Shown here: positions 1 to 64,000 of the stretch, in pieces
Numbering within the stretch: position 1 is the first letter of the stretch
Layout of the letters: each line of letters opens with the position of its first letter
NCBI GenBank assembly: GCA_002726245.1
Contig: PBSM01000191.1
Location: 1 to 64,000 of the forward strand
Reading direction: 5' to 3'
DNA: 64,000 nt
Source of the DNA: Planctomycetaceae bacterium
GTDB taxonomy: Bacteria; Planctomycetota; Planctomycetia; Pirellulales; Pirellulaceae
Notes under the pieces: model-generated
What the model was told of the DNA's origin: nothing
Database searches by the model: none
Seen by the model: the letters and a program-made list of their open reading frames with translations, nothing else
Program-made: the position numbers and the translations under genes

Positions 1-2
1 CC

Positions 3-51
3 AAGAGCTTCGGCTCTTCCCGGTATTGGCCGAAAGTCTTGGCGACTTTCG
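3..51. repeat. double hairpin (REP-like) at window start
   Basis: Two perfect hairpins sit side by side. Bases 3-8 (AAGAGC) pair with 13-18 (GCTCTT) around a TTCG tetraloop, and 31-38 (CGAAAGTC) pair with 44-51 (GACTTTCG) around a 5-base loop. There is no T-run after either, so a Rho-independent terminator is not well supported. A short intergenic repeat or the 3' end of a transcript from outside the window is more likely. Confidence 0.5.
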
Positions 52-155
52 CTACGGCCTACCCGAAAGCTAAGTCGAGACGAAGTACTAGTGCTTTGTC
101 AAAGCTAAGAATTAGGGTTGGCTTAATCAGCCGCCACGCGCTAGCGCGCCGGATT

Positions 156-1323
156 ATGTCAACAGATGTAAACACAAGCCACGTTCACACGGTCGTCGAA
201 GCGACGGTTGCGCCGCCGGGGACCACTGATGTCTCGGTCGTCGTGCCAACGTATTGCGAGGCTACGAACCTACCAGAGCTTGTTTCCACTGGTCGCGAAG
301 GCACTTGACGAAGCCAATCTGAGTGCCGAGATCATCATTGTTGACGACAACAGTCCCGATGAGACGCCCGACGTGTGTGAGCGGTTGGCGCAGGACTACC
401 CTCTGCGGCTAATCGTTCGTCGCAGTGAGCGAGGCTTGTCGAGCGCGGTGATTCACGGGATGAAGCAGGCGCGAGGCGAAGTGCTCGTTGTCTTGGATGC
501 GGATCTGTCGCATCCGCCCGAGAAGGTTCCTGAGCTGGCCGCAGCGATCGCGGGGGATTCAGCCGACTTTGTCATCGGCAGCCGCTACGTTCCCGGTGGT
601 AAGACCGATGGGGACTGGGGGCTCTTTCGTTGGCTCAATTCGAAGGTTGCGACGCTGCTCGCTTTGCCATTGACGTCCGCCCGAGACCCGATGGCTGGCT
701 TTTTCGCACTGCGCCGCAGCACTTTCGAGGGCGCTCAATCGTTAGACCCGATCGGTTACAAGATAGGTCTTGAACTGATCGTCAAGACGGGCTGTCGGCG
801 AATCGCCGAAATCCCGATTCGCTTTCGAGATCGCCTGTACGGCGAGAGCAAGTTGTCACTCAAAGAGCAGATCAACTACCTGCGACATCTTCGTCGTCTG
901 TACGTGTTCAAACTCGGTTGGCTTGCCAAGCCGCTGCAGTTCGTTCTGATCGGCTCGACTGGAATGGTGGTGGATCTGGCCTCTTACGCCTTGCTACTGT
1001 CCATCGCGTCGGTATCCGTGGCGCGAGCGGTTGCAATCGGCGTGGCGATGACGTGGAACTTTCTGCTGAATCGCCGTTTGACTTTCAGCGAGTCGCGTGG
1101 CAATTTGCTAATCAAGCAGTATGTTCTGTTCTGTGCGGCCTGCTCGGTGGGTGCAGGCGTGAACTGGGCGCTTTCGGTCGGCTTGTGTGAATGGTTTGAA
1201 TTCTTCACCAACGCGAAACTATTTGCCGCCTTCTTAGGAGTGATTGCTGGAACGGGCTTCAACTATGTTCTTAGCAGTCGCGTTGTGTTCCGGACCCACA
1301 AGGCTAGCGCGGGAACTGATTGA
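156..1323 (+). CDS. dolichol-phosphate mannosyltransferase-like GT2 with GtrA domain (frameshifted)
   Basis: A GT2 family glycosyltransferase transfers a sugar to a polyprenyl-phosphate carrier at the membrane; the C-terminal GtrA domain is a four-helix module found in such fusions. The frame opens at ATG 156 with the GT-A start (VSVVVPTYCEATNLPEL), then the conserved continuation FPLVAKALDEAN followed by IIIVDDNSPDET appears one frame over. The shift lies near base 281 and equals one extra base. Further motifs are LDADLSHPPE and GSRYVPGG, then a positively charged stretch and a GtrA region with about four hydrophobic helices after GWLAKPLQFVLIGSTG. Without repair only 208-1323 is open, lacking the first beta strand. 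The length after repair, about 389 residues, matches DPM1-GtrA fusions. Confidence 0.8.
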
Positions 1324-1401
1324 CGAGGCCGCCTGGAAAGCCCGGTGCAGTTCCGCCGTTTGGGGGTGCGCCAGACGGCAGCACACCAGTCGTGAGAGTG
1401 T

Positions 1402-1428
1402 TAGCCGGATAAGTTTGTGAACCGGCTA
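1402..1428. repeat. short hairpin downstream of GT2 gene
   Basis: TAGCCGG at 1402-1408 pairs with CCGGCTA at 1422-1428, with a 13-base loop. It lies between two convergent genes (one ends at 1323, the other at 1477) and could help end transcription, but it lacks a T-tract. Confidence 0.3.
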
Positions 1429-1476
1429 CGCCGCGCTACGTCTCAAAGGTTGACAAAGCACTAGCTTGATTTTCCG

Positions 1477-3842
1477 CTACTGGTCTACCGTGGATTTCGG
1501 AATTCGCCAGCTCAGATGTTCGTGCAGGAAATCGAAAGTTTCGCGATCGGTGTATGGTGTGTTGTTCGGGTACGAACCGTAGTAAGTCATGGCAGTCCTG
1601 CGCCCGACGTCCAGATTCTCGTACAACAAACGGACCTTCGCGAACTCGGCACAGGTCTTGTCGGCAAATAGACCGTCATGATGAAAACGCTCAACCATGA
1701 ACGGTCGCGGGCAAATCAAAGCTGCCATTTCCGCGTAGTTGAATTTGCTACCCAGATCAAACTCGAATATCTCGTATTCGCTGTGTGCGAGGTAGCCGTT
1801 CGGATAGCGATTGGTCGCGGTTCTCCAGATCCAATCGCTGAAGTCCGAGGAACAGATCGAGAGGCAATAGCCGTCTAGTAGCGCAGGTATCCGCATGGCG
1901 GATTTCCCACCGTACGAGATGCCGTAGAATCCGATCCGGTTGCGGTCCACAAAGTCCAGTCCACCGAGCCAGCTCAATAACTGCCGGTGCTGAGCGACCA
2001 TGATTGAAAACAACGATTGCTTGAGCGGGTTCGCCTTGCGCTGGAGTGTGCGGAAACCGTCGCCGCCCCGATACAAATGCTGCGGTGCAAAAACGATGAA
2101 GCCGCGTTTCGCCAATCGCGAAGCAAAGTCGCGATAGGAGGTGTGATCGCCAGTTACCGTGAATTGCGTGCGCCCTTCAAGCCCATGCTGACAGACGACC
2201 ACGGGCCGTTTCTCGTCTTTGGCGATCTCTTTCGGGAGCAGCAAGATCCCGTAGAGCCTCAGCTCCGGAAACACATCAAGAGCGACCATATAGCCGCGAT
2301 ACTCAGGCTCGTCGTAGATCATCTGCGTGCGAGCATTCGCTGGCAGCAAGTCTCGATCGAAAGATCCAATGATCTGGTCGCGGAAGTGTTCGCGATATGA
2401 CACTGTGCTCTTCTCGAATGCCTGCACACCAGAGTCGCGTTCGATCTTCGCAATGAATTGGGCACGGACCTGATCGCTCTGGTCCACAAGCCGCTGCGAG
2501 AAGGCCGCGAGTTGTTTGAACTGTCGCGCAAGTCGAAGATCGGAGTTGAAGTCCTGACGTAGATGAATCGGGGCAGCACGGGACGTGGCCAAACGAGCTC
2601 CGGACACGTGCTTCACGACTGTTTCGAGAAAGGGTGCACTGCCGAAGTGTCCGGCGCCATCGCCGCTGACGACCAACTCCATCACAGGCTTTGGCTTTAG
2701 ACCGGCGATCAGCTCGCGTGCTCGTTGCAGCTCGTTTCGTACCGATTCGACCGGCGGTGTGATCAGCCGCGCAGGCGCACTCTGCGTGCCAGGCGGGATG
2801 TTAACCGTGGCAATCTGGCAGGACTCGACGATCAGTACTCGCGGCGCAATCAGCGACGCTATCTCGGCGTCGCCGAATTCTCGCAACAGACCGAACACGT
2901 TCCGGTCGATCGGCTCCTGCCAGATCTCTTGTCTCGAATTAAAGTAGCCGCTCACCCCGACAACATCGACCCGCTGATCGAGCGCGCCAGCGTACAAAGC
3001 TACGAGCCACCTTCGCCAAAACCAACAACCGCAATGCGCGGATCATCGTTGTCGGCCTCGCTGTCAAACCAATCGACTGCGGCGAGGACCTTCTGCACTT
3101 CGTAGCCGATCAGGTGCCGTCCCATCTGGTAGGCCGCTCGGTATAGCAGCTCGCGGTGCGTGACATTCGAAACCCGCTTGCCATCGGCAATCACGGAAAG
3201 ATGATTGCCGCGATTGATCAGCATTGGAACGAGGACGCGACATCCACTCTCTGCGAGTCGCCTCGCAAACTGGGATTCGATCGGTACGCCGGCTACGAGC
3301 CCGGCAAGCACCTCGGGCGTCTGCTCGCAATCGGGAATCGCCACAACCTGAGCGATCGACGACTTGCGGGTCGGCTCCAGCAACAGGCCCTCACCATAAA
3401 CTCCGTCGAGCGCCGGCCAACGAACGGCGTAAATGTTGTATCTATCTCCGTGGCCAACGAGTGCCGGTTGAACGCGGGTCGCAACGAACTCCAGCGTAGC
3501 AATCTCTGGACGAGGATCGCGGACTCCGATCATGGCCGCAAAACGGCGCCGATTCGGATCAATCGACTTGCTGTAGGCAGCCGCGGATGACGTGTCGCGA
3601 TTCCATAGTTTCGTGCGGCGTTCGACGGATGCTTCAATCTCGCGCAGCAAGAATCGATCGTTGCCCTCAATCGTATCGACGGCGATATCGCCCTCTAACG
3701 TGAGCGGTCGTGTTCCGGCGAGAGGCTCGCCTGACACCTCGGTATCCTCATCAGCGTCAGCGACATTGGAAACTGCGATCAGCAGAACGGAAAACAGCAC
3801 GATGTAGAGCCGATGCTCTAGAGAAGCCAGCCGCGCAAACAT
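1477..3842 (-). CDS. secreted double-domain alpha/beta hydrolase (AXE1/Abhydrolase-like), frameshifted
   Basis: A predicted exported esterase/peptidase-like hydrolase. It starts at ATG 3842, preceded by GGGAG about 7 bases upstream; the alternative ATG at 3863 overlaps the stop of the upstream gene as ATGA. A signal peptide follows (hydrophobic YIVLFSVLLIAV, ending near NVADA). The N-terminal half ends in VVGFGEGGS, a nucleophile-elbow-like turn with Glu where Ser would be. At about base 3001 the frame breaks: inserting one base restores GGSLALYAGALDQ. The second half has an oxyanion-type HGLEG, a proper elbow GISYGG and a late FHHDG with a candidate catalytic His. Two tandem hydrolase folds, about 790 residues, are therefore likely, with only the second catalytically complete. 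It is the last gene of a minus-strand cluster with DUF1501 and a PVC dehydrogenase. Confidence 0.75.
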
Positions 3843-3859
3843 GAACAACTCTCCCGCTG

Positions 3860-6800
3860 TCATTTCTTGCTTGGACCGTCCGATTGCAAATACGCCAGCA
3901 AATCGCGGATCTGTTGATCCGTCAGTTCATCAAGCAACTTCTCCGGCATCAGAGAAACGATCGACTCTCGCAGTTCTTCTAGATCCGAGCGACTGAGCAC
4001 CGTGCGTTTGTTCTTCGCGTCGAGCAGCGTGATGGTTTCCGCGTTGGATTCCGCCAGGAGCCCTGTGAGGACTCGACCGTCGTTCGTGACCGCAACATGG
4101 GAGATGTATTGTGGCCGGACCTCAGAGTTGGGATCGACGATGTTGCGAATCAGCTTGAGACGGTCCTTTCGTTCGGCGCCGGTCAGGTCGGGACCGATCT
4201 GAATTCCTTTGTCGTGCAACTTGTGGCAGGTCGCGCACGTCTTTTCGTAGATCGGCATTCCTTGAGCAGCGTCACCCTTTCCACGGTAAAGCGACTGGGT
4301 GACCGCGCTAATACGTCCTTGAAGCTGCAACGGAGTTGCCGGCTGGATGCGTCCCCAAGTTTGGGTGACAAGGCCGCGGAGTTGCTCGTTGTCGTGTTCG
4401 AGAAGCTGCCGCACTTGGTCCAACGCCACGTCCTTGGCGTCAATCTCGTTCTTCTCAATCGCGGCAAGCAATGTCATCGCTCCAGCGGGACGACTGCACA
4501 GCAGATCAATCGCTCGTGGCTTTGCGCCGGGCTTGAGCGCCGAGTAGGCCGATTGCACGTTGGTGGCGATATGCGATGCGTCAAAATACGCTAACGCCGC
4601 GAGGGCCGCTGTCTGAATCTGTTCGGTCTCGCTGTCGCCGATCAAGCGAAGCAATGGTTCAACCGACGCCACTGTTTGCGTCTCGCCGAGAGCCCGAATG
4701 ATGTCGAGCCGCTCTGCAGCCGGTTGCGAACCATCTTCAATCATTCGGATTGCTTCAGCCGTGGAACCTCCGAGTCTCAACGCAAGTTGAATGACTTGAG
4801 CATCGGAAGGTTCTCGCACCAACAACTTCGCCAACGGCACTTGTAGCGGTTTCGGAACACTTTCGAGTCGGCGGCCGGAACGCGCCTCGACCATCCCCCT
4901 CAACACGAGCTCAAGATCTTCTTCGCCCGGAGCCAGCGCGAGCAGCCTCGCGCACGCCGCGAATCCAGCATCAGTGCCTTCGGCTGTCAAACGGCGAGCG
5001 AGCCGTTGGACGATGAACTTGCGTACGATCGGCAATTCCCAGACGTCCGGCGATTCAACCAATCCCAACACAACGGACGTTGCCGAGATCGCCTTGTCTT
5101 CGATCGCCCACCACAAGAGCAACGGCACATGAACATCTTCCGCGTCCTTCGTATGACGAAGTAACTCCGCGACGATTGGCATTGCAGCGTCGGCTGGTAG
5201 TCGTTTCGCAGTACAAGCCAATTGGCTCCGAACGACAACGCTCGAATCACTATGCGCGAGTCGCACAAGTTTCGAACCGAGGGCGGGCGAAACGCTCCTT
5301 TTGTCACCCAATAGCCTGACCGTCCAGGCGCGAACGTACTCGTGTTCGCTTTCGAGTGTCTTCTCTGCAAGCCGAATGTCGAAACCGCCACTCACATAGA
5401 TCGACCAAAGAGCTTGCAGAGCCAGACGCTGGTCGCCGCTGTCGAGCATCTTCTCTAGCGCAGGGATGATCGACTTGTCGCGCCGCTCAGCGAACAAGCG
5501 GCGAGCCTGGCGTGCGTACCAATCATTGGGATGCGAAAGCAACGCGATCAGTTCAGCGTTCGACTTCTTGCTCAGATCCAACTGATGTGCCGAAATCGGT
5601 TTGACGCCACTGGGAGCGACTCGCCACACTCGCCCATCATCTCGACTTGGCTGATACCACTGGCTGCGATTCTTCGGCGACGAATGCGAAAGGTTGTAGT
5701 CGTACCAGTCAGCTACGTAGAGTGCTCCGTCGGGCCCCACCGTGGAATCGACCGGCCGGAACCAAATGTCGCTGGTCGTGACGAAATCCCCGGCCGCGCG
5801 CGTGGCGAATGTCGAGCTTCGCAATTCGACAGTGCTCCAACGCATGGCGCTATGACGCCCGTTCGGAGCAATGCACTGACCGTTGAAGCGTTCGGGGAAC
5901 GCGCCGCCTTGGTACAGCACAAATCCGCCCGTCAAGCTATCGCCGGTATAGCCATGATGCTTAACGGGCTGGAAGTAGCCGTAGGTGTGCGGATTGTGCA
6001 GAGGGCCGTGCTTGCCGAACCCTTTGACGTAATAGGCACCTTGCACGTGATGAACAAGCGGCTCGACCGTGTTGCCGCCAGCGAAGAGGTTCCCGAATTG
6101 ATCAAAGTCGATGCCCCAGGTGTTGCCACCGCCTTCGGCAAAGAGTTCAAACTCTCTAGTGCGCGGATGATATCGCCACACGCCTTGCTGAAACCCGATG
6201 CCTCGGATCTCGGCCGTCGCAGTGCTTCCCTGCGCACCATAAAGCCAACCGTCAGGTCCCCAAGTTAGCGAATTTGCAAAAGCGTGTGCGTCATCCATAC
6301 CGAACCCAGTAAGGAGTACTTCCGGATCGCCATCGGGGACATCGTCTTGATCGCGGTCAGCGCAGAACAGCAGATACGGCGGTTGAGCGACGAACACGCC
6401 GCCGTAACCCAACGCCATTCCCGACGCCAGATTCAAATCGGAAAGGAAGTGTTTCACACGGTCCGCTCGACCATCTCCGTTCGTATCTTCGTAGATCGAA
6501 ACCCGGTCGTTGCCCTTTGGGCCCTTGGGCGGCGGATCGGGGAGCTTGTCGTATTTCGTTCGCAACCAGTTATCGACTTTGACGGGCTTCAAGCCGTTCG
6601 GGTTGGGAAACTGCCGGTATTGCAGCACCCACATGCGGCCGCGATCGTCGAAACTGATCGATAGCGGCTGAGCGACTTGCGGCTCGGCGACCACAAGGCG
6701 GATCTGCAATTCCTCGGCGACCTTGAACTGTTTGGCTGCCACGACAGGTGACAGTGGGAGCGGTGCTTCCTCGATAGCGACAGTTCCTTGCGCCCAACAA

Positions 6801-6907
6801 ATCGACGCGCCGCGGATAAAGAACGGCAACACAAATAATCTGCAAACTGAGGACACGGCGAATACTCTCATTGCACTTCTAGAGTCGGTATTGGTCGAAC
6901 GAGTCAC
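3860..6907 (-). CDS. PVC-type heme-binding membrane-anchored dehydrogenase with HEAT repeats
   Basis: An exported redox protein of the planctomycete TIGR02604/TIGR02603 type. A hydrophobic leader (VFAVSSVCRLFVLPFFI) ends near SICWAQ. The N-terminal part, roughly residues 50-430, is a beta-propeller resembling glucose/sorbosone dehydrogenase (FDDRGRMWVLQYRQFPNPNG, then VGPDGALYVADWYD). Residues 450-860 form Leu/Ala-rich HEAT-like helices. A C-terminal cytochrome c module has CATCH at 891-895 and a later SLMPE that could supply the axial Met. The substrate is unknown; the family is generally taken to oxidise sugars or alcohols. The start is ambiguous: GTG at 6907 lies 6 bases after the upstream stop, ATG at 6871 is the alternative. 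It is co-directional with the DUF1501 gene upstream and overlaps the hydrolase ORF by ATGA. Confidence 0.9.
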   Translation of the reverse strand: MTRSTNTDSRSAMRVFAVSSVCRLFVLPFFIRGASICWAQGTVAIEEAPLPLSPVVAAKQFKVAEELQIRLVVAEPQVAQPLSISFDDRGRMWVLQYRQFPNPNGLKPVKVDNWLRTKYDKLPDPPPKGPKGNDRVSIYEDTNGDGRADRVKHFLSDLNLASGMALGYGGVFVAQPPYLLFCADRDQDDVPDGDPEVLLTGFGMDDAHAFANSLTWGPDGWLYGAQGSTATAEIRGIGFQQGVWRYHPRTREFELFAEGGGNTWGIDFDQFGNLFAGGNTVEPLVHHVQGAYYVKGFGKHGPLHNPHTYGYFQPVKHHGYTGDSLTGGFVLYQGGAFPERFNGQCIAPNGRHSAMRWSTVELRSSTFATRAAGDFVTTSDIWFRPVDSTVGPDGALYVADWYDYNLSHSSPKNRSQWYQPSRDDGRVWRVAPSGVKPISAHQLDLSKKSNAELIALLSHPNDWYARQARRLFAERRDKSIIPALEKMLDSGDQRLALQALWSIYVSGGFDIRLAEKTLESEHEYVRAWTVRLLGDKRSVSPALGSKLVRLAHSDSSVVVRSQLACTAKRLPADAAMPIVAELLRHTKDAEDVHVPLLLWWAIEDKAISATSVVLGLVESPDVWELPIVRKFIVQRLARRLTAEGTDAGFAACARLLALAPGEEDLELVLRGMVEARSGRRLESVPKPLQVPLAKLLVREPSDAQVIQLALRLGGSTAEAIRMIEDGSQPAAERLDIIRALGETQTVASVEPLLRLIGDSETEQIQTAALAALAYFDASHIATNVQSAYSALKPGAKPRAIDLLCSRPAGAMTLLAAIEKNEIDAKDVALDQVRQLLEHDNEQLRGLVTQTWGRIQPATPLQLQGRISAVTQSLYRGKGDAAQGMPIYEKTCATCHKLHDKGIQIGPDLTGAERKDRLKLIRNIVDPNSEVRPQYISHVAVTNDGRVLTGLLAESNAETITLLDAKNKRTVLSRSDLEELRESIVSLMPEKLLDELTDQQIRDLLAYLQSDGPSKK

Positions 6908-6913
6908 GTCAAC

Positions 6914-8344
6914 CTAGCCAAGAATGGGCTTCACGACCTGCCCGTGGACATCGGTCAAGCGGAAGTCGCGGCCTTGATAACGGAACGTGAGCTGCGAGTG
7001 GTCGATGCCGAGTTGATGTAGCATTGTGGCGTGCAAGTCGTTCACGTGAACAACGTCATCGACGGCCGCATAGCCCAACTCGTCTGTCGTTCCGTGCGTA
7101 TAGCCACCTCGGATGCCACCACCCGCCATCCACATCGAGAACGCGCGGATGTGATGATCGCGACCCGCACCGCCTTTGTTCGTCTGGGCCATCGGCGTGC
7201 GTCCGAACTCGCCGCCCCAAATCACAAGCGTGTCTTTCAGCATGTCTCGCTGCTTCAGGTCCTTGATCATCGCAGCAGACCCTTGGTCGCACAGCCCCGA
7301 ACATACGTTCATGAAGTGAACGAGATCGTTATGGTGATCCCAGCCGCGATGATAGAGATGGATGAAGCGGACGCCTCGTTCGGCCAACCGCCTTGCCAGC
7401 AGACAATTCGCGGCAAACGATCCGTCTGCCCCCTTTGTGCCGTACATGTCGAGAACGTGTTGCGGCTCGTCCGAGAAGTCCATCAGGTTGGGCACACTCA
7501 TCTGCATCTTAAACGCCAACTCTAACTGGCTGATGCGAGTTTCGACCTCGGGATCATCGATCGTTTCGTTTCGAAGCGTGTTCAGCGCCTGGACGGCATT
7601 CACGACATCCTGCTGCCGCGTTCGATCGACTCCCCGCGGGTTGTTCAGATAGTAAACGGCGTCGCCCGCCGAGTGAAACGGAACGCCCTGCAAGCGACCC
7701 GGCAAGAACCCCGCGCTCCACTGTCGAGTTGCAATCGGTTGTGGATTGCGACCGCCGATGCTCGCAAGCACGACAAACCCGGGCAGGTTTTCTGTCTCGG
7801 CACCAAGCCCGTACAAGATCCACGAGCCCATGCTTGGCCGGCCAGAGATCGACGTCCCGGTGTTCATCACGGTGTGTGCAGGGGCATGGTTGATCTGATC
7901 GGTGTGCATCGAACGGATGATACAGATGTCGTCTGCGATGCTGCCGATGTGAGGAAGGACTTCACTGATCTGCTGCCCCGACTTGCCCCAACGCTTGAAG
8001 TTGATCAGCGGTCGCAGGCAGACCAGCCGCTTTCCTTGAAGCTGCGCGATCGGCTGCCCCTTCGTAAACGACTCCGGCATCGGGTTACCATCCATCTGTG
8101 CAAGCTTCGGCTTGTGGTCGAAGCTCTCCAAATGCGAGGGCCCGCCTGCCATGCAGAGAAAGATCACCCGCTTAACGCGTTGCGGGAAGTGAAGCGGGTT
8201 AATCACACCCTGCGCAGGCGACGCACTCGCGCCGAACGCGTTCGGCTGCATCAAGGAAGCCAGCCCCAAACCACCCAGCCCGCACGAGGTCTGGCCTAGG
8301 AAGCTTCTTCGTGCGATGCGCGTTTCGACCGAAGTTGGCGCCAT
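6914..8344 (-). CDS. DUF1501 domain protein with Tat signal
   Basis: A planctomycete-enriched exported protein of the alkaline-phosphatase/sulfatase-like fold, function unestablished. The N-terminus carries a twin-arginine motif (ARRSFLG, Arg12-Arg13) followed by a Gly/Ala/Leu-rich h-region, so export in folded form is expected. Typical DUF1501 features are FLCMAGGPSHLESFDHKP near the start, NHAPAHTVMNTG, LVIWGGEFGRTPMAQ and DHHIRAFSMWMAGGG. At 476 residues it is full length. It is the first gene of the cluster, 6 bases ahead of the PVC dehydrogenase, so co-expression is likely. In other planctomycetes DUF1501 is usually paired with DUF1549/DUF1553 proteins; here its partner is the propeller-cytochrome protein. 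Confidence 0.92.
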   Translation of the reverse strand: MAPTSVETRIARRSFLGQTSCGLGGLGLASLMQPNAFGASASPAQGVINPLHFPQRVKRVIFLCMAGGPSHLESFDHKPKLAQMDGNPMPESFTKGQPIAQLQGKRLVCLRPLINFKRWGKSGQQISEVLPHIGSIADDICIIRSMHTDQINHAPAHTVMNTGTSISGRPSMGSWILYGLGAETENLPGFVVLASIGGRNPQPIATRQWSAGFLPGRLQGVPFHSAGDAVYYLNNPRGVDRTRQQDVVNAVQALNTLRNETIDDPEVETRISQLELAFKMQMSVPNLMDFSDEPQHVLDMYGTKGADGSFAANCLLARRLAERGVRFIHLYHRGWDHHNDLVHFMNVCSGLCDQGSAAMIKDLKQRDMLKDTLVIWGGEFGRTPMAQTNKGGAGRDHHIRAFSMWMAGGGIRGGYTHGTTDELGYAAVDDVVHVNDLHATMLHQLGIDHSQLTFRYQGRDFRLTDVHGQVVKPILG

Positions 8345-8449
8345 GAATCAGCAAAGCTTGTAGGTAATGTTTCAGCCTAGCGCGGCGTAGCCGCAACCGA
8401 AGGCTTAACGAGGGACGTTAGTCTCCTGGTTGAACCCCGAAGCTAACCG

Positions 8450-8589
8450 CATCCGGTTCGCCGTTTGAAATCTTGTTGTTTTGCGGAGCTTTCAAATGTT
8501 CATAGCATAACATGACTTCGATGCAGGGTTGTGCTATTAACGTTGAGAACCATCGCCCGCGAACAAGATTTCAAACGGCGAACCGGATG
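8450..8589. repeat. perfect 28-bp inverted repeat, 84-bp spacer
   Basis: Bases 8450-8477 and 8562-8589 are exact reverse complements over 28 bp (outer end CATCCGGTTCGCC, inner end ATCTTGTT); the match stops cleanly on both sides. The intergenic stretch 8345-8747 holds little else that can be recognised. A perfect arm of this length is far beyond chance and would fold into a long stem on either strand. Confidence 0.85.
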
Positions 8590-8758
8590 TGTTGGCAACC
8601 GGCCAAGCGCTGCTCGGTATTGATCCTGTCGCGCGAGAAAGACGCACAATGAAACTGTACCGCTGCGCCATGCCGGGCGACGTCGTGTTGTCATAACCGG
8701 CTTGGTAAAGTGGATAGCCTTCGAGATTCGCGGAAGACTCCAATCCCTTGAACGACAT
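8537..8758 (-). CDS. possible small hypothetical protein (doubtful)
   Basis: A 73-codon frame starts at ATG 8758 and ends at 8537, running through one arm of the 28-bp inverted repeat. Its residue composition (few Arg and Cys, many Ser/Gly/Ala) is more protein-like than a random shadow, but no family is recognised, no ribosome binding site is seen, and its start overlaps the sirtuin start on the other strand by two bases. It may be the remains of a longer gene. Confidence 0.2.
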   Translation of the reverse strand: MSFKGLESSANLEGYPLYQAGYDNTTSPGMAQRYSFIVRLSRATGSIPSSAWPVANTSGSPFEILFAGDGSQR

Positions 8759-9500
8759 GCTCTCAACAACGGAACAGATCGCTGGATGGCTTGCGGCATC
8801 GAAACGACCGGTCGCGTTTACCGGGGCCGGGATTAGCACCGAGAGCGGAATCCCGGACTTCCGTTCGCCCGGAGGAGTTTGGGCGACGAACCAGCCGGTT
8901 TGCTACGATGAATTCTTGCGCAGCTCTGAAGCCCGATACGAGTATTGGCGGCAAAAGGCAGTCGCGCACCGCGGCTTCGCGGATGCAAAGCCCAATCTCG
9001 GCCATGAAGCTCTGGCGAAGTGGGAATCGAGTGGGAAGTTGCGCGGAGTCATCACGCAGAACATTGATGGCTTGCATCAAGACGCTGGAAGTCAGCAAGT
9101 ACTCGAACTGCATGGTACGGCCAGGTTCATCGCCTGCCTTGATTGCGCGGCGCGTTTCGACGCAGAAGAGATGGTGCAGAAGTTCATCGATGTGGATACG
9201 CCGCCCGAGTGCCCCCAGTGCAGCGGGTTGCTGAAGCATGCGACCATTTCGTTCGGTCAGTCGCTGCCAACGGAAGTGTTGGAGCAAGCGATGCAGTGGT
9301 CGCGAGACGCAGATCTCTTCTTCGCGATGGGATCATCGCTCGTTGTCCAACCGGCGGCGGGCCTTCCGATGTTGGCCAAGCAATCCGGGGCGAGGCTCGT
9401 CATCATCAACCGCGATCCAACTCCGCAAGACGAACTAGCCGATGCTGTCATTCAGGCGTCGATCGGTGAAACGCTCAGCGCGATCGATCAGTGCATGTAG
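8757..9500 (+). CDS. cobB: NAD-dependent protein deacylase, SIR2/CobB family
   Basis: A sirtuin removes acyl groups from lysine side chains, consuming NAD+ and releasing nicotinamide and O-acyl-ADP-ribose in the cytosol. From ATG 8757 the protein has 247 residues, normal for bacterial sirtuins. Seen in order: NAD-binding GAGISTESGIPDFR (23-36), TQNIDGLHQDAG (100-111), catalytic His in LHG (119), a zinc ribbon with CxxC pairs at 127/130 and 152/155, and FFAMGSSLVVQPAAG for cofactor binding. A TTG at 8748 is an alternative start; no clear Shine-Dalgarno sequence distinguishes them. It stands alone, with transposase remains directly behind it. Confidence 0.93.
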   Translation: MLSTTEQIAGWLAASKRPVAFTGAGISTESGIPDFRSPGGVWATNQPVCYDEFLRSSEARYEYWRQKAVAHRGFADAKPNLGHEALAKWESSGKLRGVITQNIDGLHQDAGSQQVLELHGTARFIACLDCAARFDAEEMVQKFIDVDTPPECPQCSGLLKHATISFGQSLPTEVLEQAMQWSRDADLFFAMGSSLVVQPAAGLPMLAKQSGARLVIINRDPTPQDELADAVIQASIGETLSAIDQCM

Positions 9501-9772
9501 TTTGCGACCCGGCAGTTTGGCGGCGCGTCCAACCCACGTTTCATCGACATGAGTCAACTCGGCTTCTTCGGTGCCTGGCATACCTGGGGACGCGACTTCA
9601 CCGTTTATCATCTCACGTGCACTTCGTCGTACCCGGCGGAGGCATCAGCACCGACGACACGCATTGGCTGGCTTCGCCCGACAACTTTCTGATTCCCGCC
9701 CAGGCCGCCTCGGTCATGTACCGCGCCAAGTTCCGCGACGCCCTGAAAGCAGACGGATGCAGGCCGTCATAA
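9501..9772 (+). pseudogene. IS91-family (Y2) transposase remnant
   Basis: Directly after the sirtuin stop, frame 0 reads FFGAWHTWGRDFTVYH and, after one missing base near 9612, frame 2 continues HVHFVVPGGGIS, then THWLASPDNFLIPAQA and a final FRDALKADG. The repaired YHPHVHF-VVPGGG is the HxH (HUH-type) motif of IS91-like transposases, followed by their usual RW...FFLPVxxLS-like block. Both the N-terminal zinc-binding part and the C-terminal catalytic tyrosines are missing, so this is a dead internal fragment. It shows past insertion of a rolling-circle element. Confidence 0.65.
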
Positions 9773-9805
9773 GGAGAGGATTCTTGCGCGAATCCAAAGA
9801 CCGAA

Positions 9806-10924
9806 CTACGTTATCCGCGACTCACCCGTCAGACGGCGGACGATCTCGCGTCGGTCGCCGGTCTCGGCCAGGATCGTGGCCTGACGATCTGCCCAGCTTG
9901 GACCGTTGGCGATCGTTTGGACTCGCTGCAGTTCATCGACGCAGTTCAAAGCTTCCGCGGTCGGGAGCAACCAGCGGATCAGGCTTTCGACGATCTTGCC
10001 AGCGGGTTGCACTTCGTGTGTGTAAGAGTTGACGAGCTGTGCTTGCGTTCCAAATCTCGCGGCTCGCCATTTGTTTTGCCGCACCATCATCGGATGGCAG
10101 TCGTGTTGATAGGTTCCTTCGTCGATCTCGTCAGACAACGCTTGAACCAAACACTGAACCAAAGCCGCGATTGCCAACGTCTCGTCCAAGTTGCCTGGCA
10201 TATCACAGACGCGTACTTCAACCGTTCCGAAGTTATGATGCGGTCGCACGTCCCACCAGATTTCTCGGATTGTGTTGATAAAGCCCGTATCGACCATGTG
10301 ATTCACAAGCCAAACGTATTCGCTCCAGTTTCGCATCAGCGTTGGCAAACCAGCGGTCGGAAGTCCCTCCATCACCTTGGATCGATGCGACTGCAGGCCG
10401 GTGGAACGATTCTCCCAGAATGGGCTGCTGCAAGTGAGGGCGAGCAACGTGGGCAGATGCTGCATGATCCGGTCGCAGATCATGACTGCCTTGTCGCCCG
10501 AATCAACTCCGACATGCACATGCAAGCCGAATGTCACCAACCGGCGAGCCATTTCTTGTAGCAAGTTGACAAGATTCTCGTAGCGGTCGTTACGTGTGAC
10601 TTGTTGCTCTCGCCATAGCGAGAAGGGATGCGTCGCTCCCCACCACAACCGCAACCCAAGTTGATCCGCGATTATCTCGATCGTTTGCAGTTTGCCGCGG
10701 AGATCGCGTTCGGCGTCGGCAACGGTGTTGCAGATTCCGGTGTTGATCTCGATCACGCATTGCATCAACTCCGGCTTGAAGGCCGAGCCAGCATTGTCGG
10801 GTAACGCTGCCAGTACATCTTCGATCGCGCTGGTGAGTTCCATCGACTTGCCGTCTACGAGCGCCAATTCCAATTCGATACCCAGCGTCGGACGATCGTT
10901 CGAGTTGAATGTGAATTTGCTCAT
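9806..10924 (-). CDS. carboxylate-amine ligase, glutamate-cysteine ligase family 2 (YbdK-like)
   Basis: A GCS2-family ATP-dependent ligase joining a carboxylate (often glutamate) to an amine. Cytosolic, 372 residues from ATG 10924, chosen because GAGG lies five bases upstream; the frame extends to a GTG at 10954 without added homology. Motifs: LGIELELALVDG at the start, PELMQCVIEINTG, FGLHVHVGVDSGDKA and VRPHHNFGTVEVRVCDMP, which together mark the family. The true substrate cannot be inferred: YbdK has weak glutamate-cysteine activity, while relatives act in natural-product or peptide ligation. It begins 23 bases after the stop of the M20 gene, so it is the last gene of a three-gene minus-strand operon. 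Confidence 0.9.
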   Translation of the reverse strand: MSKFTFNSNDRPTLGIELELALVDGKSMELTSAIEDVLAALPDNAGSAFKPELMQCVIEINTGICNTVADAERDLRGKLQTIEIIADQLGLRLWWGATHPFSLWREQQVTRNDRYENLVNLLQEMARRLVTFGLHVHVGVDSGDKAVMICDRIMQHLPTLLALTCSSPFWENRSTGLQSHRSKVMEGLPTAGLPTLMRNWSEYVWLVNHMVDTGFINTIREIWWDVRPHHNFGTVEVRVCDMPGNLDETLAIAALVQCLVQALSDEIDEGTYQHDCHPMMVRQNKWRAARFGTQAQLVNSYTHEVQPAGKIVESLIRWLLPTAEALNCVDELQRVQTIANGPSWADRQATILAETGDRREIVRRLTGESRIT

Positions 10925-10947
10925 GTTTCCTCGACCCTCTCTCAAAG

Positions 10948-12201
10948 TCACCACGTACCTGACGCTTGATTCGCCTCAATTCGCCGCTTACGATCCGGGT
11001 CCGCCAGATAGATGGCTGCTCTTGCCAAGATCTTCGCGCCGATGCGAAGAGCTTCTTCGTCGATGTCGAAGGTTGGTGTGTGCAAACTCGAGCCGCCATA
11101 TCGATCGGACGAACATCCGAGTCGGAACATCGCCGTCGGGACTTTGGCACCATAGAACGCGAAGTCTTCGCTCCCCATACTTGGCCGTTCGATTTCTTCC
11201 AGGCCATCGGAGCCGAGTACTTCGCGTCCCGCGTGCCGCAGAACACCAACCAATCCGGAGTCGTTAACCACCGAGTTACAACCAAGTCCGAAATGGACGT
11301 CGATTTTGGTATCGGTCGTGCTTCCGATTCCCGAAGCGATTCGGCAGATGTGTTCCATCGTGTCTCGTCGCACGACGCGATCTAAAGCTCTAATTGTTCC
11401 ACGCAAGGTAACTTCCTCTGGAATCACGTTCGCCGTGTCACCTCCGACCAATTGTCCGATCGTCACGACAGCCGCATTCTGGCTGTCTGTGACACGAGGA
11501 ATGTACAAGTACAACGCGTTGACGAGTTGAGCAGCCGCCGCGATTGGATCGTTCGCTTCGTGCGGCCGCGCCGCGTGACCGCCGCGGCCTGTGATTCGAA
11601 TGTGCATCTCATCGCAGTTTGCGGTCAGCACTCCCTCGCGAAGGCCGATTCGACCGACTTGGCGCGTGGGATCAACGTGGATCGCGACAACACTCGTTAC
11701 GTCGTCGAGCGCGCCTGCTTCGATCATCTGCTTTGCCCCGCCGCACGTCTCTTCCGCGGGCTGGAAGATCCCACGTAATTGCACAGCCCAGGGAAGCTGC
11801 CCCTGATCCGACAGCCGTTTGACGGCGGTTATTGCACCGAACACAGTCGCGGTATGTGCGTCGTGCCCGCAGGCGTGCATGATGCCATCGTTCCGGCTAC
11901 GATACTCGACCTGCTTCGCGTCGTGAATCCGCAACGCATCGATGTCGGCTCGAAGGGCGATGAACTCAGAACTGTCTGGCTGGCTATCCGCAATGATCCC
12001 GCAGCCCTCAGGCCCCATGCGTTGCGTAAACCCCCGATCGTCAAGCTGTTGATACAGATGCAGCGTCGTGTCACGTTCTTCGCCCGAGAGTTCGGGATGC
12101 GCGTGGAGATGACGGCGAATCTCAACGAGCGTCTGGAAGTGCTCGTCGATCGTGCGGTCTAAAGACTCTCGCCAGTCAGTCGGGCATGGGTTAGTCGCCA
12201 T
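10948..12201 (-). CDS. M20 family metal-dependent amidohydrolase (hippurate/N-acyl-amino-acid type)
   Basis: A cytosolic zinc hydrolase removing the acyl group from N-acyl amino acids or related amides (HipO/AbgB/ILL-like). The 417-residue protein shows HACGHDAH (109-116) for the first metal site, FQPAEETCGGAKQMIEAG with the catalytic Glu, GRGGHAARPHEANDPI at the dimerisation-domain entrance, and PSMGSEDFAFY near the C-terminus. No signal peptide is seen. Its start overlaps the end of the upstream membrane-protein gene by 11 bases and the ligase starts just downstream. The amide hydrolase and amide ligase pairing suggests handling of a shared gamma-glutamyl or N-acyl compound, but that is inference. 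Confidence 0.92.
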   Translation of the reverse strand: MATNPCPTDWRESLDRTIDEHFQTLVEIRRHLHAHPELSGEERDTTLHLYQQLDDRGFTQRMGPEGCGIIADSQPDSSEFIALRADIDALRIHDAKQVEYRSRNDGIMHACGHDAHTATVFGAITAVKRLSDQGQLPWAVQLRGIFQPAEETCGGAKQMIEAGALDDVTSVVAIHVDPTRQVGRIGLREGVLTANCDEMHIRITGRGGHAARPHEANDPIAAAAQLVNALYLYIPRVTDSQNAAVVTIGQLVGGDTANVIPEEVTLRGTIRALDRVVRRDTMEHICRIASGIGSTTDTKIDVHFGLGCNSVVNDSGLVGVLRHAGREVLGSDGLEEIERPSMGSEDFAFYGAKVPTAMFRLGCSSDRYGGSSLHTPTFDIDEEALRIGAKILARAAIYLADPDRKRRIEANQASGTW

Positions 12202-12487
12202 CGAATTCGTCGAGCGATTCTTCGTGAAGGATTCGCGTTAACAAGCGTCCCCACACAAGATAATGAAAAGTCATGATCCCACCGAACAGCAGGCCTCCAA
12301 TGACCAACACGAGCCCAATGAAGCCCGGCAAGATTATCAAGAAGCTGGACAGCAGGAAGCCGATGATGACGAGCATCACAACGGCCGATGCGGAGCTGCG
12401 GGATCGCGGCGGCTCGGGCTTGGCGGGATGTTCCAGCTTGTTCGTTGAATTCACTGCGTTTTCGCGTTCATGTGGCTTCGCGTTCAT
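12191..12487 (-). CDS. small membrane protein, 98 aa
   Basis: Start ATG 12487 is supported by GGGGAG about six bases upstream; the frame is open to 12691 but without a plausible earlier start. A charged Pro/Ser/Arg-rich N-terminus of about 35 residues is followed by a long hydrophobic block (VVMLVIIGFLLSSFLIILPG then LVLVIGGLLFGGIMTFHYLVW), i.e. two membrane helices joined by a Pro-Gly turn, and an acidic tail ending in DEFDGD. No family is recognised. It is the first gene of the operon with the M20 hydrolase and GCS2 ligase, perhaps an anchor or small transporter-like partner. Confidence 0.6.
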   Translation of the reverse strand: MNAKPHERENAVNSTNKLEHPAKPEPPRSRSSASAVVMLVIIGFLLSSFLIILPGFIGLVLVIGGLLFGGIMTFHYLVWGRLLTRILHEESLDEFDGD

Positions 12488-12658
12488 TGAGGCTCCCCGT
12501 TCACCGCGATTGCTGAGTTCACCACGACGCGGCGCGGTTTCGTAGACTGCTAAGTACAGAACCCATTCTACTGGACGAGCTGTGGAGCGACTAGATTCCT
12601 GCGGAGCGTGCAGTCGCCTGGTATTTGCATACACTGCTAGTCGCATACACAGTGGACC

Positions 12659-14281
12659 TTGCTGTTGCGCGACGTGTATGAGATGATTCAAGCAGGGGCA
12701 TTCGGCTTCTCTTTTGGTAGCACTCTCCAGGTGAACGCCTCACAACCAATTCGCGTCCTGCTCATTGAGGACAACCAAGCCGATGCCGTCGTCGTCCGCG
12801 AAACGCTACGAGACGCCGCGCCGAATGGCTTCCAGGTTGAGACAGTCGATCGGCTCGAACCGGGGTTGGCGTTGCTTGATCAACAGCACTTCGATCTCGT
12901 TTTGCTTGACTTGACGCTGCCCGATTCGCACGGCATCGAGACTTTCGATCGAGTGCGTTCGCGGGCTGAGGTCGCCATCGTCGTCCTGTCTGGGAACTCC
13001 AACGATCGACTTGCCTTGGAAGCGCTCGAACACGGTGCTCAAGACTACCTCGTCAAAGGAACCATCCCGGCAGAAGCGCTGGTCAGGCTGTTGCGCAACG
13101 CCGTCACTCGCTTTCGCATGCAGGCTGATCTACTTGCGAGCGAGCAGCGACTTCGCGTGTTGTCGGAGCAGCTTCCCGCGATCCTGTGGACGACCGACGG
13201 CGACTTGCGAATCACATCGGCGCGGGGGCGAGGAATGGGTTCGTTGGGACTCCGGGAGCGAGAGGTCATCGGACAAACCGTCGCAGAGTTCCTCCAGGCG
13301 GCGAACTCGCGGAAAGCGGCAGTAGCGCCGCACGAACGCGCGCTCGAGGGCAAGTCTCAGACCTCGCAGTTGCATTGGGGTGGGCACTGGTACCACGCGC
13401 ATGTCGAGCCGTTGTTGAACGCGTCCGACGACATCGCGGGGACGATTGGAGTGGCGCTGGACGTAACAAACGAACACCGGTTGGAACGCGACGTGCAAGC
13501 GGCACACCGGATCCAACAGCACTTGTTGCCTGCGGAGTCACCGAAGATACGCGGCTTTGACATTTCGGGCGCGTGCTACGCGGCGGAGCATTGTAGCGGT
13601 GACTTCTTTGATTACATCCCGATGGTAGGATGCAGGTTGGCGGTTGTGTTAGCCGACGTCTCCGGCCATGGATTCGGTCCAGCGATCGTGGCGGCAACGA
13701 TTCGGTCCTATCTGCGTACGGCTGCGGTGCTCGGAAACCAGGTGCACGAGATGCTAGCGCTTGGCAATCGTTTGCTTGCTAACGACGGCGACGCGAGTCC
13801 CTTCGCCAGCGCGTTTACGGTCAGCCTCGATTCGCGAGCGAGGTCGATCCAGTTTTCGAGCGCGGGACATCCGGCATATCTGTTGCGGGAGACCGGCACT
13901 GTCGAGAAGCTGGAGACGCAATGCGTGCCAATCGGTGTGAGAGACGACGAAGTCTTTCCGCTCTCACGCGTGATGAAGTTTCACAAAGGGGACATCTTGA
14001 TGATTGCAAGCGATGGCGTCTTCGAGACCCGCAGACCCGACAAAGAGTTCCTCGGCGTCGATCGCGTCCTCGACGTCGTGCGTGAACATCAAGCCTGTTC
14101 TGCCGCTGAGATCGTCAACGGCGTTTATCGTGTCGCTTGCGACTTCGCCGGAACAACTCAATTGCATGACGACGTCACCGTCGTGATCGTCAAGGGAGTA
14201 TCGCGCCGGCGCAAGACGCAACCAAGCGGCGATACCGTCAATTGGCCCGCTGATCTCGAACCGCCAGACGATGACGATTAG
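12659..14281 (+). CDS. response regulator with PAS-like and SpoIIE/RsbU-type PP2C phosphatase domains
   Basis: A signalling output protein: phosphorylation of the receiver is expected to control a serine phosphatase acting on an anti-anti-sigma factor or similar target. Residues about 30-145 form a receiver with acidic pair in LLIEDNQAD, phospho-acceptor Asp in LVLLDLTLPD and Lys in YLVKGT. About 165-270 resemble a PAS fold (LRVLSEQLPAILWTTDGDL). About 285-520 form the SpoIIE domain: RIQQHLLPAESP, SGDFFDYI, VLADVSGHGFGPA, SAGHPAYLL, IASDGVFETR and LHDDVTVVIVK. The start is uncertain; TTG 12659 and ATG 12683 are in frame. It is divergent from the membrane-protein operon. No cognate histidine kinase is adjacent. 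Confidence 0.92.
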   Translation: MLLRDVYEMIQAGAFGFSFGSTLQVNASQPIRVLLIEDNQADAVVVRETLRDAAPNGFQVETVDRLEPGLALLDQQHFDLVLLDLTLPDSHGIETFDRVRSRAEVAIVVLSGNSNDRLALEALEHGAQDYLVKGTIPAEALVRLLRNAVTRFRMQADLLASEQRLRVLSEQLPAILWTTDGDLRITSARGRGMGSLGLREREVIGQTVAEFLQAANSRKAAVAPHERALEGKSQTSQLHWGGHWYHAHVEPLLNASDDIAGTIGVALDVTNEHRLERDVQAAHRIQQHLLPAESPKIRGFDISGACYAAEHCSGDFFDYIPMVGCRLAVVLADVSGHGFGPAIVAATIRSYLRTAAVLGNQVHEMLALGNRLLANDGDASPFASAFTVSLDSRARSIQFSSAGHPAYLLRETGTVEKLETQCVPIGVRDDEVFPLSRVMKFHKGDILMIASDGVFETRRPDKEFLGVDRVLDVVREHQACSAAEIVNGVYRVACDFAGTTQLHDDVTVVIVKGVSRRRKTQPSGDTVNWPADLEPPDDDD

Positions 14282-14612
14282 CCACCGCGTCGCGACATCA
14301 TCAATGCCTCTTCACAAGCGAAGCTCAGGGATAATTGTGAGCAGTTGCCGGAGTTGCCATCCTTTTCGCACTGTGTCACAGCTGTCAGTGGACGTTGCGA
14401 CGTTTCGAGATCTAGCTCTTTTGCTGGCAGACAAGCACCCGAATGAACGCGGTCCGTGTGCGGCTGAGCTAGTAACGTGGCCAACTTGTTCGAGACAGGT
14501 GCTACGTGGCTGGCTAGTCAAGTCCAGCCCTGAGGTCGAGGCTCCGGTTCACTCCGTATGTCTGGGTGAAGCTACTCTATCTTCGTGATTACGGCGAGAC
14601 GGAGATCGGCCG
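14282..14612. other. 331-bp intergenic stretch
   Basis: This gap between two convergent genes has no complete gene. Its right end contains the short fragment described at 14539-14634. A 105-codon plus-strand frame overlapping 14271-14588 has no recognisable family and no start signal, so it is not called. No terminator with a T-tract is visible. Confidence 0.4.
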
Positions 14613-14634
14613 CTACGGCAAGGAATCCAGGTAA
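14539..14634 (+). pseudogene. fragment resembling the N-terminus of a conserved planctomycete protein
   Basis: One frame reads [19 protein letters not shown] followed by ETEIGRYG and then ends in a stop at 14632. The pattern RLRFTP...KLLxLRDxGxTEVGGFG is one I associate with the start of a conserved planctomycete protein related to JAB/MPN-like families; this is from memory and should be searched. The fragment has no start codon and runs 22 bases into the 3' end of the opposing PVC gene, so it looks like a leftover from a rearrangement. Confidence 0.3.
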
Positions 14635-17627
14635 GACAGCAGGTCCGCCAGTGCTTGGAGGTCAACCTGTTTCTCCAGTCCTTCCGGCATGAACGAGATA
14701 CCGGTGCTGCGAAGTTGCTCGATGTTGTTGCGTTGGATGATAACTTGCGTGCCGTCTGAGCGACGGATGGTGAGGCTATTCGCGTTCTCCGCCTCGATCA
14801 TACCAGTCGTGAGGCGACCGTCTTCGGTGGCGATAACATAAGCTTGGAACTGCGGCTTCACTTCGCGGTTGGGATCGAGGATGTTCAGCATCACCGCTGC
14901 TAATCCGCGGTTGCGAATGCTCTTTAAGTCGGCTCCAACACTCGTTCCGACGCCTTCCAGCTTGTGGCACGCTGAGCAAACCTTCTTGAAGACCGCCTTG
15001 CCACGTTCGCCGTCGCCTGCCGTTTTCAGTGCCGGTTGATACTGATCGATCACTTGCTGACGCTGCGGGAGAGCCGCTGACGCGAAAAGCTTGGATACGC
15101 GCGCCGCGAGCTTGGCGTCGGGATGTTTTTTGAGCAAGCCAATCCGCGCTGGATCGAGATCGCCTCGCGCGACGGAGCCTGCCTCAACGCCATCCAACAG
15201 CAAGACGATCCAGGTCGGCCGTGACATCAACGCTTCAGCCGCTCGCGCACGCAACGTCGGACTAAGTCCAGGCCATGCTTCGAGCATCAGTTCCGCCGCG
15301 GCGTGCTCTTTGAACTCGGCCAGCGATTCGAGCACGGCTGCTTGGACTTCGACAGGCTGTTGCAAGTCGAGCAGCTCGGCGAGTTGCTTCTGTACGCCAC
15401 TCAATGGCGAAAGCCGCAAGCTGCGAATCGCTTCGACGCGAGCCGTGACTGGTTTCGTGTCATCACTCGCCGCGGCTCTTGCTTGCGTGAGCAGTTCGTC
15501 GAGCAACGCACCGGCCTTGCCGCCTGCCGCGGCCAGCATCTGTTTGCGGGCATCACCTTTGAGTTGTTCAGCGAGCGCGGCGACAAGTGCTTCGGCCAGC
15601 GACTTCTCTTCGTTTGGCAGGTTACTCAAGCTCTTCAATACCGATGCGATCTCATCCTTGCGGTTGGCAGCGCCGATCTGCTTCGCGAGAGCTAATAAGA
15701 ATCCTCGACCATGCGATGACTTGCGGAACTCGCGTTCGGCAGCCGCGCCTTCCAGGACTTCGCCGCTCCCCTCGCGCAGCGAACTCAGTACCGCCAGGCG
15801 GATCCACGAGTCCGCGCCGTCCGTCAATGCGATCTTCGCTAGCGCAGCATTGCGCGCCGAGCCTCGTGCCGCCCCGAGCGAGAACGCCAGTTGATAACGA
15901 ACTCGCAGGTCATCGTCGTCTGTCATACTGCACATTCGCGCGACGATCGCGGGCGATCGCGTGGCGAACGCTTCACTCAATCGCAAAGTATGAGCGCGGA
16001 CGAGGGGAGCCGAATCGTCCAGAGCTTTCAAGACAGCCGCCTCATCCAACGCATCGAGGCCGCTCAGCGAGTACAGGGCCATCATCCTTCCTTCAGGCAG
16101 GCTGCTCGTCGATGCCAACGCTTGAAGCAGCCCGACGGCGGCGCGATCTTGTCGCTGGTAAAGCAAACGCGAAGCCGTGTCGCGATGCCAACCGTTGGGA
16201 TGCTCAATGAGCGCAACCAACTCAGCAGTTGACAGTTCGCCCAGTTTCGGAGCAGCGCGCCGCTTCAATCCTGCCGGCTCGATCCGATAGATGCGGCCAC
16301 GATCGTTCCCGCTGACGGGATCGAGAAACTCGAGAAACTCCGGTGGGAGAAACGCAGCTCCTTCGATTAGCCCGCGGTAGATATCGAGGGCGTAGAGTGT
16401 ACCGTCGGGTGCATTGGCGAATTGCACCGGCCGAGTCCAAATGTCGTGAGATGCGAGAAAATCGCGGCCTTCGTCCGCTCGGCGAGCGATAAGTCGCACT
16501 CCATTGTTCTCCAGCGTGGCACGATACACTAAATTGTTTGCGACGTCGCCAACGATCAAGTTGCCTTGGTACTCTGCTGGCCAGGCGTCTCCGCGATAGA
16601 TCGTGATACCGGTGGCGCCGGTAAAGAATCCGAAGGGCTTGCCGCCCTCGTCCGACCCACGAAACTTGCCGGTCTTACGAAGTCGCGTTCGCAGTTCACG
16701 CCACGGTTCGGCCTTGCTAATGCGATACAACTTGGTGAACTTGCCTTCGGGAGCGATATCGACCGCAACAGCCGGAGCTTGTAGCTGCGGGTTGCGAGCC
16801 ACATAGCGATCGTCGTACATCAGCATCTGCGCAGGAACGCTGTTCGAGCAAACAAACTTGTTGCCCCAGTTGTCCATGCTCATGCCATGCTGCCCGCCGC
16901 CGCTGGTCAACTCAAACTTGCTCGTGTCGCGGGGATCAAAGATGAACCCGCGTCCTCGAACCGATACGGCTTGCACATCTGGCTTGTCGGCGATGCGAAT
17001 GTCACCACCCGACAAATTGGTCGAGAAATGTATTCGATTGTCGAAGCCCCAGCGGAAAGAATTCAAGTGCGCTTCGCCGGCCTCGTCGGAACCAAAGCCG
17101 GTGAAGACGACCCTCCGATCATCCGCTTTGCCATCGCCATCGGTATCTTTCACGTGCAGCAGGTCGGGCGAGTCCCCAACGAACACGCCGCCGTCCCAGC
17201 AGGCAACCGCCGTCGGGTACGTGAGTTCATCGAGAAACAAGGTGCTTTTCTCGTAGGTGCCGTCATCGTCGGTGTCTTCCAGTAGTCGGATTGTCCCCTT
17301 GCCGATGAAGCCTTCGACTGCGTAGCCGTTGTACGGAGGCAGCTCGACAACGTACATGCGTCCGTTCTCATCGAAGTCGATCGCTACTGGATCGCGCACC
17401 AACGGTTCGGCAGCGACCAACGACACACGAAACCCGTCGCTAACCTTGATCGATTGGCGCGACTCTTCCGGCGTCTTCGGAGGTATCTTCGGGAGCTTCG
17501 CCGCCAGCTCGGCGATCGTTTGTTCCTTGTTTGGCTCGGCAGCAGACGCTTGGCCGGTGGCAGCTAGAGGGAGCGCGCATGCGACGATTGCGGTGACGAT
17601 CACGAGCTGGGTATTAGGCATCGGCAT
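14613..17627 (-). CDS. PVC-type heme-binding membrane-anchored dehydrogenase with HEAT repeats (second copy)
   Basis: A second exported propeller-HEAT-cytochrome protein, 1004 residues. Signal peptide: [18 protein letters not shown], cleavage near ASA. Propeller about 55-450 ([54 protein letters not shown]), HEAT-like helices about 455-850, cytochrome c with CSACH at 884-888 and a distal ISFMPEG. It differs strongly from the copy at 3860-6907, so it is a separate paralogue. ATG 17627 has AAGG a few bases upstream; ATG 17621 is an alternative. It is not in a tight operon: the next gene on this strand starts 244 bases upstream. Confidence 0.9.
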
Positions 17628-17871
17628 GTGGCCTTACTATGGATCGCGAGGTTAACGTGACGACAGGCATGAGCTAAGTATAGCTAACGCTCAGCCGGGT
17701 TTCTGCGAAGCCACGCGCGTCCGCCGCAACCAATTTGCGGCGATGGATCGTGGCGATTCATTGGTCAACTGTTCAAATGTCGGCAGGTATTGTCGGAGTC
17801 GCGCCGGATTGCGAGCATACATCGGGACGGTGAAGTGCAAGTCTGACGATTACCGGTGGCCTGGCCATCCT

Positions 17872-19152
17872 CTATCGATCCGAGTTCAGTTTGTTCGACG
17901 CCGGGAGCGGCGGCAGTGGCATCAATGCAGGGCTGCGTCCGGTGTCCGGGCGAGTGAACGGTGTACCATAGCCTGTGTAGCCGGGGATGAATCCGCCGTG
18001 CGAAAGAAAGAACTGACCGTTTTCGACACCCATGAATCGGTCGAGCCGATCGGCCTTCCCTGTTGGATCGTGACTGAACTTTGCAGTTGTGACCTCGCTC
18101 CATGTGCCGGCGGCGTCGCGGATCCACTGGTTTCCATAAAGGGCTTTGCGGACGACATGACCATTCCGACCAACGAAGTTCTCGCTGAAGCTATAAAGAC
18201 CTCGCATATACTTGCCTTCCTTGGGTGCCTTCCAACTTGAAATCAGCATCCATTCGTTCTTATCGGGGCGAAAGTAATAGCCTGCGAAGATCGTATGCGT
18301 TTCATCGACGGGCTCCGCGGTGACGAGGAAACGTTGACTTTCGCCAGTCTTCCAGGAAAACTTCAGGTGGCTGTGGCCGCCCGTTCCCTCATTGCCAAAG
18401 CTTCCCGAGTAAACGCCTTCGCCCTTATCGATCAAAGTGACACGGTTCTCGCCCGCGACCTTGTTGCGATCGACCGCTTCGCCGCCGCTGTCCCAAACAC
18501 TGAAGATGATTCGCCGTTCGGTCGGGCTGTTGACCTGCATGCCAAAATAGCCGCGATGCCAACCGCAAGCCATGTAGTAGGTCCAGAGCGGGTCTTCGAT
18601 ACCGGTCATCTCGCAATAGAACGCGGAGACTTTCACTTCGCGCGGGACAGGATAAGCGAGGTGTACGGACGCAGCGTTGCGGCGAGGCTTCAGGTTGAAG
18701 TGAGCGTCCTCGATCGCCGAGCCGTCCAAAACAAGCGACTCAACGTCAACGATTAATTGGACCGCCTCGTCCAGAGACTCCAGCGTGAACGATTGATAAC
18801 CTTCCTTCGCAATCTCATAGTCGCCGAACTCCACTCTCATCTCGCCAGCGTTGTCGCCCTCGACGCGAACTTCTCTCGACTGCCCCGCGATCGTCAGCTT
18901 GAGCCGCGATGTCACATCCTGTTTGATGCGTAGAATGAGTGCGGCCTGAAGCGTGCCGTCTTGCTTCAATTCCCCGAACCAAACGACTTTGGTCTTTGGA
19001 TCGCGCCAGTTTGTGACGCCCTTGTCCGCTGAAACTCGCGCGCCGCCCGCGTCAGGTTCGAGATAGGCGGTTGATGCTGGCACGCGAAGCTCCGCGCGCA
19101 GGGAACTCCAGGCGAAGCCGATCGTAACGAGTAAGGTAAGCGTTTTGAGCAT
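17872..19152 (-). CDS. secreted DUF3472 protein with N-terminal DUF5077 domain
   Basis: An exported protein of unknown biochemical role. ATG 19152 begins a clean signal peptide (LKTLTLLVTIGFAWSSLRA); the frame continues upstream to 19269 without sense. Residues about 20-125 match the DUF5077 carbohydrate-binding-like pattern (VPASTAYLEPDAGGARVS, LTIAGQSREVRVEG). The rest is DUF3472: MTGIEDPLWTYYMACGWHRG, FGMQVNSPTERRIIFSVWDSG, GYYFRPDKNEWMLISSWKAP. These domains co-occur in polysaccharide-degrading bacteria, so glycan binding is plausible but not shown. The gene stands alone on the minus strand. Confidence 0.85.
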   Translation of the reverse strand: MLKTLTLLVTIGFAWSSLRAELRVPASTAYLEPDAGGARVSADKGVTNWRDPKTKVVWFGELKQDGTLQAALILRIKQDVTSRLKLTIAGQSREVRVEGDNAGEMRVEFGDYEIAKEGYQSFTLESLDEAVQLIVDVESLVLDGSAIEDAHFNLKPRRNAASVHLAYPVPREVKVSAFYCEMTGIEDPLWTYYMACGWHRGYFGMQVNSPTERRIIFSVWDSGGEAVDRNKVAGENRVTLIDKGEGVYSGSFGNEGTGGHSHLKFSWKTGESQRFLVTAEPVDETHTIFAGYYFRPDKNEWMLISSWKAPKEGKYMRGLYSFSENFVGRNGHVVRKALYGNQWIRDAAGTWSEVTTAKFSHDPTGKADRLDRFMGVENGQFFLSHGGFIPGYTGYGTPFTRPDTGRSPALMPLPPLPASNKLNSDR

Positions 19153-19281
19153 CGGTGCGGACTTCAGTAAAGAACCTTGGACTTTGCTCAGTTTAATCCC
19201 CAAGCCATCGCACCGCATAGGCTCGGCAGCGTCTTTGTTTGCGCTGCTGAAACACACTTGGTGCAGCAATAGCTGCTGTAA

Positions 19282-19303
19282 GGAACGGCCGCTGTGCCGT
19301 TCC
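19282..19303. repeat. perfect 8-bp stem hairpin
   Basis: GGAACGGC at 19282-19289 pairs with GCCGTTCC at 19296-19303 around a 6-base loop. It lies in the short gap between the 19360-19641 gene and the DUF3472 gene, both on the minus strand. It may be a short dispersed palindrome or attenuate transcription between them. Confidence 0.4.
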
Positions 19304-19359
19304 GAGGTGTGCTGCAGAACGCCAAGGAGGACGTTCCCTGCAAAACTTGAAGACGTACT

Positions 19360-19641
19360 CTACAGATGGACCGGCACAAATCGTTCCTGCTCAGCGGGCT
19401 CCTTCGGCGACGGCGGTTCGATCCACGGGATCTCGCTTCCACTTTGAGTCAGCACACGCACGCGTTCTTTGAACGCCGGCACGAGCTTCATGATCGCTTC
19501 GCGCTCGCTGGCTGCAGCGCATTCGAATTCAGCCAGGTTGGCAACACGAGCGTGAATGCCGCCGTCGTCACTCTTCGACACGTAAATGACGCAGTTGAAG
19601 ACGGGAACATCCCCTGAGCCGGAATACTTGCTCAAGTCCAT
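19360..19641 (-). CDS. small protein, weakly HicB-like
   Basis: A 93-residue frame starting at ATG 19641. The core, FNCVIYVSKSDDGGIHARV then ANLAEFECAAASEREAI and a helix ending PAFKERV, resembles the strand-strand-helix fold of HicB-type antitoxin N-termini, but no DNA-binding tail or neighbouring HicA toxin is present. The C-terminus is Pro/Glu-rich (WIEPPSPKEPAEQERF). The composition is protein-like and no competing frame is better. Orphan conserved protein is the safest reading. Confidence 0.5.
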   Translation of the reverse strand: MDLSKYSGSGDVPVFNCVIYVSKSDDGGIHARVANLAEFECAAASEREAIMKLVPAFKERVRVLTQSGSEIPWIEPPSPKEPAEQERFVPVHL

Positions 19642-19691
19642 CGCGTGCCTTCAGTCCTTTCTGTGGTGGAGATAGCGAGATGCCGCTCTGT

Positions 19692-19970
19692 TCAGTCCGG
19701 TTGCTTGACATCGATCATGCGGTGGCACAGGCTTCGCGATGTTTCCAGCCGACCATCGTGGCCTGTGATCACGACACAGTTGCTGGTGTTGACCGCGTCG
19801 TCTCTCGCGAGTCAACCAACCAACGAAAAACGCCAGCACCTCCGTCGCCGGGTGATCGATGACCCGCCACGTAAACTGTGTCGGCCGACTCCGGCATCAC
19901 GTCGGCAAGTTCAGCAAAGTCATCAACGGCGAGCAAGTGTTCCATGAGTGCTTCGTTTCTTTCAGTGTCG
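19692..19970 (-). pseudogene. fragment of a beta-helix/pectate-lyase-like protein N-terminus
   Basis: Minus-strand frame reads LLAVDDFAELADVMPESADT then VYVAGHRSPGDGGAGVFRW, a pattern typical of the segment that opens parallel beta-helix (pectate-lyase-3-like) proteins. After one missing base near 19785 the frame continues DDAVNTSNCVVITGHDG and ends at 19692. The upstream side is cut exactly by the 240-bp inverted-repeat element at 19971. The rest of the beta-helix is absent. Confidence 0.35.
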
Positions 19971-20210
19971 CTCAAACTGAAAACGCGAGCGAGAAAGGGG
20001 ACTGGCTCCATGCCCGCCAAGGCCCGAAATGCTGGTCAACGGTACTGGCACGGTGCCTGTCCCCTTTCCTCGCGGGCCACGTCGAACGGCGCTGGTCCGT
20101 CGTGAAAGTGGGACAGGCACCAAAGCAGCGAACCACATGTTTTCTAGTGGTAAGTCGATCTCGCTGCTTTGGAGCTAGTCCCATTTTCACGACTCCCTTT
20201 TCAGTTTGAG
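19971..20210. mobile_element. 240-bp MITE-like element with 13-bp terminal inverted repeats
   Basis: CTCAAACTGAAAA at 19971-19983 is exactly inverted at 20198-20210. Inside are two further stem-loops: GAAAGGGGAC (19993-20002) against GTCCCCTTTC (20059-20068), and a 31-base arm at about 20101-20131 against 20161-20191 with only four mismatches, containing GTGGGACAGGCACC. Motifs of the GGGACAGGCACC type resemble REP units spread by REP-associated tyrosine transposases; no transposase is present here. The element carries no gene and truncates the beta-helix fragment next to it. Confidence 0.65.
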
Positions 20211-20298
20211 TAAGTAAAGGTCGATGCGAGATCTCTACATCAGTTGTCGCTCAGTTCGTTGTTGTCTTGCGCGAATCATAGATTTGGGGAATCATTGT

Positions 20299-20859
20299 CT
20301 AACGCGACGCCAACGCCGAGCTTGTCGCGACTGGCGCAGCCGATAGATCGTTACGTGTCAGCTCACGCCCGATGAAGTAATCGATCGGCTGTGGCGTATC
20401 TGCTGGGATGTTTGGTCGCTTCACAGGCCGCCAGCACCAGTGCTCTTCAACTCTCTCTTGCAAGTTAAACTCGCTGGCAACAGACGAAGCGTCCTCGCGT
20501 GGATCAGGAGCTCCGATCCGTACCCATCGCTCGAAGTCCCGAATCACCTCGTCCGGCAAGCGGCCACTCGGCATCTCGAAATCTTCCTGACGCAAAGCGC
20601 GGATCAACCAACCCTTCTCCACGTCTTTCGGCACAACAGCCGCACCAGAATCGCCACCCTTCAGCGACAATGCTCGTGTATCGAGTCGCAAGCCAGCTTT
20701 GACACTCTTCGCCTTCGCCGAATGGCATTCGTAGCAATGCTCGACTAACACAGGGCGAATGCGTTGCTCAAAGAAGGCGACACCCTCCGCTTGATCGTCC
20801 GCGCGCGACGACGGCACGGTGATACCAACCCAGAGAACAACAAAGACGAATCGGGACAT
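20299..20859 (-). pseudogene. truncated planctomycete cytochrome C (PSCyt1) protein
   Basis: From ATG 20859 a signal peptide (FVFVVLWVGITVPSSRA) leads into a PSCyt1 module with heme motif CYECH at 42-46 and the usual RLDTRALSLKGGDSGAAVVP, then RWVRIGAPDPRED. After the linker PIDYFIGRELTRNDLSAAP, where a DUF1549 domain of several hundred residues should begin, the sequence diverges and stops after 186 residues. The full family has about 800-1100 residues, as in the intact paralogue divergently placed at 21018. A deletion or recombination removed the rest; an independent short cytochrome is possible but less likely. Confidence 0.7.
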
Positions 20860-21017
20860 GCTCAACACGCAAGTAGAGACGACAAAAGACCCTATCATAC
20901 TCGTCACGGAGTCGCGTGCCAAAGCGGCCGCGTAAGTCCGACGTGGCGATTTCAACACTCTTGTGCTTTAATAAAGGATTGTCTCTCCGTTCCTGAATCC
21001 GCTTCCAGGACGTTACC

Positions 21018-24000
21018 ATGAATCCGCGAATCCTCCTTGCTGCTCTATTGACAATTGTCGGCTTGGCGACCGAATCGGCGTTGGGCGACAGCGGCGCAAG
21101 TCCACGCATTGATTTCGTCCGCGACATCCAGCCGATCTTTGCGACGAAGTGTAACGCATGTCACGGACCGGACGAGCAGGAAGGGCAATTGCGGCTCGAT
21201 GCAAGAACGAGCGTGAAAAAAGGTGGCGTCTCGGGCGTTCTGTACGAGGTTGGCGAAGCGAATGAGAGTCTGCTTTATCGGATGATCGCCGGCATCGGTG
21301 ATGTCGAACGGATGCCGTTGGACGACCATCCGTTAACCGCTGAGCAGATCGAGCTGATCAGTCGCTGGATCGACGAAGGCGCACAGTGGCCCGATGGAGT
21401 CGGCGCGGATGTGTCGGCCGAGACACACTGGGCGTATGTCCTGCCGAAGCGTCCCACCTTGCCAACGGTGATGCATCGTGAGTGGTTGCGGTCACCGCTC
21501 GATGCCTTTGTTCTGCGGAAGCTCGAACGACGGGGGTTGTCTCCTTCGCCTCGCGCGGACGAAGCGAAATTGCTACGCCGAGTCTATCTCGACCTGATCG
21601 GTTTGCCGCCGAGCGTTGAAGCGATCGAGGAGTTTGAATCTAGCCGACATCCAGACAAGTACGAACGAGTCGTCAACGAGTTGCTGGCATCTCCTCAGTA
21701 TGGCGCACGTTGGGCGCGACCGTGGCTCGATGCGGCGAGGTATGCCGACAGCAACGGCTATCAGGCCGACCAATACCGAAGCGTTTGGCCTTACCGGGAT
21801 TACGTCATTAACGCGATGAACGCCGACATGCCGTTCGATCAGTTCACGCGCGAACAGATCGCCGGCGACTTGTTGCCCAAAGCGACCGTTGCTCAACGAA
21901 TCGCTACCGGCTTTCATCGCTTGACGACGTGCAATGTTGAAGCAGGTGTCGATCCCGAAGAGAACCGTGTCAATCAAATCATCGATCGAGTGAATACGAC
22001 CGGCACGGTCTGGCTTGGCACGAGTCTTGAATGCGCGCAGTGCCACAATCACAAGTACGATCCTTTCACACAGAAGGACTACTATCAGATATTTGCCTAC
22101 TTCAATAACACGCCACTGGAAGTCGAAGGCAACGGAGTTACTTACAACTTCATAGGTCCAAAGATGGAACTGCCGTTGAGCGACCAACAAGCAGCCGAGA
22201 AGGCGACACTTGTCGCAGAACGCCAAGCCATCGACAAGCGACTTGAGCTTGCCGCCATGAAGAGACTTGCCGGGCTCGCGGCTTGGGAGAAGCAGATGAC
22301 GGCTGGGAAGCCGGCCAACTGGCATGTCTTGAAAGTCGAATCCTTTGAATCGAGCGGCGGCTCGTCACACACGATCCTGGACGACAAGTCGGTGCTCGTG
22401 TGCGGCAAGAAGCCGGAGCAGGACACTTACACCGTCGTCTGCAATACGCAGGTGCAAGACATCACCGGATTCAAGCTGGAAGCTCTCACGGACCCGTCGC
22501 TCCCGAGTAACGGTCCGGGGCGTTACACGCGTGCTAACTTCGTGCTGTATGACTTCAGCATTACGACGAAGGACCTTGGCAGTAGCGGTGAAGCGGCGGC
22601 TCGAATTGCTTTGCATCGCGCATCCGCTGATTTCTCGCAAGCGAAGTGGGATGTCGCAGGATTGATCGATGACGATCCGAACACCGGCTGGGCGATTGCT
22701 CCGCAATTCGGCAAGCCGCATCATGCGACGTTGTTGACGGACAAGCCGATCGGCTCCGCAAGCGGAACGACACTGACCTTCACGCTCGACCAGCACTATG
22801 GCGAATGCCGGACGATTGGGCGACTGCGTCTGTCCGCCATGACCGGGACGCCCGCGGCGACAGGTTTGCCCGATGCCGTCGCGAAGGCGTTGGCAACACC
22901 AACAACAGGGCGAGACAAAGAAGCTCATAAGGTTTTGCAAGAGTACTTTGTTGAACTCGACCCTCAGGTGAAGAAATTCCGCGAGCTGGCGGATGCGTTA
23001 CAGAAGAAGATTGATGCGATCCAACCAGTGACGAGTCTCGTCATGATTGAAGATAAAGAGCAGCGGACGACAACGGTCTTCAAACGCGGCAACTTCCTCG
23101 ATAAAGCCGAACCGGTAGCAATGGCGACGCCGGACATGTTGCCAAAGCTTCGAACTGGCGACGCGAAAGATCGTCGCGAACTGGCTCGATGGCTCGCGAG
23201 CAAAGAGAACCCTCTGACGGCGCGTGTTGCGGTGAATCGATGGTGGGCCGAAATCTTCGGTCGCGGCATCGTCGAGACCATCGAAGACTTTGGCACGCAA
23301 GGCGACAAGCCGACACATCCGAAACTGCTTGACTGGTTGGCGATCGAGTTGATGGAAAGCGGATGGTCGATGAAGCATGTTCACAAACAGATCGTGCTCT
23401 CGGCAGCGTATCAACAGTCGTCCAAAGTGTCGCCGGAGTTGCTGGAGATGGATACGTTCAACACGTACTACTCGCGAGGCCCACGCTTTCGCCTGCCGGC
23501 CGAAACGGTTCGAGACAATGCGTTGACGATCTCTGGACTATTGTCACGCAACATGGCGGGGCCGCCGATCTTTCCGCCGCAGCCACCGAACATCTGGCGC
23601 CACGTCGGACGTAACGGACCGAAATATGACACGTCGCAGGGCAACGATCGTTTCCGCCGAGGAATCTACGTGATCTGGAGGCGTAGCGCTCCGTATCCCA
23701 GCTTCACGAACTTCGACGCTCCCGACCGAGCATCCTGCGTCGTCAAACGCCCGCGTACGAACACGCCGCTGCAAGCGTTAACGCTGATGAACGATCCGGC
23801 TTATGTGGAGATGGCGATTGCGTTCGCAGAGCATATCGCTGAGCAAAACATGAGTCTCGACGAGAGTATCACCTTCGCCTTCCGATCCTGCGTCGCTCGT
23901 CAGCCTCGGATGAAGGACATCCAATTGCTCTCCGAGGTTTATCAAAGTGAGCGTCAGCATTATGAGGACGCAACAGACGACGCCGTCGCCTTAGTTGGCA

Positions 24001-24098
24001 AGCAAACTGAACGTCGAACGAACGTGCAGGACTTAGCTGCCTGGTTCCACGTCGCAAACATTCTGTTGAACTTGGACGAGACGATTACAAAGAACTAG
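21018..24098 (+). CDS. PSD1 and planctomycete cytochrome C domain-containing protein (DUF1549/DUF1553)
   Basis: An exported heme protein of a family common in Planctomycetes, 1026 residues, role undetermined. Signal peptide: ILLAALLTIVGLATESALG. Cytochrome module with CNACH at 45-49 and QLRLDARTSVKKGGVSG. DUF1549 from about 155 (LDAFVLRKLERRGLSPSPRA, LLRRVYLDLIGLPPS, WLDAARYADSNGYQ, ECAQCHNHKYDPF, which adds a second CxxCH). A middle jelly-roll-like region lies about 440-620. DUF1553 from about 710 (ELARWLASKENPLTARVAVN, HVHKQIVLSAAYQQSS, NTPLQALTLMNDP). It faces the truncated paralogue across a 158-bp gap and is followed by LRR and DUF1501 genes on the same strand, a likely operon. Confidence 0.93.
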   Translation: MNPRILLAALLTIVGLATESALGDSGASPRIDFVRDIQPIFATKCNACHGPDEQEGQLRLDARTSVKKGGVSGVLYEVGEANESLLYRMIAGIGDVERMPLDDHPLTAEQIELISRWIDEGAQWPDGVGADVSAETHWAYVLPKRPTLPTVMHREWLRSPLDAFVLRKLERRGLSPSPRADEAKLLRRVYLDLIGLPPSVEAIEEFESSRHPDKYERVVNELLASPQYGARWARPWLDAARYADSNGYQADQYRSVWPYRDYVINAMNADMPFDQFTREQIAGDLLPKATVAQRIATGFHRLTTCNVEAGVDPEENRVNQIIDRVNTTGTVWLGTSLECAQCHNHKYDPFTQKDYYQIFAYFNNTPLEVEGNGVTYNFIGPKMELPLSDQQAAEKATLVAERQAIDKRLELAAMKRLAGLAAWEKQMTAGKPANWHVLKVESFESSGGSSHTILDDKSVLVCGKKPEQDTYTVVCNTQVQDITGFKLEALTDPSLPSNGPGRYTRANFVLYDFSITTKDLGSSGEAAARIALHRASADFSQAKWDVAGLIDDDPNTGWAIAPQFGKPHHATLLTDKPIGSASGTTLTFTLDQHYGECRTIGRLRLSAMTGTPAATGLPDAVAKALATPTTGRDKEAHKVLQEYFVELDPQVKKFRELADALQKKIDAIQPVTSLVMIEDKEQRTTTVFKRGNFLDKAEPVAMATPDMLPKLRTGDAKDRRELARWLASKENPLTARVAVNRWWAEIFGRGIVETIEDFGTQGDKPTHPKLLDWLAIELMESGWSMKHVHKQIVLSAAYQQSSKVSPELLEMDTFNTYYSRGPRFRLPAETVRDNALTISGLLSRNMAGPPIFPPQPPNIWRHVGRNGPKYDTSQGNDRFRRGIYVIWRRSAPYPSFTNFDAPDRASCVVKRPRTNTPLQALTLMNDPAYVEMAIAFAEHIAEQNMSLDESITFAFRSCVARQPRMKDIQLLSEVYQSERQHYEDATDDAVALVGKQTERRTNVQDLAAWFHVANILLNLDETITKN

Positions 24099-24121
24099 TG
24101 CGTAGTGAAAGCGGGAGAAGG

Positions 24122-26543
24122 ATGAAGGGGCGAAATCGATTTTCGGCCATCCTAGTGGTTACCGCTGTCGTGTTCTTTGTCGCGATGAGTTGGGTGCTGC
24201 TACCAGCACAGATCACTCATGAACCTCGGAAGAGTCCACAACAATCTGATCCCGCCCAGCTCCGTCGCGCGATCAAAGATCTAGCCAGCTCCAAGTTTCA
24301 AGAACGGCAGGCAGCGTCTGAGTTGCTGGCGGCGGCGGGCAATTCGGCAGTCGAGCTGTTGGAGAAGAGTGCGAAGACGAGCGATCGCGGGGCAGCCACA
24401 CGTACGGTTGAGATCCTCACGGCGATCGCCGGCAACTCCGAAAGCCGAGATGCCGCGACGGCTGCGTTGGAACGGCTTGCCAAGAGTGCCAACGATCGAG
24501 TTGCCAAGCTGGCTGTGAAGGCTGTCAAGGAATTCAACACAACAGATGAGGAACGAGCGATCGCCGCGTTCAGCGCTGAAGGCGTGCGAATGTTCCCAAG
24601 TTCGCGAGGCGGTATCTATTCGGTCACGATCGCGACCGACAACCAGTTGGCGCTGCTGCGGCATCTCAACAAACTGCCAACGTCCGGATTCGCGGCGAGG
24701 ATGTGACGGATGACGGACTTGAGCATCTGGCGGACGTGAAGGGCCTGTCATCCTTGACGATCTCTCGCAGCGCGGTGACGGATGCTGGACTGCGTAAGCT
24801 CAAAGCGCTGAAGACCCTCGACCGGCTAAGCCTATCTAGTTCCACGTTGACGGGTGACGGTTTGTTCCACCTTCGACATGTCCCAAAATTGCGGTCGGTG
24901 TCGCTGCACTCTTCGATCGATGAGAACGCACTTAGACTCCTGGTCGATATTCCCAAACTCGATTCGCTTTACTTGTCGAAAGTGAGTCTGAGTCAGACGG
25001 GGGTTGATATCCTCAACCAACTTGACCGGCTCAGGCGTCTATCACTAACGGTCACCGCCGCTAATGACGAACAATTGAGTCGCGCCGGACAAATCGAAGT
25101 CCCTTTACATCTAATGGTGATGACATCACCCGATGTCACCGAGGCAGGGTGGAAGAACTTGCAGGGCGCGCCGCTCATCGGCTTGAGCATCGCACAGACA
25201 CCGCTTACGGACGCGAGTCTCTCTCAGATCGGGAAGTTGCGGAAGCTTCAGTCGCTGATGATCATGAACGCGCCGATTTCAGATGCCGGCTTGGAGTACC
25301 TTCAAGAACTCAAGGCCCTCACCTCTCTGACGTTACAGAACACGAAAGTCACCGAGGAGGGTCTGGCTCGCCTGCGACGGTCGCTGCCAAACCTAAGACT
25401 AGCCAATCGCAAGGTCGGCAATCCTTTCGGCGGTGGTGTTGCGCCGCAGCGACAGCGGAAAGCAGTCAACTTTACTACGAATCCCAGGACGGGAACGAAG
25501 AACGCACACTTGCAGTCGCGACTTACCGCGAAAGTCGTGGAGGAACTGAAGAAGGAAGCAAACCTCGATACCGTTTTTCTAGCACGCCTTGAAACCAAGG
25601 ATGGAGATTTGGCACTGCTGAAGAACCTCTCGATGCAGGGCTTGGTGATCGACTCCGCGCTTGTGACCGACCGCGGCATCAAGCATCTGGAGGAGCATCC
25701 CACGCTTCAATCGCTTAGCTTGTGGTCCTCAAGTGTCACCGATGACTCGCTGGAATCGATCACTCGCATCCCGTCGCTCACCAAGCTGTGGATTCAAGAG
25801 GCTCCGTTGACCGACCAAGGTGTCAGCGGTCTGATCGAACGCATTGCCGAGCCTGGGCAACTCAAGTCGCTCCACTTCTACAAGTGCCCGGGCATGACGA
25901 ATGACGGATTGAACAAGATTGGCCGGCTGACCTCGCTGGAAAGGCTGTTTCTGAACAGCAATGAAGGCCTCACAAGCGGGTCCTTGAAAGAGATCGCAAA
26001 GCTGACGAATCTGAACCGACTCGAAATCGACGGCATCACGCTCGATGAAGCGGATTTGGAGCATTTGTCGCCGCTCACCAAGCTTGAAACACTGGGCTTG
26101 TCGGGGTGTCCGAAGTTGACTGATCGGGGCTTGGCGCACCTCAGCCGATTGCCATCGCTTCGATCGCTCACGATACAAGGGGCGCAAGTTACCGATGAGG
26201 GCGTTGCCTTGTTGCCGAAGCTGCGAGACCTGCAAACTCTTGGATTATCGAACACGAGGATTGGTGATCGGGGGATTGAAACCGTCTCGAAAGGATTACC
26301 CAAACTCTCGCAACTGTACTTGACTGGGACCACGGTAACGAATGCCGGTATGACTCATGTCGGCAAGCTAACTCGGCTGGAGTGGCTGTTCTTGGATGAT
26401 ACGCAAGTCGGCGACGAAGGTCTCGAGAAACTCGACGCCTTCAAGAACTGAAATACGTTTACCTCAACACATCGAAGGTCAGCAACGACGGACATCAGCG
26501 ATTCCAAAAGACGCATCCGGCGACCAAGATGATGCTGAAGTGA
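24122..26543 (+). CDS. membrane-anchored leucine-rich-repeat protein (two frameshifts)
   Basis: ATG 24122 follows GGGAGAAGG closely; GTG 24098 overlapping the PSD1 stop is the alternative. One membrane helix ([18 protein letters not shown]) precedes a HEAT-like helical stretch ([19 protein letters not shown]) and then about twenty LRRs of the VTDDGLxxLxxLxxLxxLxLxx type. The frame changes twice: near 24680, where adding one base gives [19 protein letters not shown], and near 26446, where adding one base turns FKN-stop into [18 protein letters not shown] and carries the last repeat to a stop at 26541. Both repairs restore textbook repeats, so one gene of about 808 codons is intended. The LRR face probably binds a protein or glycan at the cell surface. 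Confidence 0.8.
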
Positions 26544-26613
26544 CCGCTTCGCAAGCAGGAGGTTTACAGACGGCTGGCCCCTCCTCCGCTGAATTCCCGC
26601 TTCCGTATTCTGC

Positions 26614-26619
26614 TATACT
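26614..26619 (+). promoter_or_regulatory. candidate -10 box for leaderless DUF1501 transcript
   Basis: TATACT lies seven bases before ATG 26627, which would put the transcription start at or beside the start codon. No Shine-Dalgarno sequence is seen and no strong -35 box. This is suggestive only. Confidence 0.3.
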
Positions 26620-26626
26620 TAAAGAC

Positions 26627-28048
26627 ATGAATCCAATCGAGCACCATCTTCAAACACTCTCTCGGCGAGAGTTATTCCAGAATGTCAGCATGGGCATCGG
26701 TGGAGCAGCGTTGGCGTCGATGTTGGCTCAGGGTGCGTCAGGGGCATCGCGCGCCGGCAATCCGCTAGCACCGAAATCCACGCATTTCGTGCCGCGGGCG
26801 AAGAATGTCATCTTCCTGCACATGGTGGGTGCGCCGTCGCATTTGGACTTGTACGAGAACAAGCCGGTTCTGAAGCAGAACGATGGACAGCCGTGCCCGG
26901 ATGAGTTGCTCGAAGGACAGCGCTTCGCCTTTCTGCGCGGACATCCTAAGTTGCTGGGAACCAACTTCAAGTTCAAGCGGCATGGGGAATCGGGCGTTGA
27001 GCTTTCTGAGTTGCTTCCGAACCTGGCCACGGTCGCTGACAACATCTGCATGATCAAGTCGATCCATACGGAACACTTCAATCACGCGCCGGCTCAATTG
27101 TTTTTTCAGACAGGCTTTGGTCGGTTCGGCCGTCCGACGTTGGGATCATGGGTCAACTACGGACTGGGTACGGAGAATCAAGATCTGCCCGGCTTTGTCG
27201 TGTTGATCACCGGTTCGGTCGCTGGGGCTGGCAACAGTTTGTGGGGCAGCGGCTTCTTGCCAACGGTTTATCAAGGTATTGAATTTCGCAGCCAAGGCGA
27301 TCCAGTGTTGTTCTTAAGCAATCCGAACGGAGTTGATCCGGCGGCCAGACGACGCATCGTCGATAGCATCAATAAACTGAACGGCGTACAGCTCGCTGAC
27401 GTTGGTGATCCCGAGATTGCCACCCGAATCACGCAGTACGAGATGGCTTATCGGATGCAAACGAGTGTGCCTGAGTTGATGGATATCTCACAAGAGCCAG
27501 CGCATATCCACGCGATGTATGGCACCGAACCTGGCAAGACAAGCTTCGCGAACAACTGCTTGCTGGCAAGGCGTTTGGTGGAGCGAGGCACGCGATTCGT
27601 TCAGTTATTCGACCAAGGGTGGGATCATCACGGTAGTGTCTTCAGTGCGTTACCGAACAAGTGCAAGCAAGTCGATCAGCCGATCGCCGCGCTGATCAAG
27701 GATCTGAAACAACGTGGCTTGCTTGAGGATACGCTCGTTGTTTGGGGCGCGGAGTTTGGCCGGACGCCGCTGTTGCAATCGGATCGGGCCAAAGCGGGCC
27801 GCGATCATCATAAGGACGCGTACTGCGTCTGGATGGCAGGCGGTGGCTCGCGTGGTGGCGCAACGATCGGCAAGACAGACGAGCTTGGCTACTTCCCCGT
27901 CGAAGACAAGGTCCACGTTAACGACTTCCACGCCACACTGCTACATCTGCTCGGTCTCGATCACGAGCGGCTCACCTACAAATTCCAAGGCCGCAAGTTC
28001 CGTCTGACCGATATCGGCGGCAACGTGATCACCAAAGCTCTGGCGTAG
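26627..28048 (+). CDS. DUF1501 domain protein with Tat signal (second copy)
   Basis: A second DUF1501 protein, 473 residues from ATG 26627; the frame extends upstream to 26396 but that part overlaps the LRR gene and has no homology. The leader [16 protein letters not shown] (Arg13-Arg14) is a twin-arginine signal. Family motifs: [66 protein letters not shown] and [16 protein letters not shown]. It follows the PSD1 and LRR genes on the same strand; PSD1 plus DUF1501 is the classical planctomycete pair. The function is unknown, and the alkaline-phosphatase-like fold suggests a metal-dependent hydrolase. Confidence 0.92.
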
Positions 28049-28097
28049 AACGATCGGCTGGGAGCAAGCGTGGCCCAGCATCATCGGCACAGCCGCG

Positions 28098-29393
28098 TTA
28101 ACGTGCTTTTATGCTATAGCACATCAGCTTGTCTTGCTCGCGCAGGTATAGCCTGCCGCCTGCAACGACTGGCTGCGCCCAACTGTTCCCTTTCTGAAAC
28201 TCGGGCGTCAGAACACCTTTCAGGCGATACTCGTCCGGTGTCGCTTCGATCAATGCAACCTTTCCGTCTTGATAGCGGAAGATGATGTGTCCATCTGCGT
28301 AGACGATCGCGGCCGACCCACCGCCCGGCCCTCGAAAATCGCCTCCCCAAGCAACCTTGCCATCCTTCCATCGAACGCAAATCGGCAGCCCGCTATTGTG
28401 CTTGTGGCCGCAATAGACGTAGTCACCGATCAGCAACATGCCACCGTGATGGTTCTGTAGCTGGTTGCCGTTCAGGAAGTACTGCTCTTCCGCTTTCACA
28501 CCGTCACCTTCCGCAGACAGCTTTACCAGAGCGGCACCTGTTCCGTAGCCCGTCGAGCAGAAGACGAAATCGCCAGTTGGGATCGGCGTCGGTACGTTCG
28601 CCGTGCCATTCGCGATCGCGTTGTATCCCCAAAGGAACTTGCCGTCGCTCGCCCGAACGCCGATTAAGCCACGTCCAACGAGCTGTACGTATTGTTTCAC
28701 GCCTGCGGCATTCGACACAACGATCGACGAGTAACCCGCGCCGTCGTTGCCGCGGTTGCCTATCGACGGCATCGCCGAACGCCAGACTTCGTCTCCGGTC
28801 ACTTTGTTCAACGCGACGATCATGGCGTCGCTACCGCCCGGCGTACAGAGTACCCAGTCCCCGTCGATCATGGGCGATTCGGAGAAGCCCCATCCGGACA
28901 TCATCTTCCCGCGGAACTCTTTGCGGAAGTCCTTCGACCACTCGATATCGCCGCGTTCCTTGTTCAAGCAGACAATCGCCCCATTCGATGCGACGATGTA
29001 AAGACGACCGCCATCGATCGCGGGCGTCGAACGCGAACCTTTGGCGCCGTGCTTCGGTGCCACTTCGGTGACGCTCGTTTTCCAGACCACTGCCCCGTCG
29101 GCAGCATCAATCGCGAGAACGGCCTGACCGTCAGAAAAATTGCCGGTCGTGAAGATCCGATTGCCGGAAACGGACAGGCTCGCATAGCCGCTTCCCATCC
29201 CTTCGCTCATCCAATCCAGCTTTGGAGGCGTTTTCCTCCAGTCCTTCAACAGTCCCGTCTCGCTCGACAAACCATTTCGATCCGGACCCCGCCACTGCGG
29301 CCAGTCGGCTTCTTTTCTTCCAACCTCTTGTGCGGAGACAAGACACGGAAGCAGCACGACAGCGGTGAGAATGTACAATCGACGCGCGACCAC
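28098..29393 (-). CDS. secreted PQQ-like beta-propeller repeat protein (BamB-like)
   Basis: An exported eight-bladed propeller of the BamB/PQQ-like kind. GTG 29393 has AGGAG nine bases upstream; TTG 29426 is further out. Signal peptide: LYILTAVVLLPCLVSA. The mature start WPQWRGPDRNGLSSETGLL is diagnostic of this planctomycete subfamily. Blades carry the usual DxxxGxxxWxxxV pattern (IDAADGAVVWKTSV, ALNKVTGDEVWRSA, RWKDGKVAWGGDF). No PQQ dehydrogenase catalytic residues or heme site are apparent, so a scaffold or ligand-binding role is likely. It is convergent with DUF1501 and not part of an obvious operon. Confidence 0.88.
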   Translation of the reverse strand: MVARRLYILTAVVLLPCLVSAQEVGRKEADWPQWRGPDRNGLSSETGLLKDWRKTPPKLDWMSEGMGSGYASLSVSGNRIFTTGNFSDGQAVLAIDAADGAVVWKTSVTEVAPKHGAKGSRSTPAIDGGRLYIVASNGAIVCLNKERGDIEWSKDFRKEFRGKMMSGWGFSESPMIDGDWVLCTPGGSDAMIVALNKVTGDEVWRSAMPSIGNRGNDGAGYSSIVVSNAAGVKQYVQLVGRGLIGVRASDGKFLWGYNAIANGTANVPTPIPTGDFVFCSTGYGTGAALVKLSAEGDGVKAEEQYFLNGNQLQNHHGGMLLIGDYVYCGHKHNSGLPICVRWKDGKVAWGGDFRGPGGGSAAIVYADGHIIFRYQDGKVALIEATPDEYRLKGVLTPEFQKGNSWAQPVVAGGRLYLREQDKLMCYSIKAR

Positions 29394-29528
29394 GGCAAGA
29401 AACTCCTGGCGAGATTTCGGTGGCAAGTTGTTCGGCTGGTTGGGTCAGGCAAATGTAGCTTGAGCCGAACAGGTAGGGGTATCCGAGAAGTTTAGTTGTT
29501 CGGCACGATTATCGCAAGTTTCGACACA

Positions 29529-29945
29529 TCAGCCGCAGGGCTTTCTAGAAGATTGAGTCCACGAGCCCGCTAACTCGTTAGGGGCTCGCTTCGTCAATCC
29601 TCTGCCTCGCTTCTTCTCTGCTCCGGTTGTCGCGATGCAGTCTCGACGAGGTCGGGAAGCCCGCGTCGAACGAGCCACTCGCGCCGAGCGAGCCTGGCTG
29701 GAGTTTCTGCGGTCGCTCAGCGGCGAGTATCCGCACGTCACATCGCCGAAACGTCCGATCGGCGGTCCGTTCAACTCGCGGTAGAACACGTCTCGGTGAC
29801 CGTTGGCATTGAACTCGCACATCGACACTAAACCGCCTCTAGCCGGAACGTGGAAGACGCAAGGTTGCAATCTTTCCTGTCCAATTGGTGAATGAAGCTC
29901 TTCGCTGCTCATGAAGTGGTGGCTGACAACTGTAAAGCGGTTCAC
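29529..29945 (-). other. unassigned stretch downstream of the GDH fragment
   Basis: The frame of the GDH fragment stays open to 29529 but after residue W71 no longer resembles glutamate dehydrogenase. A segment GLVSMCEFNANGHRDVFYR then ELNGPPIGRFGDV looks like real coding sequence from some other gene, after which the composition becomes Arg/Ser-rich and random. I do not recognise it. It probably belongs to the same rearranged zone. Confidence 0.3.
29562..29588. repeat. strong hairpin
   Basis: CGAGCCC (29562-29568) pairs with GGGCTCG (29582-29588), and inside CTAAC pairs with GTTAG, leaving one bulged G and a two-base loop. No T-tract follows. It lies at the edge of the decayed region and may be a dispersed intergenic palindrome. 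Confidence 0.5.
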
Positions 29946-30358
29946 CCACACGCCCATCATCCAGCCCATGATCATCGGGTTGGTGTAGACATCTGGCGCG
30001 GGTACATCCGTCTCTGGTCCAATGAAGTTGGCAAGTTGCTGGATGAAGCCGCGGCTGAGATGTCCCAGTTCGAGCCGTGACAGCTCCTTTGGGTTAACGC
30101 TCACGCCGCCTTTGGCTCCGCCAAAAGGGATACCAACGACGGCGCACTTGCAAGTCATCCAAAAGGCAAGCGCATTGACTTCGCTGAGGTTGACATCTGG
30201 GTGAAAACGAATGCCACCCTTTCCGGGCCGCGTGTATCGTCGTGACGCACGCGGTAGCCATCAAAGATTCGCAGCGAGCCGTCATCCATCCGAACTGGAA
30301 TTGACACCTGAACCATCGCCAGCGAATGCTTGAGTTGTTCGAGCGCCTCGGGATCGAT
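29946..30358 (-). pseudogene. internal fragment of glutamate dehydrogenase
   Basis: Minus-strand sequence reads [20 protein letters not shown] then PVRMDDGSLRIFDGYRVRHD, followed after one missing base near 30225 by the substrate-binding GGIRFHPDV and CKCAVVGIPFGGAKGGV, then NFIGPETDVPAPDVYTNP and WMM. These are consecutive conserved segments of NAD(P)-dependent Glu dehydrogenase, including the catalytic-Lys neighbourhood. About 140 residues remain of roughly 420: the N-terminal start and the whole nucleotide-binding domain are gone. The right end abuts the kinase remnant on the other strand within about five bases. Confidence 0.75.
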
Positions 30359-30362
30359 ACTC

Positions 30363-32933
30363 GAACAGGAAGTCGCCGAGCATGAGCAGGCGGAAAAGAG
30401 ACTGGCACAACAGGCGATTGAATTCGAGTTGCTATACCAAACTGTCGTGATGGCGGCAGAAACGGAGCACTTTGAACTGGCGCTGCAGAGTTGCATGGAT
30501 TCTGTCTGTAACATGACAGGATGGCCCGTCGGCCACGTCTATCTGGCGCCCTTTGGCAACAAAGAAGAGCTAACGCCAACCACGGTCTGGCATCTTCGTG
30601 AAGGTGATCGTTACTCGGAGTTTCGCGAGGTAACGGAACGAACGCCTTTTGCATACGGAATCGGTTTACCAGGGCGAATCTGGAAGTCGGAAGAACCGGC
30701 GTGGATTGTCAACGTGCAAACGGATACTAATTTCCCACGTGCGAGACTGTGCCAAAACATTGGAGTCAAAGGGACCTTCGGATTCCCGGTGAACATCAGA
30801 GGACAACTGGTCGCTGTGTTTGAGTTCTTCACGGACGAGGAAATGGAGCCAGACGAGAGCTTGCTGATGACGATGGGTGGCGTGGGCGAACAGGTTGGCC
30901 GTGTGCTCGAACGCCGACAGGCACAAGAGGAGCTGCGAAATGCAAAAGAAGCGGCTGAAGATACCAATCGTGCTAAAAGCGAATTCCTGGCCAACATGAG
31001 TCACGAGATTCGCACACCGATGAACGGCATCATTGGAATGGCGGAGTTACTTTCCAATACGCCGCTGAACCGGGAACATCGCGACTTCCTGCGCATGGCT
31101 CGTCAATCCGCCGATTCACTGCTGCGGTTGCTCAACGATATCCTTGATTTCTCAAAGATCGAGGCGGGCAAGCTTGAGTTGGAACTCTTTGATTTCAGCC
31201 TCAGGAATTGCGTCGGTCAAACCGGGCAGGTACTCGCAATCCGTGCCGCCGAGAAGGGGCTGGAGGTTGCCTGTCGCATCGCGCCCGCTCTGCCGGATGG
31301 CCTGATCGGTGATGCAGGCCGGCTTCGCCAGATCATCGTTAATCTGGCAGGTAATGCGATCAAGTTTACCCAGGAGGGTGAAGTAGTCGTCGATGTCGAG
31401 CAGCAGTCTCGGACCGAAGATGAGGTAGTTCTGCACTTTTCCGTCAAGGACACTGGGGAGGGTATTCCTGCGGACAGGCAGGCCAAGATCTTCGCGTCAT
31501 TTACTCAGGCGGATAGCTCCACGACTCGGCGCTTCGGTGGAACGGGGCTCAGGCTAACCATTTCGAAGCAGTTGGTAAACATGATGAAGGGGCGAATCTG
31601 GATCGAGAGCAAGGTCGGGGTCGGCTCGACCTTTCACTTTACTGCCGCCTTCGGAATCCAGACGGAAGCGAAGACGCATCAGCCCGTCGAGTTGTCGTCC
31701 TTGGAGGGGATGCACGTGTTGGTTGTCGATGACAATGCGACGAACCAGCGCATTCTCCAGGAGCTTCTCGATAGCTGGCGAATGAAACCGGCCGTTGCTG
31801 ATAGTGGCCTGGCCGGGCTGGCCGAATTGGAGCGGGCCGCAACTGTGGGAGAGCCTATCGCCTGTTACTCCTTGATCTGATGATGCCTGAAATGGACGGC
31901 TTCGAGTTGGCGAAGCGAGTTCGTATGAACGCGAAATTCAACACATGCTCCCTGATCATGGTTTCCTCCGCCGTGCGACCGGGCGACACAGATCGGTGCC
32001 GCCAGTTGGGTAACGAACGTCACCTGACAAAGCCGATCGTGCAGTCGGATCTGTTAGAGGCCATTTTAGACGTGGTTAGTGCACGCGTCGTGGATGAAGT
32101 GTTTGCTGGTACGCCGGCGCATGAACCGGGGAATGCACAAGCGGGATTGATTGGCCGAGGACGGTCTGGTTAACCAACAAGTGGCCTTGGATTGTTGAGC
32201 ATAAAAGGACACGACGTGGTAGTGGCCAAGAATGGAAATGAAGCGGTCGAGGCATTGGACCGGCAATCGTTCGACGTCGTGCTCATGGACGTACAAATGC
32301 CGGAGATGGACGGCTTCGAGGCGACCAGAGTCATACGAAACAAGGAAAGGGAGTCAGAAAAATACACCCCGATCATCGCCATGACTGCCAGCGCAATGAA
32401 GGGCGATCGAGGACGCTGGAATGGATAGTTATGTTTCTAAACCAATCGAGCCGCAACAGTTGTATCAGGCCGTCGAGGACTTCGCTGTTTCGATTGATAC
32501 GGAGCGAATTGGAAAGCGGCATTCCGAATCGGCGGACGAGCAGGCGGCGATCACCGAATCTCCCGAGCAAGTCCAGGCGGATACAAATGGCATCATCGAT
32601 TCCGAAGCTGCCCTCTCACAGATACCGGGCAGCGTGGATGCGGTCAAGGAGTTGGTTCCGCTGTTAGTTGATGAGTGTACGAAACAGCTCGAAGTAGTGC
32701 GTACCGGTTTGGAAGAACAAGATGTCAAGGTGGTGCAGCGTGGGTCGCATACGATGAAAGGATCGGCGGAGGTATTTGCCGCCAAGCGTGTCGTCACCGC
32801 CGCGTTGCGGTTGGAGACAATGGCGATGGAAGAAGACCTCAGTGACTCCGAACTGGCTTTTTCTGAATTGGAAGAAGAAGTACTGCGACTCAAGGAGGCG
32901 ATTCAGACACGGCTAGAAGCATGGCTCGGCTGA
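30363..32933 (+). pseudogene. decayed hybrid histidine kinase (GAF-HisKA-HATPase-REC-REC-Hpt)
   Basis: Recognisable modules in order: coiled linker [20 protein letters not shown], a GAF domain (about 30480-30900), HisKA with phospho-acceptor His in [16 protein letters not shown], an HATPase with N-box [10 protein letters not shown] and G-boxes DTGEGIP and GGTGLRL, a first receiver ([11 protein letters not shown], then [11 protein letters not shown]), a second receiver ([27 protein letters not shown]) and a C-terminal Hpt (SHTMKGSAEVF). Breaks: no proper N-terminus, a frameshift near 31863, two near 32153 and 32180, and a loss around 32410 that removes the residues before [10 protein letters not shown]. 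The usual GLGL of the last G-box is GLRL. With this many lesions it is a true pseudogene, probably once a membrane or PAS-linked sensor. Confidence 0.8.
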
Positions 32934-33401
32934 CGATCGGCGCCTCGCGGTCCGTGCCGTTGGAATTCAGGCTTGCCTGGTGTGTTGGTCTAGCGAGTTT
33001 TGCGAGGCTGTACTAGTTCAGCGATTCTTTACAACACTTCCGAGGGGATCATCGCGAGAAACACCCCCACCGTACTGGGCCAGGGAGATGACATGCAGCA
33101 TGGCCTAGCCAACATGCTTCGTCCAGGACTTGGGAAGGGAGAAGCGGAGTTCTTTCTTGGCGGACATCGTGTTCTCGGAGGTCGTTCATCGCGAATTCAC
33201 TCAGAACACATCAATCAATTCAAGGTCTTTCGATAGCTTCGATGCTCGCGCAAAAATCGCTGGACCAACACACACCGCAATGATCGAGAAACCAACGTTT
33301 GACGAGACAGCATCGGTATTGTGCGAGAACTCTGGCGATCAGCTAGATGCCTGCCCGTTACGGCGGGTCGAGAGCATCGACGGTGAAGCAGTGCTTGCCC
33401 G
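32934..33401. other. 468-bp stretch without a recognisable gene
   Basis: Between the kinase remnant and the EF-hand fragment only short frames without family resemblance occur. One plus-strand stretch around 33110-33236 (LGKGEAEFFLGGHRV and onward) looks mildly coding-like but has no start signal. Nothing else is seen. Confidence 0.3.
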
Positions 33402-33583
33402 ATGAAGGAACGGTTCAAGAAAATCGACACAAACGGTGATGGCGTACTGACGCTTGAGGAGTTCACCGAGGCGCACAAGAATCCCGCAAAAAAACGGGCA
33501 AGAAAAAGGAAGGGCAAGGGCTGAAGAAGCCTAGCAAAAAGACGCCTCAGCCTAAAACGTCGAAGGCCGTCAAGAAGCAATAA
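33402..33583 (+). CDS. small EF-hand protein remnant (frameshift in an A7 run)
   Basis: From ATG 33402 the frame encodes a single canonical EF-hand, helix MKERFKKI then loop DTNGDGVLTLEEF with all calcium-binding positions (D1, N3, D5, V7, T9, E12). At a run of seven A bases near 33489 the frame breaks; adding one base gives a Lys-rich tail KKTGKKKEGQGLKKPSKKTP to a stop at 33581. Planctomycetes carry many secreted EF-hand proteins with several such hands and a signal peptide; here the upstream part is missing or unrecognisable, so this is likely the C-terminal end of a decayed one. Confidence 0.5.
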
Positions 33584-33739
33584 CACTCGGGCAACGCCGA
33601 GTTATGAGACCAGCCGCTCCCGCTGTCGGCATCAGTCAAGCTCCGCACAGTTGCTTCTTTAGATCAGCTCTCGGACGAGGGCTCACTAGTATAAGGAGAG
33701 TCGCGATTCGAAAGGAATCACCGGCTGCTCGGTTCGCAA

Positions 33740-35950
33740 TCACCGGATTCGTCGCCAGCGAAGAAGCAGGCTATTCGACACGACAGAGACGCTGCTGAGC
33801 GCCATCGCCACAGCGGCGAGCGTCGGCGGTACACGGAGGCCGAGCGAAGGGAGCAAGAGGCCGGTCGCCAGTGGAATCAGGGCGATGTTGTAAACGAAAG
33901 CCCAAGCAAGGTTCTGGCGGATCGTCCGCAGCGTCGCTCGCGACAGCTTGATGGATGTCGTAATCGAAGCGAGATCTCGACGCACGAGCACGATGTCCGC
34001 AGACTCGATTGCGACGTCCGCTCCCGAACCAATCGCGATGCCTACATCGGCAGCGGTCAAAGCGGGCGCGTCGTTGATTCCATCACCAGCCATTGCTACG
34101 AGCTGCCCATCGGCTTGAAGTCGTTTGATCACTTGTTGCTTCTCGTCGGGCCGTACTTCCGCAACAACCTCGTCGATCTCAACTCGTTTCACGAGAGCTT
34201 CGGCTGTGCTCTGCTTGTCGCCGGTCAGCATCATGACACGCAAACCGAGCTGCTTCAGCTTCGCGATGGAGTCGCGAGAAGCTGGCGGCAAGTCGTCTTC
34301 GACCAAGATCGCCCCCACGTACGTCGCGTCACATGTGACTAACAGAGCAGTTTTTCCAGCAGCCCGCTGCTGCTCGATTGTTGTCGCAACGCTGGCGGTA
34401 ATAGACGCGCCGGCTCGCGTCACCATCAACTCGTTTCCAACACAGATCGTCTGCAAGTCGCTGATTGCTTCGATACCCTCGCCAGGCCAGACTCGCACGG
34501 AATCGGCGGCGGGAATCTTGACGTTCAATTCGACAGCTCGTTCGAGGATGGCGTGGCCTAACGGATGGGTCGTCATCTGCTCCGCGGCGGCGGCGTGGGC
34601 TAGCAACTGCTCGTCGGATACTTCAATCGCCGGAATCATACCCGTGACTTGTGGCTTTCCAGACGTGATCGTACCGGTCTTGTCGAGGACCAGCGTATCA
34701 ACCTGGCCACCTAGCTCGAACGCCCGCGCGTCCTTAATCAAAATGCCTTCAGCCGCCCCTCGACCGCTGGCGACCAACACAGCCGTCGGCGTCGCCAGGC
34801 CCAACGCGCATGGACAAGCAACGACCAACACCGCGACGGCACAAGACAAACCCATCGACCAACTGCCGGCAATACCCCAAGCAAACAGCGTCGCTACAGC
34901 GATGATCAACACGACCGGCACGAACCAAGCCACCACGCGGTCTGCCAGCCACTGGATCTGTGGCTTCGATTCCTGCGTCTTGCGGACCAAGTCGATGATG
35001 CGGCTTAGCGCCGTTGCGTCGGCCGAAGCCGTCACGCGAGCCTTCAGCATTCCGTCACCGTTGACAGTCCCGGCGAAGACTTGATCACCGTCCTGCTTTT
35101 CGATCGGCATCGCTTCACCGGTAAGCCAAGATTCGTCGATGCTGCTGTATCCGCTGACGACGACGCCGTCCAGAGGAACTCGTTCACCTGCACGAATAAT
35201 CATCACATCGTTGATCTCAGCGTCGGCGACGCGCTTCGATTCCACCTTGTCATCCCGTTCGACCGCGACCGTGTCGCGAGCAAGTTCGAGCAACTTCCGA
35301 ATTGCGTCGGAGGCTCGTCCCTTGGCTTTGGCCTCCATGTACTTTCCACAACTGATGAACGCCAGGATCATTCCGGCATCAACGAACATCATGTCACGTG
35401 AGTGCATCAGCAGTTCGTACAAGCCCGCCGAATACGCTGTGCCCGTGCCAAGAGCAACGAGGGTATCCATATTCGCGGCCCGATACTTGACCTGACGTAT
35501 TGCACCGGCGAAGAAGGGCCATCCGACGTACAATTGGATCGGAGTGGCCAGGGCGAACTGGCACCAAGCCAGCGCCGAACCTTCAAGCAATGCGATTTGG
35601 CCGATGGCTACAAGCGGTATCAATAACAACACGCCGGTAAGCATCCGCCAACGCCACGTAGCGACCTCCGCCTCTTCCCGCGCCTCCAGCGTTTCGGCTG
35701 ACACGTTGCTGGCGGGAGTGGCGTGGTAGCCAGAATTCTGGATTGCCTCGATCAACTTCGCCGCGGATGTACCGGGCTTGGTGGATACGGCAGCTTGCCC
35801 AAGGGTCAGGTTCACGGTTGCCGACGACACACTGTCCAAGTCTTCTAGCGCACGCTGCACCGTAGCGACACAACCAGCGCAATGCATGCCCTCAACGTCA
35901 AGCAGCACTCGCGCGTCGAGTTCGTGATGTGGAGGAGTCGCGACAGGCAT
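33740..35950 (-). CDS. copA: copper-translocating P1B-type ATPase
   Basis: A membrane pump exporting Cu+ with ATP hydrolysis. A single N-terminal metal-binding domain has GMHCAGC (21-27). Eight membrane helices are predicted, with the ion-site CPC at 379-381. Actuator motif TGEAMP (277-282), phosphorylated Asp423 in DKTGTITSGKP, the nucleotide-domain HP pair in THPLGHAI, and hinge GDGINDAPAL follow. The TM7 FVYN and TM8 MALSSVSVVSNS signatures are those of Cu+ rather than Zn2+/Cd2+ pumps. At 736 residues it is complete. No chaperone or CueR-type regulator is adjacent. A TATAAT box seven bases before the start codon suggests a leaderless transcript. Confidence 0.95.
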   Translation of the reverse strand: MPVATPPHHELDARVLLDVEGMHCAGCVATVQRALEDLDSVSSATVNLTLGQAAVSTKPGTSAAKLIEAIQNSGYHATPASNVSAETLEAREEAEVATWRWRMLTGVLLLIPLVAIGQIALLEGSALAWCQFALATPIQLYVGWPFFAGAIRQVKYRAANMDTLVALGTGTAYSAGLYELLMHSRDMMFVDAGMILAFISCGKYMEAKAKGRASDAIRKLLELARDTVAVERDDKVESKRVADAEINDVMIIRAGERVPLDGVVVSGYSSIDESWLTGEAMPIEKQDGDQVFAGTVNGDGMLKARVTASADATALSRIIDLVRKTQESKPQIQWLADRVVAWFVPVVLIIAVATLFAWGIAGSWSMGLSCAVAVLVVACPCALGLATPTAVLVASGRGAAEGILIKDARAFELGGQVDTLVLDKTGTITSGKPQVTGMIPAIEVSDEQLLAHAAAAEQMTTHPLGHAILERAVELNVKIPAADSVRVWPGEGIEAISDLQTICVGNELMVTRAGASITASVATTIEQQRAAGKTALLVTCDATYVGAILVEDDLPPASRDSIAKLKQLGLRVMMLTGDKQSTAEALVKRVEIDEVVAEVRPDEKQQVIKRLQADGQLVAMAGDGINDAPALTAADVGIAIGSGADVAIESADIVLVRRDLASITTSIKLSRATLRTIRQNLAWAFVYNIALIPLATGLLLPSLGLRVPPTLAAVAMALSSVSVVSNSLLLRWRRIR

Positions 35951-35956
35951 GCTTGC

Positions 35957-35962
35957 ATTATA
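35957..35962 (-). promoter_or_regulatory. candidate -10 box of the copper ATPase
   Basis: On the minus strand a perfect TATAAT ends seven bases upstream of ATG 35950, placing the likely transcription start on the start codon itself. No ribosome binding site is present. The -35 region is not consensus-like, which could mean an activator is needed. Confidence 0.4.
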
Positions 35963-36047
35963 TCGCTCGCACAGCCACTAGGCTGCGATGTGTCGCAGTG
36001 GCAGAATGGTAACATTCACTCCAAGCCATCTCCGTACACGAATTGAC

Positions 36048-37289
36048 ATGCATGCAGAAGTAATTGCGATTGGCGACGAACTCACCAGTGGGCAACGGTT
36101 GGATACGAACAGCCAGTGGCTCAGTGAGCGCCTCGGCGAATTGGGTATACGTGTCCTGTACCACACGACAGTCGGCGACGATATGGAAGCAAACGTGCGC
36201 GTTTTCCGCGAAGCTTTCGATCGGGCTGATCTCGTTGTTTGTACAGGCGGCCTCGGCCCGACGGCGGACGATCTGACGCGTCAAGCCTTGGCCGAGGCCA
36301 CCGGACGGAGCTTATTCCTGGACGAAGCGTCTCTCGCACACATTCGGCAATTGTTTGCCCGACGCAGTCGCGAGATGCCCGAACGAAATGTCATCCAGGC
36401 GAAGTTTCCCGAAGGCAGCCAGCCGATTCCCAATCCACATGGATCCGCGCCAGGAATCGACATCCAGGTTGACCGTGACGGACGAACGCCTAGTCGGTTG
36501 TTTGCGTTGCCGGGTGTTCCGGCCGAGATGCGAGAGATGTGGGAAGGCACTGTTAGTCCGGTGCTCGCGAAGCTAACCAGCGGTCGGCGAGTCATTCGTC
36601 ATCGACGAATCAAGTGCTTTGGTGTTGGCGAGAGTGACTTGGAACAGATGCTGCCCGATCTGATCGAGCGCGGCCGGCACCCATCCGTTGGCATTACGGT
36701 ACACAAGGCAACGATTACGCTGCGCGTCACGGCTCAAGCCGCGAGTGAGCAAGGCTGTCTCGCAGCGATGGAACCAACCATCGAAACAATCCGGTCTTGC
36801 CTGGGCGAACTGGTGTTTGGTGAGGAAGACGATGAACTACAACACGCGATAGTTCGGTTGCTCCGCGATCGACAAGAACGGCTAACGACCATCGAGTGGG
36901 GACCGGCTGGGCTCCTGGCTCAATGGCTAGGTGAAGCTGATCCCGACGGAGCTGTCTTCGCTGGCGGCAGCGTTGTTCGAGATGCGGTTAGCCTTGCCGC
37001 GACACTGGATGAGAGTGCTGGATCGCTTGGACTCGACGACTGGGGAGCCGTCGTATCTGCAATGGCGCAAGCGATTCAAAAGCGATACAGATCCGAGCAC
37101 GCTCTGTCGGTCGGCCCCTTCCCGTCGAGTGATGCGATTGGTACGCCAGGCGGGCAGTTGCACTTCGCTTTGGCCGGACCAGCGGACACCGTCGCGAAGA
37201 GCGTTCCGTTTTCTGGCCACCCCGACATCTTGCGCGAGCGGGCGGTCAAACAGGCTCTCAATTTGCTTCGGCTGGCGTTGCTAGGGTGA
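36048..37289 (+). CDS. cinA: CinA-family protein with degenerate deamidase domain
   Basis: CinA proteins combine an N-terminal MoaB/MogA-like domain with ADP-ribose pyrophosphatase activity and a C-terminal NMN deamidase (PncC) domain. From ATG 36048 the protein has 413 residues. The N-terminal domain is well conserved: AEVIAIGDELTSGQRLDTNS, TVGDD, VVCTGGLGPTADDLTRQALA, PERNVIQAKFPEG, FALPGVPAEM. The C-terminal domain follows from about residue 265, but at 283-288 it reads EWGPAG where active PncC proteins have ESCTGG, so the catalytic Ser is missing. Deamidase activity is therefore doubtful while fold or regulatory function may remain. It is divergent from the copper ATPase with a roughly 97-bp gap. 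Confidence 0.92.
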   Translation: MHAEVIAIGDELTSGQRLDTNSQWLSERLGELGIRVLYHTTVGDDMEANVRVFREAFDRADLVVCTGGLGPTADDLTRQALAEATGRSLFLDEASLAHIRQLFARRSREMPERNVIQAKFPEGSQPIPNPHGSAPGIDIQVDRDGRTPSRLFALPGVPAEMREMWEGTVSPVLAKLTSGRRVIRHRRIKCFGVGESDLEQMLPDLIERGRHPSVGITVHKATITLRVTAQAASEQGCLAAMEPTIETIRSCLGELVFGEEDDELQHAIVRLLRDRQERLTTIEWGPAGLLAQWLGEADPDGAVFAGGSVVRDAVSLAATLDESAGSLGLDDWGAVVSAMAQAIQKRYRSEHALSVGPFPSSDAIGTPGGQLHFALAGPADTVAKSVPFSGHPDILRERAVKQALNLLRLALLG

Positions 37290-37398
37290 CGACGACAATG
37301 ATCGCGATCTGAGTAGTCGTCCGCGATGTCTGCTCGAAGAGCGAGACCAGATCAAAGAGTTGATTTGAGCTGGAGTACGGGCAGTTCTCTTTCTGGCT

Positions 37399-38411
37399 TC
37401 ACCATGCCAACTCGATTCCGAAGCGCCCGCCCTGGAACGTGACGTTACTCAAGTCGAACGTTCCCGCACCGGTGCTGAGTGTGAAGTTGTCTGTTTGATC
37501 GGTGATTTGAGCCACGTTGTCCATCCAGAGCCCCGTGTAGCCAAGGAGCAGGGTCAAATTGCCTGTTGGCCTCCAGCGGGCGGTCACATCAATTTGCCCG
37601 GCCCAAGCAACTTCACTGTTTCCTGCGCTGAACGAACTGAAGACTGTTGTCGTATCGTGCCGGTTGGCGCGAAGATCAGCGTCATTGCCGAGAATGGCTC
37701 CCAGGAACCTCGCATCAACGCGCAGCTTGCGATTGCTCTCCCACAGGCAAACATCAAACCCCAGTTGACCGCCGTACATATCGTTGTCCACTTCGGACGA
37801 AGTGCCCGTTGTGGATAGAGCCGACTCGAAGACATCCCACTGCTCGCTCAACCACAACCATCGAGCGCCGAAAATCGGGCGTATGCGGCCCCAGCCTCGC
37901 GTCAACCAATTCAGCTCGCCGCTATGCACGTCCGAACTTAGAACCGTCATCATACTCGTGACGCCCGTATTCGTGCTTGCTTCGTTGAAGATCCCCGAGA
38001 AGAGATTCGATCCAGTGGCGATGGCCGTCACCCCTTGATCGGTGACCGCAAAGTAGCGAATCTCCGCTGCGTTCCCGTTGGCGTGCTCGACACCAATCGT
38101 GCCACGAACTCCCGCTTCGACGTCGTACAGCAGATCCGCGACATCGGTGGCTAATATAAATGTTGGGACCAACAGGTCAGGTTGATCGGCAATGAACACC
38201 TGAGAGTCACCTTGTGTCCGATCCAACCACAACAGCTCTGCCGAAGCGAAAAACCGCCAAGGCGGGACGCACTCACAATACGCGTTCTCTAGCCCGCAGC
38301 TATCGCATTGGTTGAGACCGGCAGACCCGATGATCCGTAGATTTGCGCAAACGTCGTGTCGAGCGGCGTTAACGTCGCGACAACCGCCAACGCGGCTAAC
38401 AACCGCAACAT
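37399..38411 (-). CDS. BBP7-like outer-membrane beta-barrel protein (frameshifted after signal peptide)
   Basis: A predicted outer-membrane barrel of a planctomycete family. ATG 38411 opens a good signal peptide (MLRLLAALAVVATLTPLDTT, then FAQ), preceded by an AG-rich stretch. Near base 38330 one base is missing; the mature protein continues in the other frame as NQCDSCGLENAYCECVPPWR and RFFASAELLWLDRTQGD. The rest is a series of amphipathic strands with alternating aromatic residues (FGARWLWLSEQW, LLLGYTGLWMDNVAQI) and ends in GRFGIELAW, a barrel-type C-terminus with terminal Trp. A tandem paralogue follows upstream on the same strand after 38 bases. Confidence 0.7.
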
Positions 38412-38449
38412 CCCTGTTCTCTCCGAGCAAACGCCCCTTGTCGATTTGG

Positions 38450-39444
38450 TTACCATGTCGCTTCCAGTCCAATCACAGCACCGTGGTACTCCACGGTGGT
38501 CAGATCAACGCGACCCTGCACTGGCGAGGTACTAACATCGAAATTGTCAAACTGGTCGGGAATCAGAGCCACGCCGTCCAGCCACAAGGCTTGATATCCC
38601 ACGCGCATCGAGAGCCTTGGCGTGAACTGATAACGCAGCAGCACATTCAGATCGCCGAGAAACGAAGTCTGCCGAAACCGGCGAACGAAGTTGATATTCG
38701 CGGACGTGGCCAGCACATCCATATTGTTATAGAACACGCCGGCCTTCACTGTTCCTTCGAGCGTCCAGGGGCCGTAGCGAAAGGCGACTCCTTCAAAACC
38801 AAAATGGACCCCGCATAGCTCATTGTCGGTCATCGCCCGGATACTACCAGTGTCGTTTGTATGTTGAAGATAGTCTTCCAACTGTAAGACCCGTATTCCC
38901 ACGATCGGAGCGATATGCAGCCAATGCCGGGCGCGGAAATTCAGTTCGCCACTGTCCAAGTGCGATTCGTACATGCTTGTTACCGAGGTTGCCGAACTGG
39001 ACGCCGTTCCATTGAATAAGATTCCGCGGACGTCGGTCCCGATGACGGTTCGCGCGCGAAAAAAACCACGCGACCCCATGTACGCAAACTGCAGATCAGT
39101 GCCGCAGTCACTCTCAAACGTCCACTGAAAACGAAATCCGGCCTCTGTTTCGAAGTTCATGTCCGTTGTGTCGAGAACGGAGGGACCGCCGTTTTCAGTA
39201 ACGATGTTCTCGAAGTCCGGATCAGATCGATTCAGCAGCAACACGTCAAAGACGGCGGTGCCGGAGGTCGCGTGATGTAGCAATCATCGATCGGTTCGTA
39301 AGAGGCCAGTTCTCCGCCATAGAACGTCTCGCCGGAGTACACATCTGTCGCCGGATAGCCCCTAGAGCCAGAGTAGATCTGTGCGGACGCGCTCGCGTGG
39401 TATGCCAAGAAGATGACGAGTTGAGCACTCACTACAAACAACAT
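38450..39444 (-). CDS. BBP7-like outer-membrane beta-barrel protein, tandem paralogue (frameshifted)
   Basis: ATG 39444 starts a signal peptide (MLFVVSAQLVIFLAYHASAS then AQ) and a Tyr/Pro-rich linker (YEPIDDCYITRPPAPP). Near 39265 one base is missing, after which VFDVLLLNRSDPDFE leads into the barrel. Strand patterns and landmarks match the downstream paralogue position by position: SGELNFRARHWLHIAPIVGI against SGELNWLTRGWGRIRPIFGA, VGYQALWLDGVALI against the LGYTGLWMDNVAQI segment, and a final GLEATW. Such barrels are thought to sit in the outer membrane; ligand unknown. The shared lesion type just after the exported leader is noted separately. Confidence 0.7.
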
Positions 39445-39713
39445 TCGTCGATTGCGCACTACACCGTCCCTCCCTGAATACACCAACCCGATCCAATTCC
39501 ACCGCGCATGGGCTGATGCTTAACCAAGGAAATCGACGCCCTGCTTGCTGTCGCGACAGATTCATGGACGCGACTGAGACCATCCGCAGAATACTGCTTC
39601 GACGCAGAACCCTAACCGTGCGATCGTTCAGCACGACCCGGATACGGCTGAACCTTAATAGAATCGTTAGAATCGGCATGGGCCGCACTGAAGCGCGTTC
39701 AACAGGCGAACCT

Positions 39714-42700
39714 TTACTCCGCTCCAGCATCAGCCGTCGGGGCTTCGAAGCTTGCCAAGACGTTGCCGTCATCCTTCCAGATCCGAACGACGCTGTCTTG
39801 TCCACCAGCGACGATCACTTTGCCGTTGGCGCTCGCACTGACGGAATACATGAAGTCAGCCGCGCCGCCGAGACTCTTCACGTTGCCGCCGTTATCAGCG
39901 TTCTTGATCTGAACGGTCTTGTCACCAGACGACGCAACCACGTTGCTGCCGTCAGCCACGAAGCGGATTGCAGTGACTTCCTTGCCGAAGCCGGCGATCG
40001 TTCGTTTCTGGTCGCCGGTCCGCACGTCCCAGATCTTGATGACGTTGTCGGCACCGCTCGTAGCAAGCAGGCGTCCGTCGGCTCGCCAGCTAACTCCGAG
40101 CACGTGATGCGTGTGGCCTTCAAACGAACGGACGAACTTGCCCGATTCGACTTCGAATATCTTCGCAAATCGATCGGAAGCAGAACTCGCAATCTGTTTG
40201 CCGTCAGGTGAGAACTCAAGTCCATAAATCACATCACTGTGAGCATCCTTGATCTCCTTCACTAAGGAGCCGTCAGCAACTTTCCACAACTTCAACTCGC
40301 CGCTCCTCGAAGGTTCGCCTCCGCCGGTCGCGAGGACCGATCCGTCGGCACTGAAGTCCAACGCTGTCACCCGATCGACAAAGTGCTCGACCGAATCGAC
40401 CGATCCGATCGTGCGTTGCAACTTCCATTCTGGATTCGTGTCCCACAGGATCGCCGACTTGTTGGCGGCAACCGAGAGCACATCGCCCTGTGCTGAATAA
40501 GCAACCGCGGTTACGGCCGCACCGTGTCCGGCGAAGCTCTCGACCGCAGCGCCTGTTTCAGCATCCCAAGTCCGCACACTTTGATCGTCGCCCCCAGTCG
40601 CCAAGGTCAGTCCATCCGCCGAAAAGGCGATGGCGTGGTAAGGCTTCTCACTCTCGGTGGCAGTTTGCTGCACGCCCGTCAACTGTTCTTCCGTCTTCTT
40701 CGTCTTCTCCTCCGCCGCCTTCACGGTTACTTCGACAGGCGGAATGGCTCCGGTGGCCTTCTTTACAGCCTCCTTCGCACGACCGACAGTGCGGGTTGCC
40801 GATTGCAGCGCGCGTTCCGCAGCCTTCTGCGCATCGACAGCCTTTTGCGCGGCGTCAGCGAGTTTCTTCAAGTTCTCTTCAGCCGCCTTGAGGTCAGTCA
40901 CGTACTTCGCAAGAGCTGCGTCAGCCGTCTTCTTGGTCTCGTCAGCGGTCTTCTTCGCAGCTTGACCATCGGTGATCGCCTTCTGAGCCGCTACCTTCGC
41001 CGCTTCCGCAACCTTCTTCTGGCCTTCGCCCGCACCGGCAATTGCGGTTGGGACCGCAGCCGCTAGATCAGCCAAGGCCTTGTTGTCAGGCTGAGCCTTC
41101 GCTGCTTCTTGCACTTTCTTCAAAGACTCGGCCAACGTGTCGCTCACTGTCTTAGCAGCCGCCACGGTGTCATTGATCCGCTTGTCGGCTGCGGCAAGAT
41201 CCGTTTGCCCTTTCTTGATCGCCTCGTCAGCCTTCACCACGGCCGCCTCCGCTGCCTTCTTATCGGCTTCGGACTTTGTTTGTCCAGCCTTTACGTCCGC
41301 GACAGCCTTTTCGCCGACGGTCTTGTCAGTTGCTGGCTTCTTAGCTTCTTCGATCTTCTTCTTGTGTTCTTCGTCAGCCTTCTTGCGAGCCTCTTCAGCC
41401 GTGGTCGCGTTCTTCTCTTCGGCGGCTTTGCGGTCGGTCGCCGCTTTCAAGTCGGCCTTCGTTGCGGCAATCTCGCGTTTGGCGATCGCCACCAGACGGG
41501 TCACGTCTTCGACTTTGATCTTCGCGCGGAAGTCACCCTTCAGCTCGGCGATCTGCTTGCCGTCAGCAGCCCACAACTTCGCGATATTGTTCGCGCCCGC
41601 TGAAGCAAATCGCTGGCCGTCAAGACGCACGGCAACCCCAGTGACAGGACCACCATGATTCATGTTCTTCACCGCATTACCAGCATTCACGTCCCAGACG
41701 CGAGCTGTACCGTCCTGGCTGCCCGACAAGAGCTGAGCGCCAGTGGGAAGGAGCGCCGCTAACGAAGTCACAGGACCGCCATGCCCCGCCAACTCCTTCA
41801 CGGGCTTCGGCGGTTCGGCCGCAGCCTCGCCAGGAGGCAGAGCCCAGATGCGGATGATGTTGTCGGCACCGCCCGACGCGATCTGCGTGCTGTCGGTGAC
41901 AAACGCGACGGCGTTGATCGGCGCAGGCGTTTCGACTTCGCCCGCGACCGCTCCATCGGCGACGTTCCAGACCTTGAATTTCTTGTCCTGTCCACCCGAG
42001 ACGAGCTTTGTACTATCGGTCGAGAAAGCAACGCCCGATGCGGCTCCTGCATGCGCTTCCAGCGTGCGAACCAACTTGCCGGACGGTAGTTCATACAAAC
42101 GAACCTTGCCACTCTCTTCGCCCATCGCTGCCCACTTGCCATCGGCACTCACGGCAAGAGCTTTGACTGGACTTTCGACACCGGCGAGATCAACCTTGTG
42201 AGCGTTGCGACTCCGCTTCCATAGCTTGACATTCCGATAACCGCCTGAAGCGAGTAACTCGCTGTCGGGGCTGAAACGCAGCGACTGAACAAGGTCCATG
42301 TGAGCGACGCCGGGCTTGTCATAGGTCTCGGTTTCTAGCAATGCCGGGTCGGTCAAGCGCCCAACCGCTCGCTTGCTTGGCACGTGGTAGAGGAAGATCT
42401 GATTGGCACGACCAGCCGCTGCATATTGCCCATCCGGTGAGATGGCAATCGAGTAGATGGGGTTCACGCCAGCAGGTAATGGCTGCCAACTAATCGGTCC
42501 CCCAGAACCGGTCACTTCTCCCTTAGCACCTTGATCGATCCACAACTTGATCAATCCTAACTCTTCCGATGTGAGTGGCTTGGCACCGACATCGTTGTCC
42601 TCGGGCGGCATCGCAGGATCCTCTTGCATCGCTCCTGACTTGAGCAGCAAGCTCTCCAAGCCTTTGCCGGCCACGACGGCCGGCCCTTCCGCGCCACCTT

Positions 42701-42923
42701 TCAGAATGGTCTGCGGCGTCTCGAGAACCAGATCACCTTCAGCATCGGTATTGTTGTGACACGCGAGGCAGTTGCGGCGTAAGATCGCCAAGATCTCTTT
42801 CTCAAAATCGACTTCGCCGTCGCGTTTCACTTCGGCGATCGCAATCGGGTCGGCTTGAAGAAGGCTCGGGTGCACGAGGAATGCCAGAGCGGGAACCGTG
42901 ACGAGCAAGGTGCGTTTGAACAT
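39714..42923 (-). CDS. cytochrome-WD40 protein with a long internal coiled coil
   Basis: An exported 1069-residue protein. Signal peptide: LLVTVPALAFLVHPSLLQA. A PSCyt1-type heme module has CLACH at 52-56, QTILKGGAEGPAVV and DPAMPPEDNDVG. WD40 blades fill about 150-460 (ISPDGQYAAAG, GGQDKKFKVWNVADG, GSQDGTARVWDVNAG) and again about 760-1060 (GGDDQSVRTWDAETG, SGADNIIKIWDVRTG). Between them, residues about 465-760, lies an Ala/Lys/Glu-rich helical region without Pro over long stretches, likely a coiled coil. The propeller is thus split in two by a long arm. It is the third gene of a minus-strand operon after the PPC-domain and DUF1549/1553 genes; the WD40 face and coil suggest a scaffold role at the envelope. 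Confidence 0.9.
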   Translation of the reverse strand: MFKRTLLVTVPALAFLVHPSLLQADPIAIAEVKRDGEVDFEKEILAILRRNCLACHNNTDAEGDLVLETPQTILKGGAEGPAVVAGKGLESLLLKSGAMQEDPAMPPEDNDVGAKPLTSEELGLIKLWIDQGAKGEVTGSGGPISWQPLPAGVNPIYSIAISPDGQYAAAGRANQIFLYHVPSKRAVGRLTDPALLETETYDKPGVAHMDLVQSLRFSPDSELLASGGYRNVKLWKRSRNAHKVDLAGVESPVKALAVSADGKWAAMGEESGKVRLYELPSGKLVRTLEAHAGAASGVAFSTDSTKLVSGGQDKKFKVWNVADGAVAGEVETPAPINAVAFVTDSTQIASGGADNIIRIWALPPGEAAAEPPKPVKELAGHGGPVTSLAALLPTGAQLLSGSQDGTARVWDVNAGNAVKNMNHGGPVTGVAVRLDGQRFASAGANNIAKLWAADGKQIAELKGDFRAKIKVEDVTRLVAIAKREIAATKADLKAATDRKAAEEKNATTAEEARKKADEEHKKKIEEAKKPATDKTVGEKAVADVKAGQTKSEADKKAAEAAVVKADEAIKKGQTDLAAADKRINDTVAAAKTVSDTLAESLKKVQEAAKAQPDNKALADLAAAVPTAIAGAGEGQKKVAEAAKVAAQKAITDGQAAKKTADETKKTADAALAKYVTDLKAAEENLKKLADAAQKAVDAQKAAERALQSATRTVGRAKEAVKKATGAIPPVEVTVKAAEEKTKKTEEQLTGVQQTATESEKPYHAIAFSADGLTLATGGDDQSVRTWDAETGAAVESFAGHGAAVTAVAYSAQGDVLSVAANKSAILWDTNPEWKLQRTIGSVDSVEHFVDRVTALDFSADGSVLATGGGEPSRSGELKLWKVADGSLVKEIKDAHSDVIYGLEFSPDGKQIASSASDRFAKIFEVESGKFVRSFEGHTHHVLGVSWRADGRLLATSGADNVIKIWDVRTGDQKRTIAGFGKEVTAIRFVADGSNVVASSGDKTVQIKNADNGGNVKSLGGAADFMYSVSASANGKVIVAGGQDSVVRIWKDDGNVLASFEAPTADAGAE

Positions 42924-42961
42924 GATTATCTCTTAGTTGGGGATTTGTCGTCGTTCACATC

Positions 42962-43028
42962 GTTTAGCCGCAAGCCGGAGGCGTGCGCTTCCTCGCGTCC
43001 AACGCACGCCTCCGGCTTGCGGTTAAAC
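42962..43028. repeat. dispersed palindromic repeat, copy 1
   Basis: Arms 42962-42987 and 43003-43028 are reverse complements over 26 bases with one mismatch, core CCGCAAGCCGGAGGCGTGCG, loop 15 bases. The same core occurs at 62291-62374. It sits between two genes of one operon, where a stable RNA stem could set differential mRNA stability. Confidence 0.8.
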
Positions 43029-43037
43029 AACCATTGG

Positions 43038-46000
43038 CTACTTTGCTTCGACTTTTTCTACTTTCAGGACGACTTGCTGAGTCGCCTCGACATCTAGCTT
43101 ATTGAACTTCGCTTTCACACGAATCGTGACGGTGTGGTCGCCTGGAGTGGCATCCGCCGCCGCGGTTAGCTCGAACTTTCCGTCCTTCTGGTCTTTGGCA
43201 ATCGTGACTTTTGCGACCGCGATGCCCGCGACGCCTTTCGGTAACTCGACGGTCACTTCCGCGGGATCGACAAAACCGTAGAGTCGCTCCAGCACGACTG
43301 GCAGTTCGACTTTCGCACCTTGTTTCAGCGCACCGGGCGCGTTTGCCGTGAGCTTCAGTGGGGTGTTCACAATGCGGAGCCGAATCGGAGTCGAAATGAC
43401 GGCCACGTTCTTGTCGATGGGCTTGTTGGCGTTCGTCGTGTCGGTGACCTTCTTGTCGGCAGCCGGCTTGGCGGCTTGAGCACGCTTAAGCGTGGCGTCG
43501 GTATCAGCCGCCAACTTCTCAGCCGCGACCTTCGCTTCCTCCGCTTTCTTGGCTGCCGCTTGCGCGGTGACTAACGCCGCGTCGGCAGCTTTTTGTTTCT
43601 CGGCTTCCGCGACGGCTGCCTTGTCGGCTTCGGTCTTCGCCACGTCGGCGTCGGTCACCGCCTTCTTGAGGTCTTCGTTGGCGCCGTCCTTGGCTGCCGC
43701 TTCCTTGGCAGCGGCAGCTTTGTCAGCGGCCACCTTCGCCGCATCGGTTGCAGCCTTTACAGCCGCATCGGCTGCTGTCTTGGCATCCGTTGCAACCTTT
43801 GCAGCCGCTGCCGCATCAGTCGCCGCTTTGACCGCAATGTCTTTCGCCTTGACTGCCTCAGCGGCTTTCGGTGTCAACGCCGCGATTGCAGCATCGATTT
43901 GCTTTTGCTCGGCTTGAGCCTGAGTGATGGCGACAGGATTCAGCACGTGCTTGACTTTCGTATCTGCTCGCAGATAGACCAGATAGTCGCCAGGCTTTGT
44001 CTTCGCGTTGGCGAAACTAAGAGCCAGCTTCCCAGCTCCGTCGGCCGCCTTCACCACGACGTTGCCTGGCTTGAACTCGGCCGGAAAACGTTGCGGAACG
44101 AGTGTTAAATCGGCTTTGAAGTCATCGCGGCGAACAACCGTGAGAGGAATCTCCAAAGTCGCCCCACGCGAAGTTTCCCAAACCTTCTCTTCACCCGCTT
44201 GAACGAAAGCCTTCTCGTGATCGTCACCAACCACGGCGAACGCGATCTCTTCCGTCGTACGGAAGTTCGCGGGCTGCTGCACTCGGTTTCCCGTCTCCCA
44301 CACCGTGACGCCTCCGCGGGCATAACGCACCACATCTTGTCCTTCGACCTTGGCCTTCCCGACAACACGCACGTTGTCGCTCCAAGTCGATGAATCATCC
44401 GCGGCTTTAAAGATTAAAATCCCGGACGTCGCGCCCGGCGCAACAATCACAGGCGGGCAGCTAACACTTCCTGGCAAGCCTTCGACGGATAGTTCGACCG
44501 CGTCGTTGAAGCCGTCACGGCGCTGGATTTGAACGTTGTAGACAGTTGTTCCGCCGCGCCATAGCGATGTTGTACCGGCGAGAACGGCGGCTGCGTTGAC
44601 CGGTGCTTGAACTCGCTCGGCGACCGCAGCCACTCGGAAATCGGGCGCCGGCTTGCGAATGACGAGGCGATAGACATGACGCGGATCGCTTGTAGACGTA
44701 CCGTATTGATTCCATACCGACACGCGATACGTCGTATCCTGATCCGCCGTGAACCGATAGGTCGGATCGTCGGTTGAGCTATCAAAGTTGCTGCCGATGC
44801 GTCCGTTGCGATCGCCGGGATCGTCCACATTCGCGGTCAAGGCGACCGTCTCTTCGCCTTTGTCGTCCTTCGTCACCCGTTCGACGACGAGATACGGATC
44901 AACTTCCGAGCCAAGACGATGGGCTACCACATCAATGTAGTAGACATCACCCTTCTTGGCCTCGAACTGGACGTAGTCCTTATCGCCTGCCGGGTAGAAT
45001 TGTCCGGCGACTTCACAGGGCACCGTCACCGCTTGCGATTGGCCAGATTCGTTGTTCGGTTCCTGCTCCGCGACAACCGGAGCGTGGGCGAAATAGACAG
45101 GTGATGCACTCGCCGTATTGAAGCGGTACATGAAGTTGTCAAGCCCGAAGGCACGCGGTTCGACGCGGCCGCTGACAGCCAAGCGATTCGTAGCGGCACC
45201 ATCAGCGGGCACGGGAATCGAAACCGTCAGTTTCTGAAGCGGTTGGCCGGCAACGCTGTAATAATCCGAAGGCTCACCCCCGGGGAGATTCCTGCCGTAG
45301 ATGGTGTATTGCTCATTACTGCCGGGCAGGCCCGCAGGCGGAAAGATGAACTCGACGTGCGGGCCCGTGTGCGCCGCCAAGCGATAAAAATAGTCGTTCC
45401 CTCCACGGTAGAGGAAGTCGTAGAGCATCACGATATACTCGCCGTCGCTCGGAGCCGTCAAGGCAATAAACGGGTCCGCGCCGGAATGGTCGCGGCTCTT
45501 GGCAATCTCTCGACCGGACGGATCGAAGACGACCAGCGTTGCATCCATCCGCGAATCGATTCGCTCGGAAACGCAATCGAGCAGGATCTTCTGCCCTTTT
45601 GTGAGGGCGATCTTGAAGTAGTCACGGTTATTGGCATCGACCCAACCACTGATTGTAGAATCAACTTTCAATTCAGCAGCCGATGTTGTTGCAGTGTTGC
45701 CGCCTCGCTCATGCAGTTCGTCATAGACGCCCACCGTGAAGGCTCTGGGATTTGAAACGCCATAACGTCCGACCACACGAGCTTGGTAAACGCCGGAAGG
45801 CACATCGCCGGCGATCGTGACGGTGAACTGGCCTGCCAAAGGCTGCTCGTCGAGGAATTCATTCGGCTTATGCATCTTTTGCGCGGCGACGATACCAGGG
45901 TGCGAGAAGACGAGCTTCTGCAAATCGACTTGATCCGCACCGGCAACTTGGACGTCAACCGTCGTGCCGAACTTTCCGCCGGGCGGAAAGACGCTCGAGA

Positions 46001-46091
46001 GCTGCGTGCTCGGTAGTTGCGCCAACAGCGAGGCTGCGGGAAGCAACAGACTGACAATCACCGAAGACCAAAGAAACTGTCTGCGCGCCAT
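43038..46091 (-). CDS. secreted PPC-domain protein with C-terminal-proximal coiled coil
   Basis: ATG 46091 is chosen because AAGGA lies nine bases upstream; ATG 46100 would leave no spacing. Signal peptide: RQFLWSSVIVSLLLPAASLL ending at AQ. The mature part has Ig-like and pre-peptidase C-terminal (PPC) beta-sandwich domains, e.g. DSTISGWVDANNRDYFKIAL then TKGQKILLDCVSERIDSRMD and, further on, VPCEVAGQFYPAGDKDYVQF followed by EAKKGDVYYIDVVAHRLGSE. Residues about 725-890 are an Ala/Lys-rich coiled coil closely resembling in composition the one in the next gene, followed by a last beta-sandwich. No enzymatic motif is seen. It is the middle gene of the operon 48784-39714 and probably a structural or glycan-binding envelope protein. 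Confidence 0.85.
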   Translation of the reverse strand: MARRQFLWSSVIVSLLLPAASLLAQLPSTQLSSVFPPGGKFGTTVDVQVAGADQVDLQKLVFSHPGIVAAQKMHKPNEFLDEQPLAGQFTVTIAGDVPSGVYQARVVGRYGVSNPRAFTVGVYDELHERGGNTATTSAAELKVDSTISGWVDANNRDYFKIALTKGQKILLDCVSERIDSRMDATLVVFDPSGREIAKSRDHSGADPFIALTAPSDGEYIVMLYDFLYRGGNDYFYRLAAHTGPHVEFIFPPAGLPGSNEQYTIYGRNLPGGEPSDYYSVAGQPLQKLTVSIPVPADGAATNRLAVSGRVEPRAFGLDNFMYRFNTASASPVYFAHAPVVAEQEPNNESGQSQAVTVPCEVAGQFYPAGDKDYVQFEAKKGDVYYIDVVAHRLGSEVDPYLVVERVTKDDKGEETVALTANVDDPGDRNGRIGSNFDSSTDDPTYRFTADQDTTYRVSVWNQYGTSTSDPRHVYRLVIRKPAPDFRVAAVAERVQAPVNAAAVLAGTTSLWRGGTTVYNVQIQRRDGFNDAVELSVEGLPGSVSCPPVIVAPGATSGILIFKAADDSSTWSDNVRVVGKAKVEGQDVVRYARGGVTVWETGNRVQQPANFRTTEEIAFAVVGDDHEKAFVQAGEEKVWETSRGATLEIPLTVVRRDDFKADLTLVPQRFPAEFKPGNVVVKAADGAGKLALSFANAKTKPGDYLVYLRADTKVKHVLNPVAITQAQAEQKQIDAAIAALTPKAAEAVKAKDIAVKAATDAAAAAKVATDAKTAADAAVKAATDAAKVAADKAAAAKEAAAKDGANEDLKKAVTDADVAKTEADKAAVAEAEKQKAADAALVTAQAAAKKAEEAKVAAEKLAADTDATLKRAQAAKPAADKKVTDTTNANKPIDKNVAVISTPIRLRIVNTPLKLTANAPGALKQGAKVELPVVLERLYGFVDPAEVTVELPKGVAGIAVAKVTIAKDQKDGKFELTAAADATPGDHTVTIRVKAKFNKLDVEATQQVVLKVEKVEAK

Positions 46092-46279
46092 CAGGATCAT
46101 TCCTTTTAGGTGTGCCGAAGGTGGTTTGTTGGGCGGGAGGTAGGTGGCGTGTCACCTTCTCAGTCTGATTGCTGCCGTTGTCTCTTGCAACGAATTTAAC
46201 AACCAATGAAGGTGGCTGGTTATAGCTGCTGTTCGCTCGCGAACGGAACGTTTGATCGCGGAGCGATCAACGACGTTGT

Positions 46280-48784
46280 TTAGTGGTTAAACAAGAATTC
46301 CTTTGTGTTGATCAACGCCCAAACGATGTCCTCATAGGCACGTTTGGTGTCGTCTCCACATTTTTGAATGTGAGCCATTGCAATGGCGGTCTCATCGGGC
46401 AACGGTTCGCGAGAGAAAGCCAGCAGATACAGCTCACGAATCTTTGCGGGATGTTCGCGCTCTTTGTCAGCAGCGAACTGCGCGGCTCGACCATTGCCCG
46501 CGGTCAGCTTGCCTTGAATCTCGCTCGAATTGAGCAAGTGCAGGCTCTGCGCGAGATTGGCTTCCGACGAACGTTCGCACTCACAAGCACTGCTCGCTTC
46601 TGGGCGTCCGAAGACCGTCAGGAAGTACGAGCTGAAGCCGTTGTCGGGTAGCTGCACTGCACGAGTGCCGGCCGGAGCGCCTCCGAATCCGGTAGTAGTT
46701 CCGGTGACTTGGTTGATCGCGTCGAGTAGCACTTCGGCATTCAAGCGTTGCGGATAGTAACGAGAGAAATTCTGCTTGTCGTCACGATTCCAATCATTAG
46801 GCTCGGCGGTCAACTGATACGTGCTAGAGCTAGTAATCGTGCGAATCAAGTGCTTCATGTCAAACTTATGCGCGATGAAGTCCTTTGCCAACGCATCAAG
46901 CAACTGAGGATTCGTCGCGGGGTTCGTGACTCGCATGTCGTCTTCGGGATCGACCAAGCCGCGAGCGAAGAAATGCTTCCAGTAGCGATTCACTAAGGCG
47001 TACGCGAAGAACGGGTTGTCTTCGTGACCCATCCAGTCCGCCAAATCGATCCGTGGATCACGATGTGTGACGAGCGTCAGCGCCTCGCTGCCCAGACCGG
47101 TTGGCGGCACGTTGTTCTTCGTCTTTGGATTCTGTGCCTGAGCGGTCCCGGGATTGTGATAGATGCGGTCCTGACCTTGGATCAGGCCCTTCTTCCGGCC
47201 GACTCGCGAGAAGAACGCAGCGAAGCCGTAGTAGTCTCGCTGACTCCACCTCTCGAACGGATGATGGTGACATCGGGCACATTGAATTCGTAGTCCCAGG
47301 AACAACTGGGCTGTATCCTCGAGCTGAGCCGATTGATCTTTAACTTCACGATACCACGCCACTGGCGGATTCTTGCCCGGCGAACCGGACGCAGTAATGA
47401 TTTCACGAACAAACTGATCGTACGGCTTGTTACTATGGAGCGACTCCCGAATCCAATCGTAGAAAGCAAACGTCGCAATCTTGTCTGGCTCGGCTCGTCG
47501 CTTGTTTCGCAAGACCGCCGACCACTTGTTCGCGAAGTACTCGGCATAGTCAGTGCTATCCAACAAACGATTGATTGCGTTCAGCCGCTTGTCCGACGAC
47601 GTGTCGGCAAGATAAGCCTCGGATTCTTCCATTGACGGCAAACGCCCGGCAACATCGATGGTTACGCGGCGAAGGAAGGTCGTGTCATCGGCGATTTGTG
47701 AGGCAGGCAAGCCGAGATTCTTCAGTTTTGCAAACACATTTTCATCGACCACGTTCTTCGCAACCGGCAGGTTTTCGGTCGGGATGCCGAGCGGAACAGT
47801 CGCGCGGAACACACCCACGTGGCCTTGATAGCGAGCCATCACGGCGACGCTACCAGTTAACCGAGTGGTGGTAACCAACCCCGTTACGCTGACCTCTCCC
47901 ATCTCGGTGTCGTTCGAATCGAACCGCGTCATGCGAGTAACGTCTTCAGTCGAACCGTCGGTATAGTGTGCGATCGCGACGACTTGCTGACTGGCTTCGC
48001 GACCCATCAATCGCTCTTCAGGAAAGACGTCGATGCTGCTAACCGTGGGAGCGTCGTCGCTGCCATACGGCATGCCTTGCTCAATCCATCGCCGCAGCAA
48101 GCTGTAGGCTGGCGAATCAGTCGTGATACGATGGCCGCCACCGTGAGGCAGCGTGCCGATGGCCTTCATCAGCAACAAGCTGCGGTCGGGTGCCGAAGGG
48201 AACAAGCGTCGGCCACGGCCTTCCTTCACCAGGAACTCGAAATCCTCCGGCGGCTCGAAACCTAGCAGCGACAATCGGAAGCCGTTCTGTCCGCCGGACT
48301 TTCCATGACAGCCACCGCTACTGCAGCCGTACTTGGTGAAAATCGGAACGACCTGATTCGGGAAGTTGACCGGCAAGTCCTTGACGATGTTCGTTACACG
48401 AACGTTGATCGTCGCATCAGGACCGTCTTTGGCCTTGGCGTGAATCGTGGCGTCGCCTTCGGCGATCGGTGTTACATGGCCGGCAGCATCGACGCGAACA
48501 ATTCCGTCGGGCGACACCGTGTATTCCACGTCGCGACTGAGATCGCGTTTCTGTCCGCTGTCGTATTCGCCCGAGACAACGAGTTGCTGGTTGGCGTCGC
48601 GACCCGAGACAAGGAATTTGCCATCGGCAAGCCGACCTGTCTCGACCAAGATCGATAACAACTTTCCAGGGTCGCCGATTCCCGGCGGTTCCGGTTTGTT
48701 GTCATCTTGTGCGGTAAGTGTCAGTTGGAAGGCGGGCAATAGTGCGGCTAGTAGGATAGCCGTGGCGGGGAGAGTGCGTCGCAT
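46280..48784 (-). CDS. DUF1549/DUF1553 protein with Big_2 domains and Cx4CH heme motif
   Basis: First gene of the operon; AAGGA lies seven bases before ATG 48784. Signal peptide: LPATAILLAALLPAFQLTLT. Residues about 57-133 form a bacterial Ig-like (Big_2) domain (GEYDSGQKRDLSRDVEYTVS). A cytochrome-like segment follows with YGCSSGGCHGKSGG, i.e. C154 and C159-H160, a Cx4CH spacing instead of CxxCH. A second Big_2-like domain lies about 247-335 (AIAHYTDGSTEDVTRMTRFD). DUF1549 about 345-560 (FLRRVTIDVAGRLPSMEE, RCHHHPFERWSQRDYYGFAA) and DUF1553 about 590-830 (NPFFAYALVNRYWKHFFARG, HLIRTITSSSTYQL, NSSEIQGKL). Its function is unknown; it likely forms a complex with the two downstream products. Confidence 0.9.
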   Translation of the reverse strand: MRRTLPATAILLAALLPAFQLTLTAQDDNKPEPPGIGDPGKLLSILVETGRLADGKFLVSGRDANQQLVVSGEYDSGQKRDLSRDVEYTVSPDGIVRVDAAGHVTPIAEGDATIHAKAKDGPDATINVRVTNIVKDLPVNFPNQVVPIFTKYGCSSGGCHGKSGGQNGFRLSLLGFEPPEDFEFLVKEGRGRRLFPSAPDRSLLLMKAIGTLPHGGGHRITTDSPAYSLLRRWIEQGMPYGSDDAPTVSSIDVFPEERLMGREASQQVVAIAHYTDGSTEDVTRMTRFDSNDTEMGEVSVTGLVTTTRLTGSVAVMARYQGHVGVFRATVPLGIPTENLPVAKNVVDENVFAKLKNLGLPASQIADDTTFLRRVTIDVAGRLPSMEESEAYLADTSSDKRLNAINRLLDSTDYAEYFANKWSAVLRNKRRAEPDKIATFAFYDWIRESLHSNKPYDQFVREIITASGSPGKNPPVAWYREVKDQSAQLEDTAQLFLGLRIQCARCHHHPFERWSQRDYYGFAAFFSRVGRKKGLIQGQDRIYHNPGTAQAQNPKTKNNVPPTGLGSEALTLVTHRDPRIDLADWMGHEDNPFFAYALVNRYWKHFFARGLVDPEDDMRVTNPATNPQLLDALAKDFIAHKFDMKHLIRTITSSSTYQLTAEPNDWNRDDKQNFSRYYPQRLNAEVLLDAINQVTGTTTGFGGAPAGTRAVQLPDNGFSSYFLTVFGRPEASSACECERSSEANLAQSLHLLNSSEIQGKLTAGNGRAAQFAADKEREHPAKIRELYLLAFSREPLPDETAIAMAHIQKCGDDTKRAYEDIVWALINTKEFLFNH

Positions 48785-49047
48785 TTTGGTTCCTTTAAGT
48801 TACCCATTCTGCGTCCTTAAAACGACGTCCGTGCATTCATTTCAACGATAGTTACTTTAACATATCGATCGGTTCGAATGCAAGAAACTACTCCCGCAGA
48901 TACGCTTACTGCGACAAAACACCGCGTTTTCTGCATCTTCGCGCGAAGCCAGGCCAAATCGCGGCATATTGAAGCGGACACGGCGAGCCCGCAAAATGGT
49001 GGCAATGCTAGTGCTTGCACGTACCAGTCTATTGCGCGAGACAGACG

Positions 49048-50646
49048 ATGCTCCGACTTCATCTTAGACGTGGCTCTTCGAATTCGATGTACCTGGTGGC
49101 CTTGGGCTCGCTGGTGGTGGTTGTGATCCTGGGTGTGCTGTTGATGAACGGCGGCAAGAAACGTACGGGCAAGCGTCGGACGATGTCGAACACAACGCAG
49201 TCTGCAACCGCGTCTAGCGACTCCGTGGAACTCTTCATGTACTGCGCCGCGGGCATGCGTTACCCGATGGAAGAAATCGTCAAACGCTATGAGGAGGAAT
49301 ACGGTGTCGTTGTGCAGTTGTTGTACGGCGGCTCGAACACGCTGCTCAGCCAGCTCGAGGTCAGTAAGACGGGCGACCTCTATCTGGCCGGCGACAGCAG
49401 CTACACGCAGAAGGCTCAGGAGAAGGGATTGGCTCATGAGCGGTTGGTGTTGGCCAAGATGAAGCCGGTCATCGCGGTGCAGCAGGACAACCCGAAGAAC
49501 ATTCAAGGCATCGACGACTTGTTGCGCGAAGACGTCAAGGTCGCCGCTGGCGACCCCGATGCCGCCGCCGTTGGAAAGAAAACCCGCAAGTTGCTAACAG
49601 CGTCGGGGCAGTGGGAGACGCTGAACGAGCGCGTCACCGATAATGGAGTTTTCAAGCTAACGGTTAATGAAGTGGCCAACGATGTGAAGCTGGGCTCGGT
49701 CGATGCCGGCATTATCTGGGATTCGACGGTCGCGCAGTACGACGAGTTGATCGCGATCGAGACGCCTGAACTGAACAAGGGACTCGCCACGATCGAGATT
49801 GCCGTGCTGGAAAGCTCGCAGCAACCAACTGACGCTCTGCACTTCGCGCGTTACGTCGCGGCAAGCGACCGTGGCTCGAAGATCTTCTCCGAGATGGGCT
49901 TTGAAGCCATGGACGGGGACAAGTGGGAGGACGCCCCGGAGATCACATTCTTCTCGGGATCGATCAATCGTCGTGCGCTCGATCCGATCATTAAAGCGTT
50001 CGAGCTGCGAGAAGGCGTCACCGTGCTCACACGCTACGACGGCTGCGGAATGCTCACCGCGTCGATGCGAGCGATGCGGAAGGACCAGTCGAGCGGCTTC
50101 CCCGATGCGTACATGGCGTGCGACGTTTACTATCTCGACACGGTCCGAGATTGGTTTCAAGATGACGTCAATATCTCCGAAGCCGAGATTGTGCTCGTCG
50201 CGAAGAAGGGTAACCCGAAGAACATCCGTGGCGTCGATGACTTGCTGCGAGAAGATGTTCGTCTGGTGCTCGGTCACCCGGAGCAATGCACGATCGGAGT
50301 GCTGACAACTCAGCTATTGAAAGAAGCCGGCATCTACGACGAGCTGACGGAGACGAAAGACATTCCGATGAAGCAGAGTTCTGCGATGCTGATCCCCGAC
50401 GTCATCACCGAAGCCGCCGACGTGACCGTCGCGTATATCACCGACACGCATGGTGAAGCGGAGAAGCTGGAAGTGATCCACGTCGATTCTGCTTCAGCGA
50501 AAGCGGTTCAACCCTATAGCATCGCCCGGTCCAGCGAATTCAAGCATCTCACCGGTCGCTTGTACGACCACATTGCCGCCTCGCGGAACATCTTCGAGGC
50601 CGCCGGCTTCACGTGGCGTCTGGACCAACCAGCGGGTAGCGAGTAG
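49048..50646 (+). CDS. tandem-duplicated substrate-binding protein of a molybdate-type ABC importer
   Basis: A periplasm-side anion-binding protein (ModA/SBP_bac_11 type) holding two copies in one chain. ATG 49048 is the likely start. A membrane anchor, MYLVALGSLVVVVILGVLLM, replaces a cleaved signal. Domain 1 from about residue 60 (VELFMYCAAGMRYPMEEIVK, GGSNTLLSQLEVSKTGDLYL), domain 2 from about 295 (ITFFSGSINRRALDPIIKAF, RYDGCGMLTASMRAM). The duplication is obvious in NPKNIQGIDDLLREDVKV against NPKNIRGVDDLLREDVRL. Residue contacts to the anion cannot be judged by eye, so molybdate, tungstate or another oxyanion is possible. Permease and ATPase genes follow directly. Confidence 0.85.
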   Translation: MLRLHLRRGSSNSMYLVALGSLVVVVILGVLLMNGGKKRTGKRRTMSNTTQSATASSDSVELFMYCAAGMRYPMEEIVKRYEEEYGVVVQLLYGGSNTLLSQLEVSKTGDLYLAGDSSYTQKAQEKGLAHERLVLAKMKPVIAVQQDNPKNIQGIDDLLREDVKVAAGDPDAAAVGKKTRKLLTASGQWETLNERVTDNGVFKLTVNEVANDVKLGSVDAGIIWDSTVAQYDELIAIETPELNKGLATIEIAVLESSQQPTDALHFARYVAASDRGSKIFSEMGFEAMDGDKWEDAPEITFFSGSINRRALDPIIKAFELREGVTVLTRYDGCGMLTASMRAMRKDQSSGFPDAYMACDVYYLDTVRDWFQDDVNISEAEIVLVAKKGNPKNIRGVDDLLREDVRLVLGHPEQCTIGVLTTQLLKEAGIYDELTETKDIPMKQSSAMLIPDVITEAADVTVAYITDTHGEAEKLEVIHVDSASAKAVQPYSIARSSEFKHLTGRLYDHIAASRNIFEAAGFTWRLDQPAGSE

Positions 50647-50656
50647 CTTGGCACGC

Positions 50657-51460
50657 ATGCCCTCCTCGCCGAGCCATCATCGCGTACCATCCGACGCACC
50701 GTTCTATGCGATCGTCCTGACGATTGCAGGAGCGTATGTGGCGTTGATTGTTCTGATGCTTGCCGCGGATATCGCTTATACATCTCCGAACGAGATGCTG
50801 GAAGCGCTCCGAAACGACAACATCAGGTCTTCGATTCGACTGAGTCTGATCTCATGTACGATCTCAGCGATCTTGTCGGTGTGGGTTGCCGTGCCGATAG
50901 GCTACCTGATGTCGCGGCATCAGTTCGCTGGACGAAACCTCCTCGACGCAGTGCTCGACATCCCGATCGTGCTGCCGCCACTGGTTGTCGGGATCAGCCT
51001 GCTGATTCTATTTCAGTTCCTTCCGCGCGCTCTGCGTGAGGCAGTCGTATATCAAGTCCCGGCCGTGATCCTTGCACAATTTGTCGTCGCCTGCGCTTTC
51101 GCCGTTCGGACGATGCGGGCCACCTTCGATCAGATCGACGATCGGCGTGAGCAGGTTGCGTTGACACTTGGTTGCAGTCGCATGCAAGCGTTCCTTCGAG
51201 TCGTGTTACCCGAAGCTGGGCAAGGCATCTTGACAGCGGGGACTTTGGCGTGGGCACGCTCGCTGGGCGAGTTTGGTCCGTTGCTAGTCTTTGCGGGCGC
51301 AACTCGCAACAAAACCGAAGTCCTATCGACGACGGTTTACCTTGAACTCAGCATCGGCAACCTGGAAGCAGCCGTCGCGGTGTCGCTGATCATGGTCACC
51401 GCCGCCGTTGCGGTTTTGATCATCGCCCGTCTTTGGGGCACAAGAAGTCTCGCCGTCTAA
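50657..51460 (+). CDS. ABC importer permease (ModB/CysT-like)
   Basis: Membrane subunit of the importer, 267 residues from ATG 50657, 10 bases after the stop of the binding-protein gene. About six hydrophobic helices, first YAIVLTIAGAYVALIVLMLA. The region PIVLPPLVVGISLLILFQF is characteristic of oxyanion permeases. The EAA coupling loop that contacts the ATPase reads QVALTLGCSRMQAFLRVVLP followed by EAGQGILTAGTLAWARSLGE and FGPLLVFAG. Clearly co-transcribed with both neighbours. Confidence 0.9.
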   Translation: MPSSPSHHRVPSDAPFYAIVLTIAGAYVALIVLMLAADIAYTSPNEMLEALRNDNIRSSIRLSLISCTISAILSVWVAVPIGYLMSRHQFAGRNLLDAVLDIPIVLPPLVVGISLLILFQFLPRALREAVVYQVPAVILAQFVVACAFAVRTMRATFDQIDDRREQVALTLGCSRMQAFLRVVLPEAGQGILTAGTLAWARSLGEFGPLLVFAGATRNKTEVLSTTVYLELSIGNLEAAVAVSLIMVTAAVAVLIIARLWGTRSLAV

Positions 51461-51488
51461 CAACGCCTTCTCAGAAACAACCACGCTC

Positions 51489-52148
51489 GTGATCCGCGTC
51501 CAATCCGTCACCGTCCAAGTCGGGAAGTTCCGCATCGACGATGTCTCGTTTGAGATCCCGTCGGGTGAGTACGGCATGTTGATGGGGAAAACTGGCAGCG
51601 GCAAGACGACGTTGCTCGAAGCCGTTGCCGGTTTGAAGCCGATTCGCGCGGGTAGCATCGTGCTTGGCGATCTCGATGTCACCGAGCTGCGTCCGGCGGA
51701 GAGACACGTCGGCTACGTGCCACAAGACGGTGCGTTGTTCTCGACCATGTCCGTGCGAGACCACTTGGCGTTCGCGTTGGAGATTCGACGTGTGTCGAAG
51801 CCTGAAATCGCCTCGCGTGTGGAAGAACTCGCGAATCTACTGGAGATTGAACACCTACTCACGCGCTCGCCGAGAGGTCTCAGCGGCGGCGAGCGGCAGC
51901 GTGTCGCGATCGGCCGGGCGTTGTCGTTTCGACCGAGCACACTGCTGCTCGACGAGCCGTTGAGCGCCCTTGACGACGACACGCGTGAACAACTCTATTC
52001 TTTGTTGAAGCACGTTCAGCAACATACTGGCGTCACCACGCTGCACGTCACGCATCACCAACACGACGTCGCCAGGCTGGCTGACAAGCTGATTCGGATT
52101 GAAGACGGAGTTGTTGTTGTTGTTGCAGAGCAGAAGATTGGCAAGTAG
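51489..52148 (+). CDS. ABC importer ATP-binding protein (ModC-like)
   Basis: Cytosolic ATPase of the importer, 219 residues from GTG 51489, 28 bases after the permease. Walker [10 protein letters not shown] (33-41), Q-loop [11 protein letters not shown], signature LSGGERQR, Walker [15 protein letters not shown]-loop [15 protein letters not shown]. Typical ModC proteins add a C-terminal molybdate-binding (TOBE) domain; it is absent here, the chain ending shortly after the H-loop. A short hydrophobic Val-rich tail ([10 protein letters not shown]) follows. Confidence 0.92.
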
Positions 52149-52224
52149 GTCTCGCGAGCCGAGCGGGATCTCAGAGAGTAGCGACGTGTTGCGTTTCAGG
52201 TTCCGCTCGGCTCGCGGAACGTAC
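52145..52224. repeat. dispersed GTAGGT palindrome, left of cyclophilin
   Basis: Arms 52145-52168 and 52201-52224 are reverse complements with four mismatches over 24 bases; the shared core is CGCGAGCCGAGCGG. It overlaps the ATPase stop codon and lies 13 bases before the cyclophilin start. A related copy lies on the other side of the same gene. Confidence 0.65.
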
Positions 52225-52237
52225 TCTAGGAGACATC

Positions 52238-52669
52238 ATGAAAGTCGCGACATTCGACACCAACAAAGGGACGATCCGCATCCAACTGCACGACGACAAG
52301 ACGCCAAAGACCGTGGCCAACTTCGAGAAGCTCACCGCTGACGGCTTCTACAATGGCCTCAAGTTCCATCGCGTGATCGCGGACTTTATGATCCAGGGCG
52401 GTTGCCCTCAAGGCACCGGAACTGGCGGACCGGGCTATCAATTCCCCGACGAATTCCACGCCGACCTGAAGCACGATGGCCCCGGAGTCCTGTCGATGGC
52501 GAATTCCGGCCCGAACACGAACGGCTCGCAATTCTTCATCACCCACGTCGCGACGCCTCATTTGGACGGAAAACACTCTGTTTTCGGCAAAGTCATCGAA
52601 GGCCAAGACGTCGTCGATACGATCGCACAGGGCGATAAGATCGAATCTGTGACGATTGCGGAGGAATAG
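52238..52669 (+). CDS. ppiB: cytosolic peptidyl-prolyl cis-trans isomerase, cyclophilin type
   Basis: Catalyses proline cis-trans isomerisation during folding. 143 residues, short bacterial single-domain type. AGGAG lies six bases before ATG 52238. Family landmarks: [40 protein letters not shown] with the catalytic Arg, [40 protein letters not shown] with the active-site Gln-Phe, and [19 protein letters not shown]. No signal peptide, so cytosolic. Single gene bracketed by two related palindromes. Confidence 0.95.
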
Positions 52670-52671
52670 TT

Positions 52672-52754
52672 GAGTAGGTCCCGCCAGCCGAGCGGAACCT
52701 CGAGATCATTGAGCCGGGACGATCGAGGACCCGTTCGGCTCGCCGGACCTACTC
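52672..52754. repeat. dispersed GTAGGT palindrome, right of cyclophilin
   Basis: GAGTAGGTCCCGCCAGCCGA at 52672-52691 and onward pairs with 52732-52754, the two arms differing at a few positions. It begins two bases after the cyclophilin stop. Core AGCCGAGCGG is shared with the left copy, so both belong to one repeat family; the right copy could serve as a transcript end. Confidence 0.65.
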
Positions 52755-52829
52755 GCAGAATTGCCGCTGGCCGCTCAGACTGCTATCCTGATGGTGTTCG
52801 TCCACACCTTCCCGTCCAAGGAAACTATC

Positions 52830-54224
52830 ATGGCAAGGATGGCAACATTTTTGCGGTCCGCTCATGCGATCCGGATAATCACGGTCGTTGGTTTGCTTTT
52901 TGCTGCCGTGGCAGTCGCCTGCGAGACGCCGGTCTACCGTTATGCGATGTACCGCTGGCAGCCCGCCCCCTACGAAGTCTATTTCTTCCACGACGCCGAA
53001 CCAGATGACAAGCATCAGCAAGTGGCTGAGCTGTTGGAAGGCTTCGGCCGTGGTAGTGCTACGCCCGCCAACGTCGCCTACCTTCCAGTGAACGTGGCGG
53101 AAGACAAAGAGCTCGCTTCGGTTCCACCGGATGTGAAGAAAGCGTGGGATGCACGCGAGGACAAGTCGCTGCCAACTTATTTCATCTCGACTCCCTATGG
53201 CGCTGGCTTGAAGTTCGATCAACTCGATCCAGCCACCGTGAAAGCGTTGGTGGAATCTCCAGCCCGTAAGAGCCTCGCCGCGCAACTCGAAACCGGTAAG
53301 CTTGGTGTCTTTGTGATGCTGACTGGCAAGGAAGCGGCCGAGACGAAACAGACCGAAGAGATCATGACCGATCTCGTCGAGGAAGTGCGTAGCGGGAAGG
53401 TCAGCCTCTATCTTTCGCCGACAGAAGCCAGCGCGACAGAGTCTAGCGAAACAGAAGCCGGCGAAGGCGAGAAAGCAGAAGAGCCGAAGGGGAACACGGA
53501 GCTCGGCTTCATGAAAGTCGATCGCGAGAGCGCGGAAGAGAAGTGGTTCGTCCGTTCGCTGTTGGCGATGGAACCAGACTTGGAACAGGAAGAACGCCCG
53601 ATGGTCTTCCTGGTCTACGGCCGTGCCCGCGCTCTTTTGCCTTACATCGGCAAAGGTATCACGCGAGAAAACTTGCTGCGTGAAATCGAGTTTGTTAGCG
53701 GAGCTTGCTCGTGCACGGTGAAGGAACAGAACCCCGGCGTCGATTTGCTTGTGCGTTACGACTGGGAATCTGCTGCTGCAGCGTTAGCAGACAAGTTTGG
53801 CAACGAAGAAGGCAACGAGAGTCAATTCGGCCCGGAGATGTTTTTTCCGGAGTTGATCATCGGCGAAGGAGCAACACCAGAAGTGACGGACGTTGCCGCA
53901 CGTGATGTCGAGCAAACTGATGGTCAAGACGTCATCGTCGAGCAGACGTCGTTGGAAGAACCCGCCGTCGATCCGAAGGACGTGGCAACAACTGCGGACC
54001 ACCAAACTCCCATTGTGTCAGAGGAACAAGGCTCGCACGTGCCGCCTGAAGACAGCACGGAAGCCGTGTCGGTACCTCCCGTCGAAATCCCTCTTGGTTC
54101 CAGTCCTACTACCACGGCGGCTGCACCGTCCGCCTTTTCGAGCGTATGGGTTGTGGGTGGAGGAGTCGCAGTTGCACTTCTCGTCCTTTTCGGTCTGACC
54201 TTCGTCGTATTGCGACCCCAATAG
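52830..54224 (+). CDS. uncharacterised exported protein with C-terminal membrane anchor
   Basis: ATG 52830 follows AAGGAA with seven bases spacing. Signal peptide: AIRIITVVGLLFAAVAVA, then mature CETPVYRYAMYRWQPAPYEV. The mature chain of about 440 residues contains two related alpha/beta segments (YFFHDAEPDDKHQQVAELLE; PMVFLVYGRARALLPYIGKG), an unusual CSC motif in FVSGACSCTVKEQ, and long acidic Glu/Thr linkers. The C-terminal helix VWVVGGGVAVALLVLFGLTF ends in LRPQ, so the protein is held on the outer face. I do not recognise the family. A LolD-like ATPase gene starts 18 bases downstream; a transport or assembly role with it is plausible. A lipoprotein reading (Cys at the cleavage site) is possible but the lipobox is poor. 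Confidence 0.75.
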   Translation: MARMATFLRSAHAIRIITVVGLLFAAVAVACETPVYRYAMYRWQPAPYEVYFFHDAEPDDKHQQVAELLEGFGRGSATPANVAYLPVNVAEDKELASVPPDVKKAWDAREDKSLPTYFISTPYGAGLKFDQLDPATVKALVESPARKSLAAQLETGKLGVFVMLTGKEAAETKQTEEIMTDLVEEVRSGKVSLYLSPTEASATESSETEAGEGEKAEEPKGNTELGFMKVDRESAEEKWFVRSLLAMEPDLEQEERPMVFLVYGRARALLPYIGKGITRENLLREIEFVSGACSCTVKEQNPGVDLLVRYDWESAAAALADKFGNEEGNESQFGPEMFFPELIIGEGATPEVTDVAARDVEQTDGQDVIVEQTSLEEPAVDPKDVATTADHQTPIVSEEQGSHVPPEDSTEAVSVPPVEIPLGSSPTTTAAAPSAFSSVWVVGGGVAVALLVLFGLTFVVLRPQ

Positions 54225-54242
54225 CCGATGACCCAGTAGCTC

Positions 54243-54902
54243 ATGATTCGAATCGACGGCGTCAGCAAGGTGTATCGCGCATCGCACGGTGAAGTCCGCG
54301 CGGTCGATGACCTCAGCCTCACGATCGATAGCGGTGAGTTTGTCGCGTTGAAAGGTCACAGCGGCAGCGGCAAGTCGACACTGCTCTCCCTAATCGGTGG
54401 GTTGGCGTTGCCGTCATCCGGCAGCGTCGAGGTCAACGGCCAAGTCTTGCCGGAGCTCTCGTCGGCAGAACGGGCTCGCTTCCGCGAAGAACAGATTGGG
54501 TTTGTGTTCCAGATGTTTCATCTGCTGCCATACCTGAATGTGCTGGACAACGTGATGCTCGCGGCGAGCAATGGCGCTCGCGCTGAAAGTGCCTCCTACG
54601 CGAAGGAACTGCTCGGCAAGTTCGGCCTGAACGACCGCATCACACACCGGCCTGGGCAACTTAGCGCTGGCGAACGGCAACGTGTCGCGATGGCTCGCGC
54701 GCTCTTGAACCGTCCGAAGCTACTGCTTGCTGACGAGCCAACGGGCAACTTGGATGAAGACAACGCCAACGCCCTGCTCGATCTTGTGGTAGAGTTCCAT
54801 CAAGAAGGCGGAACGATCGTGCTTGCGACACATGATGCTGCCGCAGCGGCTCGCGCGCAGCGCATTGTTGAACTGTCGAGCGGGAAGGCTGTGCGTAACT
54901 AA
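54243..54902 (+). CDS. LolD/MacB-type ABC transporter ATP-binding protein
   Basis: An ATPase of the MacB/LolD/FtsE group, 219 residues. Walker A GHSGSGKST (38-46), Q-loop FVFQMFHLLPYLNVLDNV typical of this group, signature LSAGERQRVAMARALL, Walker B LLLADEPTGNLDEDNA, H-loop ATHDAAAA. Partners of this class are FtsX/MacB-like permeases, yet none is encoded within the window on either side: upstream is the anchored protein of unknown family, downstream a convergent esterase. It is co-transcribed with the anchored protein. Confidence 0.92.
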   Translation: MIRIDGVSKVYRASHGEVRAVDDLSLTIDSGEFVALKGHSGSGKSTLLSLIGGLALPSSGSVEVNGQVLPELSSAERARFREEQIGFVFQMFHLLPYLNVLDNVMLAASNGARAESASYAKELLGKFGLNDRITHRPGQLSAGERQRVAMARALLNRPKLLLADEPTGNLDEDNANALLDLVVEFHQEGGTIVLATHDAAAAARAQRIVELSSGKAVRN

Positions 54903-54973
54903 CCGCGCGCAGTTCTGAACGGCGTAGCGTTGCCGACTTCGATAACGGGCGCGTTACGAACATGCTCGGTGTA

Positions 54974-55885
54974 TTACTTTGTCCGCAAGTGTTCTTCAAA
55001 CCAAGCGACCATCTCGGTGGTGGCGCGCTTGAAGTCATCCCCTTGAAAGCCATGGCCAGCGCCTTCAATCTCGACCAACTTATTGACGACCTTTTTCTCG
55101 TCGAACGTAGCGTGAATATTCCGACTGTGTGCGACGGGAACAAGCTTATCCTGGTCGCCGGCGATCATCAGCGTTGGTGGGTCGTCTGGCGAGACGTGAA
55201 CAAGCGGCGAGTTTTGTTCAGCGGCTTTGAGGTCGAGATTCAGCGCTGGGTATCCCTTGTAGGCGGGCAGTGCATCAGGTGCGTCCCAGACCATAATCCG
55301 TAGGTCGGTCGGTGCAACGATGGCGACGACAGCTTGAACACGATCGCTTACTCGCAACACCGGGTCCTGCGTCCCTTCTTCACCATCGTCCGACGCTGTA
55401 CCGAGCATCAACGACAAGTGGCCGCCCGCACTCATGCCGTAAACGCCGAGTCGCTTCGGATCGACCATGAACTTGTCGGCGTTCAAGCGGATGTACCGTA
55501 CACCACGCCGAACATCCGTGACGGCTTCCGGAATAGAGAACTTTGGGCTGCTGCCGTGGCGCACCGCAAACACGGTGAAGCCTGTGTCGGTGAGTGGCTT
55601 GAAGAACCCTTGAGCTTCCTCCGGCGGCCTCCATCGCGAGTACCAGCCGCCGCTGACCATGAACAAGACACCCGCTCCGTTGGCGTTCTCAGTCGGTGTG
55701 AAAACATCAAACGTCATCGCCAGACCCGACTTGTGTCCGTACACAACGTCGGGTGTGATCTTCACATCGGCGTGGGTGACGGTTGCGGCGGCGAGCGACA
55801 GCGACGTAATCACGATCGCAACGGCACGGCGCATGCGTTGTGCATGGCTGCAGGAGTTAGCGGTGGGGAGTGTTTTCGAGGTCAT
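54974..55885 (-). CDS. secreted alpha/beta hydrolase (BD-FAE/esterase-lipase type)
   Basis: A predicted exported carboxylesterase, up to 303 residues from ATG 55885; ATG 55834 begins a tidier signal peptide (MRRAVAIVITSLSLAAATVT). The start of the fold reads DVVYGHKSGLAMTFDVFTP, oxyanion VSGGWYSRW, nucleophile elbow GMSAGGH with Ser152, acid Asp probably in AGDQDKLVP, catalytic His in GAGHGFQGDD. This is the arrangement of bifunctional feruloyl/acetyl-xylan esterase-like enzymes. Substrate unknown. It is convergent with the LolD-like gene and divergent from the sulfatase. Confidence 0.88.
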   Translation of the reverse strand: MTSKTLPTANSCSHAQRMRRAVAIVITSLSLAAATVTHADVKITPDVVYGHKSGLAMTFDVFTPTENANGAGVLFMVSGGWYSRWRPPEEAQGFFKPLTDTGFTVFAVRHGSSPKFSIPEAVTDVRRGVRYIRLNADKFMVDPKRLGVYGMSAGGHLSLMLGTASDDGEEGTQDPVLRVSDRVQAVVAIVAPTDLRIMVWDAPDALPAYKGYPALNLDLKAAEQNSPLVHVSPDDPPTLMIAGDQDKLVPVAHSRNIHATFDEKKVVNKLVEIEGAGHGFQGDDFKRATTEMVAWFEEHLRTK

Positions 55886-56255
55886 CTTCTGATCGCAGCT
55901 CCTGTTTGGGTGAATGGAGTGACATCGGGAACGCCGAGTGACTGGGTTGCAACCCGTACGCCAAATGCGAATGTAGTCCCTTTCGGTTCGCTCGTCGAAC
56001 CGAGAGTTCGGCGTTTCTTTATCTTTCTAACTCCGCGCAGCCCAAGCGAACCGGGCCTTTGGCAGTCGCTGCTGGTAATTGACCGACGATATTTGGCGGA
56101 AGATACTGAGGGTGAATCGGTTTCGGTTTCTTACGGGGCGCCACTCGGGCTGACACCTGTCGCCCTTGGCGTTTCTGAATGCACAAGATCGTGCGCGGGA
56201 GATCGTAGATCAACCTGGCGCAGATCACGCTCATAATTGAAAGAGAGAACGCAGG
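55886..56255. other. 370-bp divergent intergenic region
   Basis: The region between the divergent esterase and sulfatase genes must hold both promoters, but no convincing -35/-10 pair is seen. A small hairpin TCGGTTCG/CGAACCGA lies at 55983-56003. A frame crossing it (to 56236) looks like a shadow of no known family. Confidence 0.4.
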
Positions 56256-58442
56256 ATGTTTCGAGTTCTAAGCAAGACGCAGACGGCTTTTGTAGTCCTC
56301 AGCTTGCAGCTGATTTACGCCTCCTCAGCTATGGCCGAGTCTGATCGCCCCAACATCGTTCTCATCATGGCGGATGACATGGGGTATTCGGACATTGGTT
56401 GTTATGGCGGTGAAATTGATACGCCGACGCTCAACCGGCTGGCTGCGGATGGGTTGCGATTCACGCAGTTCTATAACACGGGGCGTTGCTGCCCGACGCG
56501 GGCGGCACTGCTGACTGGCCTTTACTCCCACCAAGCCGGTGTCGGCTGGATGATGACTGATCGTGGGCACGACGGTTATCGCGGTGATCTAAACAACCGC
56601 TGCGTTACTATTGCAGAAGCAGTGAGGCCGGCTGGCTACTCCACCTACATGTCAGGCAAGTGGCATGTGACTCCGCACGTCAAGCCGGATGGACCGAAGG
56701 ACAACTGGCCAGTCCAGCGTGGTTTCGATCGGTTCTACGGAACGATTCACGGTGCGGGCAGCTTCTACGATCCGAATTCCTTGACGCGAGACAACACGCA
56801 GATCTCGCCTTCGGCCGATTCGGAATACAAGCCCGAGACGTATTACTATACCGACGCTATTAGCGATCAAGCAGCCCGCTTTATCAAAGAGCACAAAGCC
56901 GCGTCCCCCGACAAGCCTTTCTTCATGTATGTCGCCTACACCGCTGCCCACTGGCCGATGCATGCTCTCGAGAAAGACATTGCCAAGTATCGAGGCAAGT
57001 ATGACGAAGGATATGGCGTGATCCGCGCAGCTCGCTTGAAACGTATGCGCGAACTGGGGCTCGTCTCGCCCGATTGGGAGATGACCGCGCAAGCCGAAGA
57101 CTGGAACAAGGTCGAGCATCGCGAATGGGAGATCCGCTGCATGGAGGTCTATGCCGCGATGGTCGATAGCATGGATCAAGGGATTGGCCGCATCGTCGAT
57201 GCTTTGCGAGTGACCGGCGCTTTCGACAACACGCTGATTCTCTTCCTGCAAGACAACGGTGGCTGCGCGGAGACGCTCGGCCGATCGCCGCGGAATGGAT
57301 TGCTCGCGCGTCCCGAGAAGCCGAGCCTGCCGATCATGAAAGTTGGCGAACTACAAACACAGATGATTCCGCCGCAAACGCGAGACGGTTACCCGACTGT
57401 CATGGGACCCGGCGTGATGCCCGGCCCGGATGGAACTTACATCGCGTACGGTCGCGGTTGGGCTAACACGTCCAACACCCCGTTTCGCGAGTACAAGCAT
57501 TGGGTTCACGAAGGTGGTATCGCGACCCCATTGATTGCCCATTGGCCCGCGAAGCTCAAACAAACTGGCAAGTTCGACCACCAGCCAGGGCACCTGATCG
57601 ATTTGCTCGCGACGTGTGTTGATGTGGCGAAGGCGACTTATCCAAAGCGTATCGGTGATCGTGAGATTCAGCCAATGGAAGGAGCCAGCTTGGCACCGGC
57701 CTTCGTCGGCGATTCGATCGAGCGCGAGAACGCGATCTTTTGGGAGCACGAAGGGAATCGAGCGGTTCGCGACGGTAAGTGGAAACTCGTCGCGAAGGAG
57801 AATCGGCCTTGGGAGTTGTACGACATGGAAGCCGATCGAACGGAGTTGCACAACCTGGCGGCTGAGCTTCCTGAGAAGAAGACGGCTCTTGAGGCGAAGT
57901 GGAATGCTTGGGCCGCGCGAGCCAACGTGTTGCCTCTGGGTACGTGGAGAGGCCAAGCGAAGGCAGCTTCGTTCAACAAGAAACAAAAGAAGTTCACGTT
58001 GCGGCAAGGAGACGATCTGTCACAAGCCAAAGCGCCGTTCGTCGAGAAGCGTGCGTTGACGATTACAGCGACCTTACGCGAATCAGGAGACGGTGTGATC
58101 GTCGCGCAAGGCGGAACGGCCGCCGGATATTCGCTGTACGTGAAGAGTGGCAAGTTGATGTTCGCGACTCGGCACAGTGGGAAGATAACGGTTATCGCTG
58201 CATCCGACCGTCTTCCATCAGAAGCCGGCGTTCGTGCCATGTTGTCCCGCGACGGCAAAGTCGTGTTGCAAGTAGACGGGAGGGAGGTTGCCAACGGCAA
58301 GACTCCGGGCGCGCTGAACGCGATGCCGAGCGACGGTCTTCAAGTTGGAAGCGATGCCAATGGCGCCGTCGGCGAGCACAACGCACCGTTCGCGTTTCCT
58401 GGCAAGATTGAAGAGCTGACCGTTCAAGTTGCAAACAAATAG
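56256..58442 (+). CDS. secreted type I sulfatase with C-terminal lectin-like domain
   Basis: A formylglycine-dependent arylsulfatase-like enzyme that releases sulfate from an organic ester, 728 residues. ATG 56256 follows an AGGAGA-like purine run (GAACGCAGG). Signal peptide: AFVVLSLQLIYASSAMA. Metal-binding Asp40-Asp41 in IMADDMGYSDIGCYGGE, FGly motif CCPTRAALLTG with Cys78 the residue converted to formylglycine, GKWHVTPH, and late FLQDNGGC. The catalytic part ends near residue 560. A C-terminal segment about 590-728 (VIVAQGGTAAGYSLYVKSGK, GKIEELTVQVANK) resembles a LamG/concanavalin-like domain. No formylglycine-generating enzyme or carbohydrate lyase is adjacent. Confidence 0.95.
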   Translation: MFRVLSKTQTAFVVLSLQLIYASSAMAESDRPNIVLIMADDMGYSDIGCYGGEIDTPTLNRLAADGLRFTQFYNTGRCCPTRAALLTGLYSHQAGVGWMMTDRGHDGYRGDLNNRCVTIAEAVRPAGYSTYMSGKWHVTPHVKPDGPKDNWPVQRGFDRFYGTIHGAGSFYDPNSLTRDNTQISPSADSEYKPETYYYTDAISDQAARFIKEHKAASPDKPFFMYVAYTAAHWPMHALEKDIAKYRGKYDEGYGVIRAARLKRMRELGLVSPDWEMTAQAEDWNKVEHREWEIRCMEVYAAMVDSMDQGIGRIVDALRVTGAFDNTLILFLQDNGGCAETLGRSPRNGLLARPEKPSLPIMKVGELQTQMIPPQTRDGYPTVMGPGVMPGPDGTYIAYGRGWANTSNTPFREYKHWVHEGGIATPLIAHWPAKLKQTGKFDHQPGHLIDLLATCVDVAKATYPKRIGDREIQPMEGASLAPAFVGDSIERENAIFWEHEGNRAVRDGKWKLVAKENRPWELYDMEADRTELHNLAAELPEKKTALEAKWNAWAARANVLPLGTWRGQAKAASFNKKQKKFTLRQGDDLSQAKAPFVEKRALTITATLRESGDGVIVAQGGTAAGYSLYVKSGKLMFATRHSGKITVIAASDRLPSEAGVRAMLSRDGKVVLQVDGREVANGKTPGALNAMPSDGLQVGSDANGAVGEHNAPFAFPGKIEELTVQVANK

Positions 58443-58859
58443 CACGTCGCTCTCGCTCGATTGGCTTTTTGCACTCCTTGAGGCTAGATAGGTCGCGGGC
58501 CTTGTTGCTGCCTGTCTGTGGTTCCTGGAACGTCTTCGGCACCCTCAAATCAACGAGTCGCTGACCTGTTTGATCTGACCTGCGAATCCAGCTCCCCAGT
58601 TAACGGTCCATTCTATCCCGCGAACATCCGTGTCACGATACGGAGACATGATTCGGCGAAAGAAGTTCGCAGTTTAGGCCGCCTTCCGTTGTGTGACAGG
58701 AAGGCCCTCGCGGTCGCCGATCAACGGGGTCACCGATCAACGGGGTCAGGCGTCTTTGATGGACCGTCAGGTGAGTCGGGCACCGTGGTAGCAGGGAAGC
58801 TGACGAGTCAGTAGACTGCGGTCGTCGTTGAGTTCTTCCTGCGTGATGGCGGTTGCCCC
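58443..58859. other. 417-bp intergenic region with a short tandem repeat
   Basis: Between the sulfatase and the Rpn fragment no gene is recognised. The only clear structure is the 16-bp tandem repeat at 58717-58748 and the run GGGGTCAGGCGTCTTT after it, which resembles REP-type intergenic motifs. Confidence 0.4.
58717..58748. repeat. 16-bp direct tandem repeat
   Basis: CCGATCAACGGGGTCA occurs twice head to tail (58717-58732, 58733-58748). The second copy runs straight on into GGCGTCTTTGATGG. The unit CAACGGGGTCA is the kind of motif found at tips of REP-like palindromes; here only one side is present. Confidence 0.7.
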
Positions 58860-59279
58860 ATGCCTCTTGGTATCGATCCGAAAGTTGACTTTGCCTTCAA
58901 GTTGGTCTTTGGCAGCCCCGGTCACTCGCGAATCACAATTCACTTTCTGAACGCGGTGCTGAATCTTCCGCAGCCGATTACGTGGGTCGAGATTCTGAAC
59001 CCGATCCAAGGTAAGGACCGCTCGGAAGACAAACTTGTCGTGTTGGATGTTCTGGCCGCTGATACGGAAGGCCGTCGCTTCAACATCGAAATGCAACCGA
59101 CGTTGCCGACGGACCTTGCCAAACGGCTGACCTACTACAACTGCCTGAACTACATTCGGCAGTTAAGCGAAGGTGATCCGTACTACGGCTTGCGTCCGGC
59201 GATCAGTATTTGTGTGCTTGATCGGGTGCTGTTCGCGGAAGCATCGGACTTCCACTTGAGTTCGAGCCAACGAGTGTGA
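58860..59279 (+). pseudogene. Rpn-type PD-(D/E)XK nuclease/transposase family, C-terminally truncated
   Basis: Start ATG 58860. The sequence LGIDPKVDFAFKLVFGSPGH, FLNAVLNLPQPI, KLVVLDVLAADTEGRRFNIE followed by MQ and RLTYYNCLNYIRQLSEGDPY matches the N-terminal half of the Rpn/PDDEXK_2 family, recombination-promoting nucleases. Catalytic residues are visible: Asp in VLDV and the ExQ of NIEMQ. Full members have about 280-300 residues; this one diverges after ASDFHL and stops at 139, so it is probably a remnant. These genes spread horizontally and frequently decay. Confidence 0.7.
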
Positions 59280-59401
59280 ATGGCAAAGAGACTTCCTTCG
59301 CGAACGAACTCGACCGCACGGGAAGATGAAGTGAAGACGGCGACCCACGGACGGTCGCCGTTGAAACCGCCCGGCGGCATGGATTTCGCGAGCCGCGTGC
59401 T

Positions 59402-60673
59402 CTACGACGAAACTGCCACCGGTTCCTGCTGTTTGACGCCGACTTCGTTGTCGATGATCTCGATTCCCTTTTGGCTTGGCACGTCGAACGGATGATCGCA
59501 GTGCTCGCAGTTCGATAAGTCGAGCCTCGTCGTGATGCGGCAGGCGACGCACGCGTCGAGCACGAGGCGTGGGTAGGCCGCCAGTAAGGCTAGACCACCG
59601 GCTGGTCCTAGCAAGAATCCCCGCAACATCCACCATCGCGTTGAGCGGCGTTCAAGTCTCCGTCTTCGCGCACAGAGCACGGCAATTCCAACTCCGACAA
59701 CTGCTTGCAACGCAACAAGGAACACGATCCTTGCCGTCAGTGTGGATTCTTTCTTCGCGTTGTCCCAGGCATTTCGAAGCAATTCGCCCTTCTCCGAGAC
59801 CGCACTCACAATCGCCACCACTCCGAAGAACGCGGGCGGAACGCAACCGATCATGACGACTTCTTCGTAAGTACCGTCAGTTGACGTGTCTTCTTCAAAC
59901 TGCTTCTGCGACTCGATCTGTCCCTCTCCATCGAATTCGTACCACGTGAATTGTTGGCGGTCATTGATCCCATCGTGCCCAAGTCCAATATATGCCCCGG
60001 CTTTATTCGGTGCCCTCGCCAATGTTACCCAATTGCGGTTCACGAGTTCATTCGTCAACCGTACTTCAGTAAGAAACACCTCCCCGACTCCACTAAACGC
60101 TCCGAGGGACGTGGCTCGTTCCTCGTCGTCGGGTTTCAAGTTGGTTTCGAGAAGCACGATGCGATCATCGACTCGTAACATCACACCGAACGCGCGAGAG
60201 CCGAACTGGCCGCTGAAGACTTCAAGACCACGCAACACCGATGTGGGCGGCAGACGGTAGATTACTTCCACACCGGTGCCGTTGCCAGGAATGCGATAGA
60301 CTCCCGTCGAACATACAAGAGTAAAGTTCCCGCTATCGTCGTGCTGATACCAGTTGTAGGGCTCTCGAAAAGAATCTGTAGGTGTCGGCGTTCGCAAACT
60401 GCCTCGTAAAGTCCAGCGATGCGACTTCCCTTCTTCGTAGAGCAGAATCGCATCCTCCTGCATGTCATATACCCAGTTGCGCCGTTGTCCGACGGCGGGA
60501 GTTGTCGTTGAGGGATAGAAGGAGTGGAGGTGTTGAAATCGGTCACCTAGCCCCAGCCCTCTCTGGCGCGCGTAGTATTGCAGGTGGCTGCTGTAACCAG
60601 TCCACTGCGGAGGGGCCTCCCAATCCTCCGGTGCGGGCTGTAATTTGTCGCGCACCGAAGTTCCGGGAATCAT
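59402..60673 (-). CDS. C-terminal part of an ABC-2-like membrane protein with zinc-ribbon tail
   Basis: The frame is the same as that of the upstream gene and is separated from it only by one TAA (60686-60688), so both probably once formed one protein of about 640 residues. This part begins around MIPGTSVRDKLQPAPEDWEA with an exported mostly-beta region, then membrane helices about 260-290 (VVMIGCVPPAFFGVVAIVSA), 308-335 (ARIVFLVALQAVVGVGIAVL) and 350-375 (RGFLLGPAGGLALLAAYPRL). The tail has CVACRI and CEHCDHPF, two CxxC pairs forming a zinc ribbon. No enzymatic motif is seen. Alternatively it is a separately translated partner starting at ATG 60673. Confidence 0.6.
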   Translation of the reverse strand: MIPGTSVRDKLQPAPEDWEAPPQWTGYSSHLQYYARQRGLGLGDRFQHLHSFYPSTTTPAVGQRRNWVYDMQEDAILLYEEGKSHRWTLRGSLRTPTPTDSFREPYNWYQHDDSGNFTLVCSTGVYRIPGNGTGVEVIYRLPPTSVLRGLEVFSGQFGSRAFGVMLRVDDRIVLLETNLKPDDEERATSLGAFSGVGEVFLTEVRLTNELVNRNWVTLARAPNKAGAYIGLGHDGINDRQQFTWYEFDGEGQIESQKQFEEDTSTDGTYEEVVMIGCVPPAFFGVVAIVSAVSEKGELLRNAWDNAKKESTLTARIVFLVALQAVVGVGIAVLCARRRRLERRSTRWWMLRGFLLGPAGGLALLAAYPRLVLDACVACRITTRLDLSNCEHCDHPFDVPSQKGIEIIDNEVGVKQQEPVAVSS

Positions 60674-60685
60674 CTTCGCAATTTG

Positions 60686-61324
60686 TTAATTCGACCCACC
60701 GACGACAATGGAGCCGGGGCGGAGGCTTAACCACGGTGCGCCATCCGGTCCAAGCGCGACGGAGTAGTACTGATACCTGGCCTCGCCGCGCATGATCGCG
60801 ACGTTGCGTCGATAGTTTTCAACGGCTACTCCGGCGCACAAGATGCCCGTCAGAATCGCGATCGTCACGATCACAACCAGCCACGTCCGACCGGCTCCGA
60901 TGGCGAGTCCTCCGCTACTTGAAAAGACGCTCCGCGCTGCGGCACCGAACCCAGCGAAAGAAAGCACCAACAACACAATCGAGAACCATAGAGTCAGGTC
61001 GGCAGAGACAAAGCACAGGAAGATGGCGACTCCGGCCCCAACGGCAGGCAGCAGGCGACTCCCGATGAACCACGCGTCGATCGTGATGCCTCGATGGATC
61101 AACAACGCTCGGGCGGCAGGCCGTTGGTCTGCCCAGCACTGAAGCATCCCTAGTGCCACCGCAATCGGGCAACTGACGACACCGACGAGCATCCCGATTT
61201 CCTGGCCATCCAGAATCACAGAGGAACCTCGCCATACAATCACAAGGACGGCGATAATGGGAATCGCACCCAAGGGAATCCATCGAGCGTACTCTCGTAT
61301 TTCTTTCCACAGGATCGTCTTCAT
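60686..61324 (-). CDS. ABC-2 type transporter permease, N-terminal part
   Basis: ATG 61324 overlaps the stop of the ATPase gene as ATGA, so translation is coupled. The start MKTILWKEIREYARWIPLGA is typical of ABC-2/gliding-type permeases. Five to six hydrophobic helices follow (IPIIAVLVIVWRG, GMLVGVVSCPIAVALGMLQ, AVGAGVAIFLCFVSADLTLW, VLLVLSFAGFGAAARSVF, LVVIVTIAILTGILCAGVAV), then an outside segment QYYSVALGPDGAPWLSLRPG that stops at TAA 60686. The stop falls inside what seems an extracytoplasmic domain continued by the next frame. Confidence 0.75.
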   Translation of the reverse strand: MKTILWKEIREYARWIPLGAIPIIAVLVIVWRGSSVILDGQEIGMLVGVVSCPIAVALGMLQCWADQRPAARALLIHRGITIDAWFIGSRLLPAVGAGVAIFLCFVSADLTLWFSIVLLVLSFAGFGAAARSVFSSSGGLAIGAGRTWLVVIVTIAILTGILCAGVAVENYRRNVAIMRGEARYQYYSVALGPDGAPWLSLRPGSIVVGGSN

Positions 61325-62248
61325 CGCGAGTACTCCAAGGCGTCGGAAATCGAGCCGATCATTGCCGCGGGCCGGAGGTAAGCCAGCACTGCATCTTCAA
61401 ATGTCAACGACTCGCGGCGAGCCGTACCGCTAATCTGCTTCAACGAGGCTTCGGTCTCCTCATTTGGGTTGGCGATGACCAGATGTGTTCGCTCCCGAAT
61501 TTGTCGGGAATCGATCAAGCCTCGAATCTGCGCCGCCTGTGCCGTGCCAAACTCAGCGTCGATCGTCCAACCTTCCACACGATCGCGGAAGTTGCTGAGG
61601 TTGGTATCCACCAACAGTTGGCCGTGGCTGACGATCGCGAGCCGGTCGGCAGGCGTTCGACGTCGTCCAGGAGATGCGTGCAAATCAGAATCGCGCGGTC
61701 ACTGCGTCGCGCAAACGCGAGCAGGCCCTCGACGAGCGATCGCCGCGCGACGGGATCGAGTCCCATCGACGGATCGTCCAGCACGAGCAACTCAGGATCG
61801 GTAGCCAGCGTCATCGCTAACGACACGCCAGCCCGCTGCCCGCGCGAAACCTGACGGACGCGAGACTGCGGGTCAACTCCAAAGAACTTCGGCATCGAGT
61901 CGAAAAGGTGTTGGTCCCAGCGCGGGAATGTCTCGCGTTGCATCCGCGCCGCGTCGCAAGCTCGCATCCAACCCCAAATGAAATGCCCTTCGGCGAGATA
62001 CCCGATGCGGGCTCGCACTTCCGGCGTTAACGCCTCGCAATCGCAACCCAACAATCCGGCTCGGCCCCGCGTCGGCGGCAACAGTCCGAGCAGCATGCGA
62101 ATGAGCGTTGTCTTACCAGCGCCGCTGTAGCCGATCAACGCCGTGACTTGCCGCGCGGGATGCCGATCGTCAGTCCTCGCAAAGCCGCCTTGCGGCCGTA
62201 GTAGCGGGTCAGTCCGTCGGTGCGGATCGCAATGTGATCTTCTCGCAT
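61321..62248 (-). CDS. ABC transporter ATP-binding protein, YtrB-like (two frameshifts)
   Basis: ATG 62248 follows GAGGAG at about six bases. The first frame gives IAIRTDGLTRYYGRKAALRG then LTIGIPRG; near 62155 one base is missing and the next frame gives QVTALIGYSGAGKTTLIRML (Walker A GYSGAGKTT), the signature as SRGQRAGVSLAMTLA, Walker B LLVLDDPSMGLD and H-loop ICTHLLDDVE. Near 61650 a second base is missing; the last frame gives ADRLAIVSHGQLLVDTNL and the C-terminal domain to 61321. Each repair restores a canonical motif order, about 310 residues in all. The signature is SRGQR rather than LSGGQ, as in several YtrB-type ATPases. It is coupled to the permease and sits behind a GntR regulator. 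Confidence 0.8.
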
Positions 62249-62290
62249 TCAAAGTCTCCTCATCTCGAGTTGGGACACATGTGAGTTCTA

Positions 62291-62374
62291 CTCGTTTAAC
62301 TTAACCGCAAGCCGGAGGCGTGCGTTTCTGCGGATTGTGAGGAAACGCACGCCTCCGGCTTGCGGTTAAACGAG
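62291..62374. repeat. dispersed palindromic repeat, copy 2
   Basis: Arms 62291-62328 and 62342-62374 pair over 33 bases; the left arm has five extra bases (a second TTAAC). The core CCGCAAGCCGGAGGCGTGCG is identical to copy 1 at 42962-43028. It lies between the GntR stop and the ATPase start, inside the presumed operon. Confidence 0.8.
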
Positions 62375-62387
62375 GAAGTGGTCGTTT

Positions 62388-62777
62388 TTATCTCGCTGCT
62401 GTCATCTTCACTAATCGTTTGGCCATCGCGTCCTGGATCTGGTCGGAAGTGAAATCGAGTGACACGATCTCGGACAGGAAGACGTCTAACGCATCGTCGA
62501 ACCGTCGTTTTCTTTCTGCTGCCGAAAAGACCTGCCGCCGCTTCGCCACAAACACGCCTCGTCCATGCTGGCTTTCTAACACTCCATCGCGCACCAGCTC
62601 GGCATACGCTTTGGCGACCGTGTTGTGATTAACCACCAACTGCTCCGCCAACTGCCGGACACTCGGCAACGGATCGCCAACCGCCAGTTTGCCACGTGCT
62701 GCGGCCTGCCGCACCCGATCCATGATCTGCAGATAAATCGGCCGATTCCCGCCTGGACTGACTTTGATCTCAAACAT
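62388..62777 (-). CDS. GntR-family transcriptional regulator, YtrA subfamily
   Basis: A short one-domain repressor of 129 residues. The winged helix-turn-helix spans about residues 10-80: RPIYLQIMDRVRQAAARGKL, LPSVRQLAEQLVVNHNTVAK with the recognition helix, AYAELVRDGVLESQHGRGVF. The remaining 45 residues form a short helical dimerisation tail, as in YtrA-type regulators that control neighbouring ABC operons. It is first in the minus-strand operon with ATPase and permease; a promoter with an overlapping palindrome lies directly upstream, indicating autorepression. Effector unknown; YtrA relatives respond to cell-envelope antibiotics. Confidence 0.92.
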   Translation of the reverse strand: MFEIKVSPGGNRPIYLQIMDRVRQAAARGKLAVGDPLPSVRQLAEQLVVNHNTVAKAYAELVRDGVLESQHGRGVFVAKRRQVFSAAERKRRFDDALDVFLSEIVSLDFTSDQIQDAMAKRLVKMTAAR

Positions 62778-62793
62778 GCTTCGCTTACGCCAT

Positions 62794-62816
62794 GTGTACC
62801 AGTTACACTAGTACAC
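62794..62816. promoter_or_regulatory. candidate GntR/YtrA operator palindrome
   Basis: On the minus strand GTGTACTAGT-GTA-ACTGGTACAC has 10-base arms with one mismatch and the outer GTGTAC/GTACAC perfect. It lies 17 bases ahead of the GntR start codon and directly downstream of the -10 box, where a bound repressor would block initiation. The GTGTA...TACAC shape fits the sites described for YtrA-type regulators. Confidence 0.65.
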
Positions 62817-62841
62817 TATACGGTAACCAGGAAGCTGTCAA
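62815..62841 (-). promoter_or_regulatory. promoter of the GntR-ABC operon
   Basis: On the minus strand a perfect -35 box TTGACA (62841-62836) is followed after 15 bases by TATAGT (62820-62815). The spacer is a little short. The -10 overlaps the operator by two bases. The promoter reads toward the GntR gene. Confidence 0.55.
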
Positions 62842-62866
62842 GCATCTCGCGCAGAATAACGTCGTC

Positions 62867-63486
62867 TCAAGACTCGACCATCTCTGAGTCATCACTCTTA
62901 GACGCCTTCGCTAGTCCTCGCGCCGCGACTCCGCCGGCGATCGCTCCGAAGAGATGGCCTTCCCAGGAAACGTGCGAGCCGATGTCCGGGACGATTCCAA
63001 ACAACAACGTGGCTCCGTAGAGAAACCCGACAAGTAGCGAGATCATCAGCGGAACGAATCGTCGTTCCAGGAACCCGGATAGCAGCAAGAACGCAATGAG
63101 TCCGTAAACCAGCCCGCTCGCCCGACGTGCGTCGCCGAACGCCCGAACAGCCAAACCAAGGCTCCGCCGAGAAGCACGATGTAGAAGACGATCGTCCACG
63201 ACTTGGCATTCGAGCCCGCAAGCAGCAAGAGAAGAATCGTTAGCGGAACGGTGTTACTGAGTAAGTGTCCAAGATCCGCATGCAAAAACGGCATCAGGGG
63301 AATGCCAACCAGCCCGATGAGCGATCGCGGTGTGACACCAAACGCGTTGATGTTGAAAGGCAGTACGAACCCAACGGCGAAGACGCACCACACGATACCG
63401 ACGAACGCAAGTACTCCGCGCCACTCTTCTTTGACGGAATGCCTCACTTTAGGAGGTCTTTCATTCTTGCTTGCCAGCTCAATCAA
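62867..63486 (-). CDS. rhomboid-family intramembrane serine protease (frameshifted at the active site)
   Basis: A membrane protease cleaving transmembrane substrates. The first frame gives VLAFVGIVWCVFAVGFVLPF, ALIGLVG-like PRSLIGLVGIPLMPFLHADL and GHLLSNTVPLTILLLLLAG, the rhomboid HLLSN element, then LVWLFGRSATHVG. At a GGG run near 63125 one base is missing; restoring it gives HVGASGLVYGLIAFLLLSGF with the catalytic Ser in GASG. The last helix carries the catalytic His in SWEGHLFGAIAGG. About 206 residues, six helices, a compact bacterial rhomboid. The start may be TTG 63486, overlapping the upstream gene by eight bases; a GTG at 63447 is another option. Confidence 0.8.
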
Positions 63487-64000
63487 ACTCTTGAAGTAGT
63501 TCGCGCCAAGCTTCTGTTTCTTTGGTCGGTGTCACCTGCGTGGCTGCTCCGCGGTTGTGTGATCTCAGCAACTCATAGAATACCGGATCGTTCTCGCATC
63601 GTTCCAGCAACTCCGCAAGTTCGTTCGTATCTCCAAGGTCGAAATAGCCCGGATAGTCTTCGCCAAGAAGACCGATCGAGCCTGAGATGCGAGTGGAGAG
63701 AATCGGAACGTCGCTGGCGAGAGCTTCTGAGATTACGTTGGCTCCACCTTCGGACTTCGAGGACAGGACCATCAACTGGCTACGGTCCAGCAGTTGTCGG
63801 GCTCTCGCTTGTGACACGTTTCCCAACCAGTGATAGCGTGGGTTTCGTTGCATTTCCACAAGGGCTCGCGTTTCGATGCTTGGGGACAACGCCGCGCCGA
63901 GATGCGTGATGCGAATGTTCGAAGCTGCGTGAAGCCGGCGTGAAGCCAAGGCGGCACGAAACGGATCTTTCACGGGCCGAAGATGACCGGAGACACAGAC
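63479..64000 (-). CDS. senB: glycosyltransferase family 1, SenB-like, C-terminal part (runs off window)
   Basis: The 5' end lies beyond base 64000; the visible 174 codons read VSGHLRPVKDPFRAALASRR, IRITHLGAALSP, NPRYHWLGNVSQARARQLLD, LMVLSSKSEGGANVISEALA and ISGSIGLLGEDYPGYFDLGD. This is the GT-B C-terminal half with the donor-binding EGGANVISEA motif. The wording around GHLRPxKDPFRAA and ISGSIGLLGxDYPGY closely recalls the TIGR04348 group, which includes the selenosugar synthase SenB of selenoneine biosynthesis. SenA and SenC are not visible, so the assignment to that pathway is tentative. It overlaps the rhomboid start by eight bases. Confidence 0.65.
   Translation of the reverse strand, partial: VCVSGHLRPVKDPFRAALASRRLHAASNIRITHLGAALSPSIETRALVEMQRNPRYHWLGNVSQARARQLLDRSQLMVLSSKSEGGANVISEALASDVPILSTRISGSIGLLGEDYPGYFDLGDTNELAELLERCENDPVFYELLRSHNRGAATQVTPTKETEAWRELLQEFD

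Follow-up and report, generated by a model that had tools for sequence, protein, structure and literature searches.

Bacterial MITEs such as RUP, NEMIS/Correia, Nezha and MITEAba12 are short, gene-less elements with inverted ends and a target-site duplication, are found between genes in many copies, and mostly originate by internal deletion of an autonomous insertion sequence. REP doublets (BIMEs/REPINs) are also dispersed between genes in many copies and consist of two inverted imperfect hairpins. In the case of the TIRYT class, some of the flanking repeats share the sequence GGGGWSAS, whilst the GTAG-15 dimers of Anabaena variabilis lie inside long palindromes (Di Nocera 2013, PMC3733652). 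The 240-bp element analysed here resembles the MITEs in its small size, lack of genes, inverted ends, target-site duplication and many intergenic copies, but unlike them its interior appears to be a pair of Y1-type hairpin repeats, its ends are common to elements with unrelated interiors in other planctomycetes, and its parent was not found. The GGGGACWG tag in its inverted hairpin arms recalls the TIRYT-associated repeats, and in the host genome a similar, not identical, hairpin lies upstream of a related Y1 gene; here, however, the hairpins are enclosed in a unit that has ends and duplications of its own. With the REP doublets it shares the two inverted imperfect hairpins and the many dispersed intergenic copies, but its target-site duplications and fixed outer ends set it apart from them, and inspection of its hairpins by eye revealed no 5' GTAG/CGTC tag. 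As with GTAG-15, REP-type dimers are regularly found within a longer inverted repeat, although in the present case duplications show the enclosing unit to be mobile, whereas PMC3733652 discusses no target-site duplication. In our assessment the element is very probably a composite MITE, in which the outer unit would be a non-autonomous DNA transposon of the DDE type and the inner Y1-type hairpin pair its passengers.

Within the window (the whole stretch of 64,000 nucleotides that was analysed), perfect 13-bp termini enclose two imperfect hairpins (Table 1), as an earlier note made from the sequence had described. The arms of hairpin 1 comprise 22 nt (19993–20014/20047–20068; 86%) and those of hairpin 2 33 nt (20099–20131/20161–20193; 88%), the latter with the long arms and four mismatches reported in that note; the GGGACAGGCACC motif is located at 20110–20121 and, reversed, at 20052–20063. 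Folded as single-stranded DNA, the element reaches -76.1 kcal/mol (z = -10.6), with no shuffle equally good, and perfect 13-bp inverted pairs at most 400 bp apart occur five times in the real window (the element included) against none in 10 shuffled windows. The ORFs that overlap the element all enter from its flanks, and the 240 bp contain no gene-like ORF and no transposase gene, in agreement with the view that the element lacks a gene of its own; a Pfam search with one overlapping ORF (19769–20020) and an Rfam search with the element returned no match. The window also contains another foldback at 8450–8589 (140 bp, 62-nt arms that are 77% complementary with the outer 28 nt perfect), which is without CTCAAACTGAAAA ends, and a different dispersed palindrome family, the hairpins of which at 42968–43022 and 62301–62369 have the arm CCGCAAGCCGGAGGCGTGCG in common.

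Table 1. Coordinates of the element, its neighbours and related features; positions refer to the window unless a contig is named.
Feature	Position	Strand	Remarks
240-bp element, very probably a composite MITE	19971..20210		about 36 genomic places, common ends, target-site duplications at other copies
Left terminal inverted repeat, CTCAAACTGAAAA	19971..19983	+	35 exact genomic sites of the 13-mer, none for the reversed control
Right terminal inverted repeat, TTTTCAGTTTGAG on the + strand	20198..20210	-	13 bp, perfect
Hairpin 1, GGGGACTGGCTCC ... GGTGCCTGTCCCC, GGGGACWG-tagged repeat	19993..20068
Hairpin 2, GGGACAGGCACC ... GGAGCTAGTCCC, polarity opposite to hairpin 1	20099..20193
TAAGTAA, target-like 7-mer in the right flank	20211..20217		no matching copy at the left, 19964-19970
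58-aa ORF fragment beside the left edge (beta-helix fragment of the earlier note)	19772..19945	-	no Pfam match
PSCyt1-domain ORF beside the right edge, 219 aa	20299..20958	-	short
Genes ending in Tyr-Ser-Asn-stop	C311/L064, gene end near 2926 (host); L194, gene end 613 (another planctomycete)
Minimal elements, 36-40 bp, little beyond two ends	L207:1312-1347, L212:232-271, L213:197-236, L306:3011-3050
G244 contigs with identical ends	L121, L237, L244, L249, L254, L259, L261-L270

In the genome that contains the window (7.6 Mb in 356 contigs, 89% complete), the element is present at about 36 places, mostly at 82–96% identity, a manual count from which hairpins without ends were left out; because some of these places are halves of one insertion split across contigs, the number of insertions can fairly be put at more than 30. 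The ends are identical in every copy in which they are complete, full-length copies diverge from their consensus by 1.3–7.5%, and shorter forms of 121, 129 and 170–172 bp retain both ends. Further copies with identical ends, as anticipated in the earlier note, are also evident from the 35 exact sites of the 13-mer (none for the reversed pattern); 240 other genomes of the family contain at most four sites each, and a search of the genus returned only the host genome. End-like sites outside the copies (C9:5354, C196, C68, C145 and C179) look like chance occurrences, the reversed control giving five, whilst the one at C311 represents what is left of a right end.

A perfect 7-bp direct repeat borders nine of the 17 copies that have both flanks (TTAAGTT, GACATTA, TTACTTA twice, TCATTTA, ATGGTTA, TACGTTA, TAACGTT and TTAGGAA), compared to a chance expectation of approximately 0.001. 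Three further copies display a 6-bp duplication, four copies (that in the window among them) show none and a fifth only a doubtful one of 5 bp; in addition, the two halves of a split-contig pair share GAGTATA. The target is mostly AT-rich, and many sites fit TNANTTA (TAANTNA on the other strand). The target-site duplications that had been proposed as a check are thus present and, together with the copies and conserved ends, bear out the reading as a non-autonomous mobile element; the absence of other copies and of shared ends, which that note had named as refuting, is not what the genome shows. The Y1 (REP-associated) enzyme suggested for it is in turn a misfit for the movement of the 240-bp unit, since Y1 enzymes are not known to create target-site duplications: ends, duplications and copies instead favour a transposase of the DDE type that works in trans, and Y1-type repeats could account for no more than the interior hairpins.

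The same ends are found in other planctomycetes. Scanning the GTDB species genomes with ANTTACTCAAACTGAAAA gave at least 111 matches, and among the matches listed 16 are titled as planctomycetes (counted manually from the titles). Most of the searched genomes of these planctomycetes are rich in CTCAAA[C/G]TGAAAA (86 sites in G241, 130 in G242, 24 in G246, 18 in G244 and 6–7 in two others; 0–1 in controls). The elements bounded by these ends measure 36–40 bp, approximately 160–175 bp or in some cases more, and many exhibit AT-rich duplications of 6–7 bp. In G241, G242 and G246 the interiors vary by genome, yet the sizes cluster at about 160–165 and 173–175 bp, and many of the elements combine one C-type with one G-type end, which would place a mismatch in the folded stem. 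The interiors are unrelated to that of the window element and differ from one another, although many are, as read by eye, again foldbacks (ACCACGGAG..., AACCACGAAT..., AACCGCCAAG..., GGGCTTTTCCGGCC...). Because the same ends bound different foldbacks, many passengers appear to depend on a single transposase specificity. The minimal elements have 6-bp duplications at L207 and L306 and one of 7 bp with a single mismatch at L212. In G244, 15 contig ends carry an identical sequence of 122–124 bp that terminates in CTCAAACTGAAAA, with the interior missing from the assembly: this is a collapsed element with long identical ends, and the identity of these 15 contig ends suggests that it has perhaps been active recently. 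Amongst the ANTTACTCAAACTGAAAA matches outside the planctomycetes no convincing paired elements were found, and on viral contigs with the end sequence paired ends do not exceed chance; plasmids yielded no similar DNA. In the literature searched, the end sequences were encountered only in two unrelated papers and GGGGACAGGCACC in one, likewise unrelated, and we found no description of this widespread planctomycete end group.

An autonomous partner with the same ends was not found in the host or in other genomes; draft assemblies lose such elements. The DDE_Tnp_1 loci of the host genome, checked for the ends, yielded none that was convincing; two intervals between ends (2.6 kb in G241:C1 and 2.3 kb at L194) contain other genes, with no transposase recognised, and the gene that follows an end at L250 is by our own reading prepilin-like rather than a transposase. 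Whilst the element is mobile and gene-less, as the earlier note had it, the search for the enzyme elsewhere in the genome on which it was said to depend did not find one. An ordinary MITE, in which a single autonomous insertion sequence has lost most of its interior and the hairpins are the remnant, would have the usual origin of bacterial MITEs, and with no partner found there is no parental interior with which to compare the hairpins. We nevertheless consider such an origin unlikely, given that hairpins of the same kind are encountered without the ends: single ones at C178, C267 and C289, a pair at C116 that is some 30% diverged with its ends lacking or decayed, and, in a different genus (G067), relatives at 71–81% that include a pair at L085 without these ends. 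The interior hairpin repeat is hence independent of the MITE ends, and the unrelated foldbacks that other planctomycetes carry inside the same ends also argue against derivation from one parent.

As regards the nature of these hairpins, GGGACAGGCACC has 35 sites in the genome, almost only inside copies of the element, and the wider motif GGGACWGGCWCC has 94 (control 3), a few of them outside copies. GGGGWSAS is fitted by GGGGACAG in hairpin 1; the other arms show GGGGACTG, TGGGACAG or a variant. On contig C2 (L060, G000:C2) the host genome contains a Y1 transposase gene (1201–1935, minus strand) for a TIRYT-like protein of 244 aa with a PF01797 domain, which scores 66 bits against NCBIfam REP_Tyr_transpos, under the cut-off of 80. 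Directly upstream of this gene, on one side, lies a GGGGACAG-type hairpin (AGTACAGGCACC...GGAGCCTGTCCCC) that is similar, not identical, to those of the element; of the seven Y1_Tnp loci of the genome examined for the hairpin core, C2 alone carries it. Among six homologous Y1 genes of plasmids that were inspected, three are flanked on both sides by inverted GGGG[A/T]CAG repeats and two more by GGGGTCAG on one side. Since these plasmid repeats agree with the TIRYT class, paired TIRYT-type repeats offer the best reading of the interior, an assignment drawn from motif and neighbourhood. It is a different and very improbable proposition that a Y1 enzyme of the RAYT/TIRYT kind moves the 240-bp unit in its entirety, as a REP doublet (BIME/REPIN) and via single-stranded DNA, with the 13-bp ends no more than the foot of an outer stem: the two inverted hairpins with their GGGGACWG tag and the TIRYT-like C2 gene with its similar upstream hairpin would agree with this, but not the perfect 7-bp duplications at nine copies, the same ends around unrelated interiors elsewhere, the solitary hairpins without ends or the 36–40-bp elements that have target-site duplications but no hairpins (L207 and L306; near-perfect at L212).

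None of 15 tested copies is situated within a called gene, whilst 84% of random points are, using a simple gene caller based on codon usage and trained on the same genome. A stop codon lies within 10 bp of nine of these 15 copies compared to 57 of 389 random intergenic points (binomial P = 7e-5); in three other sampled genomes, none of 25 elements is in a gene and five of the 25 are within 10 bp of a stop codon, a weaker effect than in the host. The AT-rich target in a genome of 57% GC and the purging of insertions from genes may together explain this location. Two genes end in Tyr-Ser-Asn-stop encoded by the element end TACTCAAACTGA. That the element is instead an immobile host regulatory repeat selected at gene ends (such as an mRNA stabiliser or a terminator at the 3' end) would suit its strong folding and position, but is very improbable in view of the target-site duplications and fixed ends, a search of the element that found no terminator-like site, and aligned copies with little covariation beyond shared descent; the element may still affect 3' ends in a secondary way.

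The window copy is without a target-site duplication, so that the junction on its left is no clean insertion junction and has probably changed after the element inserted, be it through a deletion, through recombination with another copy or otherwise. The PSCyt1 ORF at the right edge may be truncated, and this would accord with a change of that kind without proving it. We could not support the earlier view that the element cuts a beta-helix gene: the 58-aa fragment gave no Pfam match up to E = 1, its PDB matches (titin) are taken as spurious with none credible, the window contains no intact gene related to it, and its ATG lies approximately 25 bp outside the element.

Dispersed copies, fixed ends, duplications of fixed length and the separability of ends and interior thus characterise the element, which is a MITE with what is probably a Y1-type hairpin pair as its body and, by its ends, a member of a widespread planctomycete group. 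This class is assigned because every MITE property that we tested apart from an identified partner is present, namely multiple dispersed copies, conserved terminal inverted repeats, a fixed-length target-site duplication (7 bp here, 6–7 bp in relatives) and the absence of an internal transposase gene, whilst REPIN/RAYT elements, with which it shares the two inverted hairpins, are expected to lack the duplication that is seen here. A DDE-type transposase supplied in trans would bind the 13-bp ends and join the unit into a 7-nt staggered break, the repair of which would create the duplication. The opposed GGGGAC[A/T]G hairpins were probably once an independent repeat that either joined the element or gave rise to it, and would now be passengers. 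Copies occupy intergenic positions, in many cases at a stop codon, and cause little damage there; the AT-rich target may contribute to this placement. More tentatively, a specificity that is planctomycete-wide and needs almost nothing but the ends (CTCAAA[C/G]TGAAAA, with an AT-rich target of 6–7 bp) might repeatedly turn resident hairpins, those of Y1 type included, into new MITE families species by species. That end-only elements of 36–40 bp have duplications suggests that the transposable unit can be very small, which would help to delimit the minimal recognition sequence when the enzyme has been found. If our reading is true, DDE-type MITEs and Y1-associated hairpin repeats, which are usually treated apart, would become linked, and there would be an end sequence by which a large group of mobile elements in planctomycetes can be searched for.
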